Source: Chitinibacter fontanus (GTDB taxonomy: Bacteria > Pseudomonadota > Gammaproteobacteria > Burkholderiales > Chitinibacteraceae). Taken from it: DNA of 64,000 nt. The DNA lies in assembly GCF_013423785.1 (NCBI RefSeq), contig NZ_CP058952.1:1515665-1579664 (forward strand), given 5' to 3'. The notes below the pieces were generated by a model, which was not told the DNA's origin, did not search any database, and was given only the letters and a program-made list of their open reading frames with translations. Numbering within the stretch: the first letter of the stretch is position 1; each line of letters begins with the position of its first letter. This document shows, one piece after another, positions 1 through 64,000 of the stretch. The translations under genes and the position numbers were made by a program.

Positions 1-35
1 GTTGCATTAATCCGAATAAAGTCGGCACGACGCGG

Positions 36-52
36 CAATTTTCCGAAAATTG
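36..52. repeat. Short inverted repeat downstream of tssM
   Basis: CAATTTT, a three-base loop, then AAAATTG form a perfect 7-bp inverted repeat about 55 bases beyond the tssM stop. There is no clear T-tract after it on the minus strand, so a role in termination is only possible. The rest of positions 1-106 shows no gene. Confidence 0.25.
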
Positions 53-106
53 AGAATTGCAATTGCATATCTTGCGTACGTTTAAAATTAATTGGCATTG
101 CACACC

Positions 107-3100
107 TTACATTGTCACGCGGTCTGGCAATGACAGTTTACGAAGACCAGAAAGCTGCAGCGGATTAACGCCACTGACTACTCGGAAATTGAAACGAATG
201 ACTTCATCTGCCGAGTTTTTATTTTTCCAAACGAGTACCGCAGAGTCAGCATCCTGCTGCTCGACTTGAGCCTGTGCAATTAAGCGCATCCACCCCATTC
301 GCCCCTGCTGACTGCTCACCACGGAGCTCGCACCATTAAAGGCAACGACTTGAATGCGTGCGCCTTGGGTATTGCCGTTACCTGGCCAGTTGAATGTTTG
401 CCAAGGCTGTGGACCGTTGCGATAGCGCAATTCCTGGCCATCAATATCCAAACGAATTTCTGAAATACCGGGCGTGGGAATCGGTTGCAATTCAAATTTT
501 ATGTTGGCTGAATCCATCATCTGGCTTGAAGCCAATGCATTCAAACGTCCTACCCCAACAAGAAAGGTTGGGTTGAATCGAATACCTAAATTGGCCCAAG
601 TGCGGGGCGTCATCGTGTCGCCCTTCTGCACCACTAAACCATTGAGGTATTTGTCGGTGAATTTATCAACAGTACCTTCATCAGGCTTAATGAATTTCGC
701 AATATCGGCCATCGGAGCTTCATTAGCCGAATCGCTAAATGGATACTTAGCCGACAGCGTTTTCCATTGCCCATACACTTCACGCTGCCAAGCGGCATTC
801 AAATCCTGCTCAACTGGGCTGAGTAATGTTGCATAGGTTTGAATCAATGGCCGCACCAGCATTGGTCGAACCATTTCGCGGGTTTCAGGGCTTACTTGAC
901 TAAGTAAGGTGTTATCAACCATTTGCAACGTATCGGCTAACTCCGAACCACTGCCATTGAGCGTTGCTTGTACCAGCGGCAGCGCTTGGGCGCCGGGTTG
1001 ATCGCTACTCGCAATCTGGTTCATTTTGCCTTTGAGTTTGCCCAATTGTTCGAAATAGGCATTGATTGGCGCTACGCCAACGCTATCGGCTTGTACCAAG
1101 CGCGCTAAACCAGCAAATTGTTTACCTACTTCGCCTAATTCAGCGACATTTGCGGTCTTTGGTTGGCTATTGCCCTTGATAAACTCTGTGGTTTTTTCCA
1201 GCATCGATTGCTTGGCATTTTCAATCTTGCGCGAAAGTTCAGATGGGTTGTCCCACGCGGTCTCAAAGGCCGCACGCGCCAAGATCAGTTTTACTGGTGA
1301 ATTTTGCGTATCAGCCAATTGCGCAATGCCATTGCCTGCTGTTGGGATAGTGTTAAAGTCGCGAATAACAACGCCCTGCAGGAATTTTCTCCATTCGGCA
1401 GCGTATTCTTGACGGTACAGCGCCTCGAGCTCAGCTTTGTTTTTTTCGTAATTACCGTCTTTGCCCAGATTGTCGTGCGATGAAGAGGCTAAAACCCAAT
1501 CATCACTTTTCACTTCCCCTTTACTTGCCTCTTCAATAGAAGCACGAACAAATTGATCCCAAGCTTCACGGGTAAATGCACCAGCAACCATCTGGCTACC
1601 CGCAATCACATCGCCGTTTTTATTGGCGAGGATGCGTGGCACGGTAAGCGGGGCAAAACGTGTATTCGCACGCGCTTTAATTTCGTTATAAACCCGCTCA
1701 GTCGCACTCAGGCGCTTGAGTGATGCACGCAACACCTCCCGGGCCTCACTCACCGTTTTGCCATTATTCTGAATCAAGGGCAGATCAGGCTCTTTAATTT
1801 GGCTGACATAAAACGCAACTAAGCGTTCGGCTGCCGCAGCCATTTCTTCATTGCTACGATTCCCTTTATTCGCTTCCAACCAAGCACGCCAGTAGCGTGG
1901 AATTTGATCGGTTAAGTGAGCCTCATCCATGCGCGAGCGATCGCTCAGCATCAAATAAGTTTTAAGCGCGTTATAACCTTGATCTAATCTTGCCGGGGCT
2001 GGACTTGCTGCAGCTGGCTGATTTGCTTGTGCTGCTGTAGCACGCTGTGGAACCTGAGCAGCACTGATCACCACATTCGGCAAACCATTACTTTTCGGTT
2101 TTGGTGCATGTTTCTTCGGAGCGGGTTTCACTGGCACTGTCGTTGTAACAGGTGCAGCGGTTGGCGCAGGTGTCGCGGCAGGCTGAATCACCTCCACTGG
2201 CTTATTTGCGGCCAGTTGAAGTAACGATTCTTCGAGGTTTTTCTTCACCGGCTGCAACATAACCTGCTGCAAACCATCAAAGTATTCTTTACGCAAAGCA
2301 ACTTCGATTTCCTTGCCTTGGTACAAGCCCATCCCAATTTGCCATGGGTGGCCATTGCGCCGATACGATTGCAGCTCTTCAATACGCTTTTGCAATACCC
2401 CAAGCGCTTGCAGTTTGTCGTACACCTGACCTGTCGCAACCAATTTTTGCGCAGCAGCACGATCAGCGCTCACACTGGCCATCAACTTCTGATTGCCAAT
2501 GTATGACCAAGTCCATAATCCGGCACACAGTGCCAATGCTGATAAGCCAGCCAGCATCCCAGCTAAACGCCAACGACTCCCCGCGGGACGAGTTTGCCGC
2601 GAAACCAGATGTTGATCAGGGAAAATGACGTCCCGGAATAGATCACGCAAGAAATAGCTATACGAAGCAGGCGCTTGGCGCGCGTCAAAGCCTGAACGGC
2701 TTAAATCAAATTGGCTTGAAACGCGGGCAGCAGCACCGATTCGTGGCGTGCCTTCTTGCAATGCACTGGAAAAATAAAAACCACGCAGTAATGGACGAGC
2801 GTGATATGGATCGTCTTCTTGAAGCAACTTAACAAATTTGCTCACGGCTTCTTTAAGCGCGTGAAATTCGATCGGGAACGCAAAGAAGGCGGGCTTGTTT
2901 TGATTGCCACGATGCTCGGCGAGTTTTTCTTCGCCCATTTGCATCAGTCCACGATACATTTCATCAAACTGCATGGCCACAACATGGCTAGCATCAAAGC
3001 CTGAGCCCTGCTCTGCGCTGAGCGTACTACCCCAAACACCATTGCGCTCGGCATCCGACATGCTCTCAAAAAACTGGGCAAAACCACCCAGTAAATCGAG

Positions 3101-3865
3101 CTTGGTGAAAATCAAATATATCGGTACTTGCAGACCAAATACGTCTTCAATTTCGTGAATGCGTTCCCGAATTTGGCGCGCGTATAAAGCAAAGCCTTCA
3201 CTTTGATGTTGAGCGAGTTCGGGCAAACTGATAGTGACCAAAATGCCATTCACAGGCGCTTTAGAACGATGGCGTTTTAATAGCTTAAGAAACTCAAGCC
3301 ATTCAACACGGTCTTCACTTTGCGTGGCATAGCGGCCGGCGGTATCGAGCAAAACTCCTTCTGTGGAGAAGAACCAGTCGCAATTGCGCGTACCGCCCAC
3401 CCCCTGAATACCACTTTTGTCACTAAATGGGAATGTCAGGCCTGATTGTAAAATCGCCGAGCTTTTACCTGCTGCAGGGTGGCCAATAATCATGTACCAC
3501 GGCAATTCATACAAGGCAGCATTGCCTCGTGCCTTGCCCAATTGCGATGTTTTTAGCGTATCAATCGCACCGAGCATCCGTTGGCGCAATAAATTCACTT
3601 CAGCTCGTTTATCTGCGCTAGCGCCAATCACCGCGTCATCAGCTTGTTTGGTCAGCATTTTCTCGATCACGCTACCAGCACGGCTAGCGATCACATTGCC
3701 AATGAGCAAGGTCACCACCCACAGCAGCATGACGCCTAATATCCAGCCAAAGCGAGACTCCAAACTTTCCAGCCCCATCCATGGACCTAAAAACCAAATC
3801 AGGGCAATCAGAATCAAAAAACCAATTGCGGATGTGACTTTGGCATTGCGCAGCCAATGTTTCAT
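107..3865 (-). CDS. tssM: T6SS membrane-complex protein TssM (IcmF family)
   Basis: TssM joins TssL and TssJ in the trans-envelope complex of the type VI secretion system. From the ATG at 3865 the protein has 1252 residues. Two N-terminal membrane segments lie near residues 13-30 and 41-62. A cytoplasmic NTPase domain follows with an intact Walker A (GHPAAGKSS, 128-136), LLDTAG (172-177) and FTKLD (253-257). A third membrane segment (about 434-456) precedes the large periplasmic domain. The ATG at 3865 is preferred over an upstream TTG because GGAGAAG sits just before it and overlaps the TTG codon. Residues about 557-625 are an unusual Pro/Ala/Lys-rich low-complexity insert. The gene follows tagX by 32 bases, so they are probably co-transcribed. 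Confidence 0.96.
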   Translation of the reverse strand: MKHWLRNAKVTSAIGFLILIALIWFLGPWMGLESLESRFGWILGVMLLWVVTLLIGNVIASRAGSVIEKMLTKQADDAVIGASADKRAEVNLLRQRMLGAIDTLKTSQLGKARGNAALYELPWYMIIGHPAAGKSSAILQSGLTFPFSDKSGIQGVGGTRNCDWFFSTEGVLLDTAGRYATQSEDRVEWLEFLKLLKRHRSKAPVNGILVTISLPELAQHQSEGFALYARQIRERIHEIEDVFGLQVPIYLIFTKLDLLGGFAQFFESMSDAERNGVWGSTLSAEQGSGFDASHVVAMQFDEMYRGLMQMGEEKLAEHRGNQNKPAFFAFPIEFHALKEAVSKFVKLLQEDDPYHARPLLRGFYFSSALQEGTPRIGAAARVSSQFDLSRSGFDARQAPASYSYFLRDLFRDVIFPDQHLVSRQTRPAGSRWRLAGMLAGLSALALCAGLWTWSYIGNQKLMASVSADRAAAQKLVATGQVYDKLQALGVLQKRIEELQSYRRNGHPWQIGMGLYQGKEIEVALRKEYFDGLQQVMLQPVKKNLEESLLQLAANKPVEVIQPAATPAPTAAPVTTTVPVKPAPKKHAPKPKSNGLPNVVISAAQVPQRATAAQANQPAAASPAPARLDQGYNALKTYLMLSDRSRMDEAHLTDQIPRYWRAWLEANKGNRSNEEMAAAAERLVAFYVSQIKEPDLPLIQNNGKTVSEAREVLRASLKRLSATERVYNEIKARANTRFAPLTVPRILANKNGDVIAGSQMVAGAFTREAWDQFVRASIEEASKGEVKSDDWVLASSSHDNLGKDGNYEKNKAELEALYRQEYAAEWRKFLQGVVIRDFNTIPTAGNGIAQLADTQNSPVKLILARAAFETAWDNPSELSRKIENAKQSMLEKTTEFIKGNSQPKTANVAELGEVGKQFAGLARLVQADSVGVAPINAYFEQLGKLKGKMNQIASSDQPGAQALPLVQATLNGSGSELADTLQMVDNTLLSQVSPETREMVRPMLVRPLIQTYATLLSPVEQDLNAAWQREVYGQWKTLSAKYPFSDSANEAPMADIAKFIKPDEGTVDKFTDKYLNGLVVQKGDTMTPRTWANLGIRFNPTFLVGVGRLNALASSQMMDSANIKFELQPIPTPGISEIRLDIDGQELRYRNGPQPWQTFNWPGNGNTQGARIQVVAFNGASSVVSSQQGRMGWMRLIAQAQVEQQDADSAVLVWKNKNSADEVIRFNFRVVSGVNPLQLSGLRKLSLPDRVTM

Positions 3866-3897
3866 TACGTACTTCTCCAAAACTTAATCAGTACTTG

Positions 3898-4716
3898 TTA
3901 TTTATTTTTCACTAGCACCGCGAGCGAACCTGTTTGCTCGATGTGCCCATAATCTTTGAATGACCACTTACCACCCCAAGTCAGCCCCAGTGCGACAGCT
4001 TCTTCGCCTAGCGCCTGATAGGCATCAAAAGCCCAAGGGTCTTTCTCGGAAATCACCACTTTGCCATCCTTCATCGGCGCCAAATCGACGGCGATGCCAT
4101 ATTGATGCTTGCTTTGGCCACCCTTGGCTTTAGTCACTACATTTGCGAGCTGCGCCAAATCATCTTGCCGCTCAGGGCTGCGATATCCCTCAAGCAAAGC
4201 AAGCGGATACCCACGTTCCTGCATTTTTTTCATGAGCAGCAACACTTGTTGCACAAACTGTGGATTGAGTTTGCTCCAGTCACGATCGGCAGTTGCCAGC
4301 CCTGGACGGGCTGCAATTGCATTAACAAAAACATCCGGAGGCAAAGGGGCTGGCGGTTCAAGCTTCGCTTCAGCAAAAGTCGTTTGAATGTGAAGTGCTT
4401 GGACATATTCCTGCGGGATAACAGGCTTTAAAACATGCAAGCTATTAAATCTTAACGTCACCGCAATGACCGCCATCACCAACACGATGCTTGCAAATGG
4501 CAATACCAATTTTCGCTTTCCTTGCCTATCTACAATAACAACATCATTGTCAGATTCAGACTCAAGCTCTACTAGCTCGATCGGTTTCAGTAGCGCTTTT
4601 TCGCTCACAACTTCACTTGTTACTGACAGCATTTCGCGGGCTGGCAAGAAAAACCGCCACCCAAGCCACAGCAAAGAAGCAAACAAAACAATTAGAATCA
4701 ATGAGATATACAGCAA
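3898..4716 (-). CDS. tagX: TagX-like T6SS peptidoglycan endopeptidase (M15/VanY fold)
   Basis: A 272-residue protein with two N-terminal membrane segments (about 3-22 and 71-89) and a C-terminal M15/VanY-type peptidase domain. The zinc-site pattern is visible: H204 and D211 in SKHQYGIAVD, and H258 in GHIE. TagX of Acinetobacter is an L,D-endopeptidase thought to open the cell wall so the T6SS can be assembled; the same role is inferred here from fold and position directly upstream of tssM. The start is a TTG, the only common start before an upstream stop that keeps the first membrane segment; no strong ribosome-binding site precedes it, so the start is uncertain. Confidence 0.85.
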   Translation of the reverse strand: MLYISLILIVLFASLLWLGWRFFLPAREMLSVTSEVVSEKALLKPIELVELESESDNDVVIVDRQGKRKLVLPFASIVLVMAVIAVTLRFNSLHVLKPVIPQEYVQALHIQTTFAEAKLEPPAPLPPDVFVNAIAARPGLATADRDWSKLNPQFVQQVLLLMKKMQERGYPLALLEGYRSPERQDDLAQLANVVTKAKGGQSKHQYGIAVDLAPMKDGKVVISEKDPWAFDAYQALGEEAVALGLTWGGKWSFKDYGHIEQTGSLAVLVKNK

Positions 4717-4913
4717 AATCGAACACCAAAATGCTTACGCAACAATTATAATTTTCTTATATTTCGCTCGATGTTAATTGATTTTAGCTTTCAACAACGT
4801 AATGTACCTCACAGATACATGACGCAACGCATGATATAAAGGCCTGCCATTGCTTGGGTTTTCCCCCACCAAAACCCAAACACAGGTTCTAAATTCAACT
4901 ACAAGAAAGTACC

Positions 4914-5471
4914 ATGCGCAGCTTTACCCCTTTTTCACGCCTTATTTGCATTGCTTTGCTAAGCCTATTTTTCAGTGGATGCGCCAGCAAAGGACCGGTC
5001 GATCTCAAGATCCAAGGCGATGCCGCCGCAGTGATCAACCGTGACAATTCTGGAAAATCACTGTCCTTAGTTTTGCATTTGTATCAACTCAAGTCGGCAG
5101 ATGAATTTACTCGCCTCACCTTTGATACTTTTGCTAGTGGCCGCCCGAGCAATGAATTGCTCGGTAATACGCTGATTGCACAATCCGAATTCGTGATGCT
5201 GCCAGGCCAACAAGGCAATCTCCCCATCACCCTGCAAACTGAGACGCAATTTATTGCAGTTGTTGGTTTTTTCCGTAAGCCCGATCCTCAATTCTGGCGC
5301 GCCCTGATCAAGGCCGAGGATTTACGCGATAGCAAACAGCTCACGATCAAAGCGGAAGATTGCTATCTGCAGATAGTTTCTCCCAAAGCTCAGTTGATCC
5401 CTGGTCAACCCATGAACTTTCAGGCCAATTGCGGTATTGCACCTGCGAAGAGCACCAAGAAAATCAAATAA
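4914..5471 (+). CDS. tssJ: T6SS outer-membrane lipoprotein TssJ
   Basis: A 185-residue lipoprotein with a signal peptide ending in a lipobox (FFSGC, lipidated Cys23). TssJ anchors the T6SS membrane complex in the outer membrane by binding TssM. The mature part has the family's beta-sandwich features, including the LVLHLYQLK strand and the FIAVVGFFRKPD strand. It opens the plus-strand run tssJ-tssK-tssL-tssE-vgrG and is divergent from tagX-tssM, so the 197 bases between them must hold both promoters; I could not identify convincing -35/-10 pairs there. Confidence 0.93.
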   Translation: MRSFTPFSRLICIALLSLFFSGCASKGPVDLKIQGDAAAVINRDNSGKSLSLVLHLYQLKSADEFTRLTFDTFASGRPSNELLGNTLIAQSEFVMLPGQQGNLPITLQTETQFIAVVGFFRKPDPQFWRALIKAEDLRDSKQLTIKAEDCYLQIVSPKAQLIPGQPMNFQANCGIAPAKSTKKIK

Positions 5472-5474
5472 CTC

Positions 5475-5493
5475 ATATACCCACACTGGTATA
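5475..5493. repeat. Intergenic ATATACCC repeat, TATACC-N6-GGTATA palindrome
   Basis: Four bases after the tssJ stop lies ATATACCC, forming the 6-bp inverted repeat TATACC-CACACT-GGTATA. The same arrangement recurs at 27328-27345 and, as ATACC-N6-GGTAT, at 26338-26353. It belongs to the repeat family described in the findings. Function unknown. Confidence 0.55.
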
Positions 5494-5536
5494 GCCAGCT
5501 AGGCCAGATAAAAAGCAGTATTGGAGCAAATACTCA

Positions 5537-6886
5537 ATGTTGAGAACCAAACGGATTTTGTGGGGCGAAGGCATGTTTCTTCGCCCGCAACATTTCCAGC
5601 AACAAGCTATTTTTCATGACAATCAGCAAGCGCAAATTCGCCAATTGTTTTCGCGTCACGCTTGGGGGCTGCAAAAATTAGACATTGATTTAGCCGCTTT
5701 GCGTGGCGGCCAAGTGCGGATTGATACGCTGGAGCTACTGTTTCGCGATGGCACGCTATTTCAAGCACCACAGGCGGAGCCGTTACCTCTTTCGCGCAAC
5801 CTAAATGAAATTCCCCAGCTGGGTGTGAGCTCTGTGCTGTACGCCTGCCTGGCTCAACTGCAGCCCTATGGTGGCAATACTCAATCAACGGAACAAGCTG
5901 CGGCCAGACCCACCCGTTATCGCAACGCACATACTGGCGTTGCGGATTTATTCACTCAAGCGTTAGAAGCCGATTTAACGACGCTGGAGCTAGACGTTCG
6001 CCTAATGGTTGAGGAAGAAAATCGGGATGGTTACGATTCGATCCCGCTGGGTCGCATCGTCAAAGATGCCACTGGCCAGTGGGCGATCAGCAACGATTTT
6101 TATCCACCCGCAACAACGATCAGCGCGATCAGCGAGCTACAGCAAAGCTTGCGTCGCTTGCTCGATATTTTGCTGGTTAAAAGCCAAGCATTGGCCGGTG
6201 CGCATCGCGAGCGGGCTAAAAATGTCATGGAGTATGGCACCACCGATATCGCGTCATTCTGGCTCTTGCATACAGTGAACCGCAACTTTGCACGTTTAAA
6301 TCACTTGGTCAAATGCGAGCCGCTCCACCCCGAAGAACTCTATCGTTCATTGGCTGAATTCTGTGGTGAGCTACAAACCTTTTCATCGGTGTATACGCTG
6401 GCCGACATTCCACCCTATCGCCATGAAGCTTTGCACGAAACGCTGCCGGTACTCGATACGCAAATCCGCGAATTACTCGATACCGTCATTTCGGCGCGCT
6501 ACGCCGTAATCCCGCTCAATTCACCGCGCCCATCGTTCTACATCGGCCACTTGGAAAGCGATCGTTTCCTCGACAATGTCGACTTCTACTTGTCGATCCA
6601 GAGCGAGCAGTCGGCAGCCACTGTGATCGAAACCGTGCCGCTGAAATTCAAAATCGGCGCGCCAGACGATGTGGAAAAAATCCTCAACTCGGCCATGCGG
6701 GGCGTCAGCCTGTCGTACGCCGCGCAAACACCGTCGGCGATTCCCGTGCGTGTTGGCAATCACTATTTCGCGCTTGAACCGCGCGGCGATATTTTCCAGC
6801 GCATGCTGCAATCGCACAGCGTCTGCATCTATGTGCCGCAATCACTGTCTGATTTAAAACTCGAACTAATCGCTGTATTTCGCTGA
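5537..6886 (+). CDS. tssK: T6SS baseplate protein TssK
   Basis: A 449-residue protein starting with the family signature WGEGMFLRPQHFQQQ. TssK is a cytoplasmic trimer that links the T6SS baseplate (TssEFG) to the membrane complex through TssL and TssM. Length and the N-terminal motif match the family, and no disruption is visible. The start codon is ATG at 5537, about 65 bases after tssJ, and tssL follows after 9 bases, consistent with one transcript. Confidence 0.96.
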   Translation: MLRTKRILWGEGMFLRPQHFQQQAIFHDNQQAQIRQLFSRHAWGLQKLDIDLAALRGGQVRIDTLELLFRDGTLFQAPQAEPLPLSRNLNEIPQLGVSSVLYACLAQLQPYGGNTQSTEQAAARPTRYRNAHTGVADLFTQALEADLTTLELDVRLMVEEENRDGYDSIPLGRIVKDATGQWAISNDFYPPATTISAISELQQSLRRLLDILLVKSQALAGAHRERAKNVMEYGTTDIASFWLLHTVNRNFARLNHLVKCEPLHPEELYRSLAEFCGELQTFSSVYTLADIPPYRHEALHETLPVLDTQIRELLDTVISARYAVIPLNSPRPSFYIGHLESDRFLDNVDFYLSIQSEQSAATVIETVPLKFKIGAPDDVEKILNSAMRGVSLSYAAQTPSAIPVRVGNHYFALEPRGDIFQRMLQSHSVCIYVPQSLSDLKLELIAVFR

Positions 6887-6895
6887 GATTAAACA

Positions 6896-7591
6896 ATGAA
6901 TCAAGCTGTCGCTGAAGCTCATCCACTCACCGTTGCCAAACCCGCCGCGCCGAGCTTGCGCGAACTAATGGAAGATGGCGTCTATCTATTGTTTTTATTG
7001 CGTGACGGCAACGCCCCCAGTAGTGCGCCCGAATTTAATCGCCGCGTTGACCATTTTCTGGCTCAGTTTGAAAAAAATGCGCGTAATTTCAATAAAGAAG
7101 GTCTTGGCATTAGCGAAGCCAAATATGCTTTTTGCGCGCTGATGGACGAAATTATTCTGTCGTCAGAATTTAGCTTGCGCGACGAATGGGAACGCATGCC
7201 GCTGCAATTACGTATTTTCGGCGAGCATTTAGCCGGTGAAGGTTTTTTTGACCGGCTTGAAGTATTACGTCGCGATCCGAACGCCAATATCGAAGCACTT
7301 GAAGTGTTCCACACCTGCTTATTACTGGGCTTTCAAGGTAAATACCTGCTCGAAGGGCAAGAAAAACTAGGCTACCTAACCGCACGTGTTGGACAAGAAA
7401 TCACCCAAGTGCGCGGCGGCAAAGCGGCCTTTTCACCCAACTGGAAACTACCACAACGCTTTCAAGCCTTTGTGCGGCACGAATTGCCCTTATGGCTATA
7501 CATCGCGCTGCTGGCCTTGGTCGGCGCGGGCATTTTCCTGACCTATCGCTATTTGCTCGCTCACGATTTAAGCAAAGTGCTGGGAGTGTAA
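6896..7591 (+). CDS. tssL: T6SS membrane-complex protein TssL (DotU family)
   Basis: A 231-residue DotU-family protein. The N-terminal cytoplasmic domain (about 20-190) carries the conserved YAFCALMDEIIL stretch (77-88), and a single C-terminal membrane segment lies at about 198-217, leaving only a short periplasmic tail. This is the short TssL form without an OmpA-like peptidoglycan-binding domain. In such systems another protein usually supplies cell-wall contact or remodelling, and the nearby TagX fits that need. It lies 9 bases after tssK and 6 bases before tssE. Confidence 0.94.
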   Translation: MNQAVAEAHPLTVAKPAAPSLRELMEDGVYLLFLLRDGNAPSSAPEFNRRVDHFLAQFEKNARNFNKEGLGISEAKYAFCALMDEIILSSEFSLRDEWERMPLQLRIFGEHLAGEGFFDRLEVLRRDPNANIEALEVFHTCLLLGFQGKYLLEGQEKLGYLTARVGQEITQVRGGKAAFSPNWKLPQRFQAFVRHELPLWLYIALLALVGAGIFLTYRYLLAHDLSKVLGV

Positions 7592-7597
7592 ATCGCA

Positions 7598-8086
7598 ATG
7601 AGCCTCGCCCGTCGTCAAACACTCACGCTGCCATCCATTCTGGATCGGCTCTTAGATGATGAACCCGATATCACCCAATCGGCGGGCTCTTTGCTGTTTG
7701 AATTACCGCAATTTCGCCGCTCACTCGCGCGAGATCTGGAAGCACTTCTGAATACCCGCACCATGGATCAGGTCGAGCTATTTGACGCGCATCCGCTTGC
7801 GAACGATTCGATGCTGCAATTTGGTATCCCCGATTTATCGGGCGTGAGCCTGCTCAACCCCGACGATAGAGAAATGCTCCGCGAACGCCTACGCAAAGCC
7901 ATCGAGCGCCACGAACCACGCCTATCACGCGTGCGTATTAGCTTGGACGCGCCACGGGAGTTGGAGCGCCATTTGCGTTTTCGCGTTGATGCGGTGCTCA
8001 AAGTGCATCCGCATCGTCCCCCTGTCAGCTTTGACGCCACTTTACAGCTCTCGTCCAACGTCTATCGAGTCCAAAGCGATCGCTAA
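7598..8086 (+). CDS. tssE: T6SS baseplate protein TssE (gp25-like)
   Basis: A 162-residue protein related to phage T4 baseplate protein gp25, a component of the T6SS baseplate wedge. Recognisable parts are SILDRLLD near the N-terminus, the RDLEALLNTR helix, the FGIPDLSG segment and a C-terminal domain with HEPRLSRVRI. It sits between tssL (6 bases upstream) and vgrG (14 bases downstream). Length is normal for the family. Without structure-based comparison the assignment rests on these motifs and the context, which agree. Confidence 0.9.
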   Translation: MSLARRQTLTLPSILDRLLDDEPDITQSAGSLLFELPQFRRSLARDLEALLNTRTMDQVELFDAHPLANDSMLQFGIPDLSGVSLLNPDDREMLRERLRKAIERHEPRLSRVRISLDAPRELERHLRFRVDAVLKVHPHRPPVSFDATLQLSSNVYRVQSDR

Positions 8087-8100
8087 TCGGAACAGCCCTT

Positions 8101-11100
8101 ATGAATATCACTGACCTGCTTTCTTCCTTTGCCGCTGCTTTCAACCAAGACCAACGCCTGATCACCCTCCAACTCGGCGACGGTAGCGCTTGGGGCGAGC
8201 AGCTGTTGCCGCAGTCGGTGACGGGTAGCGAGGGGGTGAATCAGGCTTATCGCTACACGCTGGAATGCCTGTCGCCCGATGGTGCGATTGAACTCAAATC
8301 GCTGCTCGGTTTACCCGTGGTGATAGGTGTTACGGATTCTGAGGGGGGCGTCATTGAGCGTTGCGGTGTGGTGTCGCAAGCTCAATTGCTCGGTTCGGAC
8401 GGTGGTTTTGCCAAGTATGGTTTGCAGGTCGAACCGCCGTTTGCGCTGCTGCGCCATCGCCGTACTTCACGTGTTTTTCAGGATATTTCGGTTCCCGACA
8501 TCATCAAACAGGTGATTGGTGAACATCAGGCGGCGAACTCAGTGTTTGCGGCAGTCCAGACGCTGGATTTCAAACTTAGTGGCGCTCACCCCCAGCGCTC
8601 CTACTGTTTACAGTATCGCGAATCCGATTACGATTTCCTTCTCCGACTGATGCACGAGGAAGGCTTGGCGTGGCGCTTTGAACACCAGCCGGCCGATTCA
8701 CCACAAGTGCAGTTGGTCGTCTTTGACGATGCGTTTGCGCTTCCTGAAGCCAGCGATTCACAAGTCCGCTTTCATCGCGCCGATGCGACTGAAGAAACTG
8801 ATGCTCTGCTCGAATGGACTTCACAACGCCAAGTCGGCAGTAACAACGTTGCACTAGCCACCTTTGATTACAAAGCCAGCAACACCAGCCACAGCGGTGA
8901 CGAGAGCGCAGTGGATCAAGGCGACGGTGGGCAGCAGTTACAAGCCTCGTTCGAAGACTACGACCCGCAAAGCCTGTACTACGCCAGCGACTCTGAGCAA
9001 CTGAGTCATTACGCGCAACTGCGCCAGCAAGCGCATGATGGGCAAAAGAAATCATTCAGCGGCAGCGGTACGCTGCGCAGTTTGCAAGCAGGCCAATGGT
9101 TTCGATTGGAAGATCACCCTGCGCACGAATGGGATAGCGCTGAGCAACGTGAGTTTGCGATTACCGAACTCACCTTCACTGCTCACAACAATCTGCCGCA
9201 TGATTTAACGCAGCAACTGCACCAGATTGCTCCAAGCCTATTGGCAAGCAATACCGCCGCTAATGGTTCGACAGATACACCGGCACCGTATCGGGTTGAA
9301 TTCAAATCCCAACGGCGTGGTCAACCGATTACACCTGCCTTTAATGTGAATGGCACGGGTAGTGAACAACTCGCCAAACCCAAATCGCGTGGTGTGCAAA
9401 CCGCCACTGTGGTGGGGCCTGCGGGTGAAGAAATCCACACCGATGAACTGGGCCGCATCAAGGTTCAGTTTCACTGGCAACGGCCCAACGAACATGCCGA
9501 CTTTGGTGCCAATCTCGACGATAAATCATCGTGCTGGATCCGCGTCGCCTATCCGAGTGCTGGTGCGAGCTGGGGCCATCAATTCATCCCACGTATCGGG
9601 CAAGAAGTGCTGGTGGACTTTATCGAAGGCGATATCGATAGACCAATCATCACTGGCGTTGTCTACAACGGCAGCCACCCGACGCCGACGTTTAGCGGTG
9701 CAGGTGCGCTACCCGCCAATAAAACGCTATCGGGTATTAAGAGTAAAGAATACAAAGGTGGCCAGTACGGCGAATTACTCTTTGACGACAGCACCGGCCA
9801 AGTGCGCACCAAACTTAGCAGCGAGCACGCCAAAACCCAATTGAACCTCGGCTACCTGATTCACCCACGCACGAATGGCAAAGGGGAAACGCGAGGCGAA
9901 GGGTTTGAACTCCGAACCGACGCCCACGGCGCGATTCGCGCTGGTCATGGTCTACTGCTCACCACCGAAGCCAAAGGCGGCGCAGCGGGTAAACAGCTCG
10001 ACCGCAACCCTGCCAGCAGCCAGCTTGAATCCGCGCTCGAACTCGCGAAAAGCCTCGGCGAAGTCGCGACCAAACAACTGGCCGACACCATCGAAACCGG
10101 TGAGAACGAGCAAACGATCAAACCCGATAACTCTAACGGCGAGAAGCACAAAACCGGCCACCTGCACCACCACGTTCACGCCGCGAAAAGCTGGGAAGCA
10201 GGCACGAATACGGATTCAGAGGGCAAAACCAAATCAGAAGACCAAGCTGGCCAGCAACCGCTGCTGATGATCCACGGCCAGGACGGCCTTGCTCTTACAA
10301 CACCACAAAGCCTGACCCAAAGCGCCGGCAGCAATATCGACCAAGTTGTGCAGCGGGACAACAACCAAACCACGGGTCGGCGCTGGATTCATAATGTTGG
10401 CCAGCACATCAGTCTGTTTGTGAGTGGCATCAAAGACAGCATTGCGATCAAACTGGTCGCCGCGAAGGGCAAAGTGCAGATGCAGGCGCAGAGTGATGAC
10501 GTGGAGATCACTGCTGACAAGAACGTCAAAATAACGGCGTGTAAAGAGAGAGTTGAAATTGTTGCCGGTGATGAGATTTTGCTTGCATGCGGTGGCGGAT
10601 ATATCCGGTTGAAAGGTGGAAATATCGAAATTCACTGTCCAGGTGAAGTTAGCGTTAAAGGGAAAAATCACATATTGAGTGGTGGCACACAAATGCAGCA
10701 AACTCATCCTGAGTTTATTGCAACACAGCCCAAGCCATTTAGCATAAAAACAACTATTGACAAAGAAATTGAAGACAGTTTGAAATTGAATGGAACTTCG
10801 TCGATTAAGTATAAATATATCAATCAAGATGGGGAGATTGTTGGGCAAGGTAGTTTAGATGATTACGGGAGAACATCCCGAATTTATCAGGATCATGCCC
10901 AACCTCTTCAGCTCATTATAGGAAATGATGGCCCGTGGCAAGTTTTATCTGAAAAAAATGAGGATATACATGGATGTGAATGTGGTTCAGACCATGACCA
11001 CATTCATGATGAAGAGCTTGATTACACACCTACAGACACCGAAGTAGAATTACCACAAAATTTAAGTAACGACCATTTTTTCTCTTCAGAATTTGTTACC

Positions 11101-11157
11101 AAGCAAATTTTTAATGACGAGAAAATCAGAAAAGAGATCCAAAATGCTAACGATTAG
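8101..11157 (+). CDS. vgrG: T6SS spike protein VgrG with C-terminal extension
   Basis: A 1018-residue VgrG (TssI), the trimeric spike that sits on the Hcp tube and carries effectors. The N-terminal two thirds are the gp27/gp5-like core, with the usual YRESDYDFLLRLMHEEGL segment. A DUF2345 beta-helix extension follows at roughly 720-865. Residues about 900-950 contain a G-x-L-x-D-x-x-G-R-T pattern like the transthyretin-type adaptor domains of some VgrGs. Residues 957-972 form a Cys/His/Asp-rich patch (HGCECGSDHDHIHDEE) that could bind metal. From about position 10540 the DNA becomes strongly AT-rich, matching the downstream cargo rather than the vgrG core. The tail is therefore probably specific for the downstream effector. 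Confidence 0.95.
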   Translation: MNITDLLSSFAAAFNQDQRLITLQLGDGSAWGEQLLPQSVTGSEGVNQAYRYTLECLSPDGAIELKSLLGLPVVIGVTDSEGGVIERCGVVSQAQLLGSDGGFAKYGLQVEPPFALLRHRRTSRVFQDISVPDIIKQVIGEHQAANSVFAAVQTLDFKLSGAHPQRSYCLQYRESDYDFLLRLMHEEGLAWRFEHQPADSPQVQLVVFDDAFALPEASDSQVRFHRADATEETDALLEWTSQRQVGSNNVALATFDYKASNTSHSGDESAVDQGDGGQQLQASFEDYDPQSLYYASDSEQLSHYAQLRQQAHDGQKKSFSGSGTLRSLQAGQWFRLEDHPAHEWDSAEQREFAITELTFTAHNNLPHDLTQQLHQIAPSLLASNTAANGSTDTPAPYRVEFKSQRRGQPITPAFNVNGTGSEQLAKPKSRGVQTATVVGPAGEEIHTDELGRIKVQFHWQRPNEHADFGANLDDKSSCWIRVAYPSAGASWGHQFIPRIGQEVLVDFIEGDIDRPIITGVVYNGSHPTPTFSGAGALPANKTLSGIKSKEYKGGQYGELLFDDSTGQVRTKLSSEHAKTQLNLGYLIHPRTNGKGETRGEGFELRTDAHGAIRAGHGLLLTTEAKGGAAGKQLDRNPASSQLESALELAKSLGEVATKQLADTIETGENEQTIKPDNSNGEKHKTGHLHHHVHAAKSWEAGTNTDSEGKTKSEDQAGQQPLLMIHGQDGLALTTPQSLTQSAGSNIDQVVQRDNNQTTGRRWIHNVGQHISLFVSGIKDSIAIKLVAAKGKVQMQAQSDDVEITADKNVKITACKERVEIVAGDEILLACGGGYIRLKGGNIEIHCPGEVSVKGKNHILSGGTQMQQTHPEFIATQPKPFSIKTTIDKEIEDSLKLNGTSSIKYKYINQDGEIVGQGSLDDYGRTSRIYQDHAQPLQLIIGNDGPWQVLSEKNEDIHGCECGSDHDHIHDEELDYTPTDTEVELPQNLSNDHFFSSEFVTKQIFNDEKIRKEIQNAND

Positions 11158-11671
11158 AATCGCAATTTATATTATTTTTGTATTTATTATTTCAGAAACA
11201 TCATACGCAAACGAGATAAAAAAAATCGATTTAAAAAACGGAATTAACTTTATAGAGCAGAAAGGAGCTGCAATTGCAATCACGAAATCTAAAGGGAAAT
11301 TTGTTTCCGGGAGTGAATCAGATTTCTTTACAGGATATTTTTTACCGTCAGGAAAAACCGGCGAATGGATAATCATTCAAAACATAAACAAAACAGGGCC
11401 CGCTTCGTATTATTCAAATGAAATAAACAACATGGATTGTAATACACAAAGCATTGCCTTCTTCAAACGCAACAATGAACTACTCTTTGCAAGAGCAGAG
11501 CGTAGCGACCTTGAACGAGACTGTAGCATTGGAAAGGCAAACATTAAAATACATTTTTATAAATTTACTGTCACAGCGGAAATTCCAAAATTTATAGAAA
11601 CAGAAACTAAGACTACGAAAAATAAGTACTTGGACGCATTTGATGCATTAGAACATGAGTCATGGGAGTAA
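11144..11671 (+). CDS. Small secreted protein, candidate immunity protein 1
   Basis: I do not recognise the family. The protein has 175 residues with a clear signal peptide (MLTIRIAIYIIFVFI..., cleavage near SYA-NE), so it is exported to the periplasm. Two cysteines remain in the mature chain and could form a disulfide. The ATG at 11144 overlaps the end of vgrG by 14 bases and is preceded by AAAGAGA; an earlier in-frame start inside vgrG would destroy the signal peptide. Its place between vgrG and a putative cell-wall-degrading effector, 3 bases before it, suggests a periplasmic immunity protein or an accessory factor. That role is inferred from context only. Confidence 0.75.
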   Translation: MLTIRIAIYIIFVFIISETSYANEIKKIDLKNGINFIEQKGAAIAITKSKGKFVSGSESDFFTGYFLPSGKTGEWIIIQNINKTGPASYYSNEINNMDCNTQSIAFFKRNNELLFARAERSDLERDCSIGKANIKIHFYKFTVTAEIPKFIETETKTTKNKYLDAFDALEHESWE

Positions 11672-11674
11672 TAA

Positions 11675-13270
11675 ATGTTTGTTAGCGCAACCTATGATAG
11701 AGAGAATAAAACAGCAAAATACACAGATAAAGATGGAAACATTACGCTTTATATAGGTGGATCTTTCGCTTGGCGATTAAACAATCCTGGCAACATGGCA
11801 AAACCGGGGAAGCGCAAAGTCAATGGCGTTATTGGATATGCGCAAAGAACATCAAAGTCAGGACTTTTTTGCATATTTGAAAGTGCAGAAAAAGGGAAAG
11901 AAGAAAAAATAAGGCTAATTAAAGAGGTATATGGCGATAGCACATTATCTCAAATGATGTATGCTTACGCCCCTCCTGAAGACTCAAATGACACAGAAGG
12001 ATATATTAAATACCTTTCTAAAGAAGCGGACATCAAACCAAGTGACATAATAAAAGAAATACCACCAGCAAACTTTGATAAATTAATAAGCGCAATAGGA
12101 AAGAAAGAAGGATTTATCCCCGGCGAAATTGTGCCACTTGGAAAACCTGTTAACCTAAAATTTGAGGATGCATTAAAAAACCCAATAATTAACACGGAAA
12201 TCAAAATCAAAGATAAAAAAGGATCAACCGTATTAAAAACAAATAAAGAAGGGATGCTACCCGAGATATTTTCTAGCTTCTTTAAAGAAGAAATCGAAAT
12301 ACACATCAAAGGGATCGAACAAAAAACAGAGAAAATTCTGATCGGAAAAGTAAATGAACTTTTAGATTTTTATACAATAATTGCTCCCTTTGCGATACAG
12401 ACTGCCACACCAGCAATCCATAACAAGCCGAAGAGCGAGATTAACAATATTCATATTGTAAAAAAGGGGGAAACTTTAGCTAGCATTGCACAGAAATACA
12501 ACCTCACCGTCGATGATTTTAAAAAAGTAAACAATATTGTAAACGAAAATAAAATATTCGAAAGACAACACCTCGTCATCCCCAATAATCATGCAAAAAA
12601 TACGGCCACAAAATCAGACAAAAATTCACATGATAAAATTTCAGAACTAAAAGGTTCAAGACAAACAAATCAAAGAACTGAAAGCAATCATCCAGTCGTA
12701 CTAATTAGCTCACACCCAATAGAAGTTAGTGGAGTTTCATGGGTGAAGAAGTTTCCCACAAGCACAAGTCTAACCGAATTGATTGAACCATTTAAGACAA
12801 GTGCAATAGAGTTTATTGGGCAAATGAGAAAGTCAGGAATTAGTGTTCGCATATCGACCACCTACCGTCCAATCGAAAGATCTTATTTGATGCACTATGC
12901 TGCGGAAATTGCAAGAAAAAAAATTAAGCCCGAAAAAGTACCGAAATGGGATGGCGTTAATATTGATTGGTGTCATAAAAAAGCCGATGGAACAATAGAT
13001 GAAGAAGAGTCAATAAAAGCCGCGGCGAGGATGGTTTCGGCCTATGGCATAGGAAATAATCCAGTAGGAAAGCCAGCAAAATCAAATCATAATTTACGAA
13101 GAGCTGTCGATATGACCATTTCTGGCTACAAAGGTAAAAAGATAAAAATATTCGACGGCACGGAAAAAGATATAAATGAATTCAAAGACTTAGTAGAAGC
13201 TGGCGCCAGCTACGGAGTTTATTGGTTCGGAAGCAAAGACAAACCTCATTGGTCGTTTAATGGTAGATAA
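11675..13270 (+). CDS. Putative T6SS effector: LysM and M15 metallopeptidase
   Basis: A 531-residue protein with three recognisable parts. Residues about 31-150 begin with RLNNPGNM (34-41) and resemble domains seen in phage structural or lytic proteins. Residues 259-303 are a LysM peptidoglycan-binding domain (IVKKGETLASIAQKY...). Residues about 350-531 are an M15/VanY-like peptidase: STTYRP (394-399), SNHNLRRAVDM with candidate zinc ligands H472 and D479, and a final PHW with H525. It has no signal peptide, as expected for cargo carried by VgrG. The predicted activity is cleavage of peptidoglycan peptides in a target cell's periplasm; the exact bond is unknown. It lies between two secreted small proteins in AT-rich DNA. 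An effector role is inferred from domains and context. Confidence 0.85.
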   Translation: MFVSATYDRENKTAKYTDKDGNITLYIGGSFAWRLNNPGNMAKPGKRKVNGVIGYAQRTSKSGLFCIFESAEKGKEEKIRLIKEVYGDSTLSQMMYAYAPPEDSNDTEGYIKYLSKEADIKPSDIIKEIPPANFDKLISAIGKKEGFIPGEIVPLGKPVNLKFEDALKNPIINTEIKIKDKKGSTVLKTNKEGMLPEIFSSFFKEEIEIHIKGIEQKTEKILIGKVNELLDFYTIIAPFAIQTATPAIHNKPKSEINNIHIVKKGETLASIAQKYNLTVDDFKKVNNIVNENKIFERQHLVIPNNHAKNTATKSDKNSHDKISELKGSRQTNQRTESNHPVVLISSHPIEVSGVSWVKKFPTSTSLTELIEPFKTSAIEFIGQMRKSGISVRISTTYRPIERSYLMHYAAEIARKKIKPEKVPKWDGVNIDWCHKKADGTIDEEESIKAAARMVSAYGIGNNPVGKPAKSNHNLRRAVDMTISGYKGKKIKIFDGTEKDINEFKDLVEAGASYGVYWFGSKDKPHWSFNGR

Positions 13271-13272
13271 TA

Positions 13273-13854
13273 ATGCGTATTACACTATTTGCTGTACTTT
13301 ATTTTGCTAGTTCTTGCTATGCGACGGAAGTTACAACCGGGGTCTTTTCAGATATTTCAATATCAAATCCATCAAACACAAAATACAATCAGAGAAAAGA
13401 ACTATTATTCCTTACCAACGAGAAAATCAATCAAACTAAGACACTGACTATTTATCAGAACTTAACCGGTCCTAGTTTTCGGCCCATTTGCTGCATAACG
13501 ATTACAACTATAGACCTGATTGAGAAGAATTTAATTTTATCAAGAAACAAATACGATTCTGAGCTTAAAGAAACACTCGACAAAATCCAAGGCTATTCCT
13601 ATATATATTCAGCAAAATACACAGAAGAAGGAAATAAGATTCAAAAACTTATAAAAGGAAACGTAGGCCCAACTAGTACTCTGCCGGCCATCGAAAACAA
13701 AGACCTTAGCGATAAAATCGTGACGATGCCATTAAAAATTGGCAACGACTTTATTAATATAAAAACAAGTAACTCCCCAGATAGTGATTATTATATTTTC
13801 TATGTTAACAATAACAAGCGCGGGAAATATAAAGTTCCTTTTTTTGGAAACTAA
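13273..13854 (+). CDS. Small secreted protein, candidate immunity protein 2
   Basis: A 193-residue protein of no family I recognise. It begins with a signal peptide (MRITLFAVLYFASSCYA, cleavage near CYA-TE) and should be periplasmic. It starts 2 bases after the LysM/M15 gene stop and shares its AT-rich composition, so the pair is probably translated and inherited together. Since the neighbour's predicted target is peptidoglycan, a periplasmic immunity protein is the simplest role. I see no obvious similarity to the other small secreted protein at 11144-11671, so the two may have different jobs. Confidence 0.75.
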   Translation: MRITLFAVLYFASSCYATEVTTGVFSDISISNPSNTKYNQRKELLFLTNEKINQTKTLTIYQNLTGPSFRPICCITITTIDLIEKNLILSRNKYDSELKETLDKIQGYSYIYSAKYTEEGNKIQKLIKGNVGPTSTLPAIENKDLSDKIVTMPLKIGNDFINIKTSNSPDSDYYIFYVNNNKRGKYKVPFFGN

Positions 13855-13873
13855 CTAGGATAAATTAATTACT

Positions 13874-16516
13874 ATGTCCACCCCACTCAAATCCCTGATC
13901 AACCGCCTCACCCCCACCGCGCGTCGTGCGGTTGAAGAGGCGGCTAGCCGCGCTTTGTCGCGTAGCCATTTTGAAATCGAAATCGAGCACGTGGTGCTCG
14001 CACTGCTGTCGCACGACGATAATGCGGGGGTGGCGGCTTTGCGCTCGCTGGGTAGCAATATCGAGCAGATCGAGCGCGAGCTGGATCGCGCTTTGGAGCA
14101 GTTTCGTACAGGCAATACGCGCAATCCGGTGTTGTCGAGCTGGCTACCCAAGTGGCTGGAAAAAGCGTGGTTGATGGCAAGTACCGAGTTTGGGCAGGAT
14201 GATGTTTCGACGCTGGATTTACTGCTGGCGCTGGTGCGTGATGATGCGCTCAAGACCACAATTCAAAGTAGCAGCAGCGCTTTGAGCAAGATCGACGCTC
14301 AGCGTGCAATTGGTGGGTATATCGCTCTACGCCAACATGGTAATGAATTAGCGAGCAATACTTCAAATGTCACTACCGAAGAGCAAGACGATGGCAATGT
14401 GCCAGCGACGCCTATGTCGCGTAAAGGCAGCCCGGGGCTGGATAAATATACGATTGATCTGACTGCGCAGGCCAAGGCGGGCAAGATTGATATGGTGCTG
14501 GGGCGCGATGCTGAAATTCGCCAGATGATCGATATCTTGCAGCGCCGCCGCCAGAATAATCCGATCCTGACTGGCGAGCCGGGCGTCGGTAAAACCGCCG
14601 TCGTTGAAGGCTTGGCGCTCAAAATCGTTAGCGGCGAAGTGCCGCCGGTGTTAACTGGCGTAACGTTGCGCACGCTCGATCTGGGTTTGTTGCAAGCGGG
14701 AGCGAGTGTGAAGGGCGAATTTGAAAACCGCCTGCGCCAAGTGATCGACGAAGTCAAAGCCAGCCCAGTGCCGATTATTCTGTTTATCGACGAAGCGCAC
14801 ACGCTGATTGGCGCCGGTGGAGCTGCAGGGCAGAACGATGCGGCGAACTTGCTCAAGCCCGCTTTGGCGCGCGGCGAGTTGCGCACGATTGCGGCGACAA
14901 CATGGGCCGAATACAAGAAATATTTCGAGAAAGACGCAGCGCTAGCGCGCCGTTTCCAGGTGGTGAAAATCGACGAACCAGCACCCGAAATCGCGGTGCA
15001 AATGGTGCGCGGGATTACCGAGGCGATGGCCAAACACCACAATGTCGCGATCATGAACGAGGCGATTGTATCGGCGGTGAATTTATCCAGCCGCTACATC
15101 ATCGGCCGCCAGTTGCCCGATAAAGCGATCAGCGTGCTCGATACCGCGTGCGCGCGCGTGGCGCTATCCCGCGCTGGCCGCCCGGCACCGATTGAAGACG
15201 TTGAAGTGTTGGTCGCGAATATCGAGCGCGAAGTGAAAGCACTGCAATCCGAAGAAGGCCACGCCGAGCGCATCGCCGAGCTGACCACGCAGCGCGAAGC
15301 GCTTGAAGGCGACTTGCAAAACCTCGTCGTAGCGTGGGAAGCACAGCAAGCGGTGATTGCCGAGATCGAAGCGCTAAAAGCCGCTTCGGATGCTGCGAGT
15401 AAACCCACGAAGGGCAAAAAAACCAGTCCACTGCAAGCCAAACGCGCCGAGCTGCGCGCCTTGCAAAAAACCTTGCCACTGGCGTACGAGTGCGTCGATG
15501 AAAATGTCATCGCCGATGTAATTTCTGGCTGGACTGGTATTCCGCTCGGCCGCATGGTCAGCAATGAGTTGGAACAAGTACAAAAGCTGGCGAGCCTGCT
15601 CGCCGAGCGCGTGATCGGGCAAGACCATGCCTTGGCGCAAATCGCCGAGCGAGTGCAAATCGCCAAAGCGAATTTGGATGACCCGAGCAAGCCTAAAGGC
15701 GTGTTTATGCTGGTGGGCCCGTCGGGCGTCGGCAAAACCGAAACGGCGTTGGCGCTGGCTGAATCGCTATACGGCGGCGAGCGCAATCTGATTACGATTA
15801 ATATGTCCGAATACCAAGAATCGCACAGCGTGTCGGGCTTGAAAGGCTCGCCACCGGGCTATGTGGGTTACGGCGAAGGCGGCGTATTGACCGAGGCGGT
15901 GCGTCGTAAGCCGTATTCGGTAGTGCTGCTCGATGAAGTCGAAAAAGCGCACCCGGACGTGCTCGAGCTGTTCTTCCAAGTGTTTGATAAGGGCATTTTA
16001 GAAGACAGCGAAGGCCGCGAAGTTGACTTTAAAAACACGATTATTTTACTGACCAGCAATACCGGCACCGATTTGGTGATGCGCGCTTGCGATGGTGGCG
16101 TGACGGTGGGTGAAGAAACGCGCGACCCGACGGCGGAAGATTTGATCGAAATCCTGCGCCCTACTTTACAAAAAACCTTTAAACCCGCGTTCTTGGGTCG
16201 CTTAACCATCGTGCCCTACTTCCCGATTGGCGATGAAGTCTTGCGCCTGATTGTAAAACTAAAATTGAGCAAAATCGCTAAGCGCATCGCGCAAAACCAC
16301 GGCGCGGTGCTCGATTATCCAAACGAGTTGATCGACGCGATTGCCGATCGTTGCATGGATGTTGATAGCGGCGCACGCGATGCCGATGCGATCCTAACAC
16401 GCACCGTGCTGGCTAAGATTTCGGCCGACTTGCTCGCCCGTATGGCCAGCGGCAAGCCCGTGAAGAAAATCGCGCTGTCGCTCAAGGGTGACGACATCAA
16501 AGTGAAATTGAGCTAG
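13874..16516 (+). CDS. clpV: T6SS sheath-recycling AAA+ ATPase ClpV (TssH)
   Basis: An 880-residue Clp/Hsp100 ATPase of the ClpV type that disassembles contracted T6SS sheaths. It has an N-terminal Clp-N domain, a first AAA+ module with Walker A GEPGVGKT (from about 234), a coiled middle domain (about 430-540), and a second AAA+ module with Walker A GPSGVGKT (from about 615) and the GSPPGYVGYGEGG pore region. Base composition returns abruptly to the high-GC norm here after the AT-rich cargo, so the cargo's right edge lies in the 19 bases between the previous gene and this start. The sheath proteins it would act on (TssB/TssC) are not in the window. Confidence 0.97.
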   Translation: MSTPLKSLINRLTPTARRAVEEAASRALSRSHFEIEIEHVVLALLSHDDNAGVAALRSLGSNIEQIERELDRALEQFRTGNTRNPVLSSWLPKWLEKAWLMASTEFGQDDVSTLDLLLALVRDDALKTTIQSSSSALSKIDAQRAIGGYIALRQHGNELASNTSNVTTEEQDDGNVPATPMSRKGSPGLDKYTIDLTAQAKAGKIDMVLGRDAEIRQMIDILQRRRQNNPILTGEPGVGKTAVVEGLALKIVSGEVPPVLTGVTLRTLDLGLLQAGASVKGEFENRLRQVIDEVKASPVPIILFIDEAHTLIGAGGAAGQNDAANLLKPALARGELRTIAATTWAEYKKYFEKDAALARRFQVVKIDEPAPEIAVQMVRGITEAMAKHHNVAIMNEAIVSAVNLSSRYIIGRQLPDKAISVLDTACARVALSRAGRPAPIEDVEVLVANIEREVKALQSEEGHAERIAELTTQREALEGDLQNLVVAWEAQQAVIAEIEALKAASDAASKPTKGKKTSPLQAKRAELRALQKTLPLAYECVDENVIADVISGWTGIPLGRMVSNELEQVQKLASLLAERVIGQDHALAQIAERVQIAKANLDDPSKPKGVFMLVGPSGVGKTETALALAESLYGGERNLITINMSEYQESHSVSGLKGSPPGYVGYGEGGVLTEAVRRKPYSVVLLDEVEKAHPDVLELFFQVFDKGILEDSEGREVDFKNTIILLTSNTGTDLVMRACDGGVTVGEETRDPTAEDLIEILRPTLQKTFKPAFLGRLTIVPYFPIGDEVLRLIVKLKLSKIAKRIAQNHGAVLDYPNELIDAIADRCMDVDSGARDADAILTRTVLAKISADLLARMASGKPVKKIALSLKGDDIKVKLS

Positions 16517-16526
16517 GAAAAACGCG

Positions 16527-17990
16527 ATGTTGGGAACACTAGGGCTGTTTAGCGGGCTGTTTAGCGCGTGGTGGATGATTTTGTGGTGGGCACTGCCAAT
16601 CAGTTGGCAAAAAATGAGCCCGACCGCACTAATGCTGCTGCACGTCGCGCCGCCAATCATCATCGGGATAGGTTATCGCGTCTGGCAATCGATTCAGGAA
16701 AAACGCGCAGCGCAAGCCGAGGCAGACGCCACCAGCACCGCCGAAGCCGAACGCGTCGCGCAACGCGAAGCAGCTCGCGACCAGCACGCGCAACAGTTGG
16801 CCGAGCGCCAGCACAGCGTGAGCTGCCGCGGTGTTTGGGCTCAGGCCATGACAATCGGCGCAGAAGAGCCCGACTGGCTGTCCGAACTGCCTGATGGCGT
16901 ATTCTGGCAAACGCAAATAGAAGACGAGATCGATGCGTCGATTGAACTCACCGAGGCGCTGGCAAGCAATATCGAGCACGTGCTAGTTGATCTGTACGCC
17001 AGTGCACCCGGGGCGGCGTGGCTGCCGCATTACTTTGAAGCGCTGCCGCAGATTGAAGGACGCGAGCAACTGGCCTTGGTGCAAGGCGCGCAAAACAAGG
17101 CGATTGCCGCGCAGATCTTTGATGAAGAAGCGCACGCTGACGTACGCTTTCTGCCCGGCTCGGGCGCTTTGATGGCGCGTGTGCAGCAACTTCTACAGCA
17201 AAATCTGGCCGCCCCCGGCGTGGTGATTCTGGCGGCCGATAGCCCGATTGTGGCCAAAGGTGAGCTGGATGAATGGGACATGCTCGACCCCGAGCTCAAC
17301 TCCCGCAATCCATGGCTAGGTATAACCAGCCAAGCCACAGTAGCTATGGTGTTTCTACGGGATACCCTGCCAGAAGTGCTTAAACCCGAGCTGGCCGAGC
17401 AGAACGAACACGATGTTTACACACCGTACTGGGAAAAGCAGCAAAGCTACGGTAATGAGCTGTGGGGGCGTGTGCCGCCACAATGGCAAGTATCGCTGGC
17501 CGAACTGCCGACGCTGGCGCAATTGCATCAGGCCGAAGCCGCAGAAGTTGAATCAACCCAGCTGCAAGTGCTGACGCGCAAGCTACACACGATGTTTGAC
17601 CATGCCCTCATTAACGCAGGCCTGCGTGATTATCCGTTTAGCGAAGCAGACAAAGACCCTGCCAAAGACCAGGCGCACAGCATTGCCTGGCTGGTGCATA
17701 ACAGCGGCGACGTGGATGTCGGCGCGAACCGGTTGGCGGCAGTATCAAGCGCGCTCAATGCCTTCGAAGTACCGCTCAACCCGATTGATGATGCCAGCAA
17801 TATCGTGCGTGAGTGGGGCGATGTTGGCGCGGCAAGGTCAGCCCTGCAAACCGCGTTAGCAATTACCCATAGCGCACGCCTCGCGGCACCAACCGTCCTC
17901 GCTGAATTTCACTCGCCCGATCTGAATGCCGCGGAGCCAAGTACCGCAATGATCATCAGCATTTTGCGACCACAGGAAAACCCCGCATGA
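16527..17990 (+). CDS. Unrecognised T6SS-linked membrane protein
   Basis: A 487-residue protein I cannot assign to a named family. Two hydrophobic segments lie at the N-terminus (about 5-26 and 33-51), followed by an Ala/Glu/Gln/Arg-rich, probably coiled-coil stretch (about 57-95) and a long soluble domain of about 390 residues. The predicted layout is a membrane-anchored protein with most of its mass on one side. It starts 10 bases after clpV and overlaps the PAAR gene by 4 bases (ATGA), so it is translationally coupled within the T6SS operon. The coupling argues for a T6SS role, possibly a tip or loading accessory; nothing in the sequence shows which. Confidence 0.85.
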   Translation: MLGTLGLFSGLFSAWWMILWWALPISWQKMSPTALMLLHVAPPIIIGIGYRVWQSIQEKRAAQAEADATSTAEAERVAQREAARDQHAQQLAERQHSVSCRGVWAQAMTIGAEEPDWLSELPDGVFWQTQIEDEIDASIELTEALASNIEHVLVDLYASAPGAAWLPHYFEALPQIEGREQLALVQGAQNKAIAAQIFDEEAHADVRFLPGSGALMARVQQLLQQNLAAPGVVILAADSPIVAKGELDEWDMLDPELNSRNPWLGITSQATVAMVFLRDTLPEVLKPELAEQNEHDVYTPYWEKQQSYGNELWGRVPPQWQVSLAELPTLAQLHQAEAAEVESTQLQVLTRKLHTMFDHALINAGLRDYPFSEADKDPAKDQAHSIAWLVHNSGDVDVGANRLAAVSSALNAFEVPLNPIDDASNIVREWGDVGAARSALQTALAITHSARLAAPTVLAEFHSPDLNAAEPSTAMIISILRPQENPA

Positions 17991-18250
17991 AACGTGTGAT
18001 ACGCCTCGGAGATCCAACTAGCCATGGCGGTGTAGTCATCAGTGCCGCACCTAAAAGTGTGCTGTTTGATAAGCCCGTTGCCAGAGTGGGTGATAAGGTC
18101 ACCTGCCCCATCAAAGGCCACGGCACCTGCCCGATTGTTGAAGGTGACCCAACTTGGCTAGTCGATGGCAAAGCCGTCGCACTCGAAGGCCATAAAACCG
18201 CCTGCGGTGCTGCGCTGATTTCTACCATGCCGCAAGTTGGCAAGGGATAA
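17987..18250 (+). CDS. PAAR-domain spike-tip protein
   Basis: An 87-residue stand-alone PAAR protein that caps the VgrG spike as a sharpened tip. It begins MKRVIRLGDPTSHGG and carries several potential metal ligands (H13, C40, H45, C48, H69, C73), in keeping with the metal-bound tip of PAAR proteins. There is no C-terminal toxin extension. It overlaps the preceding gene by 4 bases and is the last gene of the tssJ-to-PAAR run; the next gene, tssA, converges on it. Confidence 0.93.
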   Translation: MKRVIRLGDPTSHGGVVISAAPKSVLFDKPVARVGDKVTCPIKGHGTCPIVEGDPTWLVDGKAVALEGHKTACGAALISTMPQVGKG

Positions 18251-18274
18251 AGGTTGGGGATTAACCTAAATTTA

Positions 18275-18327
18275 GTGGGTATATTTACTTAAAAACCATT
18301 AAACAATGGATACAGAAACATACCCAC
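18275..18327. repeat. Intergenic inverted repeat GTGGGTAT / ATACCCAC
   Basis: GTGGGTAT at 18275-18282 (within GGGTATAT) and its perfect complement ATACCCAC at 18320-18327 frame a 37-base spacer between the convergent PAAR and tssA genes. It belongs to the ATATACCC repeat family of this window. It may form a long-loop hairpin or act in 3'-end processing; no T-tract is present. Confidence 0.5.
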
Positions 18328-18355
18328 CACCGTATCTCATTCAGCGCCAAGAACC

Positions 18356-19480
18356 TCAATCCCGCCGGATATCCAGCAATTCATTCAACTGCCCTAGCGT
18401 TGAGTCATCCTTGATCACTGAGCTGAGCCATTCTTCTAGGCTCATTTCGGCCCATTTGGCGGCGCGTTCAGCTAGCAGCGCGACGGGGCTGTGGGGTTCG
18501 TGTTGGCGGAAGTAACGAGCGACTTCTTGCAGTTGGCGTACTGCGTCGGCGCGGTTTTGGATTGGGCCGTGCATCACGGGTGCGGCAGGCGCGGCGTGCG
18601 CGTATACGGGCTGAGGCATAACAGAAGCGGCAGAGTGCGGCATGTCGGCGACCTTAGAAGCGATGGGGGCGGTGAGTAAGCTGCCAGTGCTGGCGGCGGG
18701 GGTTGGCTCGCCCCATTGCAGGCGCAGGCGGTTGACCACTTCTTGGCAGGCGCTCAGTGCGCCGCGTAACTCGGCCAAGCTTGGTGCGGCGTAGCCAAAG
18801 CGCTCATCAATGCGCTGATCGAGCGCTTGGTACGCGTTTTGCGCGGCTTCAAGTTCTTGATGCAATTGCGCAAACCACGTCGGGCCGCTGGCGTTAACGC
18901 TTTTATCAAATACATCGCCGGCCAGTTTGCCTTCGGCGATAGCCGCTTCTTTAGCCTGATAGTCTTTCAACCCGAGGTTTTCGACGTCGCGCGATTCTTG
19001 CCACTGCTGCCAGTTGTAGCCGCCATGCTGCGGATGGGTCAGCGGCACTTCACGCAACGCCATACCCAGCTGGGTATTACACCACTCTAGCTTGCCGACG
19101 CGCTCGTCCAGATCGTCTGGGTCGTACTCAGGGTAGCCCGACTCCCAATATTGCTCGAGCAAGCCATCCATCGTTTGCAACGCCAATTGTGCACCGACAA
19201 AGCCACGCGTTTTAACCAGCGCTTCGCCGTACCACACGGCCAGCTGCAGATCTTTACTTTGTGCGCTCAAACCCTGCTCACACAGGTTGATCACTTTGTT
19301 CCAATCGGCAGTTTTGAGCTGCTGCCCCCATTCACCTTGCGACAGCGTCGGGTCATCGGCGCGGCGCGCTTCGCGGATTTGGTCAAACAAGCTGGAGTAG
19401 CCTAAATCCTCACCCGCAGGTTGATCTGGGCTAATCGGCGCGAGGAGCGTACTGAGTTTTTCGGGGATATTCATAGACAT
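18356..19480 (-). CDS. tssA: T6SS assembly cap protein TssA
   Basis: A 374-residue TssA-family protein. The N-terminal ImpA-type domain is recognisable from PISPDQPAGEDLGYSSLFDQI and the ADW segment. The C-terminal region contains RADAVRQLQEVARYFRQHEPHSP and AERAAKWAEMSLEEWL, as in the canonical class. TssA primes sheath and tube assembly and stays at the growing end of the sheath. It is transcribed opposite to its neighbours, convergent with the PAAR gene and divergent from tssF. The ATG at 19480 is used; another ATG two codons later is equally possible, since neither has a strong ribosome-binding site. Confidence 0.92.
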   Translation of the reverse strand: MSMNIPEKLSTLLAPISPDQPAGEDLGYSSLFDQIREARRADDPTLSQGEWGQQLKTADWNKVINLCEQGLSAQSKDLQLAVWYGEALVKTRGFVGAQLALQTMDGLLEQYWESGYPEYDPDDLDERVGKLEWCNTQLGMALREVPLTHPQHGGYNWQQWQESRDVENLGLKDYQAKEAAIAEGKLAGDVFDKSVNASGPTWFAQLHQELEAAQNAYQALDQRIDERFGYAAPSLAELRGALSACQEVVNRLRLQWGEPTPAASTGSLLTAPIASKVADMPHSAASVMPQPVYAHAAPAAPVMHGPIQNRADAVRQLQEVARYFRQHEPHSPVALLAERAAKWAEMSLEEWLSSVIKDDSTLGQLNELLDIRRD

Positions 19481-19528
19481 TTACAGCGCAGTATGGGGTA
19501 GATGATTGAATGGCATTGACGCTGAACG

Positions 19529-19572
19529 GGTAAATTTTGTCAGTAATTTACATCACACAGTAGAAATTTACC
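19529..19572. promoter_or_regulatory. Candidate operator in the tssA-tssF divergent promoter region
   Basis: GGTAAATTT (19529-19537) and AAATTTACC (19564-19572) are a perfect 9-bp inverted repeat, and a third partial copy, AATTTAC (19545-19551), lies between them. The region separates divergent tssA and tssF starts and must contain both promoters. Repeated half-sites here could bind a regulator. No -35/-10 pair was convincing, so this is a pattern only. Confidence 0.35.
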
Positions 19573-19673
19573 GGTTCATCATTACGTATAAATAGCCGAT
19601 AATGTCAGGCTTTCTGCACTGAGCCGTGCTCAGGATAGATTGTTTTCCTTTTTGTCTGGAACTCCTCGCTCGC

Positions 19674-21527
19674 ATGCTCGACTCTCTGCTGCCGTATTAC
19701 GAACGCGAACTTAGTTTATTGCGCGAACTTTCTGGTGAATTTGCACGTCGATACCCCAAAATCGCTGGCCGTTTACAGCTCGAAGGCGATCAGTGCGAAG
19801 ACCCGCATACCGAACGGCTGATCGAATCGTTTGCTTTTTTGGCGTCGCGCATTCACAAAAAACTCGATGACGAATACCCCGAAATTGCGGCCAGTTTTCT
19901 CGATGTGCTGTACCCACACTATTTGCGCCCGATTCCTTCGTCGAGCATCGTGCAATACGAGTGCGACCCAGAGCGCCCCGAAATCGCCAAGCGCTATACC
20001 ATCGCGCGCGGCCAAGCAGTGCATGCGCCCGCGATTGGCGGCGTCACGTGCAAATTTCGCTCGTGTTATTCGGTTGATTTGTACCCGCTATCGCTCACCC
20101 AGGCTAAGATCGAGCTCACCAGTAGCTCGCCCTATTTAAGACGTATAGCGCCAGATGCCGCAGCGATATTGAGCCTAGAGCTAAATACCCATGGTGGATT
20201 GGCACTGTGTGATTTAGATCTGCAATCGCTGCGCTTCTTTTTGGATGGCGAACCGGCATTGATGCATTTGCTGTATGAATTGCTGCTATCGAACACACTG
20301 CAAGTGCGGGTCGGCGACGGCAGCGACGACCCCGCTTTCACGCGAGCGCTACCGACCAGCGCTTTGCAAGCAGTGGGCTTTGGCCGCGACGAAGGCATGC
20401 TTGAATACGACGAGCGATCTTTTCTGGGCTACCGCTTGCTCACCGAGTATTTCAGCTTCCCCGATAAATTCCTGTTTGTCGAGCTGCAACAGTTAGCCTC
20501 CGCAGTGCGTAATCTGCGCGGCAATAAATTAGTCATTCAATGCGTTTTCAAGCAATGGCCCGATAGCGAGCGCCACGCGCGCCTGCTCAATCATTTGCAA
20601 GCCAGCCATTTCAAACTCGGCTGCACGCCGATTGTGAATTTATTTGTGCATCAAGGCGAGCCGATTCGCGTCACACACCAACGCGCTAGTTATCCCGTCA
20701 TTGCCGATGCGCGCAAACAGCAAGCGTTTGAAGTAATGCAATTGCGCCGCGTGGTGCGCGTTGAAAAAACCGGTAGCCATGAAAGCAGCGAAGAAGTCCT
20801 GCCGTTTTATGCTATTCGCCACGGCGCAGAGGAAAATAACGCGCAATTTTACTGGCATGCCAGCCGCGAAGCCTCGCCACGCCAAGACGATAAGGGCACT
20901 GATCTAGAGCTGCATCTGGTCGATCTGGATTTCAACCCAGTTCGCCCGAGCGCAGAAGTGCTGAGTATCGAAATGCTCTGCAGCAATCGTGATCTGCCCG
21001 AAATGATTCCATTTGGCGGCAATCAATCGGGGCAACACACCGACTTTAGCTTGCCCGGCCATTCGGTCGTCAAACGGGTGCGGCTCTTGCGCAAACCGAC
21101 TGGAACTTTGCGGCCACCGCAAAAACGCGGCCTGCAATGGCGCTTGGTATCGCATCTGTCGCTTAACTATCTATCTCTGATCGAAACCGGTCGCAGCGCC
21201 CTACAAGAAATGCTGGTGCTCTACAATCTGAGCGATTCCGCAGTCAATGCCAAGCAGATTCAGGGCATCGTCGCGATCGAAAGCGCGCCCGCAGTCACCC
21301 GCGTGCTGGGGCGTGATTTTGCCGGTTTTGTGCGCGGCACCGAAATAGCATTAACGCTGGACGAAGAAAACTATGTCGGCGGCAGTGTGTATTTATTTGC
21401 CAGCGTGTTGGAACGCTTTTTTGCGCTGTATTGTGCGCCCAATAGTTTTACTCGCTTGCGCGTAAAAACACGCCAACAGGAGGTCGCAGCATGGCCAGCA
21501 CGAGCCGGCGAAGCCCTCGTCATCTAG
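19674..21527 (+). CDS. tssF: T6SS baseplate protein TssF
   Basis: A 617-residue baseplate wedge protein. The start is set at the ATG at 19674 because the protein then begins MLDSLLPYYERELSLLREL, the usual TssF N-terminus; an upstream GTG at 19626 would add 16 atypical residues. TssF forms the wedge with TssG and TssE around the VgrG hub. Length is typical and the frame is intact. The stop lies 37 bases inside tssG, so the two are translationally coupled, as is common for this pair. Confidence 0.94.
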   Translation: MLDSLLPYYERELSLLRELSGEFARRYPKIAGRLQLEGDQCEDPHTERLIESFAFLASRIHKKLDDEYPEIAASFLDVLYPHYLRPIPSSSIVQYECDPERPEIAKRYTIARGQAVHAPAIGGVTCKFRSCYSVDLYPLSLTQAKIELTSSSPYLRRIAPDAAAILSLELNTHGGLALCDLDLQSLRFFLDGEPALMHLLYELLLSNTLQVRVGDGSDDPAFTRALPTSALQAVGFGRDEGMLEYDERSFLGYRLLTEYFSFPDKFLFVELQQLASAVRNLRGNKLVIQCVFKQWPDSERHARLLNHLQASHFKLGCTPIVNLFVHQGEPIRVTHQRASYPVIADARKQQAFEVMQLRRVVRVEKTGSHESSEEVLPFYAIRHGAEENNAQFYWHASREASPRQDDKGTDLELHLVDLDFNPVRPSAEVLSIEMLCSNRDLPEMIPFGGNQSGQHTDFSLPGHSVVKRVRLLRKPTGTLRPPQKRGLQWRLVSHLSLNYLSLIETGRSALQEMLVLYNLSDSAVNAKQIQGIVAIESAPAVTRVLGRDFAGFVRGTEIALTLDEENYVGGSVYLFASVLERFFALYCAPNSFTRLRVKTRQQEVAAWPARAGEALVI

Positions 21528-22513
21528 AGCAGGAGCTGCTCGCCAACCCGAGCGAGTATCGCTTTTTCCAAGCGGTACGCATTTTAGGGCTGAGCGCAAA
21601 AAAACGCGGCGAACGTCGTGGTGTTTTGCCAGAGAAGCTACGCTTTCGTACGCTGGCTAATCTGAGCTTTCCGGCCAGTGAAATCACGCGTTTTGCGCCG
21701 AGCAAGCACGATGATGATCAACACGAAATGGAAGTCGCGTTCATGGGGCTTACTGGCCCCAGCGGCGTGCTGCCGACTAGCTATACCGAGCTCTTGATCG
21801 AGCGCCGCCAACAATTTCGCGACCCAACGCTGCATGCGTTTTTTGATATTTTCAGCCATCGCTCGATTGCACTGTTTTACAGCGCGTGGAAAAAATATCG
21901 CTTCTGGCTACAAGTAGAAAATGGCGAGCAAGACGGCTTTACGCGCAATTTGCTTGATTTGGGCGGCATGGGTTTGGGTGCCTTGCGTGGGCAGCTCGGT
22001 AAAGACGCGCTACAGAGCGAAAATCTGTTTGTTTATTACGCCGGATTGTTAAGCCAAAAGCCAATGTCGAGCCAAGCGCTCACGACGCTGATCGAGGGCT
22101 TTTTTGGCTTTCGTGCCGAGCTGGAGCAATTTGCTGGCCAATGGATGAATCTGCCGCAAGCGGAGCAAACCCAATTGGGTGGCCAATATTGCGAGCTGGG
22201 TGTGTCCGCTTTTGCCGGCGATCGGGTGTGGGATCGACAAACCAAGCTCAATTTGCGCCTTGGGCCGCTGCGCTTGGCGCAATACCAAGCGTTACTGCCG
22301 CAAGGCGATGGCGCCAAATCGCTCAAGGAGCTGTTGAAATTCAGCCTTGGCCATGGTCTGGCTTGCGATGTGACGCTGATTCTTGATCAGCGTGATGTGC
22401 CAGCCGCCCAACTGAATCCGCAGCAGCAGCAGCAGCTCAGCCTCGGGGGCAGTTGCTGGCTTGGTGCTCAGCAGCAAGATCCAAGCGATATGGTGTACTC
22501 CTTACTCGCCTAG
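21491..22513 (+). CDS. tssG: T6SS baseplate protein TssG
   Basis: A 340-residue TssG-family protein, partner of TssF in the baseplate wedge. Family features visible are the N-terminal YRFFQAVRIL, the MGLTGPSGVLPTSYTELL segment and FFDIFSHRSIALFYSAWKKYR. The gene overlaps the end of tssF by 37 bases and its ATG is preceded by an AGGAGG-like sequence inside tssF. It is the last recognisable T6SS gene on this side. The following 251 bases contain repeats and the promoter of the next operon. Confidence 0.94.
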   Translation: MASTSRRSPRHLEQELLANPSEYRFFQAVRILGLSAKKRGERRGVLPEKLRFRTLANLSFPASEITRFAPSKHDDDQHEMEVAFMGLTGPSGVLPTSYTELLIERRQQFRDPTLHAFFDIFSHRSIALFYSAWKKYRFWLQVENGEQDGFTRNLLDLGGMGLGALRGQLGKDALQSENLFVYYAGLLSQKPMSSQALTTLIEGFFGFRAELEQFAGQWMNLPQAEQTQLGGQYCELGVSAFAGDRVWDRQTKLNLRLGPLRLAQYQALLPQGDGAKSLKELLKFSLGHGLACDVTLILDQRDVPAAQLNPQQQQQLSLGGSCWLGAQQQDPSDMVYSLLA

Positions 22514-22605
22514 CCTCAAGCCAGCCTGAGTCATCAGGCAGTTTGCTGTCCATATTTTTTATTCCCTTCGTTCACTTTGCGGCAGGGCAACGGCGTCAGT
22601 CCTCT

Positions 22606-22673
22606 TATACCTAGGCCAGTATTCTATCGAAGACCATGTTTAATATAGCGGTCAAAGCCATACCCAAAGGGTA
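22606..22673. repeat. Intergenic repeat copies after tssG
   Basis: TATACC-TAGGCC-AGTATT (22606-22623) is a near-palindrome with the same N6 spacing as the copies at 5476 and 27328. TACCC-AAA-GGGTA (22661-22673) is a perfect short palindrome within ATACCC. Both lie between the tssG stop and the GntR operon promoter. They are assigned to the window-wide ATACCC family, the first copy with one mismatch. Confidence 0.4.
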
Positions 22674-22704
22674 AGAATTCATTTAGCGCTGCTGCATTTT
22701 TTGC

Positions 22705-22733
22705 TTGCAAAGTAATTCAGCTACAAATATAGT
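22705..22733 (+). promoter_or_regulatory. Predicted sigma-70 promoter of the GntR-ABC operon
   Basis: TTGCAA (22705-22710), a 17-base spacer and TATAGT (22728-22733) form a good -35/-10 pair, 32 bases before the gntR ATG. The possible operator GTGTG-N12-CACAC overlaps the -10 box and the expected transcription start. Confidence 0.55.
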
Positions 22734-22753
22734 GTGCTACATAACTAACACAC
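22732..22753. promoter_or_regulatory. Candidate GntR/YtrA-type operator
   Basis: GTGTG (22732-22736), 12 bases, CACAC (22749-22753) form an inverted repeat overlapping the predicted -10 element. A GntR-family repressor is encoded immediately downstream, and YtrA-type members usually repress their own operon. Autoregulation is therefore a reasonable inference. Confidence 0.45.
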
Positions 22754-22764
22754 AGATACAGCAC

Positions 22765-23127
22765 ATGACGGACTGGAATAATCAATCGCCGATCTATCTG
22801 CAGTTGGCTGATCGTTTGGGGCAGGCGCTGCTCGATGGCACGCCGCCCGAAGGCCAAGCCATGCCATCGGTTCGGGTGCTGGCGGCCGAATATGGCCTCA
22901 ACCCTTTAACGGTCAACCGCGCGCTGCAGGCGATGGTCGATGCGGGGCTGCTGGAAAGCCGCCGCGGGCTGGGCATGTTTGTGCTACCACAAGCCAGCGA
23001 GCGCTTACGAGCAGCCGAACGAGAGCGTTTCTTAAATAGCGAATGGCCGATTCTGGCCGCCAAATTACGTCGCCTTGGGCTGAGCCCCAGCGATTTGCAA
23101 TGGTCTTATGAGGAGCAAGGGCAATGA
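22765..23127 (+). CDS. GntR-family regulator, YtrA subfamily
   Basis: A 120-residue protein: a winged helix-turn-helix of the GntR type (PIYLQLADRLGQALLDG..., AMPSVRVLAAEYGLNPLTVNRALQAM) followed by only a short C-terminal tail, which is the YtrA arrangement. Such regulators typically repress adjacent ABC-transporter genes involved in envelope stress or antibiotic response. The ATG at 22765 gives the expected N-terminus; an upstream in-frame start would lie inside the predicted promoter. The stop overlaps the ATPase gene (ATGA), and a possible operator sits upstream. The inducing signal cannot be told from sequence. Confidence 0.88.
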   Translation: MTDWNNQSPIYLQLADRLGQALLDGTPPEGQAMPSVRVLAAEYGLNPLTVNRALQAMVDAGLLESRRGLGMFVLPQASERLRAAERERFLNSEWPILAAKLRRLGLSPSDLQWSYEEQGQ

Positions 23128-23990
23128 GCGAATTAGTGGCCATCCACGATTTATCGGTGTCATACGGCGCGAAACAGGCCGTTAAACCCATGTCGTTTCA
23201 ATTAGAGCGCGGACGTATTATTGGCCTGTTGGGTAGCAATGGCGCGGGTAAAACCAGCTTGATGCAGGCGATGATGGGGCTCATCCCGTTTAAAGGCACC
23301 ATCAATATTCTGGGCTTTGATCCGCGCACGCAGCGCGAAGCGATGCTCGAACACGTGTGCTACATCCCCGACGTGGCGATTTTGCCACCGTGGATTGAAG
23401 TGCAGCAGTTGCTGCAATTGATGTGCGGCTTGCACCCTAAATTTAATCGCGAATTGGCGCTGCAAAAGCTGGCGCGCACGACGATCAAGCTCGAATCCAA
23501 GGTCAAGCAACTCTCGCGCGGCATGATTGTGCAGTTGCATCTGGCCATCATCAGCGCGATCGACGCCAAATTGATGATTTTGGACGAACCGACTTTGGGG
23601 CTCGATATACCAGCGCGCAAAGCGTTCTACGACATGCTGGTGAGCGACTGGTGCAATGAGGAGCGCACGGTACTCATCGCAACGCATCAGATCGATGAAA
23701 TCGAAAACCTGCTGTCGGATGTGATGATGATTAAAGACGGCGAACTGGTCTTGCACGATCAACTCGACGCACTCGAAGATCGCTATATCGGCCTGCGTTA
23801 CAGCAGCGAACACAGCGCGGCGGTGGCCGCCGCAGCGCAGCTGCATTGCTTCCGGCAAATGGGTGGCGAATGCGCAATTTTCGCCGCGCCCTTCCCGCCT
23901 GAACTTGAACAATTCGGCCAGACCTTCCGCGTTGAACTCGCCGATTTATTTGTTGCCCTGAGCCAAGGAGAGCGCCATGCAACAGTTTAA
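23124..23990 (+). CDS. ABC transporter ATP-binding protein, YtrB-like
   Basis: A 288-residue ATPase with Walker A GSNGAGKTS (about 34-42) and Walker B LMILDEPTLGLD. The usual LSGGQ signature reads LSRGM here, as in some YtrB-type ATPases; whether activity is altered is unclear. Residues after about 220 form a C-terminal extension. It starts within the stop of the GntR gene and ends 14 bases inside the permease gene, so the three are a coupled operon. It probably drives the adjacent ABC-2-type permease; the substrate is unknown. Confidence 0.9.
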   Translation: MSELVAIHDLSVSYGAKQAVKPMSFQLERGRIIGLLGSNGAGKTSLMQAMMGLIPFKGTINILGFDPRTQREAMLEHVCYIPDVAILPPWIEVQQLLQLMCGLHPKFNRELALQKLARTTIKLESKVKQLSRGMIVQLHLAIISAIDAKLMILDEPTLGLDIPARKAFYDMLVSDWCNEERTVLIATHQIDEIENLLSDVMMIKDGELVLHDQLDALEDRYIGLRYSSEHSAAVAAAAQLHCFRQMGGECAIFAAPFPPELEQFGQTFRVELADLFVALSQGERHATV

Positions 23991-24822
23991 AACCCTCATG
24001 CTGCGCGAATGGATGCAGCACCGCCGCTCGTGGTTAATTTTAGGTCTGTGGTCACCGGTGATTGTCTGGGCCTTGGTGTACCTTGTCTTGCTGACTCAAG
24101 GTACACCTCAGTTCAGCGACAATATCGCCACCAATTCCAGCAAAATCGCCGCTTGGGTTATCTCGGCCCAAACCAGCTTTGTGCTTTATTTCAGCCTGAT
24201 TGGCGTGTTATTTACCGTGCCGGGGCTGCCTTACCGTGATAAAGACGACAAATCGCTGGCTTTTTGGCGCTCACTCCCAATCAATGAGCGCGCGGCGGTC
24301 GGAGCACCGATCTTGATGCATGGCATTGTCCTACCACTGCTGGCAATCACCGCAGCAATTGGCTTGAATGTTTTACTCTCTGCGCCGATGTGGATTACGC
24401 ACCTATCCGCTGGACAACTTGGCGTGCTGCTGGCCGGCGTATTCGGCACCATTTTGCAGGGTTTACTCAGCCTAATCTGGCTGTTGCCACTGGTATTGCT
24501 GCTGGCCTTGGGCAATAGCGCCGTTCGCCGCTGGGGTATGGTTTTGGTCATTATTGGCGCGGCCGTGGCTCAATCTTACCTGAGCAAAATGCTCCCGAGC
24601 CTCGCCGCGAGCCGCTTTGTTGAGGTGTATTTTTCCGGCTTATTCGGGATTATCAGCCACGTCGATTTTCTGAATCTGATGGCCAGCCCAGGCCAAGCGG
24701 CCGAGCAGTTTAGTTTTGTTAGCTCTTTTGCCTTGAACCTGCCCTTTGTGATTAATTTGGCCGTGAGTGCATTGTGTATTGGCGCGCTGATCTGGCGTCG
24801 TCAAACCGGTCAAACCGCTTAA
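23977..24822 (+). CDS. ABC-2-type transporter permease
   Basis: A 281-residue membrane protein with about six hydrophobic segments, for example ILGLWSPVIVWALVYLVLL near the N-terminus and LLSLIWLLPLVLLLAL in the middle. The layout fits an ABC-2-type permease working with the ATPase encoded just upstream, whose gene it overlaps by 14 bases. No substrate-specific motif is visible. Together with the YtrA-like regulator and the downstream envelope protein it suggests an envelope-linked export or stress function. Confidence 0.85.
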   Translation: MQQFKTLMLREWMQHRRSWLILGLWSPVIVWALVYLVLLTQGTPQFSDNIATNSSKIAAWVISAQTSFVLYFSLIGVLFTVPGLPYRDKDDKSLAFWRSLPINERAAVGAPILMHGIVLPLLAITAAIGLNVLLSAPMWITHLSAGQLGVLLAGVFGTILQGLLSLIWLLPLVLLLALGNSAVRRWGMVLVIIGAAVAQSYLSKMLPSLAASRFVEVYFSGLFGIISHVDFLNLMASPGQAAEQFSFVSSFALNLPFVINLAVSALCIGALIWRRQTGQTA

Positions 24823-24837
24823 TAAGGAGTATTTGAG

Positions 24838-25557
24838 ATGAATAAGCAATGGCTTTTTCCCAGCTGCGTCGGCGCCGTATTGGTACTCGGCATCTTGAGC
24901 AACTTGTATTCAAAACCCAATGCACATTTCACGATTGATCAACACGAAGGCAATTGGCAGATGCAGAGCCAAGCCGACATCGAGCCGAGTGGTAAAACGG
25001 TGAAGATTGCGCTCGCCGGTGATGTAAACACGCTGCAGCAAATGGGGACAATCGGTGTTGTGCAAGCTTGCGCACAAGCAGCCAGCATTGAACTCGATTC
25101 GGCCCTGCTGGCGCAGGTCGATCCAGATCTGCTTAAGCGTGGCATCATCAAAACCAATGATGCCAATTTCAGCAGCAAAATGCCTGCCATCGTAATTCAC
25201 ACTGCCCAAGCATTAGGCCAAGTTGATAATTCGGGCACCGCCAATGTCGAAGTGCAATGCGCCAACCCAGCCCAACTAGCGGTGAATAATCGTGGCACCG
25301 GCGCGGTTGACATCACCACGCCAAAGATCGCCAAGGCCAGCGTTGATAATTATGGCGTGGGCGACGTGCGAATACGCGATGTCAATGCGATTCAGATCAA
25401 CAACTGGGGAACGGGTAATGTCCAGGTTCAACGTGCCGAGACCGCCAAAATTATGCTCTTGGGGGTAGGAAACGTGAGCTTTGCCAATGCCCCCCAGATC
25501 AGCTCGACGGTCAAGGGCGTGGGTGAAATAAAACCAATGTTCAGGCTGAATAATTAA
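24838..25557 (+). CDS. Exported DUF2807/GIN-like beta-repeat protein
   Basis: A 239-residue protein with an N-terminal signal or anchor (about 5-22) and a repetitive C-terminal half. Repeats of about 20 residues centre on (V/I)-(D/N)-N-x-G-x-G-x-V, for example VDNSGTANV, VNNRGTGAV, VDNYGVGDV and INNWGTGNV. The pattern resembles the beta-helical DUF2807 (GIN) domain, often found in envelope-stress operons. It lies 15 bases after the permease gene and is the last gene of the GntR-ABC operon. Periplasmic or surface location is inferred; function is unknown. Confidence 0.8.
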   Translation: MNKQWLFPSCVGAVLVLGILSNLYSKPNAHFTIDQHEGNWQMQSQADIEPSGKTVKIALAGDVNTLQQMGTIGVVQACAQAASIELDSALLAQVDPDLLKRGIIKTNDANFSSKMPAIVIHTAQALGQVDNSGTANVEVQCANPAQLAVNNRGTGAVDITTPKIAKASVDNYGVGDVRIRDVNAIQINNWGTGNVQVQRAETAKIMLLGVGNVSFANAPQISSTVKGVGEIKPMFRLNN

Positions 25558-25558
25558 C

Positions 25559-25609
25559 AGGGTATATGCCTAAAGATAAATATCTGTAATATTTAAAAGC
25601 ATATACCCT
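25559..25609. repeat. Perfect 11-bp inverted repeat between convergent genes
   Basis: AGGGTATATGC (25559-25569) and GCATATACCCT (25599-25609) are exact complements around a 29-base spacer that itself holds the small hairpin AGATA-AA-TATCT. The element fills the 57 bases between two convergent stop codons. It is the clearest member of the ATATACCC repeat family and could act as a two-way terminator or 3'-end structure, although it has no T-tract. Confidence 0.6.
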
Positions 25610-25614
25610 AGTAA

Positions 25615-26148
25615 TTAAAACATCACCCGCACACCGGCATACGCGCCATTGGCTAAATCATGCTGATGGCCGTTTTCAAATTCCACGCTGGAATACCGAT
25701 AACCCGCATCGAGCGCGACGGAATTCATCACCCGCCAGTTCACGCCGACGCGCCCATCAAAGCTGGCATCCAGATTGCCGGTGGCCAAAGGCCCCCAATA
25801 AGCACTTCCGTAAATAGCGAGCGACTTCGCAATAGGGATTTGCACATCCCCACCAATCGCCAGCGTCATTTCATCACCATGCTGGTCGAGCGAATACCAA
25901 TTGGCTCGACCACCCACGCTGACACTGGCCGCGCCTAGCGGCAAGGTATACGCCAGCCCGACGCTGGCCAAGGTGTCATCGTGGTCGAAATTATTGAGTA
26001 ATTGCGCACTCAGACTCAGTGGCGGCGAAAGTTGCTGAGTGAAATCCAGCCCAAGGTATTCGCTGCCGATGGTGGTCGATAAAGAGCCCGCCTGCGCCAG
26101 CGAACTAATCATCATGGCGCCCAGCGCCGCTGCGATTGTGTTTTTCAT
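25615..26148 (-). CDS. YfaZ-family outer-membrane protein
   Basis: A 177-residue protein with a signal peptide (MKNTIAAALGAMMISSLAQA-G) and a predicted outer-membrane beta-barrel. Alternating hydrophobic strands are visible and the chain ends in the terminal aromatic VRVMF typical of barrel proteins. The pattern fits the YfaZ family, whose function is not established. The ATG at 26148 is chosen because GAGGTGACA precedes it; upstream residues would not form a signal peptide. It converges with the DUF2807-like gene. Confidence 0.8.
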   Translation of the reverse strand: MKNTIAAALGAMMISSLAQAGSLSTTIGSEYLGLDFTQQLSPPLSLSAQLLNNFDHDDTLASVGLAYTLPLGAASVSVGGRANWYSLDQHGDEMTLAIGGDVQIPIAKSLAIYGSAYWGPLATGNLDASFDGRVGVNWRVMNSVALDAGYRYSSVEFENGHQHDLANGAYAGVRVMF

Positions 26149-26331
26149 TGTCACCTCAACAAATAAACCGCAGCTTACTGGATGAGGCAGGGCGGGCTTG
26201 GTGCACAAATACACGCAGCTGCGGTGGATAAATTCATCGCCAGCGCGGCAGAGCGCATCTGCGGCTCAATACGGCAATCAGGCGCACCGAGCTCACGTAT
26301 AGCCTTCAAGGCAATATTTTAAGAGCGATTC

Positions 26332-26359
26332 AACGCAATACCACGCAGGGTATCGCGTT
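26332..26359 (-). repeat. Repeat-family hairpin just after the TraB/GumN gene
   Basis: AACGC-A-ATACC, a six-base loop, GGTAT-C-GCGTT form a 10-bp stem with one mismatch, four bases beyond the stop of the gene at 26364. It has the same ATACC-N6-GGTAT core as the copies at 5476 and 27328. It may help define the 3' end of the transcript. Confidence 0.5.
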
Positions 26360-26363
26360 GTCA

Positions 26364-27305
26364 TTATTGAAACGAAATCGGCTCAACCTGAAAACCCTGC
26401 TCGCGCAAAAGTTTAGGTAGCCCTTTTTTACCGACCATGTGCAAGCTGCCAACGGCGATAAATAAGGATTGATTTTGGCCGTGTTGCTGCGCAATGCGTT
26501 TGGCCAGCACGACGTTTCTGTCGTCATTCAGCCGCTTCATCGCTTTGCGATCTTCGGCGGTTTTCATGCATTCGCACCATTCTTCGTAGCGCTCCATCCG
26601 CGCCAGATCGCTGCGCGCCCAAGTATCGACCAGCATGCGCAATTGCTCACGGGCTTGGCCCGATTCCATTAGCGTCATCGCTTGCTGATATTGCGCAGTC
26701 GTCAATTTGCCATCTTCAAGCAGCGCACTCATTTGCTCTTTGGGCGTTTCTAGCGCGATGATCTTTTTCTTCGCGCCTTGCGCAGCGCCCAGCAAAAAGA
26801 CTTCCGTGCCAAAGGCCGCTTCAACACCATCTTGGCGCGATTGGCTTAGAGAAATCTGGCTGAGCACTAAGGAAGGATGAACTCGATCTAGCAGCTCGAC
26901 CGGTAGGCAGTTTTTGACCAGTTGTGCTTTGATGCGCTCAGCAAATTGCGCAGGGACTTGGCCCGCACCGCGCTGCGCGAGGCGTAGCACTTCGCTCATC
27001 GTCTCGCTCTGGGTAATATCCAATTCCACCGCGATGGCATCGCTGCTGAAAATGGCCTGCCGCGTTTTTGGCCCCGGCAGCCAATATTCACGCTGATTGG
27101 CGTGGATTGTTCCGTACAGCCACGAAGCATGCCCGCCCTTGCTGATTTTCCACAAGAAGCCGCGATCGACGGCTTGCTGCATCAAGGTGGGGATTTCTTC
27201 GGCGGTGGGCACTTGGGGTTCGGGCAAACATTCGGCGCGAACCGCTCCAGCCCAAAACAATAGCGTAGTAAGACAAGCAATTTTCAAACGGCCAGCTAGT
27301 TTCAT
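26364..27305 (-). CDS. TraB/GumN-family exported protein
   Basis: A 313-residue protein with a signal peptide (about 1-24, cleavage near VRA-E). Family features are WLYGTIHANQ near the N-terminus, NDDRNVVLAKRI, and the C-terminal AVGSLHMVGKKGLPKLL. TraB/GumN proteins share a fold with TIKI metalloproteases and the conserved GTIH and GSLH histidines are present, but the role of bacterial members is poorly known. The ATG at 27305 is preferred because it begins the signal peptide; an upstream start would add 21 residues without signal character. Confidence 0.85.
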   Translation of the reverse strand: MKLAGRLKIACLTTLLFWAGAVRAECLPEPQVPTAEEIPTLMQQAVDRGFLWKISKGGHASWLYGTIHANQREYWLPGPKTRQAIFSSDAIAVELDITQSETMSEVLRLAQRGAGQVPAQFAERIKAQLVKNCLPVELLDRVHPSLVLSQISLSQSRQDGVEAAFGTEVFLLGAAQGAKKKIIALETPKEQMSALLEDGKLTTAQYQQAMTLMESGQAREQLRMLVDTWARSDLARMERYEEWCECMKTAEDRKAMKRLNDDRNVVLAKRIAQQHGQNQSLFIAVGSLHMVGKKGLPKLLREQGFQVEPISFQ

Positions 27306-27326
27306 CGCCAAGCTCAAACAAGGTTG

Positions 27327-27345
27327 ATATACCCCGCATGGTATA
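27327..27345. repeat. Intergenic ATATACCC repeat, TATACC-N6-GGTATA palindrome
   Basis: TATACC-CCGCAT-GGTATA is a perfect 6-bp inverted repeat with the same N6 spacing as the copy at 5476-5493. It lies between the stop of the chemoreceptor gene (27404) and the start of the TraB/GumN gene (27305). Confidence 0.55.
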
Positions 27346-27403
27346 CGTGGACTCGCCTCAAATGGCAAGACTTATCCAGCAATACAACACGGGGCAACTC
27401 AAA

Positions 27404-30370
27404 CTAGCTTAAGCGGAAACGCTCAACGACGCCGACGAGCTCTTGCGCCTGCTCTTGCAAACTTTCTGCTGCCGCGGCCGCTTGCTCGACCAGTGCAGCG
27501 TTTTGTTGCGTCATTTCATCGATCTGGTTCACCGCCTCGGTGACTTGCTCGATGCCATTACTTTGCTCACGGCTCGCGCCGGCAATCTCGGTGACCAGTT
27601 GGGTGACTTTTTCAAAGCAGCTAACCAAGCTTTCCATTGATTGACCGGCTTGCTGCACCAATACCGAACCCGAATCGACTTTTTCACCCGATTCGTGAAT
27701 CAGATCTTTAATTTCTTTGGCCGCCGTGGCGCTGCGCAACGCTAAATTGCGCACCTCGGTGGCCACCACCGCAAAACCCCGCCCTTGCTCGCCAGCGCGC
27801 GCGGCCTCGACCGCGGCATTGAGGGCCAAGATATTGGTTTGGAAAGCAATGCCGTCAATAACGCTAATAATGTCGGCAATTTTGCGGCTACTGTGCGTAA
27901 TGCCGTCCATGGTGTGGATGATTTCATTCACAATGCGCCCGCTGCTGGCCGCCGTTTCATTGCTGGTTTTGGCCAAAATATTGGCCTGATGCGCGTGGCC
28001 AGCATTTTGTTTCACCGTGCCATTGAGCTCTTCCATCGTGCTGGCGGTTTCTTCCAAGCTACCGGCCTGCTCTTCAGTGCGGCTCGATAAATCGGCATTG
28101 CCAGAGGCGATTTCCTGCGCGGCGGTGTTGATTTGTTCTGCAGCGTGTTGAATGCGGCCAACCACCTCGCGCAAATGCGTAATCGTGGCATTGGTGTGAT
28201 CTTTCAGCGCGCCAAATAGCCCACCGTATTCGGCCTTAATCGTGCGCGTTAAATCGCCATCGGTCACGGCTTTGAGCGACTGGTTTACATCTTTTAAACC
28301 GCTTTCAACCGTCAACGACAACTGGTTTAATCCTTCAGACACTTTGCGATAGAACCCAGTTTTACCTTCAATATCCAAGCGGGTGTCAAAATGCCCTTCG
28401 CTCGCAGCCAGGATGAGGTTTTCCACTTCCTGCTCGATTTTCACTTCCAAGGTGCGATCAACCCATTCGGCCACCGCCCCCATGCGCTCGCCCTGCTCGT
28501 TAATCACCGGGTTGGCTGTCACCGTCATATTGCGACCGCCAATCACCAAATCAGCCGTATAGGGTCGCACAAACTCGGCGAGCAATTTGGCCTGATGCTC
28601 GGGGTTTTTATGGAAGCTATCAATATTCGTACCAATCAGCCGCGAAGCATCAAAGCCGGGAATCTGCGTGCGAATTGCGCTCTCGGCGCTTTGCAGCATA
28701 TTGCGCACCGCCTTATTGGCGTACACGATTTTCCGTTCGGTATCGACAATCATCGCGCCGGTGCTGACATTATCGAGCGCAATCCGTACCCGCAGATTTT
28801 CCGCCGCCAACGCCGCTTCGCGCTCGGCAGCGGCCAGCTCGGCAGTGCGATCGCGCCATTCGGCCACCGAGCCCAAACGCTCGCCGTTGGCATTAATGAC
28901 CGGGTTGGCAATTACCTGCAATTGGCGCACGCCCACTTTGAGGTTCGCGGTATATGGCTTGCTCAAACTGGCAAGTAAGTTCGCTTGATGGCTAGGTTGC
29001 TTATGAAATTGATCAATGCACTCACCAATCAGCCGCTCGGCATTAAAGGTTGGCAGCACTTGGCGCAAATCGCTTTCAGCCTCTTTGAGCATGGTGCGCA
29101 CCGCTGTATTGGCGTAAATAATAGTGCGTTGATCGTCGGCGATCATCACGCCGGTGCTGACATTATCCAGCGCGATCCGAATACGCAGATTTTCATCGGC
29201 GGTTTTCTTCTCAAAATTAATGCGCTCGAGTAACTGCTGCTGCATTTGCTGGATCGAATGCAGCAAACTACGCTCATCGCCCTTGCGGAGCACGACTTCA
29301 TTATCCAAATGGCCTGCCGCAATTCGGCGGGTAATCCGCGCCGCATAATCGGGCTCGCCCCCCATTTGGCGCAGCACATTACGCGTAATGAGCAAGACCA
29401 AACTTGCCGTCAGCACAATGGCCAAAGCCGCCACGCCCAAGAACAGGTTTTTATTTTGCTGCGCCTGCGCCGTGAGTTGCGCTTGGCGCGCGAGCAAATC
29501 GTTCGCAAGCTGGCTTTCAACGGTTTTCATCAATTCGATGCGGCCGGTCGACATTTTGAACCAGTGCTTGGGGTCGACACCCAGCACAACCGAAGTCGGG
29601 TTATCCAGCGCAAACTGGCGCAAGCGATTCACTTCATTCACCGCCTCACCTTGCACGGTGCGCGCCAGAAATTCTTTTTGCTCATCGAGCGCATAGTGCG
29701 AAAACTCATCTAAATACACTTGCTGCGCCGACCAGTTTTGCACAAAACTATTAAGCGTAGCGGCGCTAAACTGATTCAGCGTAAACACCGCCGACAACAT
29801 CGCCCGCTCGCGCCCTGCGCGCTCTTTGGCCTGTAAAAAGCTCGAATACGCCGCGCTCAGGCGAGCCACTTCGCCTTGGCTGCTCAGTTGCGACACCCGC
29901 GCCGGCATTTGCTGCAAATCACCAATTAGGCCTGTGTAATACTTGGCTGAATCGGGCGCGCCGAGGCTGAGTGCGCTCACGCCTTGGCGTTTGGCGTCGA
30001 TTTGCTGCAAATCTTCGCTGGCTTTGTTGAGCACTTCGTCCAAGCTGGCGGCGTAACGTTGCCGATCAAACGCGGCCAAGGCGGTTTTAAATTCGCTGAT
30101 TTTTTGATCGCTGACGCTGCGCTGGGCTTGCAAATCGCTGCCGTTCAGCTGGCCCTTACTGCTAATAAACATGGCGCTCATGCCACGCTCTTTTTGCAGC
30201 TCATGCGTAAGATCGCCAATATGCACCGACAATTGCACCAAGCCTTCTAAGCGTTGCAGCTCATCGACTTGCGCCATTTTCTCTTTGACCGCAGTTAAAG
30301 AGAAAAACACCAGCACCAAGGCCGGAATTCCACCCATCAAACTTAATTTTGCTCTAAGGCTCAAGTGCAT
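27404..30370 (-). CDS. Chemoreceptor with NIT-like sensor and two tandem PAS domains
   Basis: A 988-residue methyl-accepting chemotaxis protein. After a first membrane segment (about 11-28) comes a large periplasmic helical region with [13 protein letters not shown], typical of nitrate/nitrite-sensing NIT domains. A second membrane segment (about 310-335), a HAMP linker and two cytoplasmic PAS-like domains follow (about 390-520 and 524-650). A further HAMP-like region precedes the signalling hairpin (tip near [24 protein letters not shown]). The PAS copies are a direct duplication with a 393-base period. The ATG at 30370 is chosen for its GGAGTC ribosome-binding site; an upstream start would add 50 cysteine-rich residues of no domain character. 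Confidence 0.92.
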
Positions 30371-30522
30371 AGCCGACTCCGTCGCAGCGCGAAAAACTGC
30401 TTTGTTTATAGGACAGATCGGTTCAGCGAATTGAAATGCCGGAAAGGCAAAGGGAGAATATGCCCAGCAACACAGGGGGCATCGCGTGAAAAGGCAATTA
30501 CAGCAATGGGCTAATGGCAATA

Positions 30523-30550
30523 CCTACCCATCTAACCCTAAATGGGTAGG
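30523..30550. repeat. Inverted repeat CCTACCCAT / ATGGGTAGG
   Basis: A perfect 9-bp inverted repeat with a 10-base loop, about 100 bases beyond the stop of the MetF-like gene at 30649 and upstream of the chemoreceptor gene. It is related in sequence (ACCCAT/ATGGGT) to the ATATACCC repeats and is treated as a divergent member. The 278 bases between the two genes hold nothing else recognisable. Confidence 0.45.
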
Positions 30551-30648
30551 CCATTAAAACTGACTCGGATTAATAACAAAGTAGTTTGAAATGCCCAGTC
30601 TGCTGCGGGCTGAAGGTGGCCCAGCGACAGGTGAGCAGAAACGGCATG

Positions 30649-31572
30649 TTAAACGCGGCTAAACATCGCCTGCACATCGCGCACTAATTGCAATGAAGCT
30701 TCGATTTCGTCTTTGCGAATCGCTACGCTCTCGACATTACACCCTACAGGTATGCCTTTCTCATTAGCGTATTGCAATAGCTCGGAGAAGATACGCTTAC
30801 ATACATCGAGTGATTTGGCCAGAATATCGCCCGAGTGGATCAGATCGTTTTCCAGCCATTTCGGAATACTGATCCCCAGCCACTTCATAAATTCCAGCGT
30901 TTTCACCGAGCCGCACGGCGTAATGGTGAAAATAATCGGCACCATCGCCGTACCGCTCGCTTGGCAAGCGTAGTAGTAATCGGAGAGGAAATTTTTCGCC
31001 GCCTCAACGTTGTAAACGCACTGCGTTACAAAGAACGAGCATCCTTCCGCCACCTTGTGCGCCACACGAATGTGCTCGTCGTTTTTCACCAAATGCCGCT
31101 CGGGAATCGCCACGCCACCAACTAATAGATCGGGGTTGGTTTCGCGCCGCAAGGCATAGGCTTGTGCCACCGACAATGACACCTGCTGCTCGCGCGAAGC
31201 CGCGCCAACAAACACCGACACGCCATTACCCAGCGCGCTTAAATCGGCGCGAAACTGCTCGGGCGAATATTTCCCGACGCAGCGGTAGTTAATTTTCGGG
31301 ATATCGAGCGCCGCCAGATAATCACGGCTATACGTCAGCGGATCGAGTGTCGCCAAAAACGGGAACGGGCGCGCCGCGTCGGTGCGATCTGCTTCATCCT
31401 GAATGTCATACAGCACCAGCCCATCCACATTCAGCGGCGCAATGCGCTCGACCTGCAAGGCCGCGATCTCGGCGATCTTCTCTGGCGTATTGTTCGCCTT
31501 GGGCGGCGTAATGCCGTACAAAATAATACCGGGCTGGCGCTGGGTGATTTTGGTGTGCAGATTAGTAGGCAT
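30649..31572 (-). CDS. Methylenetetrahydrofolate reductase-like protein
   Basis: A 307-residue protein resembling the FAD-dependent MetF family, which reduces 5,10-methylene- to 5-methyl-tetrahydrofolate. It starts PGIILYGITPPKANN, where classical MetF has an EFFPP motif, and shows barrel segments such as VDGLVLYDIQDE, LVGGVAIPERH, FFVTQCVYN and VPIIFTITPCG. The departures from the classical motif suggest a divergent branch, so the exact substrate is uncertain. The ATG at 31572 is used; an upstream start at 31668 would add 32 residues unlike the family. Confidence 0.75.
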   Translation of the reverse strand: MPTNLHTKITQRQPGIILYGITPPKANNTPEKIAEIAALQVERIAPLNVDGLVLYDIQDEADRTDAARPFPFLATLDPLTYSRDYLAALDIPKINYRCVGKYSPEQFRADLSALGNGVSVFVGAASREQQVSLSVAQAYALRRETNPDLLVGGVAIPERHLVKNDEHIRVAHKVAEGCSFFVTQCVYNVEAAKNFLSDYYYACQASGTAMVPIIFTITPCGSVKTLEFMKWLGISIPKWLENDLIHSGDILAKSLDVCKRIFSELLQYANEKGIPVGCNVESVAIRKDEIEASLQLVRDVQAMFSRV

Positions 31573-31670
31573 GAGCAGACTCGTTATCGTTTGGCGGGAT
31601 TTTACACTGCTTTGTGCCTTAGTCTTCATGGAAGATAAGGCAGCGTAAAGCCACCTTATCAGTAACAATA

Positions 31671-32825
31671 TTAACTAGTTGGCCAAACGACCTGCCCATT
31701 GAGTAGATACAATTTACAATTTTTACTATTCGGTTTTCTTTTGCATGATGCCATCGCCCATGATTCGGGGTCTAAATCAAAATCCCCCATTCCACCGCAA
31801 TTGCCTTCCTCAGAAATAACAAACGCACTAGGGCTGACTTTATATTTGACCACATTCTCATAGAATGTGCGGCAGGTCTTGTTCAAATTAGCTGGTAATT
31901 TATCCAAGTCCGAAGCTAAAGCAAATCCAGATGGGGTTACGACTTTGTTCACTGTCTGCAGATTTGGATAAATAACTTCAACCGGCAAGCCTTTTTCTTT
32001 CAATTGAGGCTTGATAATTGGCCACCAAATTTCATTAAAACCAGCTAAAGTGCCAAACATACCATGAGCGTCAGCCCTGAACGAGCCAAAATTAATTAAC
32101 TTTGCTTGCTGTTTAGTTGCATTATAAAGCTCATAATTTTTATTAATCAAATCAACAGACATTAAAGCATCATTACTACCATAAAACCAAATCGAGTCGT
32201 GCTTAGCATTTTTTCCTAATTTTCCAAAACTAGAATTCAATGCTGACTCCCAGTTACAACCATTACCATAATTGAGCACACCAGAAAAATTCACAGCCAA
32301 TACCAGACCCGCGATAGGTTCAGTAATTGTGCCAAGTACATTGAGCCCTCCATATGACTGGCCCATCAAAACAACTTGTTCTTTATTTACATAATTTTTG
32401 GTTTTTATGGCTTCAATCAATGCTCGAAAATCTTTACCGGTATCCATTACTTCGCTATAAATATTGCAGCGTTCAGTATTGTTGTATCCACTTGATTTCG
32501 AAAATCCGCGAGCATTTGGAAAAACAACCACATAGCCACGAGCAACCATTTCGGCCGCTAATAGCGTCATACGGGATCTTGGCTGCTTTTCCGTAGGGCC
32601 CAAATCTTTACCGTGATAAATAAACAAAACGGGAAAAGGCCCATCACCATTCGGTTTAAAAATAGTAGTTTCTAGTTTTACATCTGCACCAAAAAGATTG
32701 GTACCTACCTTGATCATCTCTACGCTTTCATTCAAATCAGTGCGTAATGGAGGCTCTTCAGAATAGGCATAGATCGCCGTCAAAGTTAACAGCAATGCAA
32801 AAATGAACCGGATATTTTTCAACAT
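31671..32825 (-). CDS. Secreted alpha/beta hydrolase (dienelactone hydrolase/prolyl oligopeptidase type)
   Basis: A 384-residue protein with a signal peptide (about 1-21) and an alpha/beta hydrolase core. The likely catalytic triad is visible: S157 in GQSYGG, D219 in GSNDALM and H254 in ADAHGM. The HGKD turn (71-74) fits the oxyanion region. The last 110 residues hold several cysteines and no obvious domain. Probable activity is ester or peptide hydrolysis in the periplasm or outside the cell; the substrate is unknown. The gene is more AT-rich than its neighbours, suggesting recent acquisition. The 196 bases upstream show no other gene. Confidence 0.82.
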   Translation of the reverse strand: MLKNIRFIFALLLTLTAIYAYSEEPPLRTDLNESVEMIKVGTNLFGADVKLETTIFKPNGDGPFPVLFIYHGKDLGPTEKQPRSRMTLLAAEMVARGYVVVFPNARGFSKSSGYNNTERCNIYSEVMDTGKDFRALIEAIKTKNYVNKEQVVLMGQSYGGLNVLGTITEPIAGLVLAVNFSGVLNYGNGCNWESALNSSFGKLGKNAKHDSIWFYGSNDALMSVDLINKNYELYNATKQQAKLINFGSFRADAHGMFGTLAGFNEIWWPIIKPQLKEKGLPVEVIYPNLQTVNKVVTPSGFALASDLDKLPANLNKTCRTFYENVVKYKVSPSAFVISEEGNCGGMGDFDLDPESWAMASCKRKPNSKNCKLYLLNGQVVWPTS

Positions 32826-33021
32826 GGAATTATTGCCAGAAAGGGGTCAGTTACGTTATTCAAAACGGGATGAATTCTCAATATCGTACATCCCGTGTTG
32901 CAATAGGGTGAAAAGCATATTATTGGTATCTATGGAGGGAGGGTACTTAGGTCAATTCTGATTAAAATATTACCAGACAAAAATATTTACTGTCAAAAAA
33001 CACTTCGAAAACTTACACAAC

Positions 33022-33345
33022 TCACCATTGCATAGACAATACATGCCCCAGCTGCCCATCACCATACGTTTTAATCACTTGCGAGATGATGACCTGATAG
33101 CCGCCTAGCCATTCGCTATAGCGCTTTTTTGCTTCGATGTGTTTGGGGTGCGCGATGAGCGCTTTCAGGCCTGCCTCAGTTTCCCAGTAATACACATTGG
33201 CGATACGGCCGGTTTTGGGGTCTTCCCATGCTTCTTCACCGATGTAACCGACGCTCTCTTTCGCCGCCGTGGCAATCAGCGCATCGAGTGCGTGAAATTC
33301 GTCGTCGTATTGTTTGGCGGTGAAAATGAAAGTCGCGGAATACAT
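33022..33345 (-). CDS. Small ABM-fold (antibiotic biosynthesis monooxygenase-like) protein
   Basis: A 107-residue protein with the pattern of the dimeric ferredoxin-like ABM family: a first strand (MYSATFIF), helices around EFHALDALIATAAKE, and NVYYWETEAGLKALIAHPKHIEAKKRYSEWLGGYQVIISQVIKTYG. Members act as small oxygenases or stress-linked enzymes, and many have no known substrate. The ATG at 33345 is chosen for its domain start and a GGAG about 11 bases upstream; an earlier in-frame start would run into the rhlE terminator hairpin. Confidence 0.75.
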   Translation of the reverse strand: MYSATFIFTAKQYDDEFHALDALIATAAKESVGYIGEEAWEDPKTGRIANVYYWETEAGLKALIAHPKHIEAKKRYSEWLGGYQVIISQVIKTYGDGQLGHVLSMQW

Positions 33346-33370
33346 CAATACGTGGCTCCGTATATGAATA

Positions 33371-33393
33371 AAGGCCATATTAAATATGGCCTT
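33371..33393 (-). terminator. Probable rhlE terminator hairpin
   Basis: AAGGCCATATT (33371-33381) and AATATGGCCTT (33383-33393) are perfect 11-bp complements with a one-base spacer. Read on the minus strand the hairpin is followed by TTTATTC, a weak T-tract. It lies 55 bases beyond the rhlE stop and before the ABM-fold gene. Confidence 0.55.
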
Positions 33394-33410
33394 TGGAAAA
33401 ATACCCTATC

Positions 33411-33438
33411 GGTGGGTTACGGCTTCGCCTAACCCACC
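33411..33438. repeat. REP-like palindromic element
   Basis: GGTGGGTTACGGC-TTC-GCCTAACCCACC forms a hairpin with outer stem GGTGGGTT/AACCCACC and inner stem GGC/GCC. Very similar GGTGGGTTACGGC palindromes recur in intergenic regions of many proteobacteria. It lies between the rhlE stop and the terminator hairpin at 33371. No companion transposase is in the window. Confidence 0.6.
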
Positions 33439-33447
33439 CTACCCAAT

Positions 33448-35622
33448 TTACTCTTCGTCACGCGGCTTGCCGCCACCGAGCAGCGCAGCAGTCGGTGCTG
33501 AGCGGCGGCGCTGACCACCGTGGCCTTCCGAATGGGAAGTGTGCACCTGTGGTTTACGCTGATCGTTGCGCTTGGCGTCAGTGGCAAATGATCGACCGTC
33601 GCGAGCGGCTGGACGAGCCCCGCGATTATCGGTGCGGCCACCATCTCGGCCGGCAGGTCGTGGGCCACGCCCATCACTCCGTGAGCCGCCACGACCGCCA
33701 TTTTCTGGCTTATCGTAATAACCACCTTGCCGAGGAATCGGCGGGAAGCCGCCTTGGGTGCTCGCGGTATTGCCATTGTTGTAACGTGGGCCACGATTTG
33801 GGCGTTGCATCAACTCGGCAGGCAGCGCATTGGCGTTCGACATCGGCTGGCGTTCGTCATAATCCATCCGTTCACGGGGTGCGCGTTGCGGCGCACGGCC
33901 ATCATCACGCGAGTCTGGACGTGCACGGCGTTGCTCATTGCCACGACCTTCGCCAGCTGAGCCGCGTGGGCCGCGACGTTCGTCGTTGCGTGGGCCACGT
34001 TCCTGACGCGGTGCGCCATCACGCGGCGCACGCTCTTGCCGTGGTGCACGGCTTGGTTGTTCGCTATCGACGCGCGCTTCACCGGCAGGGCGACGACCGC
34101 GACCACGCTGCTGCCCTTCGCGCGGTTGGCGCGGCGCACGAGCTTGCGGCGCTTCACCATCGGCGCTAAGCGCTGCGATTTCTGCCGTGTCGGCACTGCC
34201 CTCTGCACGCTCGTCGTTGCGACGGCGACCTTGGCCGCTGCGTGGGCTGCGCTGAGCTTTGCTCTCCGCTTCGGCTTTTTTCGCCGCCATCACTTTGGCA
34301 ACTTCTTCAGGGCTGGCACCCGCGGCGAGCATCGCGTCTTTTTCAGCTTGCAGCGCTTCGGCGTTGGCTTTGTTCCAGCCTTTCGGCGGGCGCGAATTGG
34401 TGTTGGCGCGCGGCGTACGTGGCGGGCGATCACGACCGAGACCACCGCGCACGATAGGCTCGGGCTTCACGCTCAAGTCGGCTTCAAAGCCGGGCACGGT
34501 AAATTGTGGAATCGATTGCTTGGTTAGCTTTTCGATGTCGGCCAAGAATTTAAGCTCATCAACGCAGACCAGCGACAGTGCTTCACCGGTGCAGCCAGCA
34601 CGGCCAGTACGGCCAATGCGGTGAACGTAATCTTCGGAAATATTCGGCAATTCAAAATTGACCACGTGCGGCAATTCTTCAATATCCAGACCACGTGCGG
34701 CGATATCAGTCGCAACCAATACTTGCAACTCGCCTGTTTTAAATTGCGCCAAAGCGGCAGTGCGGGCGTTCTGGCTCTTATTGCCATGAATCGCCATCGC
34801 GGTAATGCCGTCTTTGTTCAGCTTTTCAGCCACACGGTTACACGCGTGTTTGGTGCGCATAAACACCAATACTTGGTGCCAATCGCCTTCTTTGATCAGA
34901 TGCGTCAGCAGCGGCAGCTTTTTATCGCGATCAACCAAGTGCACGCGCTGGCTAACCAGCTCGTTGGTGGTATTGCGGCGCGCGACTTCGATCAGAGCGG
35001 GGTTATTGAGCAACTTGTCAGCGAGGTCTTTGATTTCATCGCTGAATGTCGCTGAGAATAGTAAGTTCTGCCGCTCGGCCGGCACGATCTTAAGAATCTT
35101 TTTTATATCGTGGATAAAACCCATATCGAGCATACGATCGGCTTCGTCGAGCACCAGAATTTCGACTGCCGACAAATCAACGGTTTGCTGGCCCACGTGA
35201 TCGAGCAAGCGGCCCGGCGTGGCGACCAGAATATCCAGCGGAGAATGCAGGCGACGGTGTTGCGGTTTGATATTGACGCCGCCAAACATCACCATCGAGG
35301 TGTAAGGCAGGTATTTGCCGTAGGTTTGGACTGATTCTTCCACCTGCGCGGCGAGTTCACGCGTTGGGGTCAGGATCAGCACGCGCGGCGTGCCTTTTTC
35401 ACTACTTGGTGCGCCCTTTTCAATTAGGCGCTGCAAAATCGGCAGCGTAAAACCAGCGGTTTTACCAGTACCGGTTTGCGCGGCGGCGAGTAAATCGCCA
35501 CCTAAAATTACTTGAGGGATCGCCTGCGCTTGAATCGGCGTCGGCGTGGTGTAACCAGTTTCGGCAACGGCACGCAAAAGCGGCTCGGCCAATTTTAGAT
35601 CGGCAAAAGTCAGATCAGACAT
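33448..35622 (-). CDS. rhlE: DEAD-box RNA helicase RhlE with long basic tail
   Basis: A 724-residue ATP-dependent RNA helicase. Core motifs are intact: Q motif region [10 protein letters not shown], motif I AQTGTGKT (48-55), PTREL, DEAD (159-162), SAT (190-192) and [10 protein letters not shown]. The [12 protein letters not shown] linker fits RhlE. After about residue 375 comes a roughly 340-residue disordered tail rich in Arg, Gly, Pro and Asp, likely to bind RNA non-specifically; it is long for this family. RhlE proteins take part in ribosome assembly and RNA decay, especially in the cold. AGGAAT precedes the ATG. The 253 bases upstream hold no convincing gene. Confidence 0.92.
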
Positions 35623-35875
35623 TGAATATTCCTGCTGCGGCCTATCGCGTGGCGCGATACCAATCCAGGGCAGGTTTAGGTAAATTGAAGAGAGAGGCCG
35701 GCCAGCTAGAACTGCGCGGCGGCGCGCCGATTGGTTGGGCGCTAAAACTCGGATTCTACAGAGTATTTAGCCGAAAAAACAAACGCTGTATGCAAAAAAT
35801 GTCGCAAATTGGCGTTTATTTGATTAAAGGTCAGGCTTAGCCGAGGTTTTGCCCTTGCATATGGTGCAGAATCGC

Positions 35876-36673
35876 TTAGCCTTTGCGACGAAACAGCAGG
35901 GTGATACTTGACCAATATGCCAAGAATGCCAGCACCAGCGTTAAGGCCGGCTGGGCGCGATAACCCGTCAATGCAGCAATCGTTCCACCCAATTTAGTCG
36001 AGTCATCCAATAACACACTGCTATCCCATAGATGATCGCGTAAAGTGGGCAACCATCCTAGATTCATCATCCGCTCGACCCCATTCATCAACATGGCGCA
36101 GGCCAACATCAACAGCATGATTTCGCTAAAGCGAAAAAAAGCACGCCATGATAGCCACTTAGAGCCTTGCTGTAATAGCCAAAATGTCGCGCCTGCCAGA
36201 ACTATTCCGGCCACGATTACCAAGGCAAATTGGCCAGTATTGCTCCCGCTCATGCCAAGACCATACAGAAAGACTACGGTTTCAGCACTTTCGCGCCCCA
36301 CGGCAATCGCCACCAGCGCCACCATACCCCACCAATTAGCCTGCTTCGCACTACTGGCCATGCCACTTTCCAGCTCTTTTTTCAATGTGCAGCCATGTTT
36401 GCGCATCCACAGCACCATCTGCACAATCAGCACAGCAGCAACCAAAACCATGCCGAGTTGGAAATAATCCATTTGCTCAGGCGAGAGTGAATCTGCAATT
36501 CCCAGCATCACCAGCGCCAAAGACAATGCCAACGCAATCCCCGCGGCTACGCCCCCCCACAACCACGGCAACGCTTGCTTGACATCATTGGAGCGAATCC
36601 AGGCGAACAAAATCCCGACCACCAGCATCGCCTCAACGCTTTCTCGCCAAACAATAAACAGCGCATTGCCCAT
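35876..36673 (-). CDS. FTR1/EfeU-family iron permease
   Basis: A 265-residue inner-membrane protein with about seven hydrophobic segments. Both REXXE iron-binding motifs of the FTR1 family are present: RESVE (10-14) and RESAE (127-131). The family imports iron, in bacteria usually with EfeO/EfeB or a P19-like partner. Here the upstream neighbour encodes an exported cupredoxin-like protein similar to the first domain of EfeO, and no EfeB peroxidase is present. The two probably form a small iron-uptake operon. Confidence 0.9.
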   Translation of the reverse strand: MGNALFIVWRESVEAMLVVGILFAWIRSNDVKQALPWLWGGVAAGIALALSLALVMLGIADSLSPEQMDYFQLGMVLVAAVLIVQMVLWMRKHGCTLKKELESGMASSAKQANWWGMVALVAIAVGRESAETVVFLYGLGMSGSNTGQFALVIVAGIVLAGATFWLLQQGSKWLSWRAFFRFSEIMLLMLACAMLMNGVERMMNLGWLPTLRDHLWDSSVLLDDSTKLGGTIAALTGYRAQPALTLVLAFLAYWSSITLLFRRKG

Positions 36674-36773
36674 GAAGGTACTCCTTGTGTAACTTTGATT
36701 GACTCTGCCCGCATCTCAATACCGCATCGCACGGCCTCAATGGCGGACGCTAATGCGGGAAGCGAGGCAATAA

Positions 36774-37100
36774 TCACTTCACGACCAGCACACCACGCAC
36801 TTTGTCTTCAAGATATTCATTCACAAATTTGTATTCGCCAGCGGCTAATGGCTTGAGATGAATTACGATACTTTTGCTCGGTGCAATCACTTTTTCCTGC
36901 CGCAGCGGTTTGCTCTCAAACTCAACTGCCGCTTTGCTATCATTCACCACGGTTAAGTCGATCGCTTTGCCTGCAGGGGCATTCAACGTTGCGGGTTCAA
37001 AGCCATTTGCACGCGCAGTGAGCGTTAAGGCGGTTGTTTCCGCATGAACCACTGTCGTGGCAATAAGAGTCGTGAGTGTCAGTAAAATTGCACGTAGCAT
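36774..37100 (-). CDS. Exported EfeO-type cupredoxin-like protein
   Basis: A 108-residue protein with a signal peptide (about 1-20, cleavage near VHA-E) and a single cupredoxin-like domain. The pattern resembles the N-terminal domain of EfeO: NGFEPATLNAPAG, VEFES, LRQEKVIAPSKS and AAGEYKFVNEY. Classical blue-copper His/Cys ligands are absent; acidic residues in EFES may bind iron instead. It lies 100 bases before the FTR1 permease in the same direction, so a periplasmic metal-delivery role is inferred. The ATG at 37100 opens the signal peptide; an upstream start would add 24 charged residues. I found no convincing Fur box. Confidence 0.82.
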   Translation of the reverse strand: MLRAILLTLTTLIATTVVHAETTALTLTARANGFEPATLNAPAGKAIDLTVVNDSKAAVEFESKPLRQEKVIAPSKSIVIHLKPLAAGEYKFVNEYLEDKVRGVLVVK

Positions 37101-37313
37101 GGGCGCTCTCAATTTGAAATTGTTGCTTGATTTGTTTGAATAAATCTTACGCCGCAGTGATAACAAGATCAATTCCCAATTGCATTAATTGCCACATTCT
37201 AAATAAACATTAATGATTCACAACTCCAAAATGACCACCATGCAAATGCATAAATACAGCCTGTGCGTAAGCAGTTAAACTACACGCTTTTCTGCATTCG
37301 CTATCTTCCACCC

Positions 37314-37871
37314 ATGGCCCTCAAATCCACCGTCTTTAAAGCCGAGCTAAACATTACCGATATGGATCGCAATTACTATGCGACGCATCACCTGACTCTG
37401 GCGCGCCATCCCTCTGAAACCGACGAGCGCATGATGCTGCGCCTGGTTGCCTTCGCCCAACATGCCAGCGAATCTTTGGAACTAACACGCGGCCTGTGCG
37501 CAGATGATGAGCCTGATATCTGGCAAATGGATCTGACCGGAGCGATCGAGCAGTGGATCGATCTGGGCATGCCAGATGAAAAACGCATCAAGAAGGCCTG
37601 TGGTCGCTCAGCTGAGGTGTGGATTTACGCCTACGGCGCGCGCGTGGTCGATATTTGGTTTGACGGCATCAAAGGCCAGCTCACCCGCTTTGAGCATTTA
37701 AATGTGGTCGGCGTGGATGCCGATACCTTGGCGGAACTCGCGAAAATGACCGAGCGCACCATGCAATTGCAATTTACGATTCAGGACGGCCAAACTTGGG
37801 TGTCGGACAACACACATAATGTACTGGTTGAGCCTCGCCCATTGCTGCGCATGGGGCAAGTCGTCAATTGA
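37314..37871 (+). CDS. yaeQ: YaeQ family protein
   Basis: A 185-residue cytoplasmic protein of the YaeQ family, which has a PD-(D/E)XK nuclease-like fold; E. coli and Salmonella members have been linked to RfaH-related phenotypes, but the biochemical role is unclear. Typical segments are MALKSTVFKAELNITDMDRNYY near the start, DEPDIWQMDLTGAIEQWIDLG and GQPDEKRIKKACGRS-like sequence in the middle, and a C-terminal LVEPRP. The start at 37314 matches the family's N-terminus. It is divergent from the cupredoxin gene and followed by the FKBP gene in the same direction. Confidence 0.92.
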   Translation: MALKSTVFKAELNITDMDRNYYATHHLTLARHPSETDERMMLRLVAFAQHASESLELTRGLCADDEPDIWQMDLTGAIEQWIDLGMPDEKRIKKACGRSAEVWIYAYGARVVDIWFDGIKGQLTRFEHLNVVGVDADTLAELAKMTERTMQLQFTIQDGQTWVSDNTHNVLVEPRPLLRMGQVVN

Positions 37872-37942
37872 TAGGTATATTCTCGTAGCTCAATCTGAAC
37901 AATAACTGCAAAGCAATACCCTAACCACTAATAGGAAAACGC

Positions 37943-38347
37943 ATGAAAACTCTGTTTGCCACCCTGCTGATCGCCGGGCTTGCCACTACGGCACAAGCCG
38001 CTGATCCTGCCAAGACAATTAAAACTGAATCCGGCATTGAAATTACCACCTTAGTTGAAGGCAAGGGCGCTAACCCTAAAGCCCTAGATACAGTAACCGT
38101 GCATTACCGTGGCACTTTACCGGATGGCAAGGAATTTGATAGCTCGTATAAACGCGGCCAGCCTGCGACCTTCCCGCTCTCACGCGTGGTGCCATGCTGG
38201 ACTGAAGGTGTGCAGAAAATCAAAGAGGGTGGAAAGGCCAAGCTGGTGTGTCCACCCAAACTGGCTTATGGCGAGCGCGGTGTGCCTGGCGTGATTCCTG
38301 CCAATGCCACACTGATTTTCGAAGTTGAATTGCTCAAAATCCAGTAA
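37943..38347 (+). CDS. Periplasmic FKBP-type peptidyl-prolyl isomerase
   Basis: A 134-residue protein with a signal peptide (MKTLFATLLIAGLATTAQA) and one FKBP domain: VTVHYRGTLPDGKEFDSSYKRG, ATFPLSRVVPCWTEGVQKIKEGGKAKLVCPPKLAYGERG, and the closing LIFEVELLKIQ. It should speed prolyl cis/trans isomerisation in periplasmic proteins. It lacks the N-terminal dimerisation domain of FkpA. The usual VIPGW segment reads VVPCW here, a small departure. AGGAAAA precedes the ATG. Confidence 0.92.
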   Translation: MKTLFATLLIAGLATTAQAADPAKTIKTESGIEITTLVEGKGANPKALDTVTVHYRGTLPDGKEFDSSYKRGQPATFPLSRVVPCWTEGVQKIKEGGKAKLVCPPKLAYGERGVPGVIPANATLIFEVELLKIQ

Positions 38348-38357
38348 GCCCTTTCCC

Positions 38358-38384
38358 TGCCATGTCTGCTCTGCGGACATGGCA
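38358..38384 (+). terminator. Hairpin after the FKBP gene
   Basis: TGCCATGTC (38358-38366), a nine-base loop and GACATGGCA (38376-38384) form a perfect 9-bp stem ten bases beyond the stop. No T-tract follows, so it may be a weak terminator or a 3'-end stabiliser. Confidence 0.45.
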
Positions 38385-38525
38385 CACACTGCAGCTTTAG
38401 CCTTTCGGTATAAACAACCCCTTCTCTGTGATAACTCCCTTCCGTCATTTTCTTACCTAAGTAGCTGACAAGCTGCTATGAAAAGAGAATAGAACCCGAT
38501 CTGGCGGTTCGGCGAAGGAAGCACC

Positions 38526-40600
38526 ATGCAGACTTTTCTCTCCACATTACCAATGCGCGCCAAAGTACTGCTGGCTGCAACCTTGGCCATTGTAGTTGGC
38601 ATCACGGCGATGATCTGGGTGATTGCTAGTCAGGTTTATCAGGATGCCGAACGTGTTGGCAAGGCGCGCGCGTATGAACAAACGGAATCCTATGCCAAGC
38701 AGATCGAGGCCAATTTCGCACAAGGCTTTATGCTGCCCAAGCATCTGGCCGATGCCGTCATGGGACTCAAGGGTGGCAACTTCCCCGATCGCAAAACCCT
38801 CGATCAAATGATCATGAAATTACTCGGCGGTTTTCCGGATGCCTCTGGTTTATGGATGCTGATGGAGGCCAATGCCTTAGATGGCAAAGATGCGGAATAC
38901 GCCAAAGACTGGCCCCGTCACGACCCCACCGGCCGCTACATGCCTTACATCACGCGCTCTGGCGACAAGGTGGCACAAGATGTGATGCTAGGCAGCAAAC
39001 AACAAGCCGAGGCAGAACCATTTCGTACTAACCCCACTGGCTATAAACCACGTTATGAAGAAAGTGGCTGGGGGATTTTTACTTTGTACCTAAATCGCGT
39101 AAGCGCGATACTGTGACCGAGCCGTTTCCCTACGATGTGCAAGGCAAAAGTATTTTAATGTCGTCGCTGGCCGTAGCGATGAAAAATCCGGCGGGTGATT
39201 TTTTGGGCATTGCCGCTGTTGATCTACCACTAGATCGGCTGCAAACCATTTTTAGCCAATACAAACCATTTGGTGTTGGCCACCTAACCTTGATTTCCAA
39301 TGGCGGTTTGTACGTGGTCAATCAAGATAGCCAATTGTTGGGTAAAGCGATGGATGCCCAGCAGTATCCGGCCGAATTAATGACCCAGCTACAAGCCGGC
39401 AAAACACTCGACTACGAAAAAGATGGCGTGCTCCACGTTTGGCGCGCTATTCAGGTCGGGAATACCGGCCAATACTGGGGGCTGGGGGTCGCAATTCCCA
39501 AAGAAGTAATCGTGGCTGATGCCGTGAAAGCGCGCAATCACGCGATTATTGTTGGAGTCATCGCTGGCGTACTGTTGCTCGCTGTATTGGCCGCCATATT
39601 GACGGTATTAACTGCACCGCTGGCGCGCTTGGCCGTGGCGATGGAAACTCTAGCAGGGGGCGAAGGCGATTTAACACGCCGCCTTACTGTTGTATCGCAT
39701 GATGAAATTGGTCGTACCAGCGAAGCGTTTAATCACTTTATGGAACGATTACGCACAATGTTTGTACAAGTGCGCCAAGAAAGCGAAGCCGTGGGTGTGG
39801 CAGCCCGACAATTAAGCACGGTGGCCGATAAAGTGGCAGATGCTTCGCACCAGCAAGCTGAGTCATCCACTGCCACCGCGGCCAGCGTGGAAGAAGTCAC
39901 CGTCAGCATTCAACATATCGCCGAAAGTGCCCACCACTTTGAAACCAGCGCCGCTAGTACCGGACAAGCAACCGAGCAAGGCCAACAGTTGGTGCAAAAT
40001 GTGGCCTACGAAATCGATAAAGTGAATCAGTCGGTAGATGCATTATCGGATTCGATGAGCAAACTCAATCAACAATCGGCCAAAGTGGATGCAATCCTGA
40101 GTGCGATTAAGGACATTGCGGATCAGACCAATCTACTGGCACTCAACGCGGCAATTGAAGCTGCACGCGCTGGCGAGCAGGGACGAGGTTTTGCCGTGGT
40201 TGCCGATGAAGTACGCAAATTAGCCGCCCGTACTGGTGAGGCAACGCAGGAAATCAGCCACATTGTGAGCGATATTCAGAACGAAATTGCCAGCTCGGAT
40301 CAAAACATGCAGCGCACGCGCAGCCAGATTACCAGTTGTATGTCGATTTCACATCAGGCCAGCGATGCAATTGGCGCTGTCTCTGGCGAAACCCGCGAGC
40401 TGGTATCGGATGTCATTGTGATTGCCGACGCAACGCGTGAACAAGCTGCCGCCAGTACCGATATTGCCAAAAACATCGAGCACATTAGCAATATGGCGCA
40501 AGAAAATAACCACTCGATCACGCAAGTGGCGCACTCGGTCACCGAGTTGGAAAACCTAGCCAAACGCATGGCCGATTTGGTATCGAAATTCCGTACCTGA
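38526..40600 (+). pseudogene. Frameshifted dCache chemoreceptor
   Basis: A methyl-accepting chemotaxis protein gene split into two frames. The first part (38526-39116, 196 residues) has a membrane segment (about 12-34) and the first half of a dCache sensor. The second (39113-40600) continues the sensor with [20 protein letters not shown], then a membrane segment, HAMP and the signalling hairpin ([20 protein letters not shown]). Coding switches frame near 39070-39080, where a run of five G and a run of five T occur. Reading the second frame upstream gives [14 protein letters not shown], the expected dCache continuation, so one base appears to be missing. This may be a true mutation, a phase-variable homopolymer or a sequencing error. 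As it stands no full receptor is made. Confidence 0.85.
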
Positions 40601-40700
40601 AATTAGATGCAGCTCTGGCAAGAGCGCCCTGTGTCAAGGCAACCAACAATACCAACCCAATGTATCTCAACCAAAACTATATAAAATAAAGCCCACACCG

Positions 40701-40708
40701 ATATACCC
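40701..40708. repeat. ATATACCC repeat after glycerate kinase gene
   Basis: ATATACCC lies two bases beyond the stop codon of the glycerate kinase gene, between convergent genes. Read as mRNA the stop and repeat give TAAATGGGTATAT, nearly the same as at 41922-41934 and 45894-45904. Confidence 0.45.
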
Positions 40709-40710
40709 AT

Positions 40711-41853
40711 TTATTTTTGTAGCAGCCTTATAACAGCGGCGACATTACGTGCCGTATGCGCCAAGTGCTGCTCGGCATTGGCAAGCGCGCTCTCCAGTGG
40801 CATAGCGGCAGGTACACAGGAAAAAACGGCATCAATACCGTGCGCATACACGGCCGCTACATCGGCACGTACGCAACCGCCAATGGCAATTACCGGCACC
40901 GCATAACGCTTGGCTAACTGCGCCACTCCGATTGGCACTTTACCCAATATGGTTTGGGCATCGAGACAGCCTTCACCCGTGATCACCAAATCTGCATCGG
41001 CCAAGTGCTGCTCGAGTTGAGTCGCCTGCAACACAATATCGACGCCACGCCGCATACACACATTGGGCAAAAATGCCAAAGCCGCAGCGCCCATGCCGCC
41101 AGCAGCCCCTGCCCCCGGCAGGGCTGACACAGCTTTCCCCAACTGAGCCTGAATCACCGCCGCATAATGAGCCAATGCCGCATCTAAAATGGCCACCATT
41201 TCAGTCGTGGCCCCCTTTTGCGGGCCAAAAACAGCGGCAGCCCCGCGCTGACCGATCAGTGGATTATCCACATCGCAGGCAATCTCGAATTCGCAGTCAG
41301 CGAGGCGCGAATCTATATCGGTCAGATCAATGCGCGCCAATTGAGCCAGCGCAGCACCGCCCGGGATGATTGGCTGTCCGTCACAATCCAGCAGCCCCAC
41401 CCCAAGTGCTTGCAACATCCCGGCGCCACCGTCATTAGTCGCGGAACCGCCCAGTGCCAAAATAAAGCGGCGCGCCCCCGCATCCAAAGCAGCTTTCAAC
41501 AAATCGCCGGTACCGGCAGAACTCGTCAAACAAGGGTTACGCTGCGCGGGCGGGATGAGTGCCAGACCACTGGCCGTGGCCATTTCAATGACCGCAGTTT
41601 GCCGATCGCCCAATAAGCCCCAGCTGGCATGAATCAAATTCCCCAACGGGTTACGCACGATAGTCTGCTGCAATTGACCAGCAGTGGCATCCACTAATGT
41701 CGCCGCTGTGCCCTCGCCCCCATCCGCCAGCGGAACCCCAATCAACTGCACGTCAGGCAATATTTCAGCCATCGCGTTGGCAATGATCTGCACCACCCAT
41801 TTGGCGCTTAATGATTCTTTAAACGAATCAGGCGCGATAACAATTTTTTTCAT
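40711..41853 (-). CDS. Glycerate kinase, GlxK/GarK family
   Basis: A 380-residue kinase of the bacterial glycerate kinase family (PF02595), which phosphorylates D-glycerate, usually to 2-phosphoglycerate. Recognisable segments are KIVIAPDSFKESLSA at the N-terminus, GVPLADGGEGT, ALGGSATNDGGAGMLQALG and LVITGEGCLDAQTILGKVP. The ATG at 41853 is preferred over an adjacent in-frame GTG because of spacing to AGGTG. No other glyoxylate or glycerate pathway gene is nearby, so it appears to stand alone. It is convergent with the frameshifted chemoreceptor. Confidence 0.92.
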   Translation of the reverse strand: MKKIVIAPDSFKESLSAKWVVQIIANAMAEILPDVQLIGVPLADGGEGTAATLVDATAGQLQQTIVRNPLGNLIHASWGLLGDRQTAVIEMATASGLALIPPAQRNPCLTSSAGTGDLLKAALDAGARRFILALGGSATNDGGAGMLQALGVGLLDCDGQPIIPGGAALAQLARIDLTDIDSRLADCEFEIACDVDNPLIGQRGAAAVFGPQKGATTEMVAILDAALAHYAAVIQAQLGKAVSALPGAGAAGGMGAAALAFLPNVCMRRGVDIVLQATQLEQHLADADLVITGEGCLDAQTILGKVPIGVAQLAKRYAVPVIAIGGCVRADVAAVYAHGIDAVFSCVPAAMPLESALANAEQHLAHTARNVAAVIRLLQK

Positions 41854-41921
41854 CACACCTCAGCTTAGCATTTAACTGTGGAGTATTTTTCTTTAAGCAA
41901 TGTTATTAAAGGGATGCCGAC

Positions 41922-41929
41922 ATATACCC
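41922..41929. repeat. ATATACCC repeat after the chitin-binding gene
   Basis: ATATACCC followed by C lies two bases beyond the stop of the gene at 41932; as mRNA the stop and repeat read TAATGGGGTATAT. A member of the window-wide repeat family. Confidence 0.45.
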
Positions 41930-41931
41930 CA

Positions 41932-42336
41932 TTATCGAGGCTGAGGATAATCCTGCCCTCTTAAATCTTCCCACAAGCTAGGAGCACGGTCAGGGCTCCA
42001 GCCCGCCCCTTTCTCAGCCTTATGACTTTGCAAGCAGCGATAGGTGCGGCCACGATAAGTACTTAACTGGCCTTTATAGTATTGTCGCCCCTCGCGCCAG
42101 CTACCTTGCTCAGCAGGAGCCATCTCGCGGTCGATTTTTCGCCACAGCGATGGTGCGGCTTCTGGGTTCCAATTCGCGCCTTTGGTGGCTTCATGCCCTT
42201 GCAGCGCTTCATACACTTGCCCGCGATAATGCACCCGCTCACCTTGGCGATAATAATCGCCTTCATGCCAGCCACCCGCTGCCCAAATTGCCGAGCTGCA
42301 TACCAGCGCCATAAATCCGGCTACATACGATTTCAT
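41932..42336 (-). CDS. Secreted protein of two chitin-binding (CBM5/12) modules
   Basis: A 134-residue protein with a signal peptide (about 1-20) and two carbohydrate-binding modules of the CBM5/12 type. Module 1 (22-66) reads WHEGDYYRQGERVHYRGQVYEAL...GANWNP..APSLW and module 2 (79-123) repeats it with WREGRQYYKGQLSTYRGRTYRCL...GAGWSPDRAPSLW. The conserved aromatic residues are kept in both. There is no catalytic domain, which is unusual since such modules normally accompany chitinases. A secreted chitin-binding or adhesion role is inferred and would fit a chitin-degrading lifestyle. Confidence 0.88.
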   Translation of the reverse strand: MKSYVAGFMALVCSSAIWAAGGWHEGDYYRQGERVHYRGQVYEALQGHEATKGANWNPEAAPSLWRKIDREMAPAEQGSWREGRQYYKGQLSTYRGRTYRCLQSHKAEKGAGWSPDRAPSLWEDLRGQDYPQPR

Positions 42337-42542
42337 AGTTTTTCCTTATTCACAGTATTGCCTCAGTATCGGCCAGATAGCAGCACCAGCCGATGATGAT
42401 GCTCACATCTGGTGCGGCAATATTCCCACGCCCGGCGATTGCTAGGGTCTACAGTTTACTGCGCGCTGCAACATTTTTTGGGGGAGAAAGTATTTTTTAG
42501 GCTAAAACGAATAACCTCTTTCAATCATTGGCAGGCTTGGCC

Positions 42543-43847
42543 ATGTATAACCATGAAGTGACCAGCGATGTCATCTCAACCTTTCGCATCCGGCTATTCG
42601 ATATGATCTGCGCGCTTTCTACGGCGCTGGACTTGCTAGACCCCGCCTTGGGATCGCACCAGAAACGCACCTGCCTAATTGCCGCACAAATTGCCCGTAA
42701 TATGGCGCTGGATGACAATGATTACCAAGATGTTTTTGGCGCTGCGATTTTTCACGACATCGGTGCAATTGGTCTGCATGACCGCCTCGCCATGCTGGAT
42801 TTTGAAGAGCACGATGCCCATACACATGCTCGACTTGGCGGCTTATTACTATCACGCTTTCCCGGCTTTAACCGCTACGCACCGCTCGTGCATTGCCACC
42901 ATGTGCAATGGAATTATGGTGAGGGAGCGCAGCATGAAGGCAAAGCCGTACCGCTGATGAGCCATCTAATTTATCTGGCCGATCGCATCGAAGTATTGGC
43001 ACAAGGCCAAGATAATATCCTTGGTGCAGCTCCCGAAATCGTCGAACAAATATGCGATGCAAGTGGGCGCAAATTTCACCCGTTGTTTGTTGAGGCATTT
43101 AGCAAAACAGCACAACAGGAAAGCTTCTGGCTCGACATATTTTCTAAGAATCTAGACCGGATTCTGATGGATTTGGCACCTTTCGATAACATTGATCTGG
43201 ACTTGGAGCAAATGCTGCAATTTGCCCAGTTTTTCGCCCTCGTCATCGACTCTCGCAGCCATTTCACCGCTACCCATTCTGCTGGGGTGGCCATTACCGC
43301 CGAAACCATTGCCCGCAACTTAGGAATGAGCGCGCAAGAATGCACCAAAATGCGGATGGCCGGCTATCTACATGATCTGGGTAAACTCGCAGTACCCAAC
43401 GAGTACATCGAACGACAAGGCATCTTGGAAGAAAAAGAAATGGCGCGGGTGCGCTCACACAGCTACCTGACGCTGGACATTCTAAGCATGATCAAAGGCT
43501 TGGAAGATGTCACCGAATGGGCCGCATGTCATCATGAACGGCTCGATGGCAGTGGCTATCCTTATCACCGTACTAGCACTGAATTATCGTTGGGCGCGCG
43601 CATTATGGCCGTAGCCGATGTTTATACCGCCCTAACCGAAGATCGCCCTTACCGCTCGGGCATGCGCCCTTCCGAAGTACTCGCCATGCTCGATGAACTC
43701 AAAGATCAGGGAAAACTAGATCCCATTGTGGTCAATACCCTGAAAGAAAATCTTCCCTCGATCGAAGCGGCTCGCATCCGCGCCCAGAGTCAGGAAGGAC
43801 TGGATTTAATCGAATTTTGGCAGCTTGCCACCAAGTCGCTGCAATAA
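42543..43847 (+). CDS. HD-GYP signalling protein with two HD domains
   Basis: A 434-residue cytoplasmic protein with two HD domains. The first (about 25-180) has H39, the HDIG pair at 71-74 and an HCHH cluster. The second (about 235-400) is a canonical HD-GYP domain, with HDLGK (about 277-281), HHERLDGSGYP (about 329-340) and a late DVYTALTEDRPYR. HD-GYP enzymes hydrolyse cyclic di-GMP. No receiver or membrane part is present. The ATG at 42543 is preferred over an upstream TTG, with AGG about 9 bases before it. A PAS protein and a chemoreceptor follow directly, suggesting a common operon linking c-di-GMP and taxis. Confidence 0.9.
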   Translation: MYNHEVTSDVISTFRIRLFDMICALSTALDLLDPALGSHQKRTCLIAAQIARNMALDDNDYQDVFGAAIFHDIGAIGLHDRLAMLDFEEHDAHTHARLGGLLLSRFPGFNRYAPLVHCHHVQWNYGEGAQHEGKAVPLMSHLIYLADRIEVLAQGQDNILGAAPEIVEQICDASGRKFHPLFVEAFSKTAQQESFWLDIFSKNLDRILMDLAPFDNIDLDLEQMLQFAQFFALVIDSRSHFTATHSAGVAITAETIARNLGMSAQECTKMRMAGYLHDLGKLAVPNEYIERQGILEEKEMARVRSHSYLTLDILSMIKGLEDVTEWAACHHERLDGSGYPYHRTSTELSLGARIMAVADVYTALTEDRPYRSGMRPSEVLAMLDELKDQGKLDPIVVNTLKENLPSIEAARIRAQSQEGLDLIEFWQLATKSLQ

Positions 43848-43858
43848 GGCAATCTACG

Positions 43859-44377
43859 ATGAAAAGCCGCATCATCCCGACGCAGCACGAGAAAATCATG
43901 CGCGAAAATGATTTTATCGTCTCCAAAACCGACACTAAAGGTCGGATCACCTATGGCAACCGGATTTTCATTGAATACTCCGGCTATTCCGAACATGAGT
44001 TACTCGGCGCCCAGCACAATATTATTCGCCACCCCGATATGCCACGCGGGGTATTCAAATACCTATGGGACACCATCGCCAGCGGGCAGGAAGTCTTTGC
44101 CTATGTCAAAAATATGGCCAAAGACGGTAGCTATTACTGGGTGTTTGCCAATGTAACACCCGATTACGATAGCAACGGCAACATCATTGGGTATCTTTCT
44201 GTACGCCGCTGCCCTAAACGTTCAGCAGTTGATACCTGTACGGGTTTATACCAGCAAATGCTCGCAGCAGAGCAGCAAGCCGGCCCACGCGATGCATGTG
44301 CTGCTTCGCTTGCGTTGCTAGGCTCGGTACTGCAACAACATGGAGTGAGTTATGAAGAGCTTGTCCTTTCACTCTAG
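43859..44377 (+). CDS. Stand-alone Aer-like PAS sensor protein
   Basis: A 172-residue protein. Residues about 10-125 are a PAS domain of the Aer type, with [47 protein letters not shown] and [14 protein letters not shown]; such domains often bind FAD or haem and sense oxygen or redox state. A helical tail ([17 protein letters not shown]...) follows, with no membrane segment. It begins 11 bases after the HD-GYP gene and overlaps the next chemoreceptor by 26 bases. In classical Aer the PAS and signalling parts are one chain; here they are separate genes, and the strong overlap suggests the products work together. Confidence 0.87.
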
Positions 44378-45809
44378 GGTAACGCTAGTCGTTATTTTCT
44401 TGTGCAGCCTGCTGGGGATTCATTTTTTAGTGTCTTGGTACCTACAAGGCTTTCAAAGCTGGTCTTTAATACTGCTGCTGGCCGGCATCGTCACCGGGCA
44501 TCTGTATGTTTTACGCTCGCGCACCGATATGGCACTGCTGCAGCAAATCGAGCGGATTGCCGGTGATGTTGCAGCAGGCAAAGTCACCGAGCGAATTGTA
44601 CATATCCCCAGCACCGATGAATTTGGCCGGATCAGCTGGGCCATTAATGACATGCTCGATCAGCTGGAAGCCTGTTTTCGTGAGCAGCAAACCACGTTAC
44701 AAATGGCCAGCCAAGGTAAATTTTTTCGCAAAGCTCAGCCAGTCGGCGTACACGGCGAGTTTCGTGCCGCACTGGATCGCACCAATCAATCACTTCTCGT
44801 GCTGGAAAAAAATGCGTTTAAAGAGCGGCGTAATGGTTTGCTATCGCAACTCGGTGAGCTCAATACCCGCAATTTATTAGCAAATCTGGAAATGACCCAA
44901 GGCGATATGGTCGGTATTGCCAGCGCCACCGATGATCTGGCGGGCTTATCGAGTCAAAATGTGGCCGATGCCGAAGATAGTCGCCAGCAAGTTGTGCAAC
45001 TGATTAATACCTTAATGGCGATGATTCAGCATATTGATGAAACCAGCGCCGCGGTAGATGGCTTTGGCAACCTTGCCGCCAAAGTGAGCTCGTCAGTGAA
45101 TATGATTGCCGATCTGTCCGACCAGACCAATTTGCTGGCACTCAACGCCGCTATTGAGGCGGCGAGGGCGGGTGAACAGGGGCGTGGCTTTGCAGTGGTC
45201 GCCGATGAAGTACGCAAATTGGCCGAACGCAGCAAAACCGCATCCAGTGAGATCGGGTCGGTAATGGGTGAATTACAGGAAAAAGCCACCAGCATCAGTC
45301 AGGTGAGCAGCACTATGCGGCAAATGGCCCACGAGTCTGGCGAGCATGTCACAGGGATTGAGCAGCGCTTCCAAAGCAGTGAACAGCGCGCCAAACAAGC
45401 CTTACAACGCATTGCTTACGTACAAGATGTCTGCCACACCTCACAAGCTAAAGTGGAAATTTTGTACTTCAAACAGAACGGCTATATCAACATCATGGGC
45501 GGGGACTTGGCTCGCAAAGCTCAGCAAACCTTGCAATTGCAGGCAAATGACAGCGTTTTTGGCCACTGGTATGCCAGTGTTAATAGCCTACGCGATTACA
45601 ACCAGTACAGTGCCTTCCGTGAATTGGCGGCACCCCAGCAATTACTCTACCAAGCCATGCATCAGGTTGTTGAGCTGGCCGATAGCAATTGGCCAGACGA
45701 TCCACAGTTACAACATCAAATTCAGGCGCAGTTTCAAAGTGTTGAAAATGCCAGTCAAAAATTATTTTTATCCCTGGATCAATTGGTACTGCAAAAGCAT
45801 CAGCACTAA
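44352..45809 (+). CDS. Chemoreceptor with degenerate CZB-like domain
   Basis: A 485-residue methyl-accepting chemotaxis protein. Two membrane segments lie close together near the N-terminus (about 9-27 and 37-55) with almost no periplasmic loop, followed by a HAMP-like region and a signalling hairpin ([38 protein letters not shown]). The C-terminal region (about 365-445) resembles a CZB chemoreceptor zinc-binding domain ([41 protein letters not shown]), but the usual Cys and His ligands appear replaced. GGAGTGAG precedes the ATG, inside the PAS gene. With so little periplasmic sequence its signal probably comes from inside the cell, perhaps from the adjacent PAS protein. Confidence 0.9.
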
Positions 45810-45837
45810 AAAAAGCGCTCTGATTGAGCGCTTTTTT
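45808..45837. terminator. Strong intrinsic terminator between convergent chemoreceptor genes
   Basis: A run of A, GCGCTC, loop TGATT, GAGCGC and a T6 run form a symmetric hairpin beginning at the stop of the upstream chemoreceptor. It can end transcription from both directions, though the minus-strand gene at 45902 is 65 bases away. Confidence 0.85.
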
Positions 45838-45901
45838 ACATACCCCACTACAGTACCAAAATAAAACCCAAATAATGCAATGACTAGAACGAGATACCCA
45901 T

Positions 45902-47506
45902 TTAAAGCCTAAACTTAGTGACAGCTTGTTCTAAATCTCTAGCTTGTCCACTCAACTTTTTCGCTTGCTCAGCTGCCCCACTGAAAGTACTGAGGTTTTC
46001 CCGTGCATTGTGATCAATTTCATCCACATAACGTGTCACAGCGTGGGTTTGTTCGGCCTGCACTGCCATCACACTGAGTAAATCATCCACCGCATGTACG
46101 ACATCCTGGCTGCTATTCACAATAAGGCTCATTGTTTCTTCCGCGACCTGCGTTTCATGTAAACCCTGATCCGCCAGACTCACGTTCTGATTCATACCCG
46201 CCACCACCTGTGCGGTTTGATCGCGAATGGTACTAATGGCCGCCACGATATCTTGAGTGGCTTGTGTGGTGCGCTCGGCCAGTTTGCGTACCTCATCGGC
46301 GACAACCGCAAAGCCACGCCCCTGTTCGCCCGCCCTAGCGGCTTCAATGGCCGCATTGAGGGCTAACAGATTCGTTTGATCCGCAATTTCACGAATACTG
46401 GTCACCAGACTGGAGATGGATTCCGTTTTATCCCCCAACTCCTGTACTGCAGATGCGGCAGTGTTAATCCCGCCAGCTAGCACTTGCAAGCTACCTGCTA
46501 CGGTTTTGACGCGCGTAATCCCATCTGAAGCGTGAGTACCCGCTTCACGCGCCAAGCCAATTGCCTGCTGAGTCCCCTGCTCCATCTGCTGCAGACCGGA
46601 ATTGGTTTGCGCAATACTGTGCTGAATTCCTGCTACCGCCTGATTCATCGTTTCGGCACGATTTAGCAGGTTTTGTACCCGGGCATCCTGGCCGCTGGCG
46701 GATTGCCCAAGTTGATCGGATACTTGCCGAATCGCACGCACCACATGTTTAAGCTGGCTTTGCATCTGGCTCACGCCAGCAAGCAAGGAGCCTGAATTTT
46801 GAAACTGAATCGCCTGACTTAAATCACCTGCACCGATCTGCCCGACCAGCTGACTTAAATCGGCAGGCTCCATTTCCAGCGGTTGATAAATCTTGCGTGC
46901 GATCCACCACAAAGCCGCACACACAGCCAAGCCAACCAGCACAAATAAAATCAGCATATTGCGCGTGGACGCATCCAAAGCCCCGCGTTCTTCAGTTTGT
47001 GCTTGATTAAATTGCGACTGTATCTTGCTATCCATCTCACCGATCAGATTGGAAAGCTCGGCACCCGCAGCATCAATCTTGTCATCACTGGCGGCAAAAG
47101 CCGCTTCATCGGCTTTGGTTTCAATCAGCTTAGGCAGATCAATCAGCGCAGCCTCTTTTAAGCGGGCAAATTTTTCGCGAATCAGGGCCTGACTAGCAGG
47201 ATCATCCAGTTGCCCAATCGCAGCCTCAATACTGGTAATTAAGGCCTGCCCTTCTGCCACGCGCTCCGGCTGTACCTTGCCCTCATCTTTATCCACAATA
47301 TTGTCCATTGCCAGCAAAGTGACTTCGACGACTTTAGTCCGCAATTGCCCGAGTACATTACTTTGATGAGCTAAATGTCCGGCCTTATTCACTTGGCTGG
47401 ACACCTGCTGCTGGCTGAGCCAGCTATTGATGCCCAGCGCAGTCAAACCCGCTAAAACGGTTGCAGCAAGGATCAGCAGCCACTGTTTAATTTGAATCTG
47501 TTTCAT
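45902..47506 (-). CDS. Methyl-accepting chemotaxis protein with 4-helix-bundle-like sensor
   Basis: A 534-residue chemoreceptor. Membrane segments lie at about 10-28 and 184-204, enclosing a helical periplasmic domain of about 155 residues that fits a four-helix-bundle type sensor. A HAMP-like linker and the signalling hairpin follow, with [38 protein letters not shown] at the tip. There is no C-terminal CheR/CheB-binding pentapeptide. It is convergent with the preceding receptor. Directly after the stop, mRNA reads TAAATGGGTAT, one of the repeated 3' motifs. The ligand is unknown. Confidence 0.92.
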
Positions 47507-47566
47507 ACCTGACTCTTATTTGTGCGAGATAGTACTTAAATGTAGCAAATTACGTCAGGCTTGCTG

Positions 47567-47602
47567 AAAAAAAGCCCACCGCATCGTGAGATGGGTGGGC
47601 TT
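47567..47602 (-). terminator. amtB intrinsic terminator
   Basis: On the minus strand AAGCCCACC, an inner stem-loop and GGTGGGCTT are followed by a T-run (47567-47573). It lies 46 bases beyond the amtB stop and before the chemoreceptor gene. Confidence 0.85.
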
Positions 47603-47647
47603 GTAAAATGTACTCGGTGACAAGTACACAGGAACAACCACGATTAA

Positions 47648-49168
47648 TTACAGGTTATAAGCTTTCTCACCATGGCTAGTTACATCCAAACCTTCACGCT
47701 CTTCGTCTTCTTTCACACGCAGACCGATTGTCAGATCAACCAATTTATAAGCAATTGCGGCAACCACACCTGACCATGCGATGGTAACTAGTACGCCAAT
47801 CGTTTGGATTTTGACTTGCGCTGCAATGCTGTAACCCGAAGCAACGCCATTAGCAACATAATCCCACACGCCAGTACCACCGAGATCTGGGCTGGCAAAC
47901 ACACCGGTTAGAATAGCGCCCAAGATACCGCACACGCCATGCACACCAAACACATCGAGTGAATCATCCGCACCGAGCAGTCGTTTCAAGCCATGTACAC
48001 CCCACAAGCCAGCCACACCTGCGATCAAGCCCATCACCAAACCACCACCCACGCCGACAAAACCAGCCGCAGGGGTAATCACCACCAAGCCTGCTACCGC
48101 GCCAGATGCAGCACCCAATAGAGATGGCTTACCTTTTAAGATCCACTCAGCGATCAACCAGCTCATTGCTGCCGCTGCCGGAGCGACCCAAGTATTCACG
48201 AAGGCGAGTGCCGCAGTGCCATTTGCTTCAAGCGCAGAGCCGGCGTTGAAACCAAACCAGCCAAACCAAAGCAATGACGCACCAATCATCGTCATGGTCA
48301 GGCTATGTGGTGTCATTGGGTCGCGACCGTAACCGATACGTTTACCCACAAAGTACGAACCAACCAAACCCGCAACCGCAGCATTAATATGGACCACAGT
48401 ACCACCGGCAAAATCCAGCGCACCGTCTTGGAACAGATAACCCGCAGTTTTAGTCGCAGCTTCTGCCGCTGCCGCATTGATGTAGGCATCCGGGCCAGCC
48501 CAGTACCAAACCATATGCGCAATTGGCAGGTAGCTGAAAGTAAACCAAATCACGCAGAACACCAGTACGGCTGAGAATTTGATGCGCTCTGCAAACGAGC
48601 CCACGATCAGACCGCACGTGATGGCTGCAAAGGCGCCCTGGAAGGCGATGTAGATCAATTCAGAAATGCCAATGCCTTTATTGAAGGTGGCAGCAATTGA
48701 GTCTGGCGTCACACCTTTGAGCATTACTTTGGACAGCGATCCAAAGAATGCATTGCCTTCGGTAAACGCCACACTGTAGCCATATACGACCCACAGAATC
48801 GAGATCAGGCTAAACAGCGTAAAGACTTGCATGAGTACCGACAGCATATTTTTGCTGCGCACCAGACCACCGTAGAACAATGCTAAACCGGGAATTGACA
48901 TCAAAATCACCAACGCAGTCGCCACAAATAACCATGTGTTATCGCCTTTGTTGATCGTAATTACTGGTGCCGCAACCGCGCTTGTGCTCGCCTCGACTGT
49001 CGATGCAATTGGTGCACTTGCCATCGCAGATGCAAGCTCAGCTTTAACTTCGCTGGCTACTACTGCCGCTGCCGATGCATCTACTGCACTGGCAGTTTCC
49101 TCGGCAAAGCTCGGTGCCGCAAATAACATGGCACCCAGTAGCGCCAGTGAACTTAGTATTTTTTTCAT
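47648..49168 (-). CDS. amtB: Ammonium transporter AmtB
   Basis: A 506-residue Amt/Rh-family transporter importing ammonium. A signal peptide (about 1-22) is followed by an Ala-rich linker (about 23-70) and then eleven hydrophobic segments beginning at NTWLFVATALVILMSIPGLALFYGGLVRSKN. Conserved pore-region histidines are visible in GGTVVHINAA and VFGVHGVCG. The Ala-rich periplasmic linker is unusual in length. The ATG at 49168 is chosen because GGAGAGAG precedes it; an upstream start would run into glnK. It follows glnK by 25 bases, the classical pairing in which GlnK blocks AmtB under nitrogen excess. Confidence 0.95.
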   Translation of the reverse strand: MKKILSSLALLGAMLFAAPSFAEETASAVDASAAAVVASEVKAELASAMASAPIASTVEASTSAVAAPVITINKGDNTWLFVATALVILMSIPGLALFYGGLVRSKNMLSVLMQVFTLFSLISILWVVYGYSVAFTEGNAFFGSLSKVMLKGVTPDSIAATFNKGIGISELIYIAFQGAFAAITCGLIVGSFAERIKFSAVLVFCVIWFTFSYLPIAHMVWYWAGPDAYINAAAAEAATKTAGYLFQDGALDFAGGTVVHINAAVAGLVGSYFVGKRIGYGRDPMTPHSLTMTMIGASLLWFGWFGFNAGSALEANGTAALAFVNTWVAPAAAAMSWLIAEWILKGKPSLLGAASGAVAGLVVITPAAGFVGVGGGLVMGLIAGVAGLWGVHGLKRLLGADDSLDVFGVHGVCGILGAILTGVFASPDLGGTGVWDYVANGVASGYSIAAQVKIQTIGVLVTIAWSGVVAAIAYKLVDLTIGLRVKEDEEREGLDVTSHGEKAYNL

Positions 49169-49193
49169 TTCGCTCTCTCCAGTATGCTGAATC

Positions 49194-49613
<420 letters not shown>

Positions 49614-49687
49614 TCATCTGTTTATGATGAATTCATAGGCACAAAGCACTAAATTGATACAAGCTACAAAAGGCCGCAAACAAGCAA

Positions 49688-49702
49688 GCACCATTTAGGT
49701 GC
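49688..49702. promoter_or_regulatory. NtrC-binding site upstream of glnK
   Basis: GCACCATTTAGGTGC matches the NtrC dyad GCACCA-N3-TGGTGC with one mismatch. Its centre lies about 110 bases upstream of the sigma-54 promoter, the usual enhancer distance. A further half-site GCACCA is at 49711-49716. Confidence 0.75.
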
Positions 49703-49783
49703 ATCAATCCGCACCATGCAACTTTCTGCGATCTGCTAAACTCATATACAGCAGCATCAACCAATGACCGTAAGGAGTACGTC

Positions 49784-50044
49784 ATGCTGAAAGATAAGTT
49801 TTTTGATGAAATTGCCGGCAAAATTTCTGATGCGATTGCTTCTAGCCCAGCGAAAGACATGGAAAAAAATGTGCGTGCCATGATGGGAAGTGCATTCACC
49901 AAATTGGATTTAGTGACACGCGAAGAATTTGAAATTCAGCAGGAAGTGCTCGCACGCACTCGCGAAACACTTACCCAGCTTGAAGCACGCGTAGCGGATC
50001 TAGAATCTCGCCTTCAATTGAATAACCCTCAAGACGGAATTTGA
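49784..50044 (+). CDS. ubiK: Ubiquinone biosynthesis accessory factor UbiK
   Basis: An 86-residue protein of the YqiC/UbiK family. It has an amphipathic N-terminal helix (MLKDKFFDEIAGKISDAI), the segment RAMMGSAFTKLDLVTREEFEIQ, and a C-terminal coiled coil (about 45-80) that drives trimerisation. UbiK helps the aerobic ubiquinone-synthesis complex with UbiJ. AAGGAG precedes the ATG. It is divergent from glnK-amtB, and the NtrC site lies in the shared 251-base region, nearer to this gene. Confidence 0.9.
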   Translation: MLKDKFFDEIAGKISDAIASSPAKDMEKNVRAMMGSAFTKLDLVTREEFEIQQEVLARTRETLTQLEARVADLESRLQLNNPQDGI

Positions 50045-50080
50045 GCCTTACAACATTTCGATTTACAACACCCAAAACTA

Positions 50081-50107
50081 AAACCGAGCCACGTGCTCGG
50101 TTTTTTT
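50081..50107 (+). terminator. ubiK intrinsic terminator
   Basis: AAACCGAGC (50081-50089), loop CACGT, GCTCGGTTT (50095-50103) and a T7 run form a classical terminator 37 bases beyond the ubiK stop. Confidence 0.9.
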
Positions 50108-50163
50108 GTAACATAAAGTAAGCGTTAACCCTAATCATTGAGACCACCGTGCTAGCCGAGACC

Positions 50164-50652
50164 ATGCCAGAAGCCACTTTTGCGATTTCAAATGCCGGAA
50201 TTCTAGATCTTGATGATCTAGCGCCGTTATTTAACGCCTATCGTCAATTTTATATTGATACCTCGCTGCGCTACGCCAGCTATTCACAAGATACCGAAGA
50301 GGCACGAGCGTTTTTATCCCAGCGCTTAGTACAAAGCGACTCTCGCCTATATTTGGTGCGTGACACGGCAGGGAAAGCCATCGGCTTTACTCAGGTTTTT
50401 GAGAGCTTTTCATCAATGAGCCTGTGCCGCTGCTGGGTATTGAATGATTTGTTTGTACTACCAGAGCTGCGCGGACAGAAGATTGGTGCGGCGCTGCTGG
50501 CCCACGTAGAACGCGAAGCCAAAGCTATTGGGGTCGGGATGCTCACGATGCAAACCTCACCAGAAAACGTCAATGCACACCGTTTGTATCAGAAAATGGG
50601 CTATCAGCGTGAAATGGGGCATCTGCACTTTGTTCGTCGATTAAACCAATAG
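50164..50652 (+). CDS. GNAT-family N-acetyltransferase
   Basis: A 162-residue acetyltransferase of the GNAT superfamily. The acetyl-CoA-binding motif is visible in LNDLFVLPELRGQKIGAALLAHVEREAKA, with the Q/R-x-x-G-x-G/A pattern RGQKIGA, followed by MLTMQTSPENVNAHRLYQKMGYQRE. The substrate cannot be told from sequence. The ATG at 50164 is used; an in-frame GTG five codons upstream (50149) is also possible. The gene stands alone between the ubiK terminator and the convergent ATP synthase operon. Confidence 0.85.
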   Translation: MPEATFAISNAGILDLDDLAPLFNAYRQFYIDTSLRYASYSQDTEEARAFLSQRLVQSDSRLYLVRDTAGKAIGFTQVFESFSSMSLCRCWVLNDLFVLPELRGQKIGAALLAHVEREAKAIGVGMLTMQTSPENVNAHRLYQKMGYQREMGHLHFVRRLNQ

Positions 50653-50718
50653 CCATCTCTAGGGTATCCAGAAGAAGATCAATCAAAATCTTGTATAGCT
50701 GCATATACCCATCAAAAT

Positions 50719-50749
50719 AAAAAAACCAGCCCGTAGGCTGGTTTTTTGT
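50719..50749. terminator. Bidirectional terminator of the atp operon and GNAT gene
   Basis: An A-run, ACCAGCC, loop CGTA, GGCTGGT and T6 form a symmetric hairpin about 30 bases beyond the atpC stop and between convergent genes. It follows an ATATACCC repeat (50703-50710). Confidence 0.9.
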
Positions 50750-50777
50750 TTAGTGCAAAACCATCGTAAAGCGATGA

Positions 50778-51206
50778 TTAGTGGCCGCGCCGTTTGATCT
50801 TGTCGATGACAGCAAGTTTTGCAACTGCTTCGACCAATTCGGCCTGCGCCATGGCAAAGTCCATCGTAGAAGCGTGATTGCGCAACGCTTCCTCTGCCTT
50901 GCGCTTTGCTTCTTGCGCTTTGGCTTCATCGATGTCTGCACCACGAATCGCAGTGTCGGCCAATACCGTTACCACATCCGGCTGAACTTCGAGCATGCCA
51001 CCTGAAACAAACAGAATGACATCATCTTCGTTCGAGTTAGCGATCTTGATACGGATCGCGCCCGGGCGAATGCGGGTCAACAGCGGCGCGTGCCGCGGCA
51101 AGATACCGATCTCACCCTTGTCGGCAGGCGCAGAGATGAACTCAGCGGTACCAGAGTAGATCAGCTCTTCAGCGCTAACTACGTCCACATGCATGGTCAT
51201 GGCCAT
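50778..51206 (-). CDS. atpC: ATP synthase F1 epsilon subunit
   Basis: A 142-residue epsilon subunit, part of the central stalk of F1Fo ATP synthase and a regulator of ATP hydrolysis. The N-terminal beta-barrel ([40 protein letters not shown]) and the C-terminal two-helix domain ([20 protein letters not shown]...) are both present. The first ATG at 51206 is used (MAMTMHV); the other two ATG codons within five residues are alternatives. It is the last gene of the operon, 11 bases after atpD. Confidence 0.96.
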
Positions 51207-51217
51207 AGCTTAACCCC

Positions 51218-53511
<2,294 letters not shown>

Positions 53512-53539
53512 GATCTGATCCTTTTATCTACGTCTCAAA

Positions 53540-55081
53540 TCAGTAAGCAGCGCCGGCCTTGAAGGATTCCGCAGCTTTCAGGATTGCAGCTTCATCATCA
53601 GAAGAAAGTTCACCTTTCTCATCGATGCGCGCCAATACATCAGCGTGGTTTGCCTTGAGGTGGCTCAGGAAAGCAGCTTCGAATGCCAGAGCACGGTCAA
53701 CTGCAACATCAGCAAATACGCCTTTGTTGATCAGCAACAGGGTCACGCCCAATTCGCCGACTTTCAGTGGGCTGTACTGAGCTTGTTTCATCAACTCAGT
53801 CACCAACTTACCGTTTTCCAACTGTTTACGAGTCGCTTCGTCCAAATCAGACGCGAACTGAGCAAATGCTGCCAATTCACGGTACTGAGCCAGAGCCAGA
53901 CGTACACCGCCACCCAATTTCTTGATGACTTTAGTTTGCGCCGCGCCACCTACACGTGATACCGAAATACCCGCGTTCATCGCTGGGCGAATACCCGCGT
54001 TGAACAAGTCAGTTTCCAAGAAGATCTGACCGTCAGTAATCGAAATTACGTTGGTTGGTACGAATGCAGAAACGTCACCAGCTTGGGTTTCAATGATAGG
54101 CAATGCAGTCAAAGAACCAGTTTTGCCTTTCACAGCGCCGTTAGTCAATTTCTCAACTTCGACTTCATTGATACGTGCAGCACGTTCCAGCAGACGAGAG
54201 TGGAGATAGAATACGTCGCCAGGGAATGCTTCACGACCTGGTGGACGACGCAGCAACAATGAAATTTGACGGTAAGCAACAGCTTGCTTAGACAAATCAT
54301 CGTAAACGATCAATGCGTCTTCACCGCGATCGCGGAAGAATTCACCCATCGTGCAACCAGAGTATGCAGCGATGTATTGCAGAGCAGCAGATTCAGAAGC
54401 GGCAGCAGCAACCACGATCGTGTGTGCCAATGCGCCGTGCTCTTCCAATTTACGAACCACGTTCGCAATCGAAGAAGCTTTCTGGCCGATCGCAACGTAG
54501 ATACACGTTACGCCGGTGCCTTTCTGGTTGATGATCGCGTCCAATGCAACGGCAGTTTTACCGGTTTGACGGTCACCAATGATCAACTCACGCTGACCAC
54601 GACCTACTGGAACCATCGTATCGATTGATTTAATACCGGTTTGCAGTGGTTGCGATACAGATTGACGAGCAATTACGCCTGGCGCAATTTTTTCGATCGG
54701 AGCTGATTCGGTAGTGCCCAAAGGACCTTTACCGTCGATAGGCTGACCCAACGCGTTTACAACGCGGCCAACCAACTCACGACCTACTGGAACTTCCAGA
54801 ATGCGGCCAGTACATTTAACCTCATCGCCTTCGGCGATGTGTTTGTAGTCACCCAAAATTACGGCACCTACGGAATCACGCTCCAAGTTGAGCGCCAAAC
54901 CGAAGGTATTACCCGGAAATTCCAGCATCTCGCCTTGCATAACTTCAGACAGGCCGTGCACACGCACGATACCGTCAGTTACTGACACAACAGTACCAGT
55001 AGTGCTGGACTGTGCGCCTTGCGGCAGATTCTGGATCCGAGCTTTAATCAGTTCACTGATTTCGGACGGATTAAGTTGCAT
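53540..55081 (-). CDS. atpA: ATP synthase F1 alpha subunit
   Basis: A 513-residue alpha subunit, the non-catalytic nucleotide-binding partner of beta. Walker A GDRQTGKT is at 169-176. The N-terminal [17 protein letters not shown] and later [19 protein letters not shown] match the family. It starts 8 bases after the atpH stop. No anomaly was seen. Confidence 0.97.
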
Positions 55082-55089
55082 GATTTCTC

Positions 55090-55626
55090 CTAACTCTTCA
55101 GGCTCGTTGCAAGAGCAGTTAATTTGCCGCGTACAGAGGCATCAATAACCAGATCACCGATTGTTACCTTGATACCACCGATCAAATCGGGGTTCACGCT
55201 AACATCGGCAGTGATCTTGCGCTTGAGTTGCTGATTGAGCGTAGCCGTCAGTTCGGCCAGTTGGGCATCAGTCACAGCAAAAGCAGACTCGATGTGCGCT
55301 TGCGCTACACCTTCGTCTGCCGCTTTCAGTTCTTCGAATAACGCCGCCACTGCCGGTAGGGTAGTAAAGCGACGATTCTCAATCACTGTTGCCAGGAAGT
55401 TTTTAACCTCTGCGTTAGCATCAACGCCCAGGAGCCCGACCAACAGCTCCTGAACCTGAGTAGCAGAACACTTTGGATTAGCCACTACGTCAAGGGCATC
55501 CTTGTCACCTGCGATTTGCGCAAGGTTAGCAAGCACGTCCGACCACAGAGACAAGGTATTGCTCTCTTTGGCCAAGCGGAATACCGCTTCAGCGTAGGGT
55601 CTAGCGACGGTTATAAGTTCTGCCAT
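55090..55626 (-). CDS. atpH: ATP synthase F1 delta subunit
   Basis: A 178-residue delta subunit, linking F1 to the peripheral b-stalk. The N-terminal [19 protein letters not shown] and the C-terminal [14 protein letters not shown]-like segment ([25 protein letters not shown]) are recognisable. The ATG at 55626 begins this conserved N-terminus; an earlier in-frame start would add 15 residues and overlap atpF. The stop lies 8 bases before atpA. Confidence 0.95.
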
Positions 55627-55633
55627 GACTGTC

Positions 55634-56104
55634 TTACAATTCCGCTTTGATAGATGACAGCATATCAGCATGCTTAGCAGCGTCTACTTCGCGCTGCAGA
55701 ATCTTCTCAGCACCAGCAACGGCCAAAGTAGCCACTTGCTGACGGAGTGTTTCTTTTGCATGTTGAATTTGCTGCTCGATTTCACCTTGGGCACCAGCGA
55801 TCAGGCGTTCGCCTTCTACTTTGGCATTACCTTTGGCTTCATCGACGAGTTGTGCAGCACGCTTTTCAGCCTGTGCAATGATCTCAGCTGCTTGTTGCTT
55901 AGCTTCACGCAGTTTGTCTGCTGATTTTTTCTCAGCATTCTCAAGATCAAGCTTTGCGCGATCAGCGGCGGCAAGGCCATCGGCGATGCGCTTGGCACGC
56001 TCATCCATCATCTTGGTCAGCGGAGGCCAAACAAACTTCATCGTGAATAAGATCAGGATCGCAAATGTGATCATCTGACCTACAAGAGACATATTAAATT
56101 CCAC
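55634..56104 (-). CDS. atpF: ATP synthase Fo b subunit
   Basis: A 156-residue b subunit: one N-terminal membrane segment (about 5-24, [19 protein letters not shown]) and a long charged helix that forms the peripheral stalk. The start is a GTG at 56104: GGAGG lies nine bases before it, whereas the next ATG (four codons later) would be too far from that ribosome-binding site. It lies 33 bases after atpE and 7 bases before atpH. Confidence 0.95.
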
Positions 56105-56137
56105 GCTGAATGTCCTCCTTAAAGGCTGATCAATTGA

Positions 56138-56440
<303 letters not shown>

Positions 56441-56520
56441 TTAAATCAAAATTTACTAGGTTGGGTAAAACTTTGTCCGACGTCGTGCACCCAACCGACA
56501 CACGCCACCGGACAGAAATC

Positions 56521-57321
<801 letters not shown>

Positions 57322-57696
57322 CTACTTTTTACCGTCAAATTGAATTAAAAGCCCAAACCAGTAGGCGCTTGCAGCTGCCAGGTATCCAACAAACACCCAA
57401 AGCCAATCTGCCTGCCGGTATAAAACAAATAACGCTGCAAACGCGAGCAACGTCATACAAAGCTTGGCCATTTCTGCCGCAAAATGGCGGCGCATAATTT
57501 CTGCTGCCGGGGCAAATTTCACGCTGTAGGCGATGGTTGCGTACAACACACTACCCAAAATTGCGATTAATCCACCTAAACCACTTGCAATTGCTGCTTT
57601 CTGACCCAAAATCAGTAGGAGCGCAACAGCGAGTACCACTGTGATCGCCACCTTCAAGCGAATCACGCCCCGAATCTGTGCTGTCCTGACCATCAT
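57322..57696 (-). CDS. atpI: ATP synthase assembly protein AtpI
   Basis: A 124-residue membrane protein with four hydrophobic segments, in the position of atpI at the head of the operon. AtpI proteins assist c-ring assembly or magnesium supply and are poorly conserved in sequence, so context matters here: it directly precedes atpB by 3 bases and follows the operon promoter. Two adjacent ATG codons (57696 and 57693) are possible starts, both after GGTGGA. Confidence 0.88.
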   Translation of the reverse strand: MMVRTAQIRGVIRLKVAITVVLAVALLLILGQKAAIASGLGGLIAILGSVLYATIAYSVKFAPAAEIMRRHFAAEMAKLCMTLLAFAALFVLYRQADWLWVFVGYLAAASAYWFGLLIQFDGKK

Positions 57697-57719
57697 TCCA
57701 CCGTAAGTGAAACCCCGCG

Positions 57720-57749
57720 ATTATACGGAGTAGATTTGCCCTACGTCAA
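57720..57749 (-). promoter_or_regulatory. Predicted sigma-70 promoter of the atp operon
   Basis: On the minus strand TTGACG (57744-57749), an 18-base spacer and TATAAT (57720-57725) form a near-consensus promoter 24 bases before the atpI ATG, predicting a short leader of about 15-20 bases. Confidence 0.75.
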
Positions 57750-57882
57750 TTTTACACATTGACTTAGCGGCATTTATTTTTCAACTTGATGCTAACCGGG
57801 TAAAAGAAAAGCCTTTCTTTTTAAACAAGTAATCATCAATTCAGAATTGGCGCCACATTTTGGTGCGCCGAACGCACCAGAC

Positions 57883-58719
57883 TTACATACGCGCCAACAA
57901 GGCGTCTAATTGCGCTTCATTTTCAAACTCAATCGTAATTCTGCCCTGCCCTTTCTTTCCGGCCAGAATCTGTACCTTCGTCCCCAATCGGGCAGAAAGG
58001 TTCTCTTGACGCGCAATTATTTGTGGGTCTACCGTCACTGGTTTTTTTTGCTGCGGTTCTGCTTGCATCTTTTTCACTAGCGCCTCTACTTCACGCACCG
58101 ACAGGCCCTTGAGCACGACATGCCTAGCAGCCTCTAGTTGGCGATCTGCGTTCAGTGGCAATAAGGCGCGGGCGTGCCCCATATCCAACTGCCCAGCAAG
58201 CAACATTTCACGCACCGCAGGCTCCAGATTCAACAACCGCAGTAGATTAGCTACCGCCGAACGCGACTTGCCTAATGCATGTGCTGCGGCTTCTTGCGTG
58301 AGGCCAAATTCATCAACCAAACGCTGAATGCCAATAGCTTCTTCGAGTGGGTTGAGGTTCTCACGCTGGATATTTTCGATCAGCGCCATCGCCAACGCAG
58401 CTTCGTCAGCAATCTCACGCACCAGCGCCGGTATTTCAGTCAGGCCAGCCAATTGAGCCGCGCGCCAGCGGCGCTCACCCGCAATAATTTCATACTGCTC
58501 AAGCCCAACTTCGCGCACCAGAATCGGCTGCATTAGCCCTTGGGCGCGGATCGAATTAGCCAACTCTTCCAGCGCTTCTTCATTCATCAAAGTTCGCGGC
58601 TGATATTTACCAGGCTGCAAGGCCGTCACTGCCAGCGTTTTTAGCGCATCACTTGCTGCTGGATCGCCCATAAGCGCATCCAGACCACGACCCAAGCCTT
58701 TGAATTTTTTACTGACCAT
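57883..58719 (-). CDS. parB: Chromosome partitioning protein ParB
   Basis: A 278-residue ParB/Spo0J protein, which binds parS sites near the origin and spreads as a CTP-dependent clamp. The N-terminal KGLGRGLDALMGD, the CTP-site motif GERRWRAAQLAG (81-92), the ENIQRENLNPLEEA segment and the helix-turn-helix (LTQEAAAHALGKSRSAVANLLRLL) are all intact. It follows parA by 68 bases in the same direction. No complete parS site was found in the window. Confidence 0.96.
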   Translation of the reverse strand: MVSKKFKGLGRGLDALMGDPAASDALKTLAVTALQPGKYQPRTLMNEEALEELANSIRAQGLMQPILVREVGLEQYEIIAGERRWRAAQLAGLTEIPALVREIADEAALAMALIENIQRENLNPLEEAIGIQRLVDEFGLTQEAAAHALGKSRSAVANLLRLLNLEPAVREMLLAGQLDMGHARALLPLNADRQLEAARHVVLKGLSVREVEALVKKMQAEPQQKKPVTVDPQIIARQENLSARLGTKVQILAGKKGQGRITIEFENEAQLDALLARM

Positions 58720-58787
58720 TGCGATTCCAATGATTGATTTAATAGGGTATTTACCGCTAAGCCAATCTATACATGGCTTGGCAGTAA

Positions 58788-59573
58788 TTACATCACAGGC
58801 ATTGCTTCCTGAGCGCCGTGACGTGCCAGCAGTTCTTCCGCCAAAGCCAGATAGGCTTGCGCGCCTTTGGATGACTTATCGTAAGCCAAAATCGGCCGCC
58901 CGTAGCTGGGGGCTTCAGCCAGCCGCACATTACGCGGGATCACAGTGTGATACAGCTTGCTGGTGAAATGCTTCACCAGTTGATCCGACACTTGCTGCGC
59001 CAAGGTTGAACGCGGATCAAACATGGTGCGCAATAAGCCTTCGATTTCAATTTTACGATTGAGGTTTTGTTTAATGCGTTTGAGCGTATTGACCAGATCA
59101 GACAACCCCTCAAGCGCATAATATTCGCACTGCATCGGGATCATCACGGCATCGGCAGCGACCAAACCATTGAGCGTGAGCAAATTGAGCGCAGGCGGGC
59201 AATCAAGAATAATAAAGTCATATTGCCCAGCCACTTGCTGCAACGCAGTCTTCAAGCGGGTTTCGCGCGCCTCGGCATCAACCAACTCCACTTCGGCACC
59301 CGCTAAATCTCGACTAGCTGGCAGCACGGCATAGCCACCTGACTCTGAAGGCTGAATGGTTTGGCCAATGTCTGAATCACCGATTAATAAGGAATACACC
59401 GAGTGGCGAAGCTTGGCCTTATCAATACCCGAGCCCATCGTGGCGTTGGCCTGCGGATCGAGATCAACCAGCAACACGCGCTTGCCCAAATGCGCAAGGC
59501 TCGCGGCCAAATTGACGGCGGTCGTGGTTTTACCTACGCCCCCTTTTTGATTCGCAATCGCCAATATTTTCAT
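58788..59573 (-). CDS. parA: Chromosome partitioning ATPase ParA (Soj)
   Basis: A 261-residue ParA/MinD-type ATPase acting with ParB in origin segregation. The deviant Walker A KGGVGKTT (10-17), VDLDPQANAT and DCPPALNLLTLN motifs are present. It lacks the N-terminal DNA-binding extension of plasmid type Ia ParA, as expected for a chromosomal copy. The ATG at 59573 is used because the adjacent upstream TTG adds only one residue. It lies 102 bases after rsmG. Confidence 0.96.
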   Translation of the reverse strand: MKILAIANQKGGVGKTTTAVNLAASLAHLGKRVLLVDLDPQANATMGSGIDKAKLRHSVYSLLIGDSDIGQTIQPSESGGYAVLPASRDLAGAEVELVDAEARETRLKTALQQVAGQYDFIILDCPPALNLLTLNGLVAADAVMIPMQCEYYALEGLSDLVNTLKRIKQNLNRKIEIEGLLRTMFDPRSTLAQQVSDQLVKHFTSKLYHTVIPRNVRLAEAPSYGRPILAYDKSSKGAQAYLALAEELLARHGAQEAMPVM

Positions 59574-59675
59574 CAATCCACTCTCTATTTGCTCAGGCCT
59601 TCACCGATTTGCTAGTTTACTCGGACAACGCGGCTTTTTGATGGCAAATCGACGCGCTGCAACAACTTGCCCTGC

Positions 59676-60326
59676 TTAGCCCTGCTTGCGGATATGCACC
59701 AAATGCCGCTCAGCGTCCAAGCCAGGCACTTGCAGCGCATCAATATGATCGACGTATACCGACGCAGGCAAACCTGCCACTTCCTCATGAGGGTATACCC
59801 CTTTCAGCGCAGCCCACTCACCGCCATCAGCCAACAGATGCTCCGTCCAGCGAATAAAGTCGCCCAAATCGGCAAAAGCGCGCGAGGTAATCACATCAAA
59901 CTTCGCCTCAGGCTCCACCGCTTCAACGCGGCCAGTAATAATACTGACGTTGGGCAATTGCAATTCCAGAATCGCCTGACGCAAGAAGGTCGTTTTTTTA
60001 TGGTTGGAATCGAGCAAAGTCAGTTGCCAATCGGGGCGTGCAATTGCAAATGGAATGCCCGGCGTACCAAAGCCCGAGCCCACATCGACCATGCGTAATG
60101 CACCTTCCGGCAGGTATTTCAATGGCGCCAGCGAATCAAGCAGATGATGCGTCACCATGCGCTCAGGCTCACGAATCGCCGTCAGGCTGTAGGTTTTATT
60201 CCATTTTTGCAACAACGCCACGTAGGCCAGCAATTTGCTCTGCTGAGCAACATCGAGCGGCAAATTCATTTCTGCCAAGCCTTGCGCCAGCATGGTCCCC
60301 AAATAGCCATTCATTGCGTCGCTCAT
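59676..60326 (-). CDS. rsmG: 16S rRNA (guanine527-N7)-methyltransferase RsmG
   Basis: A 216-residue methyltransferase (formerly GidB) that modifies G527 of 16S rRNA; loss gives low-level streptomycin resistance in other bacteria. The SAM-binding segment [17 protein letters not shown] (79-95) and [12 protein letters not shown] are intact. Its ATG overlaps the mnmG stop by 4 bases, the classical gidA-gidB coupling. Confidence 0.96.
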
Positions 60327-62236
60327 TGCACATCCTTTACTGCCGATTCATCCGCTGCCGCCGCCATGCGGCTTTTCTTGATGTATACCACCAACAACGC
60401 AATCGCCGCTGGCGTCACGCCAGAGATGCGCGAGGCAATACCGAGCGTTTGCGGACGTTGTGTACTGAGTTTTTGTTGAATTTCTTTCGACAAACCGGGC
60501 ACTTGGGTGAAATCAAAATCATCCGGCAGGGCCACATCTTCCAGCGTATCGCGCTTGGCCACTTCGCCTTGCTGACGCTCGATATAGCCTTGGTATTTCA
60601 CTTGAATTTCGATTTGCTCAGCGACTTTTTCATCGGTAACGCCGGGGCCAGCGACTTCCAGCGTCATTAAGCTGGCGTAATTAACTTCGGGGCGGCGTAA
60701 CAGCTCGGCCAGCGTATATTCACGCTCAATGGCTTTGCCCAATACGCGCTCGGCTTCAGTGGCCGCCAAGATGCGCGGGTTCACCCACGTTGATTTCAGA
60801 CGCTCGAACTCTTTTGCGATCGACTCACGTTTTTCGCTAAATAGCTGCCATTGCTCATCGCCTACCAAACCAAGACGGCGACCGTGTTCAGTCAAACGCA
60901 AATCGGCGTTGTCTTCGCGCAGCTGCAAACGGAACTCGGCACGGCTGGTAAACATACGGTATGGTTCGGTAACGCCCTTGGTGATTAGGTCGTCGACCAA
61001 TACCCCCAGATACGCCTCATCGCGACCCGGGCACCACGGCACTTCGTCACGTGCGTACAGCGCCGCGTTCAAGCCGGCAAACAGACCTTGCGCTGCGGCT
61101 TCTTCATAGCCGGTGGTGCCGTTAATCTGACCGGCAAAATATAAGCCTTTGATGGCTTTCGATTCAAAACTGTTTTTCAGCGCACGCGGGTCAAAATAAT
61201 CGTACTCGATCGCATAGCCCGGACGCAAAATGCGTGCATTTTCCAAGCCTTCAATCGACTGCAAAGCCGCGAGCTGAATATCAAACGGCAAGCTGGTCGA
61301 AATGCCATTTGGATAGAATTCGTTGGTATCCAAACCCTCCGGCTCAAGGAAAATTTGATGGCTTTCTTTATCCGCAAAGCGATTGATTTTGTCTTCGATA
61401 CTCGGGCAATAACGCGGGCCCACGCCTTCGATTTTGCCAGTAAACATCGGGCTGCGATCAAAACCGCTGCGGATAATGTCGTGCGTTTTTAAGTTGGTAT
61501 GCGCGATCCAGCATGGCAGTTGTTTCGGGTGCATCTCGCGCGTGCCGCGCAGCGAAAACACCGGCTCCGGCGTGTCGCCCGGCTGAATGCCGAGCACGTC
61601 AAAATTGATTGTGCGGCCATCAATACGGGGCGGCGTACCGGTTTTCAGGCGCCCCACCGGCAATTGCAATTCGCGTAATTTTTGCGACAAGGTGATTGAG
61701 GCGGGGTCGCCCGCGCGACCGCCGACGTGGTTTTCAAGGCCAACGTGGATTTTGCCGCCAAGGAAAGTACCCGCCGTCAGCACCACCGCGCTAGCGCGAA
61801 ACTCGATACCGATTTGCGTGACCGCACCAACAACTTTATCGCCATCCAAAATCAAATCGTCAACGGCTTGCTGGAAGAGATCGAGGTTTTCTTGGTTTTC
61901 CAGCATATGGCGAATCGCGGCTTTATAGCGCACGCGGTCAGCCTGCGCCCGAGTTGCACGCACCGCAGGGCCTTTGCTGGAATTGAGGGTTTTAAATTGG
62001 ATGCCGGACATATCGGTCGCCAGCGCCATCGCGCCACCTAGCGCGTCGACCTCCTTAACCAAGTGGCCTTTGCCGATACCACCAATCGATGGGTTACAGC
62101 TCATCTGCCCTAAGGTCTCGATATTGTGCGTGAGCAGCAAAGTTTTGCGCCCCATCCGCGCGCTAGCCAGCGCAGCTTCGGTGCCAGCATGGCCACCACC
62201 AACAACAATCACATCATAACGAGTAGGGTAAAGCAT
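60323..62236 (-). CDS. mnmG: tRNA uridine 5-carboxymethylaminomethyl modification enzyme MnmG
   Basis: A 637-residue FAD enzyme (formerly GidA) that, with MnmE, modifies the wobble uridine of certain tRNAs. The FAD-binding [12 protein letters not shown] (11-22) and [17 protein letters not shown] near residue 50 are intact, as is the C-terminal tRNA-binding domain. The ATG at 62236 begins the conserved [14 protein letters not shown]; an upstream start would add 33 unrelated residues. Gene order mnmG-rsmG-parA-parB-atp is typical of a near-origin region. Confidence 0.97.
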
Positions 62237-62456
62237 GGCACACGGCCTCAAACAGCGGTAAAGGGGCAATATTCTACGCCAAAACAGGCACTTGGGTAAG
62301 CAAGAATGTTTTCTATCACGCCCCGCAAAAACCAATACTTGCTGCAGTCTTGACGAGATGCCACGGTCATTATCTTCGTGATAACCCCCATGCTTAGCAA
62401 TAAAATCATCACCAATTCAATATCTTAATTCGGCCCTGCTCCGACATAAAAACAAA

Positions 62457-62477
62457 AGCCCCGGCTTGGCCGAGGCT
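62457..62477 (-). terminator. Intrinsic terminator after the polyphosphate glucokinase gene
   Basis: Read on the minus strand, AGCCTCGG-CCAAG-CCGGGGCT is followed by TTTGTTTTT. A second hairpin built on AGCCAG/CTGGCT lies at about 62497-62522, just after the stop. The rest of the 295 bases before mnmG holds nothing I recognise. Confidence 0.75.
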
Positions 62478-62531
62478 AGATGTATATTGATAAAAGCCAG
62501 TCTTAGAAAGACTTAGCTGGCTATACGTCAT

Positions 62532-63302
62532 TTAAACATTAAATTGTTTGGCTGCTTCCAGTGCTGCGCCCACAATGCCGGCTTCATTTTTGAGTGATGC
62601 AGCAACCAACTCGAAACGTAGATTCTTCATTTCTGGAATGAATTTTTCGGCTTTCTTGCTCACGCCACCACCCACAATAACCAAATCAGGCGAGAACAAT
62701 AGCTGTAGATGCTCCAAATAGGCATTCAGGCGCGGGTTATATTCTTTCCAGCTTAAGTCTTTATCTTCTTTCACTTTGGCCGAGCAGTATTTTTCGGCAA
62801 TCATATCTTTCGGGAAAATAAGATGACCAAACTCGGTATTGGTGATCAACTTGCCATCCACGATCAAGGCACTACCAATCCCAGTACCCAAGGTAATCAC
62901 AATAATCTTGCCACCCCGACCTTTGGCAGCGCCAAACATCACCTCGGCAGAGCCTGCGGCATCGGCATCATTGAGTACAATCAGCGGCAACCCTGTGGCA
63001 TCACCCAATATTTTCTGCGCCGGAGCATTAATCCAGCTTTGATCGACATTCGCGGCCGATAAGGTCACGCCATTGTGCACAATCGCCGGAAAGGTACAGC
63101 CAATCGGCCCTTTCCAGTCAAAATGCTCAACAATTTGCTTCACCACTTTACCCACGGCTTCCGGTGTCGCCGGTTGTGGGGTTTCAATACGGTGGCGTTC
63201 TGCCACTAATTCGCCGGTATCAACATTGACCGGGGCACCTTTAATCCCTGTACCACCGATATCAATTCCCAAAACAATACGTGGAGAGGCTGCAGTCGTC
63301 AT
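62532..63302 (-). CDS. ppgK: Polyphosphate glucokinase, ROK family
   Basis: A 256-residue ROK-family kinase. The phosphate motif [14 protein letters not shown] opens the chain, followed by [15 protein letters not shown] and [16 protein letters not shown]. The pattern, including TEFGHLIF and [10 protein letters not shown], fits polyphosphate-glucose phosphotransferases, which use polyphosphate instead of or besides ATP to make glucose 6-phosphate. The lack of the CXCGXXGC zinc motif of other ROK kinases supports this. The start at 63302 is preferred over an in-frame start 13 codons upstream. A plain ROK glucokinase is the alternative. Confidence 0.85.
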
Positions 63303-63382
63303 GATGTATTCGTCGAAAAAAGGGTGGGTGGAGTGTGCCATTAAGCGCTAGGCACACCAACAAGTTAAAACCCGTATAACGG

Positions 63383-63967
63383 CTAAGGTTTAACCTGACG
63401 CAATTGAATCAGGCGTGCTTTATCGGCTTCGGCTTTTTCTTTAATGCGGATCAGTTCCTGATCCTGCCGTGCTAATGATTCATTAATTGAATTAATTTCA
63501 TCTCGATTTAAATCAATTTCTGTCTGCAAATCATTTGGAATCGGCTTTTTCGATTTAGCCAAGCGCTCAGTTTGCTTATTGAGGCGGTTGAGGCGTTCCT
63601 GCAAGGTTTGCAGGCGCAAACGGTTGGTTTGTTGTGCAGCGCCCAAGGCCTCGATCTGCCGATCACGCAAGATATCCACTTCTTCAGGCGTTGAAAAAGA
63701 CTGGAGCAAAGCACGATCTTTCCGCCGTTGCTCAATTTCTTTCTGTTTTTGCGCCTGTAACGCAGCACGCTCGGCTTCGCTCATACTGCTGCTGGCATTG
63801 CGTACACGTCCAGATTTATCTAGCTCGGCCACACCACCTTTGGTTTGGCCGGCTGGCGGCTTATCGCTATATTGCACTTTACCCGTTTCGTCCACCCAGC
63901 GGTATAAACCAGCCTGTGCGGTCGAAAATGAAGCTGCAAATAAAATCAAGACCAGCCAGTCACGCAT
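63383..63967 (-). CDS. Exported DUF4124 protein with coiled coil
   Basis: A 194-residue protein with a signal peptide (about 1-19, cleavage near AQA-G), a DUF4124 domain (GLYRWVDETGKVQYSDKPP) and a long coiled-coil rich in Gln, Arg, Lys and Glu (about 60-190). DUF4124 proteins are common in proteobacterial envelopes with no settled function. The ATG at 63967 is preferred over a GTG two codons upstream because of better spacing to AGGG. It lies 80 bases upstream of ppgK. Confidence 0.85.
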   Translation of the reverse strand: MRDWLVLILFAASFSTAQAGLYRWVDETGKVQYSDKPPAGQTKGGVAELDKSGRVRNASSSMSEAERAALQAQKQKEIEQRRKDRALLQSFSTPEEVDILRDRQIEALGAAQQTNRLRLQTLQERLNRLNKQTERLAKSKKPIPNDLQTEIDLNRDEINSINESLARQDQELIRIKEKAEADKARLIQLRQVKP

Positions 63968-64000
63968 AGACACTAACCCTGTTGGATGCCGTATTGGGCA

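Follow-up and report, generated by a model that had tools for sequence, protein, structure and literature searches.

What role is left to a CZB domain once all four of its zinc ligands have been replaced? The question is raised by a chemoreceptor gene of Chitinibacter fontanus at positions 44352..45809, on the forward strand, of a 64,000-nucleotide stretch of DNA, the whole of which is referred to here as the window. The open reading frame, Pfam matches and hydropathy of the encoded 485-residue protein point to a CetA-like receptor, consisting of a membrane hairpin, a HAMP domain, an MCP signalling domain and a C-terminal pseudo-CZB domain that spans residues 358-485 (45423..45806, forward strand). 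The MCPsignal match scores 101.5 bits (6e-29), the HAMP match falls slightly below the Pfam cut-off of 25 (23.8 bits, 5.9e-5), and the N-terminus contains two hydrophobic stretches separated by a short turn, with hydrophobic 19-residue segments starting at residues 3-14 and at residue 36, the last of these barely above threshold. No PAS domain is listed by Pfam within the 485 residues.

A sequence-only reading of this DNA had placed a CZB-like domain with lost zinc ligands at 45440-45690, a stretch that falls within the C-terminal domain, and alignment to related receptors bears out that description in detail. The ligand positions, which are His, Cys, His and His in each of 44 ligand-bearing relatives, read Ile370 (45459..45461), Ser401 (45552..45554), Gln429 (45636..45638) and Tyr433 (45648..45650) on the forward strand of the window, exactly the replacements named earlier: the first His by Ile, the Cys by Ser, and the two His of PHxxxH by Gln and Tyr. 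The framework around these positions is kept, as had also been claimed, and the domain aligns to CZB domains along its length. The FGxW of the CZB frame (45558..45569, forward strand) is retained, with Gly404 and Trp406 each present in 44 of 44 relatives, and the CX(L/F)GXW(Y/L) motif reads S-V-F-G-H-W-Y, in which the frame is kept and the Cys is gone. Eight frame residues conserved in Chitinibacter (K367, Q375, Y378, G404, W406, W447, E465 and S468) occupy positions that are near-invariant in the ligand-bearing relatives (42 to 44 of 44). The loss of the ligands is real, complete and conserved, the combination I/S/Q/Y occurring in five of five Chitinibacter orthologues in place of the 3His/1Cys core. 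A better alignment with intact Cys and His ligands was sought and ruled out: neither PHxxxH nor Cx[LF]GxW was found by motif scan in any of the five domains, so a displaced Cys/His motif is rejected, and the only Cys or His residues common to all five are C361, H362 and H483. With all four ligands replaced, the known 3His/1Cys site cannot form, which excludes zinc binding in the known way, as the earlier reading had proposed, and the Chitinibacter domain is predicted to be blind to zinc.

By profile comparison the window domain is nevertheless a CZB by descent, its homology to ligand-bearing domains lying far beyond chance. The Pfam CZB model alone scores it at 13.2-16.3 bits, depending on the flank supplied, against a cut-off of 29.4; in the full receptor the match covers residues 373-439 at 13.2 bits, and of the five Chitinibacter domains three are listed below the cut-off and two (L102 and L103) are absent. 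Profile alignment, the check suggested in the sequence-only reading, scores the window domain at 86.6 bits when the profile is built from the 44 ligand-bearing relatives, and at 95.2 bits when the four ligand columns are masked. The seven ligand-less domains considered below score 77.7-91.5 bits against the same profile (87.9-99.7 masked), and the best of 1400 shuffled copies of those seven domains reaches 10.4 bits (11.5 masked). The low Pfam score taken alone might point to misalignment, but five genomes agree on the replacements and 86.6 bits stands against a best shuffle of 10.4; misalignment and sequencing error are both rejected, and either is barely conceivable. Two AlphaFold2 models, each built from only two sequences (those of the window and L004) and with mean pLDDT of 54 and 57, are mostly helical. 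A Foldseek search with the second of these low-confidence models yielded nothing with an E value as low as 0.001, and DgcZ (4h54) came 24th at E 1.7; searches of PDB sequences with the window domain and with the relatives' profile reached no CZB entries. The ligand-bearing CZB of the same genome reached DgcZ (3t9o) weakly in a PDB sequence search (E 0.42), in an alignment that pairs the Cys and the last two His ligands. A partial CZB, L215, the sole yield of the viral_contigs scan, was left out, as its alignment to the window looked mis-registered.

The state of the zinc site was compared among 54 aligned receptors, of which three have no CZB. In the 51 that do, the ligands read H/C/H/H in 44, I/S/Q/Y in the five from Chitinibacter, and L/N/F/Y or L/N/H/Y in two of a separate lineage. 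These receptors are relatives of the window receptor and not a random sample of CZB proteins: they include 36 of 60 non-Chitinibacter rows, mostly the stronger ones, from a search with the N-terminal part of the receptor, and 13 of 28 non-own rows, both ligand-less ones included, from a class-wide search. That class-wide search (369 genomes, with a Chitinibacter profile) yielded 30 pieces at 28 loci, 22 of them H/C/H/H, six partial and two ligand-less; the latter (L189 and L192) are the same genes as L202 and L203. Two further sets are biased toward intact sites because they were ranked by Pfam score. One, phylum-wide (398 genomes), gave 32 pieces in the best 30 Pfam matches, with 28 H/C/H/H, three partial and one with Tyr at the first His; the other, from the 43 genomes of the window's family, gave 26 pieces, with 14 H/C/H/H, nine partial, two with Glu and one with Gln at the first His. 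In these cases the first zinc His alone is changed, to Glu in L049 and L055, to Gln in L038, and to Tyr in one of the two CZB-like matches of L170.

The genus itself has kept a second, ligand-bearing CZB receptor above the Pfam cut-off in six of six Chitinibacter genomes, so zinc-type sensing is retained elsewhere in the genus. In the window genome this protein (L001) has no hydrophobic segment by the same hydropathy test and is therefore probably soluble. Orthologues of the window receptor were found in five of the six genomes; the search of the sixth (G403) returned no orthologue, only the ligand-bearing CZB receptor at 29% identity. The five frames are open and the orthologous domains are 61-81% identical to that of the window. 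For the domain, dN/dS is 0.043 in the pair L104-L101; in L102-L103 it is 0.124, at a dS that has already reached 1.72. dS for the CZB is saturated in eight of the ten Chitinibacter pairs. The ratio of CZB dN to that of the N-terminal part, calculated by hand, is about 1.4-2.3 in the Chitinibacter pairs and about 0.5-2.0 in ligand-bearing pairs; the Chitinibacter CZB thus changes faster than the N-terminal part, and some relaxation is therefore possible. Judged from these comparisons, the domain is conserved and not simply decaying.

Conservation extends to residues peculiar to the genus. In the predicted first helix, His362, Gln365, Glu369 and Tyr372 (45435..45467, forward strand) are invariant in all five Chitinibacter domains and occur in none of the 44 ligand-bearing relatives, which have Phe at position 362 (39 of 44), Leu at 365 (44 of 44), Asp at 369 (44 of 44), and Ile, Val or Met at 372 (44 of 44). 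With their 3-4-3 spacing the four residues would share one face of a helix, the helical state of this stretch being assumed from known CZB structures. Such an arrangement suggests a remodelling of the domain, which is more than simple retention. The available text of a survey of CZB domains describes the first helix as contributing a large part of the homodimer interface (PMC8262984).

The immediate genetic setting of the receptor gene points to a source of signal other than zinc. The sequence-only reading made no reference to this PAS partner gene, to the CetA/CetB-type arrangement or to the second loss of ligands described below. Overlapping it by 26 nucleotides is a gene on the same strand (43859..44377) for a CetB-like, stand-alone Aer-type PAS protein of 172 residues. 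Its best solved relative is the PAS domain of Escherichia coli Aer (8dik, 94.8 bits, E 5.2e-26), and it keeps H53, R57, W70, N85 and R115, which the accessible portion of a study of Aer gives as flavin contacts (PMC9668731). In the alignment to 8dik it also has Gly, Val and Val at the three Aer-GVV positions, the residues naturally present there in CetB according to the part of PMC2628428 that is available. A stand-alone Aer-type PAS protein with flavin-contact residues is what defines a CetB, and adjacency to such a gene is equally expected of a CetA. The five flavin residues are kept in all five Chitinibacter PAS proteins and, with these five included, in 47 of the 54 best PAS hits. The seven exceptions are L202, L203 and L210, each with four of these residues replaced; L204, with one replaced; L121 and L206, which are incomplete; and L106, which is not a true partner.

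The pairing of the two genes is widespread. At 39 of 41 loci (the window and L101-L140) a same-strand PAS frame lies upstream within about 110 nucleotides of the receptor and mostly overlaps it, distances being taken between stop-to-stop frames, with start codons checked for the window only; the exceptions are L106, with no PAS frame nearby, and L108, with one 2.3 kb away. All 13 further loci from the class-level search have a nearby same-strand PAS frame, upstream in 12 and downstream in L212; the gap is 230 nucleotides in L205. In L206, whose receptor has its CZB ligands intact, the upstream PAS frame appears to be split in two. A third gene, encoding an HD-GYP-type protein with two HD stretches (42528..43847, forward strand), is separated from the start of the PAS gene by 11 nucleotides. 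All five Chitinibacter loci have an HD-GYP match upstream on the same strand, and none of the 36 others does; some of these 36 are cut off by a contig edge, and in L119 and L133 there are HD matches on the other strand. This arrangement suggests that energy taxis is connected with c-di-GMP in the genus.

The ligands have been lost more than once. In a tree of the 51 CZB-bearing receptors, built with the CZB columns removed, the five Chitinibacter sequences and the pair L202/L203 form separate groups (each 100/100), and both sit among ligand-bearing relatives, requiring two changes. L105 and L106, which branch closest to Chitinibacter, keep their ligands intact. A single origin is rejected: joining the two lineages, a grouping defined by ligand state before the tree was built, costs 54.6 log-likelihood units (AU p 8.6e-6). 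The separation of the second lineage from Chitinibacter is more secure than its exact position, because the long branches of L207 and L210, about which the tree program warns, lie beside the second lineage. This lineage comprises two draft genomes (G888 and G1096) of one genus, 70% identical in the domain, and its receptors have open frames, one of the two retaining His at the second ligand His. Common to both lineages is the replacement of the first His by an aliphatic residue (Ile or Leu) and of the last His by Tyr. In the PAS partners of L202 and L203, too, four of the five flavin residues are replaced, and the pair seems to be of CetB/CetA type with both cofactors lost. L210 is the mirror case of Chitinibacter, with CZB ligands intact and four of five flavin positions changed in the partner PAS (I/A/W/T/Q).

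Taken together, these observations somewhat favor a reading in which the receptor is the CetA-like half of a split Aer system for flavin-driven energy taxis, and the zinc-blind pseudo-CZB persists in it in a structural or coupling role. Because the four ligands have been replaced and have stayed replaced across related species, the receptor now probably listens only to its putative flavin-binding partner protein, and of the two options named in the sequence-only reading, a new ligand or a structural role, a structural or coupling role is favored because the partner PAS keeps its flavin residues. Three relatives with a PAS partner but no CZB (L115, L116 and L140) show that this type of receptor can do without the zinc domain. 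The PAS protein would most likely bind FAD, read the redox state of the cell and act on the HAMP domain of the receptor, a PAS-HAMP contact modeled on work with Aer and CetAB. In most relatives the CZB domain would add a zinc or redox input, such that PAS and CZB both feed into a single signalling hairpin. Of these two inputs, Chitinibacter would have switched off only that of zinc, with the domain retained as a folded part without a zinc site. Held in one state, the pseudo-CZB could then terminate the dimer as a structural or coupling element that does not depend on zinc, leaving the flavin arm alone to set output.

The rebuilt first helix keeps another option alive, namely that the domain has been re-purposed as a sensor, with the helix-1 face (plus Cys361) or the emptied zinc pocket binding a new small molecule, a different metal or a partner protein. 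Four residues fixed in five of five Chitinibacter domains and seen in none of 44 ligand-bearing relatives, on what would be one face of a helix that contributes much of the dimer interface in known CZBs (PMC8262984, in the text available), speak for it; C361, H362 and H483, however, form no recognised motif, and re-purposing is unlikely. A wider proposal adds to it that the new helix-1 face reports a different cue or partner beside the flavin input, and that CetA/CetB-CZB pairs are modular two-input redox receptors in which either input can be lost separately in evolution. This proposal can be put forward only tentatively; if true, zinc would have been lost in Chitinibacter, the flavin residues in L210, and both in the lineage of L202 and L203.

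Two other accounts take the opposite starting points, that the domain does nothing or that it still binds zinc. Under neutral decay its function would be lost and the domain itself on its way out. The three CetA-like receptors that keep a PAS partner do lack a CZB altogether, and in Chitinibacter the CZB is changing somewhat more quickly than the remainder of the protein; yet an identical replacement of four residues in five species whose domains are as little as 61% and at most 81% identical to that of the window, the low dN/dS of the two measurable pairs, the invariant frame residues and the open frames make decay improbable. Survival of a zinc site in altered form, through Ser, Gln and Tyr, through the neighboring Glu369 or His362, or through sites shared across the dimer, would draw on the invariance of Glu369 and His362 in the five domains and on their closeness, in the sequence, to the first of the lost ligands. 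Against it, none of the four first-shell ligands is left, an Ile side chain cannot bind metal, and no PHxxxH or Cx[LF]GxW occurs elsewhere in the domain, so that such a site is very improbable. As a separate observation on the receptors without CZB, L115 ends in EWEEF and L116 in EWAEF, which resemble CheR-docking pentapeptides.

A structural or coupling role can be set beside what is known of the systems from which the two halves of this receptor derive their likeness. The CZB chemoreceptors TlpD of Helicobacter and McpA of Salmonella carry the domain in the same C-terminal position after the MCP domain, and the whole window domain can be aligned with those of TlpD, McpA and DgcZ (Pfam PF13682), with FGxW and other frame residues in common; unlike theirs, it has all four zinc ligands replaced and falls below the Pfam cut-off. 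TlpD-type receptors are soluble and lack membrane segments, whereas the window receptor has a hydrophobic N-terminus, is apparently membrane-bound, and has a PAS partner gene. The available part of a study of TlpD reports that the coiled coil and kinase tip are shifted when zinc coordination is disturbed (PMC12871147), so an intact CZB would be mechanically tied to output.

The gene pair also resembles CetA and CetB. In Campylobacter jejuni, and in CetBA2 of Magnetospirillum gryphiswaldense, a small Aer-type PAS gene likewise lies beside or overlaps the receptor gene, and cetB2 and cetA2 of Magnetospirillum overlap too, according to the accessible text of PMC12442639. CetB carries the PAS domain and CetA consists of two transmembrane helices, a HAMP and a signalling domain, in the description available in PMC2628428. 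The window receptor shares with CetA the membrane hairpin, the HAMP (slightly below cut-off), the MCP domain and the lack of a PAS domain of its own. Campylobacter CetA is given as a transmembrane region, a HAMP and a signalling domain in the same partial description (PMC2628428), whereas the window receptor adds the C-terminal CZB-derived domain. E. coli Aer has a like PAS domain, whose flavin residues are kept in the window PAS protein, but Aer is a single protein; in the window the PAS domain and the transducer are two proteins, and a CZB-derived domain stands at the C-terminal end of the transducer.

CZB domains and CetA/CetB pairs are both already known. Among the literature matches listed, in a search whose scope took in few subscription papers, there was no description of a ligand-less CZB or of a CetA/CetB pair with a CZB. 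As far as its available text describes, the 2021 survey weighed a 3His/1Cys core, the CX(L/F)GXW(Y/L) motif, coverage of and alignment to confirmed CZB sequences, a four-helix bundle and zinc binding, used the core as its criterion for automated identification, and reviewed failing sequences manually (PMC8262984). Ligand-less relatives are easy to miss because of this criterion, and the Pfam cut-off misses those of Chitinibacter too; the window domain lacks the core and the complete motif, although it aligns to CZB sequences along its length. A conserved, twice-evolved ligand-less CZB shows that the scaffold can persist without its zinc site, and comparison with zinc-bearing relatives offers a natural experiment that separates zinc input from flavin input in one receptor type. 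The contrast is directly testable because CZBs have been proposed, in the part available of a preprint (PMC13370339), to read redox through free zinc.

A few minor observations concern the surroundings of these genes. Within the window's family, two genomes of a single genus (loci L056 and L057, on G177:C5 and G139:C16) each have three CZB matches above the Pfam cut-off within about 2.6 kb, in small open frames that form a cluster of short CZB proteins. A plasmid search returned six records, all partial matches below 60% identity, and a record from Chitinibacter sp. GC72 is 81% identical to the window domain. Inspection by eye also shows, at 45815-45837 of the window and directly past the receptor stop codon, a GCGCTC/GAGCGC hairpin with a run of six T after it, which is absent from the scan's listing for that strand.
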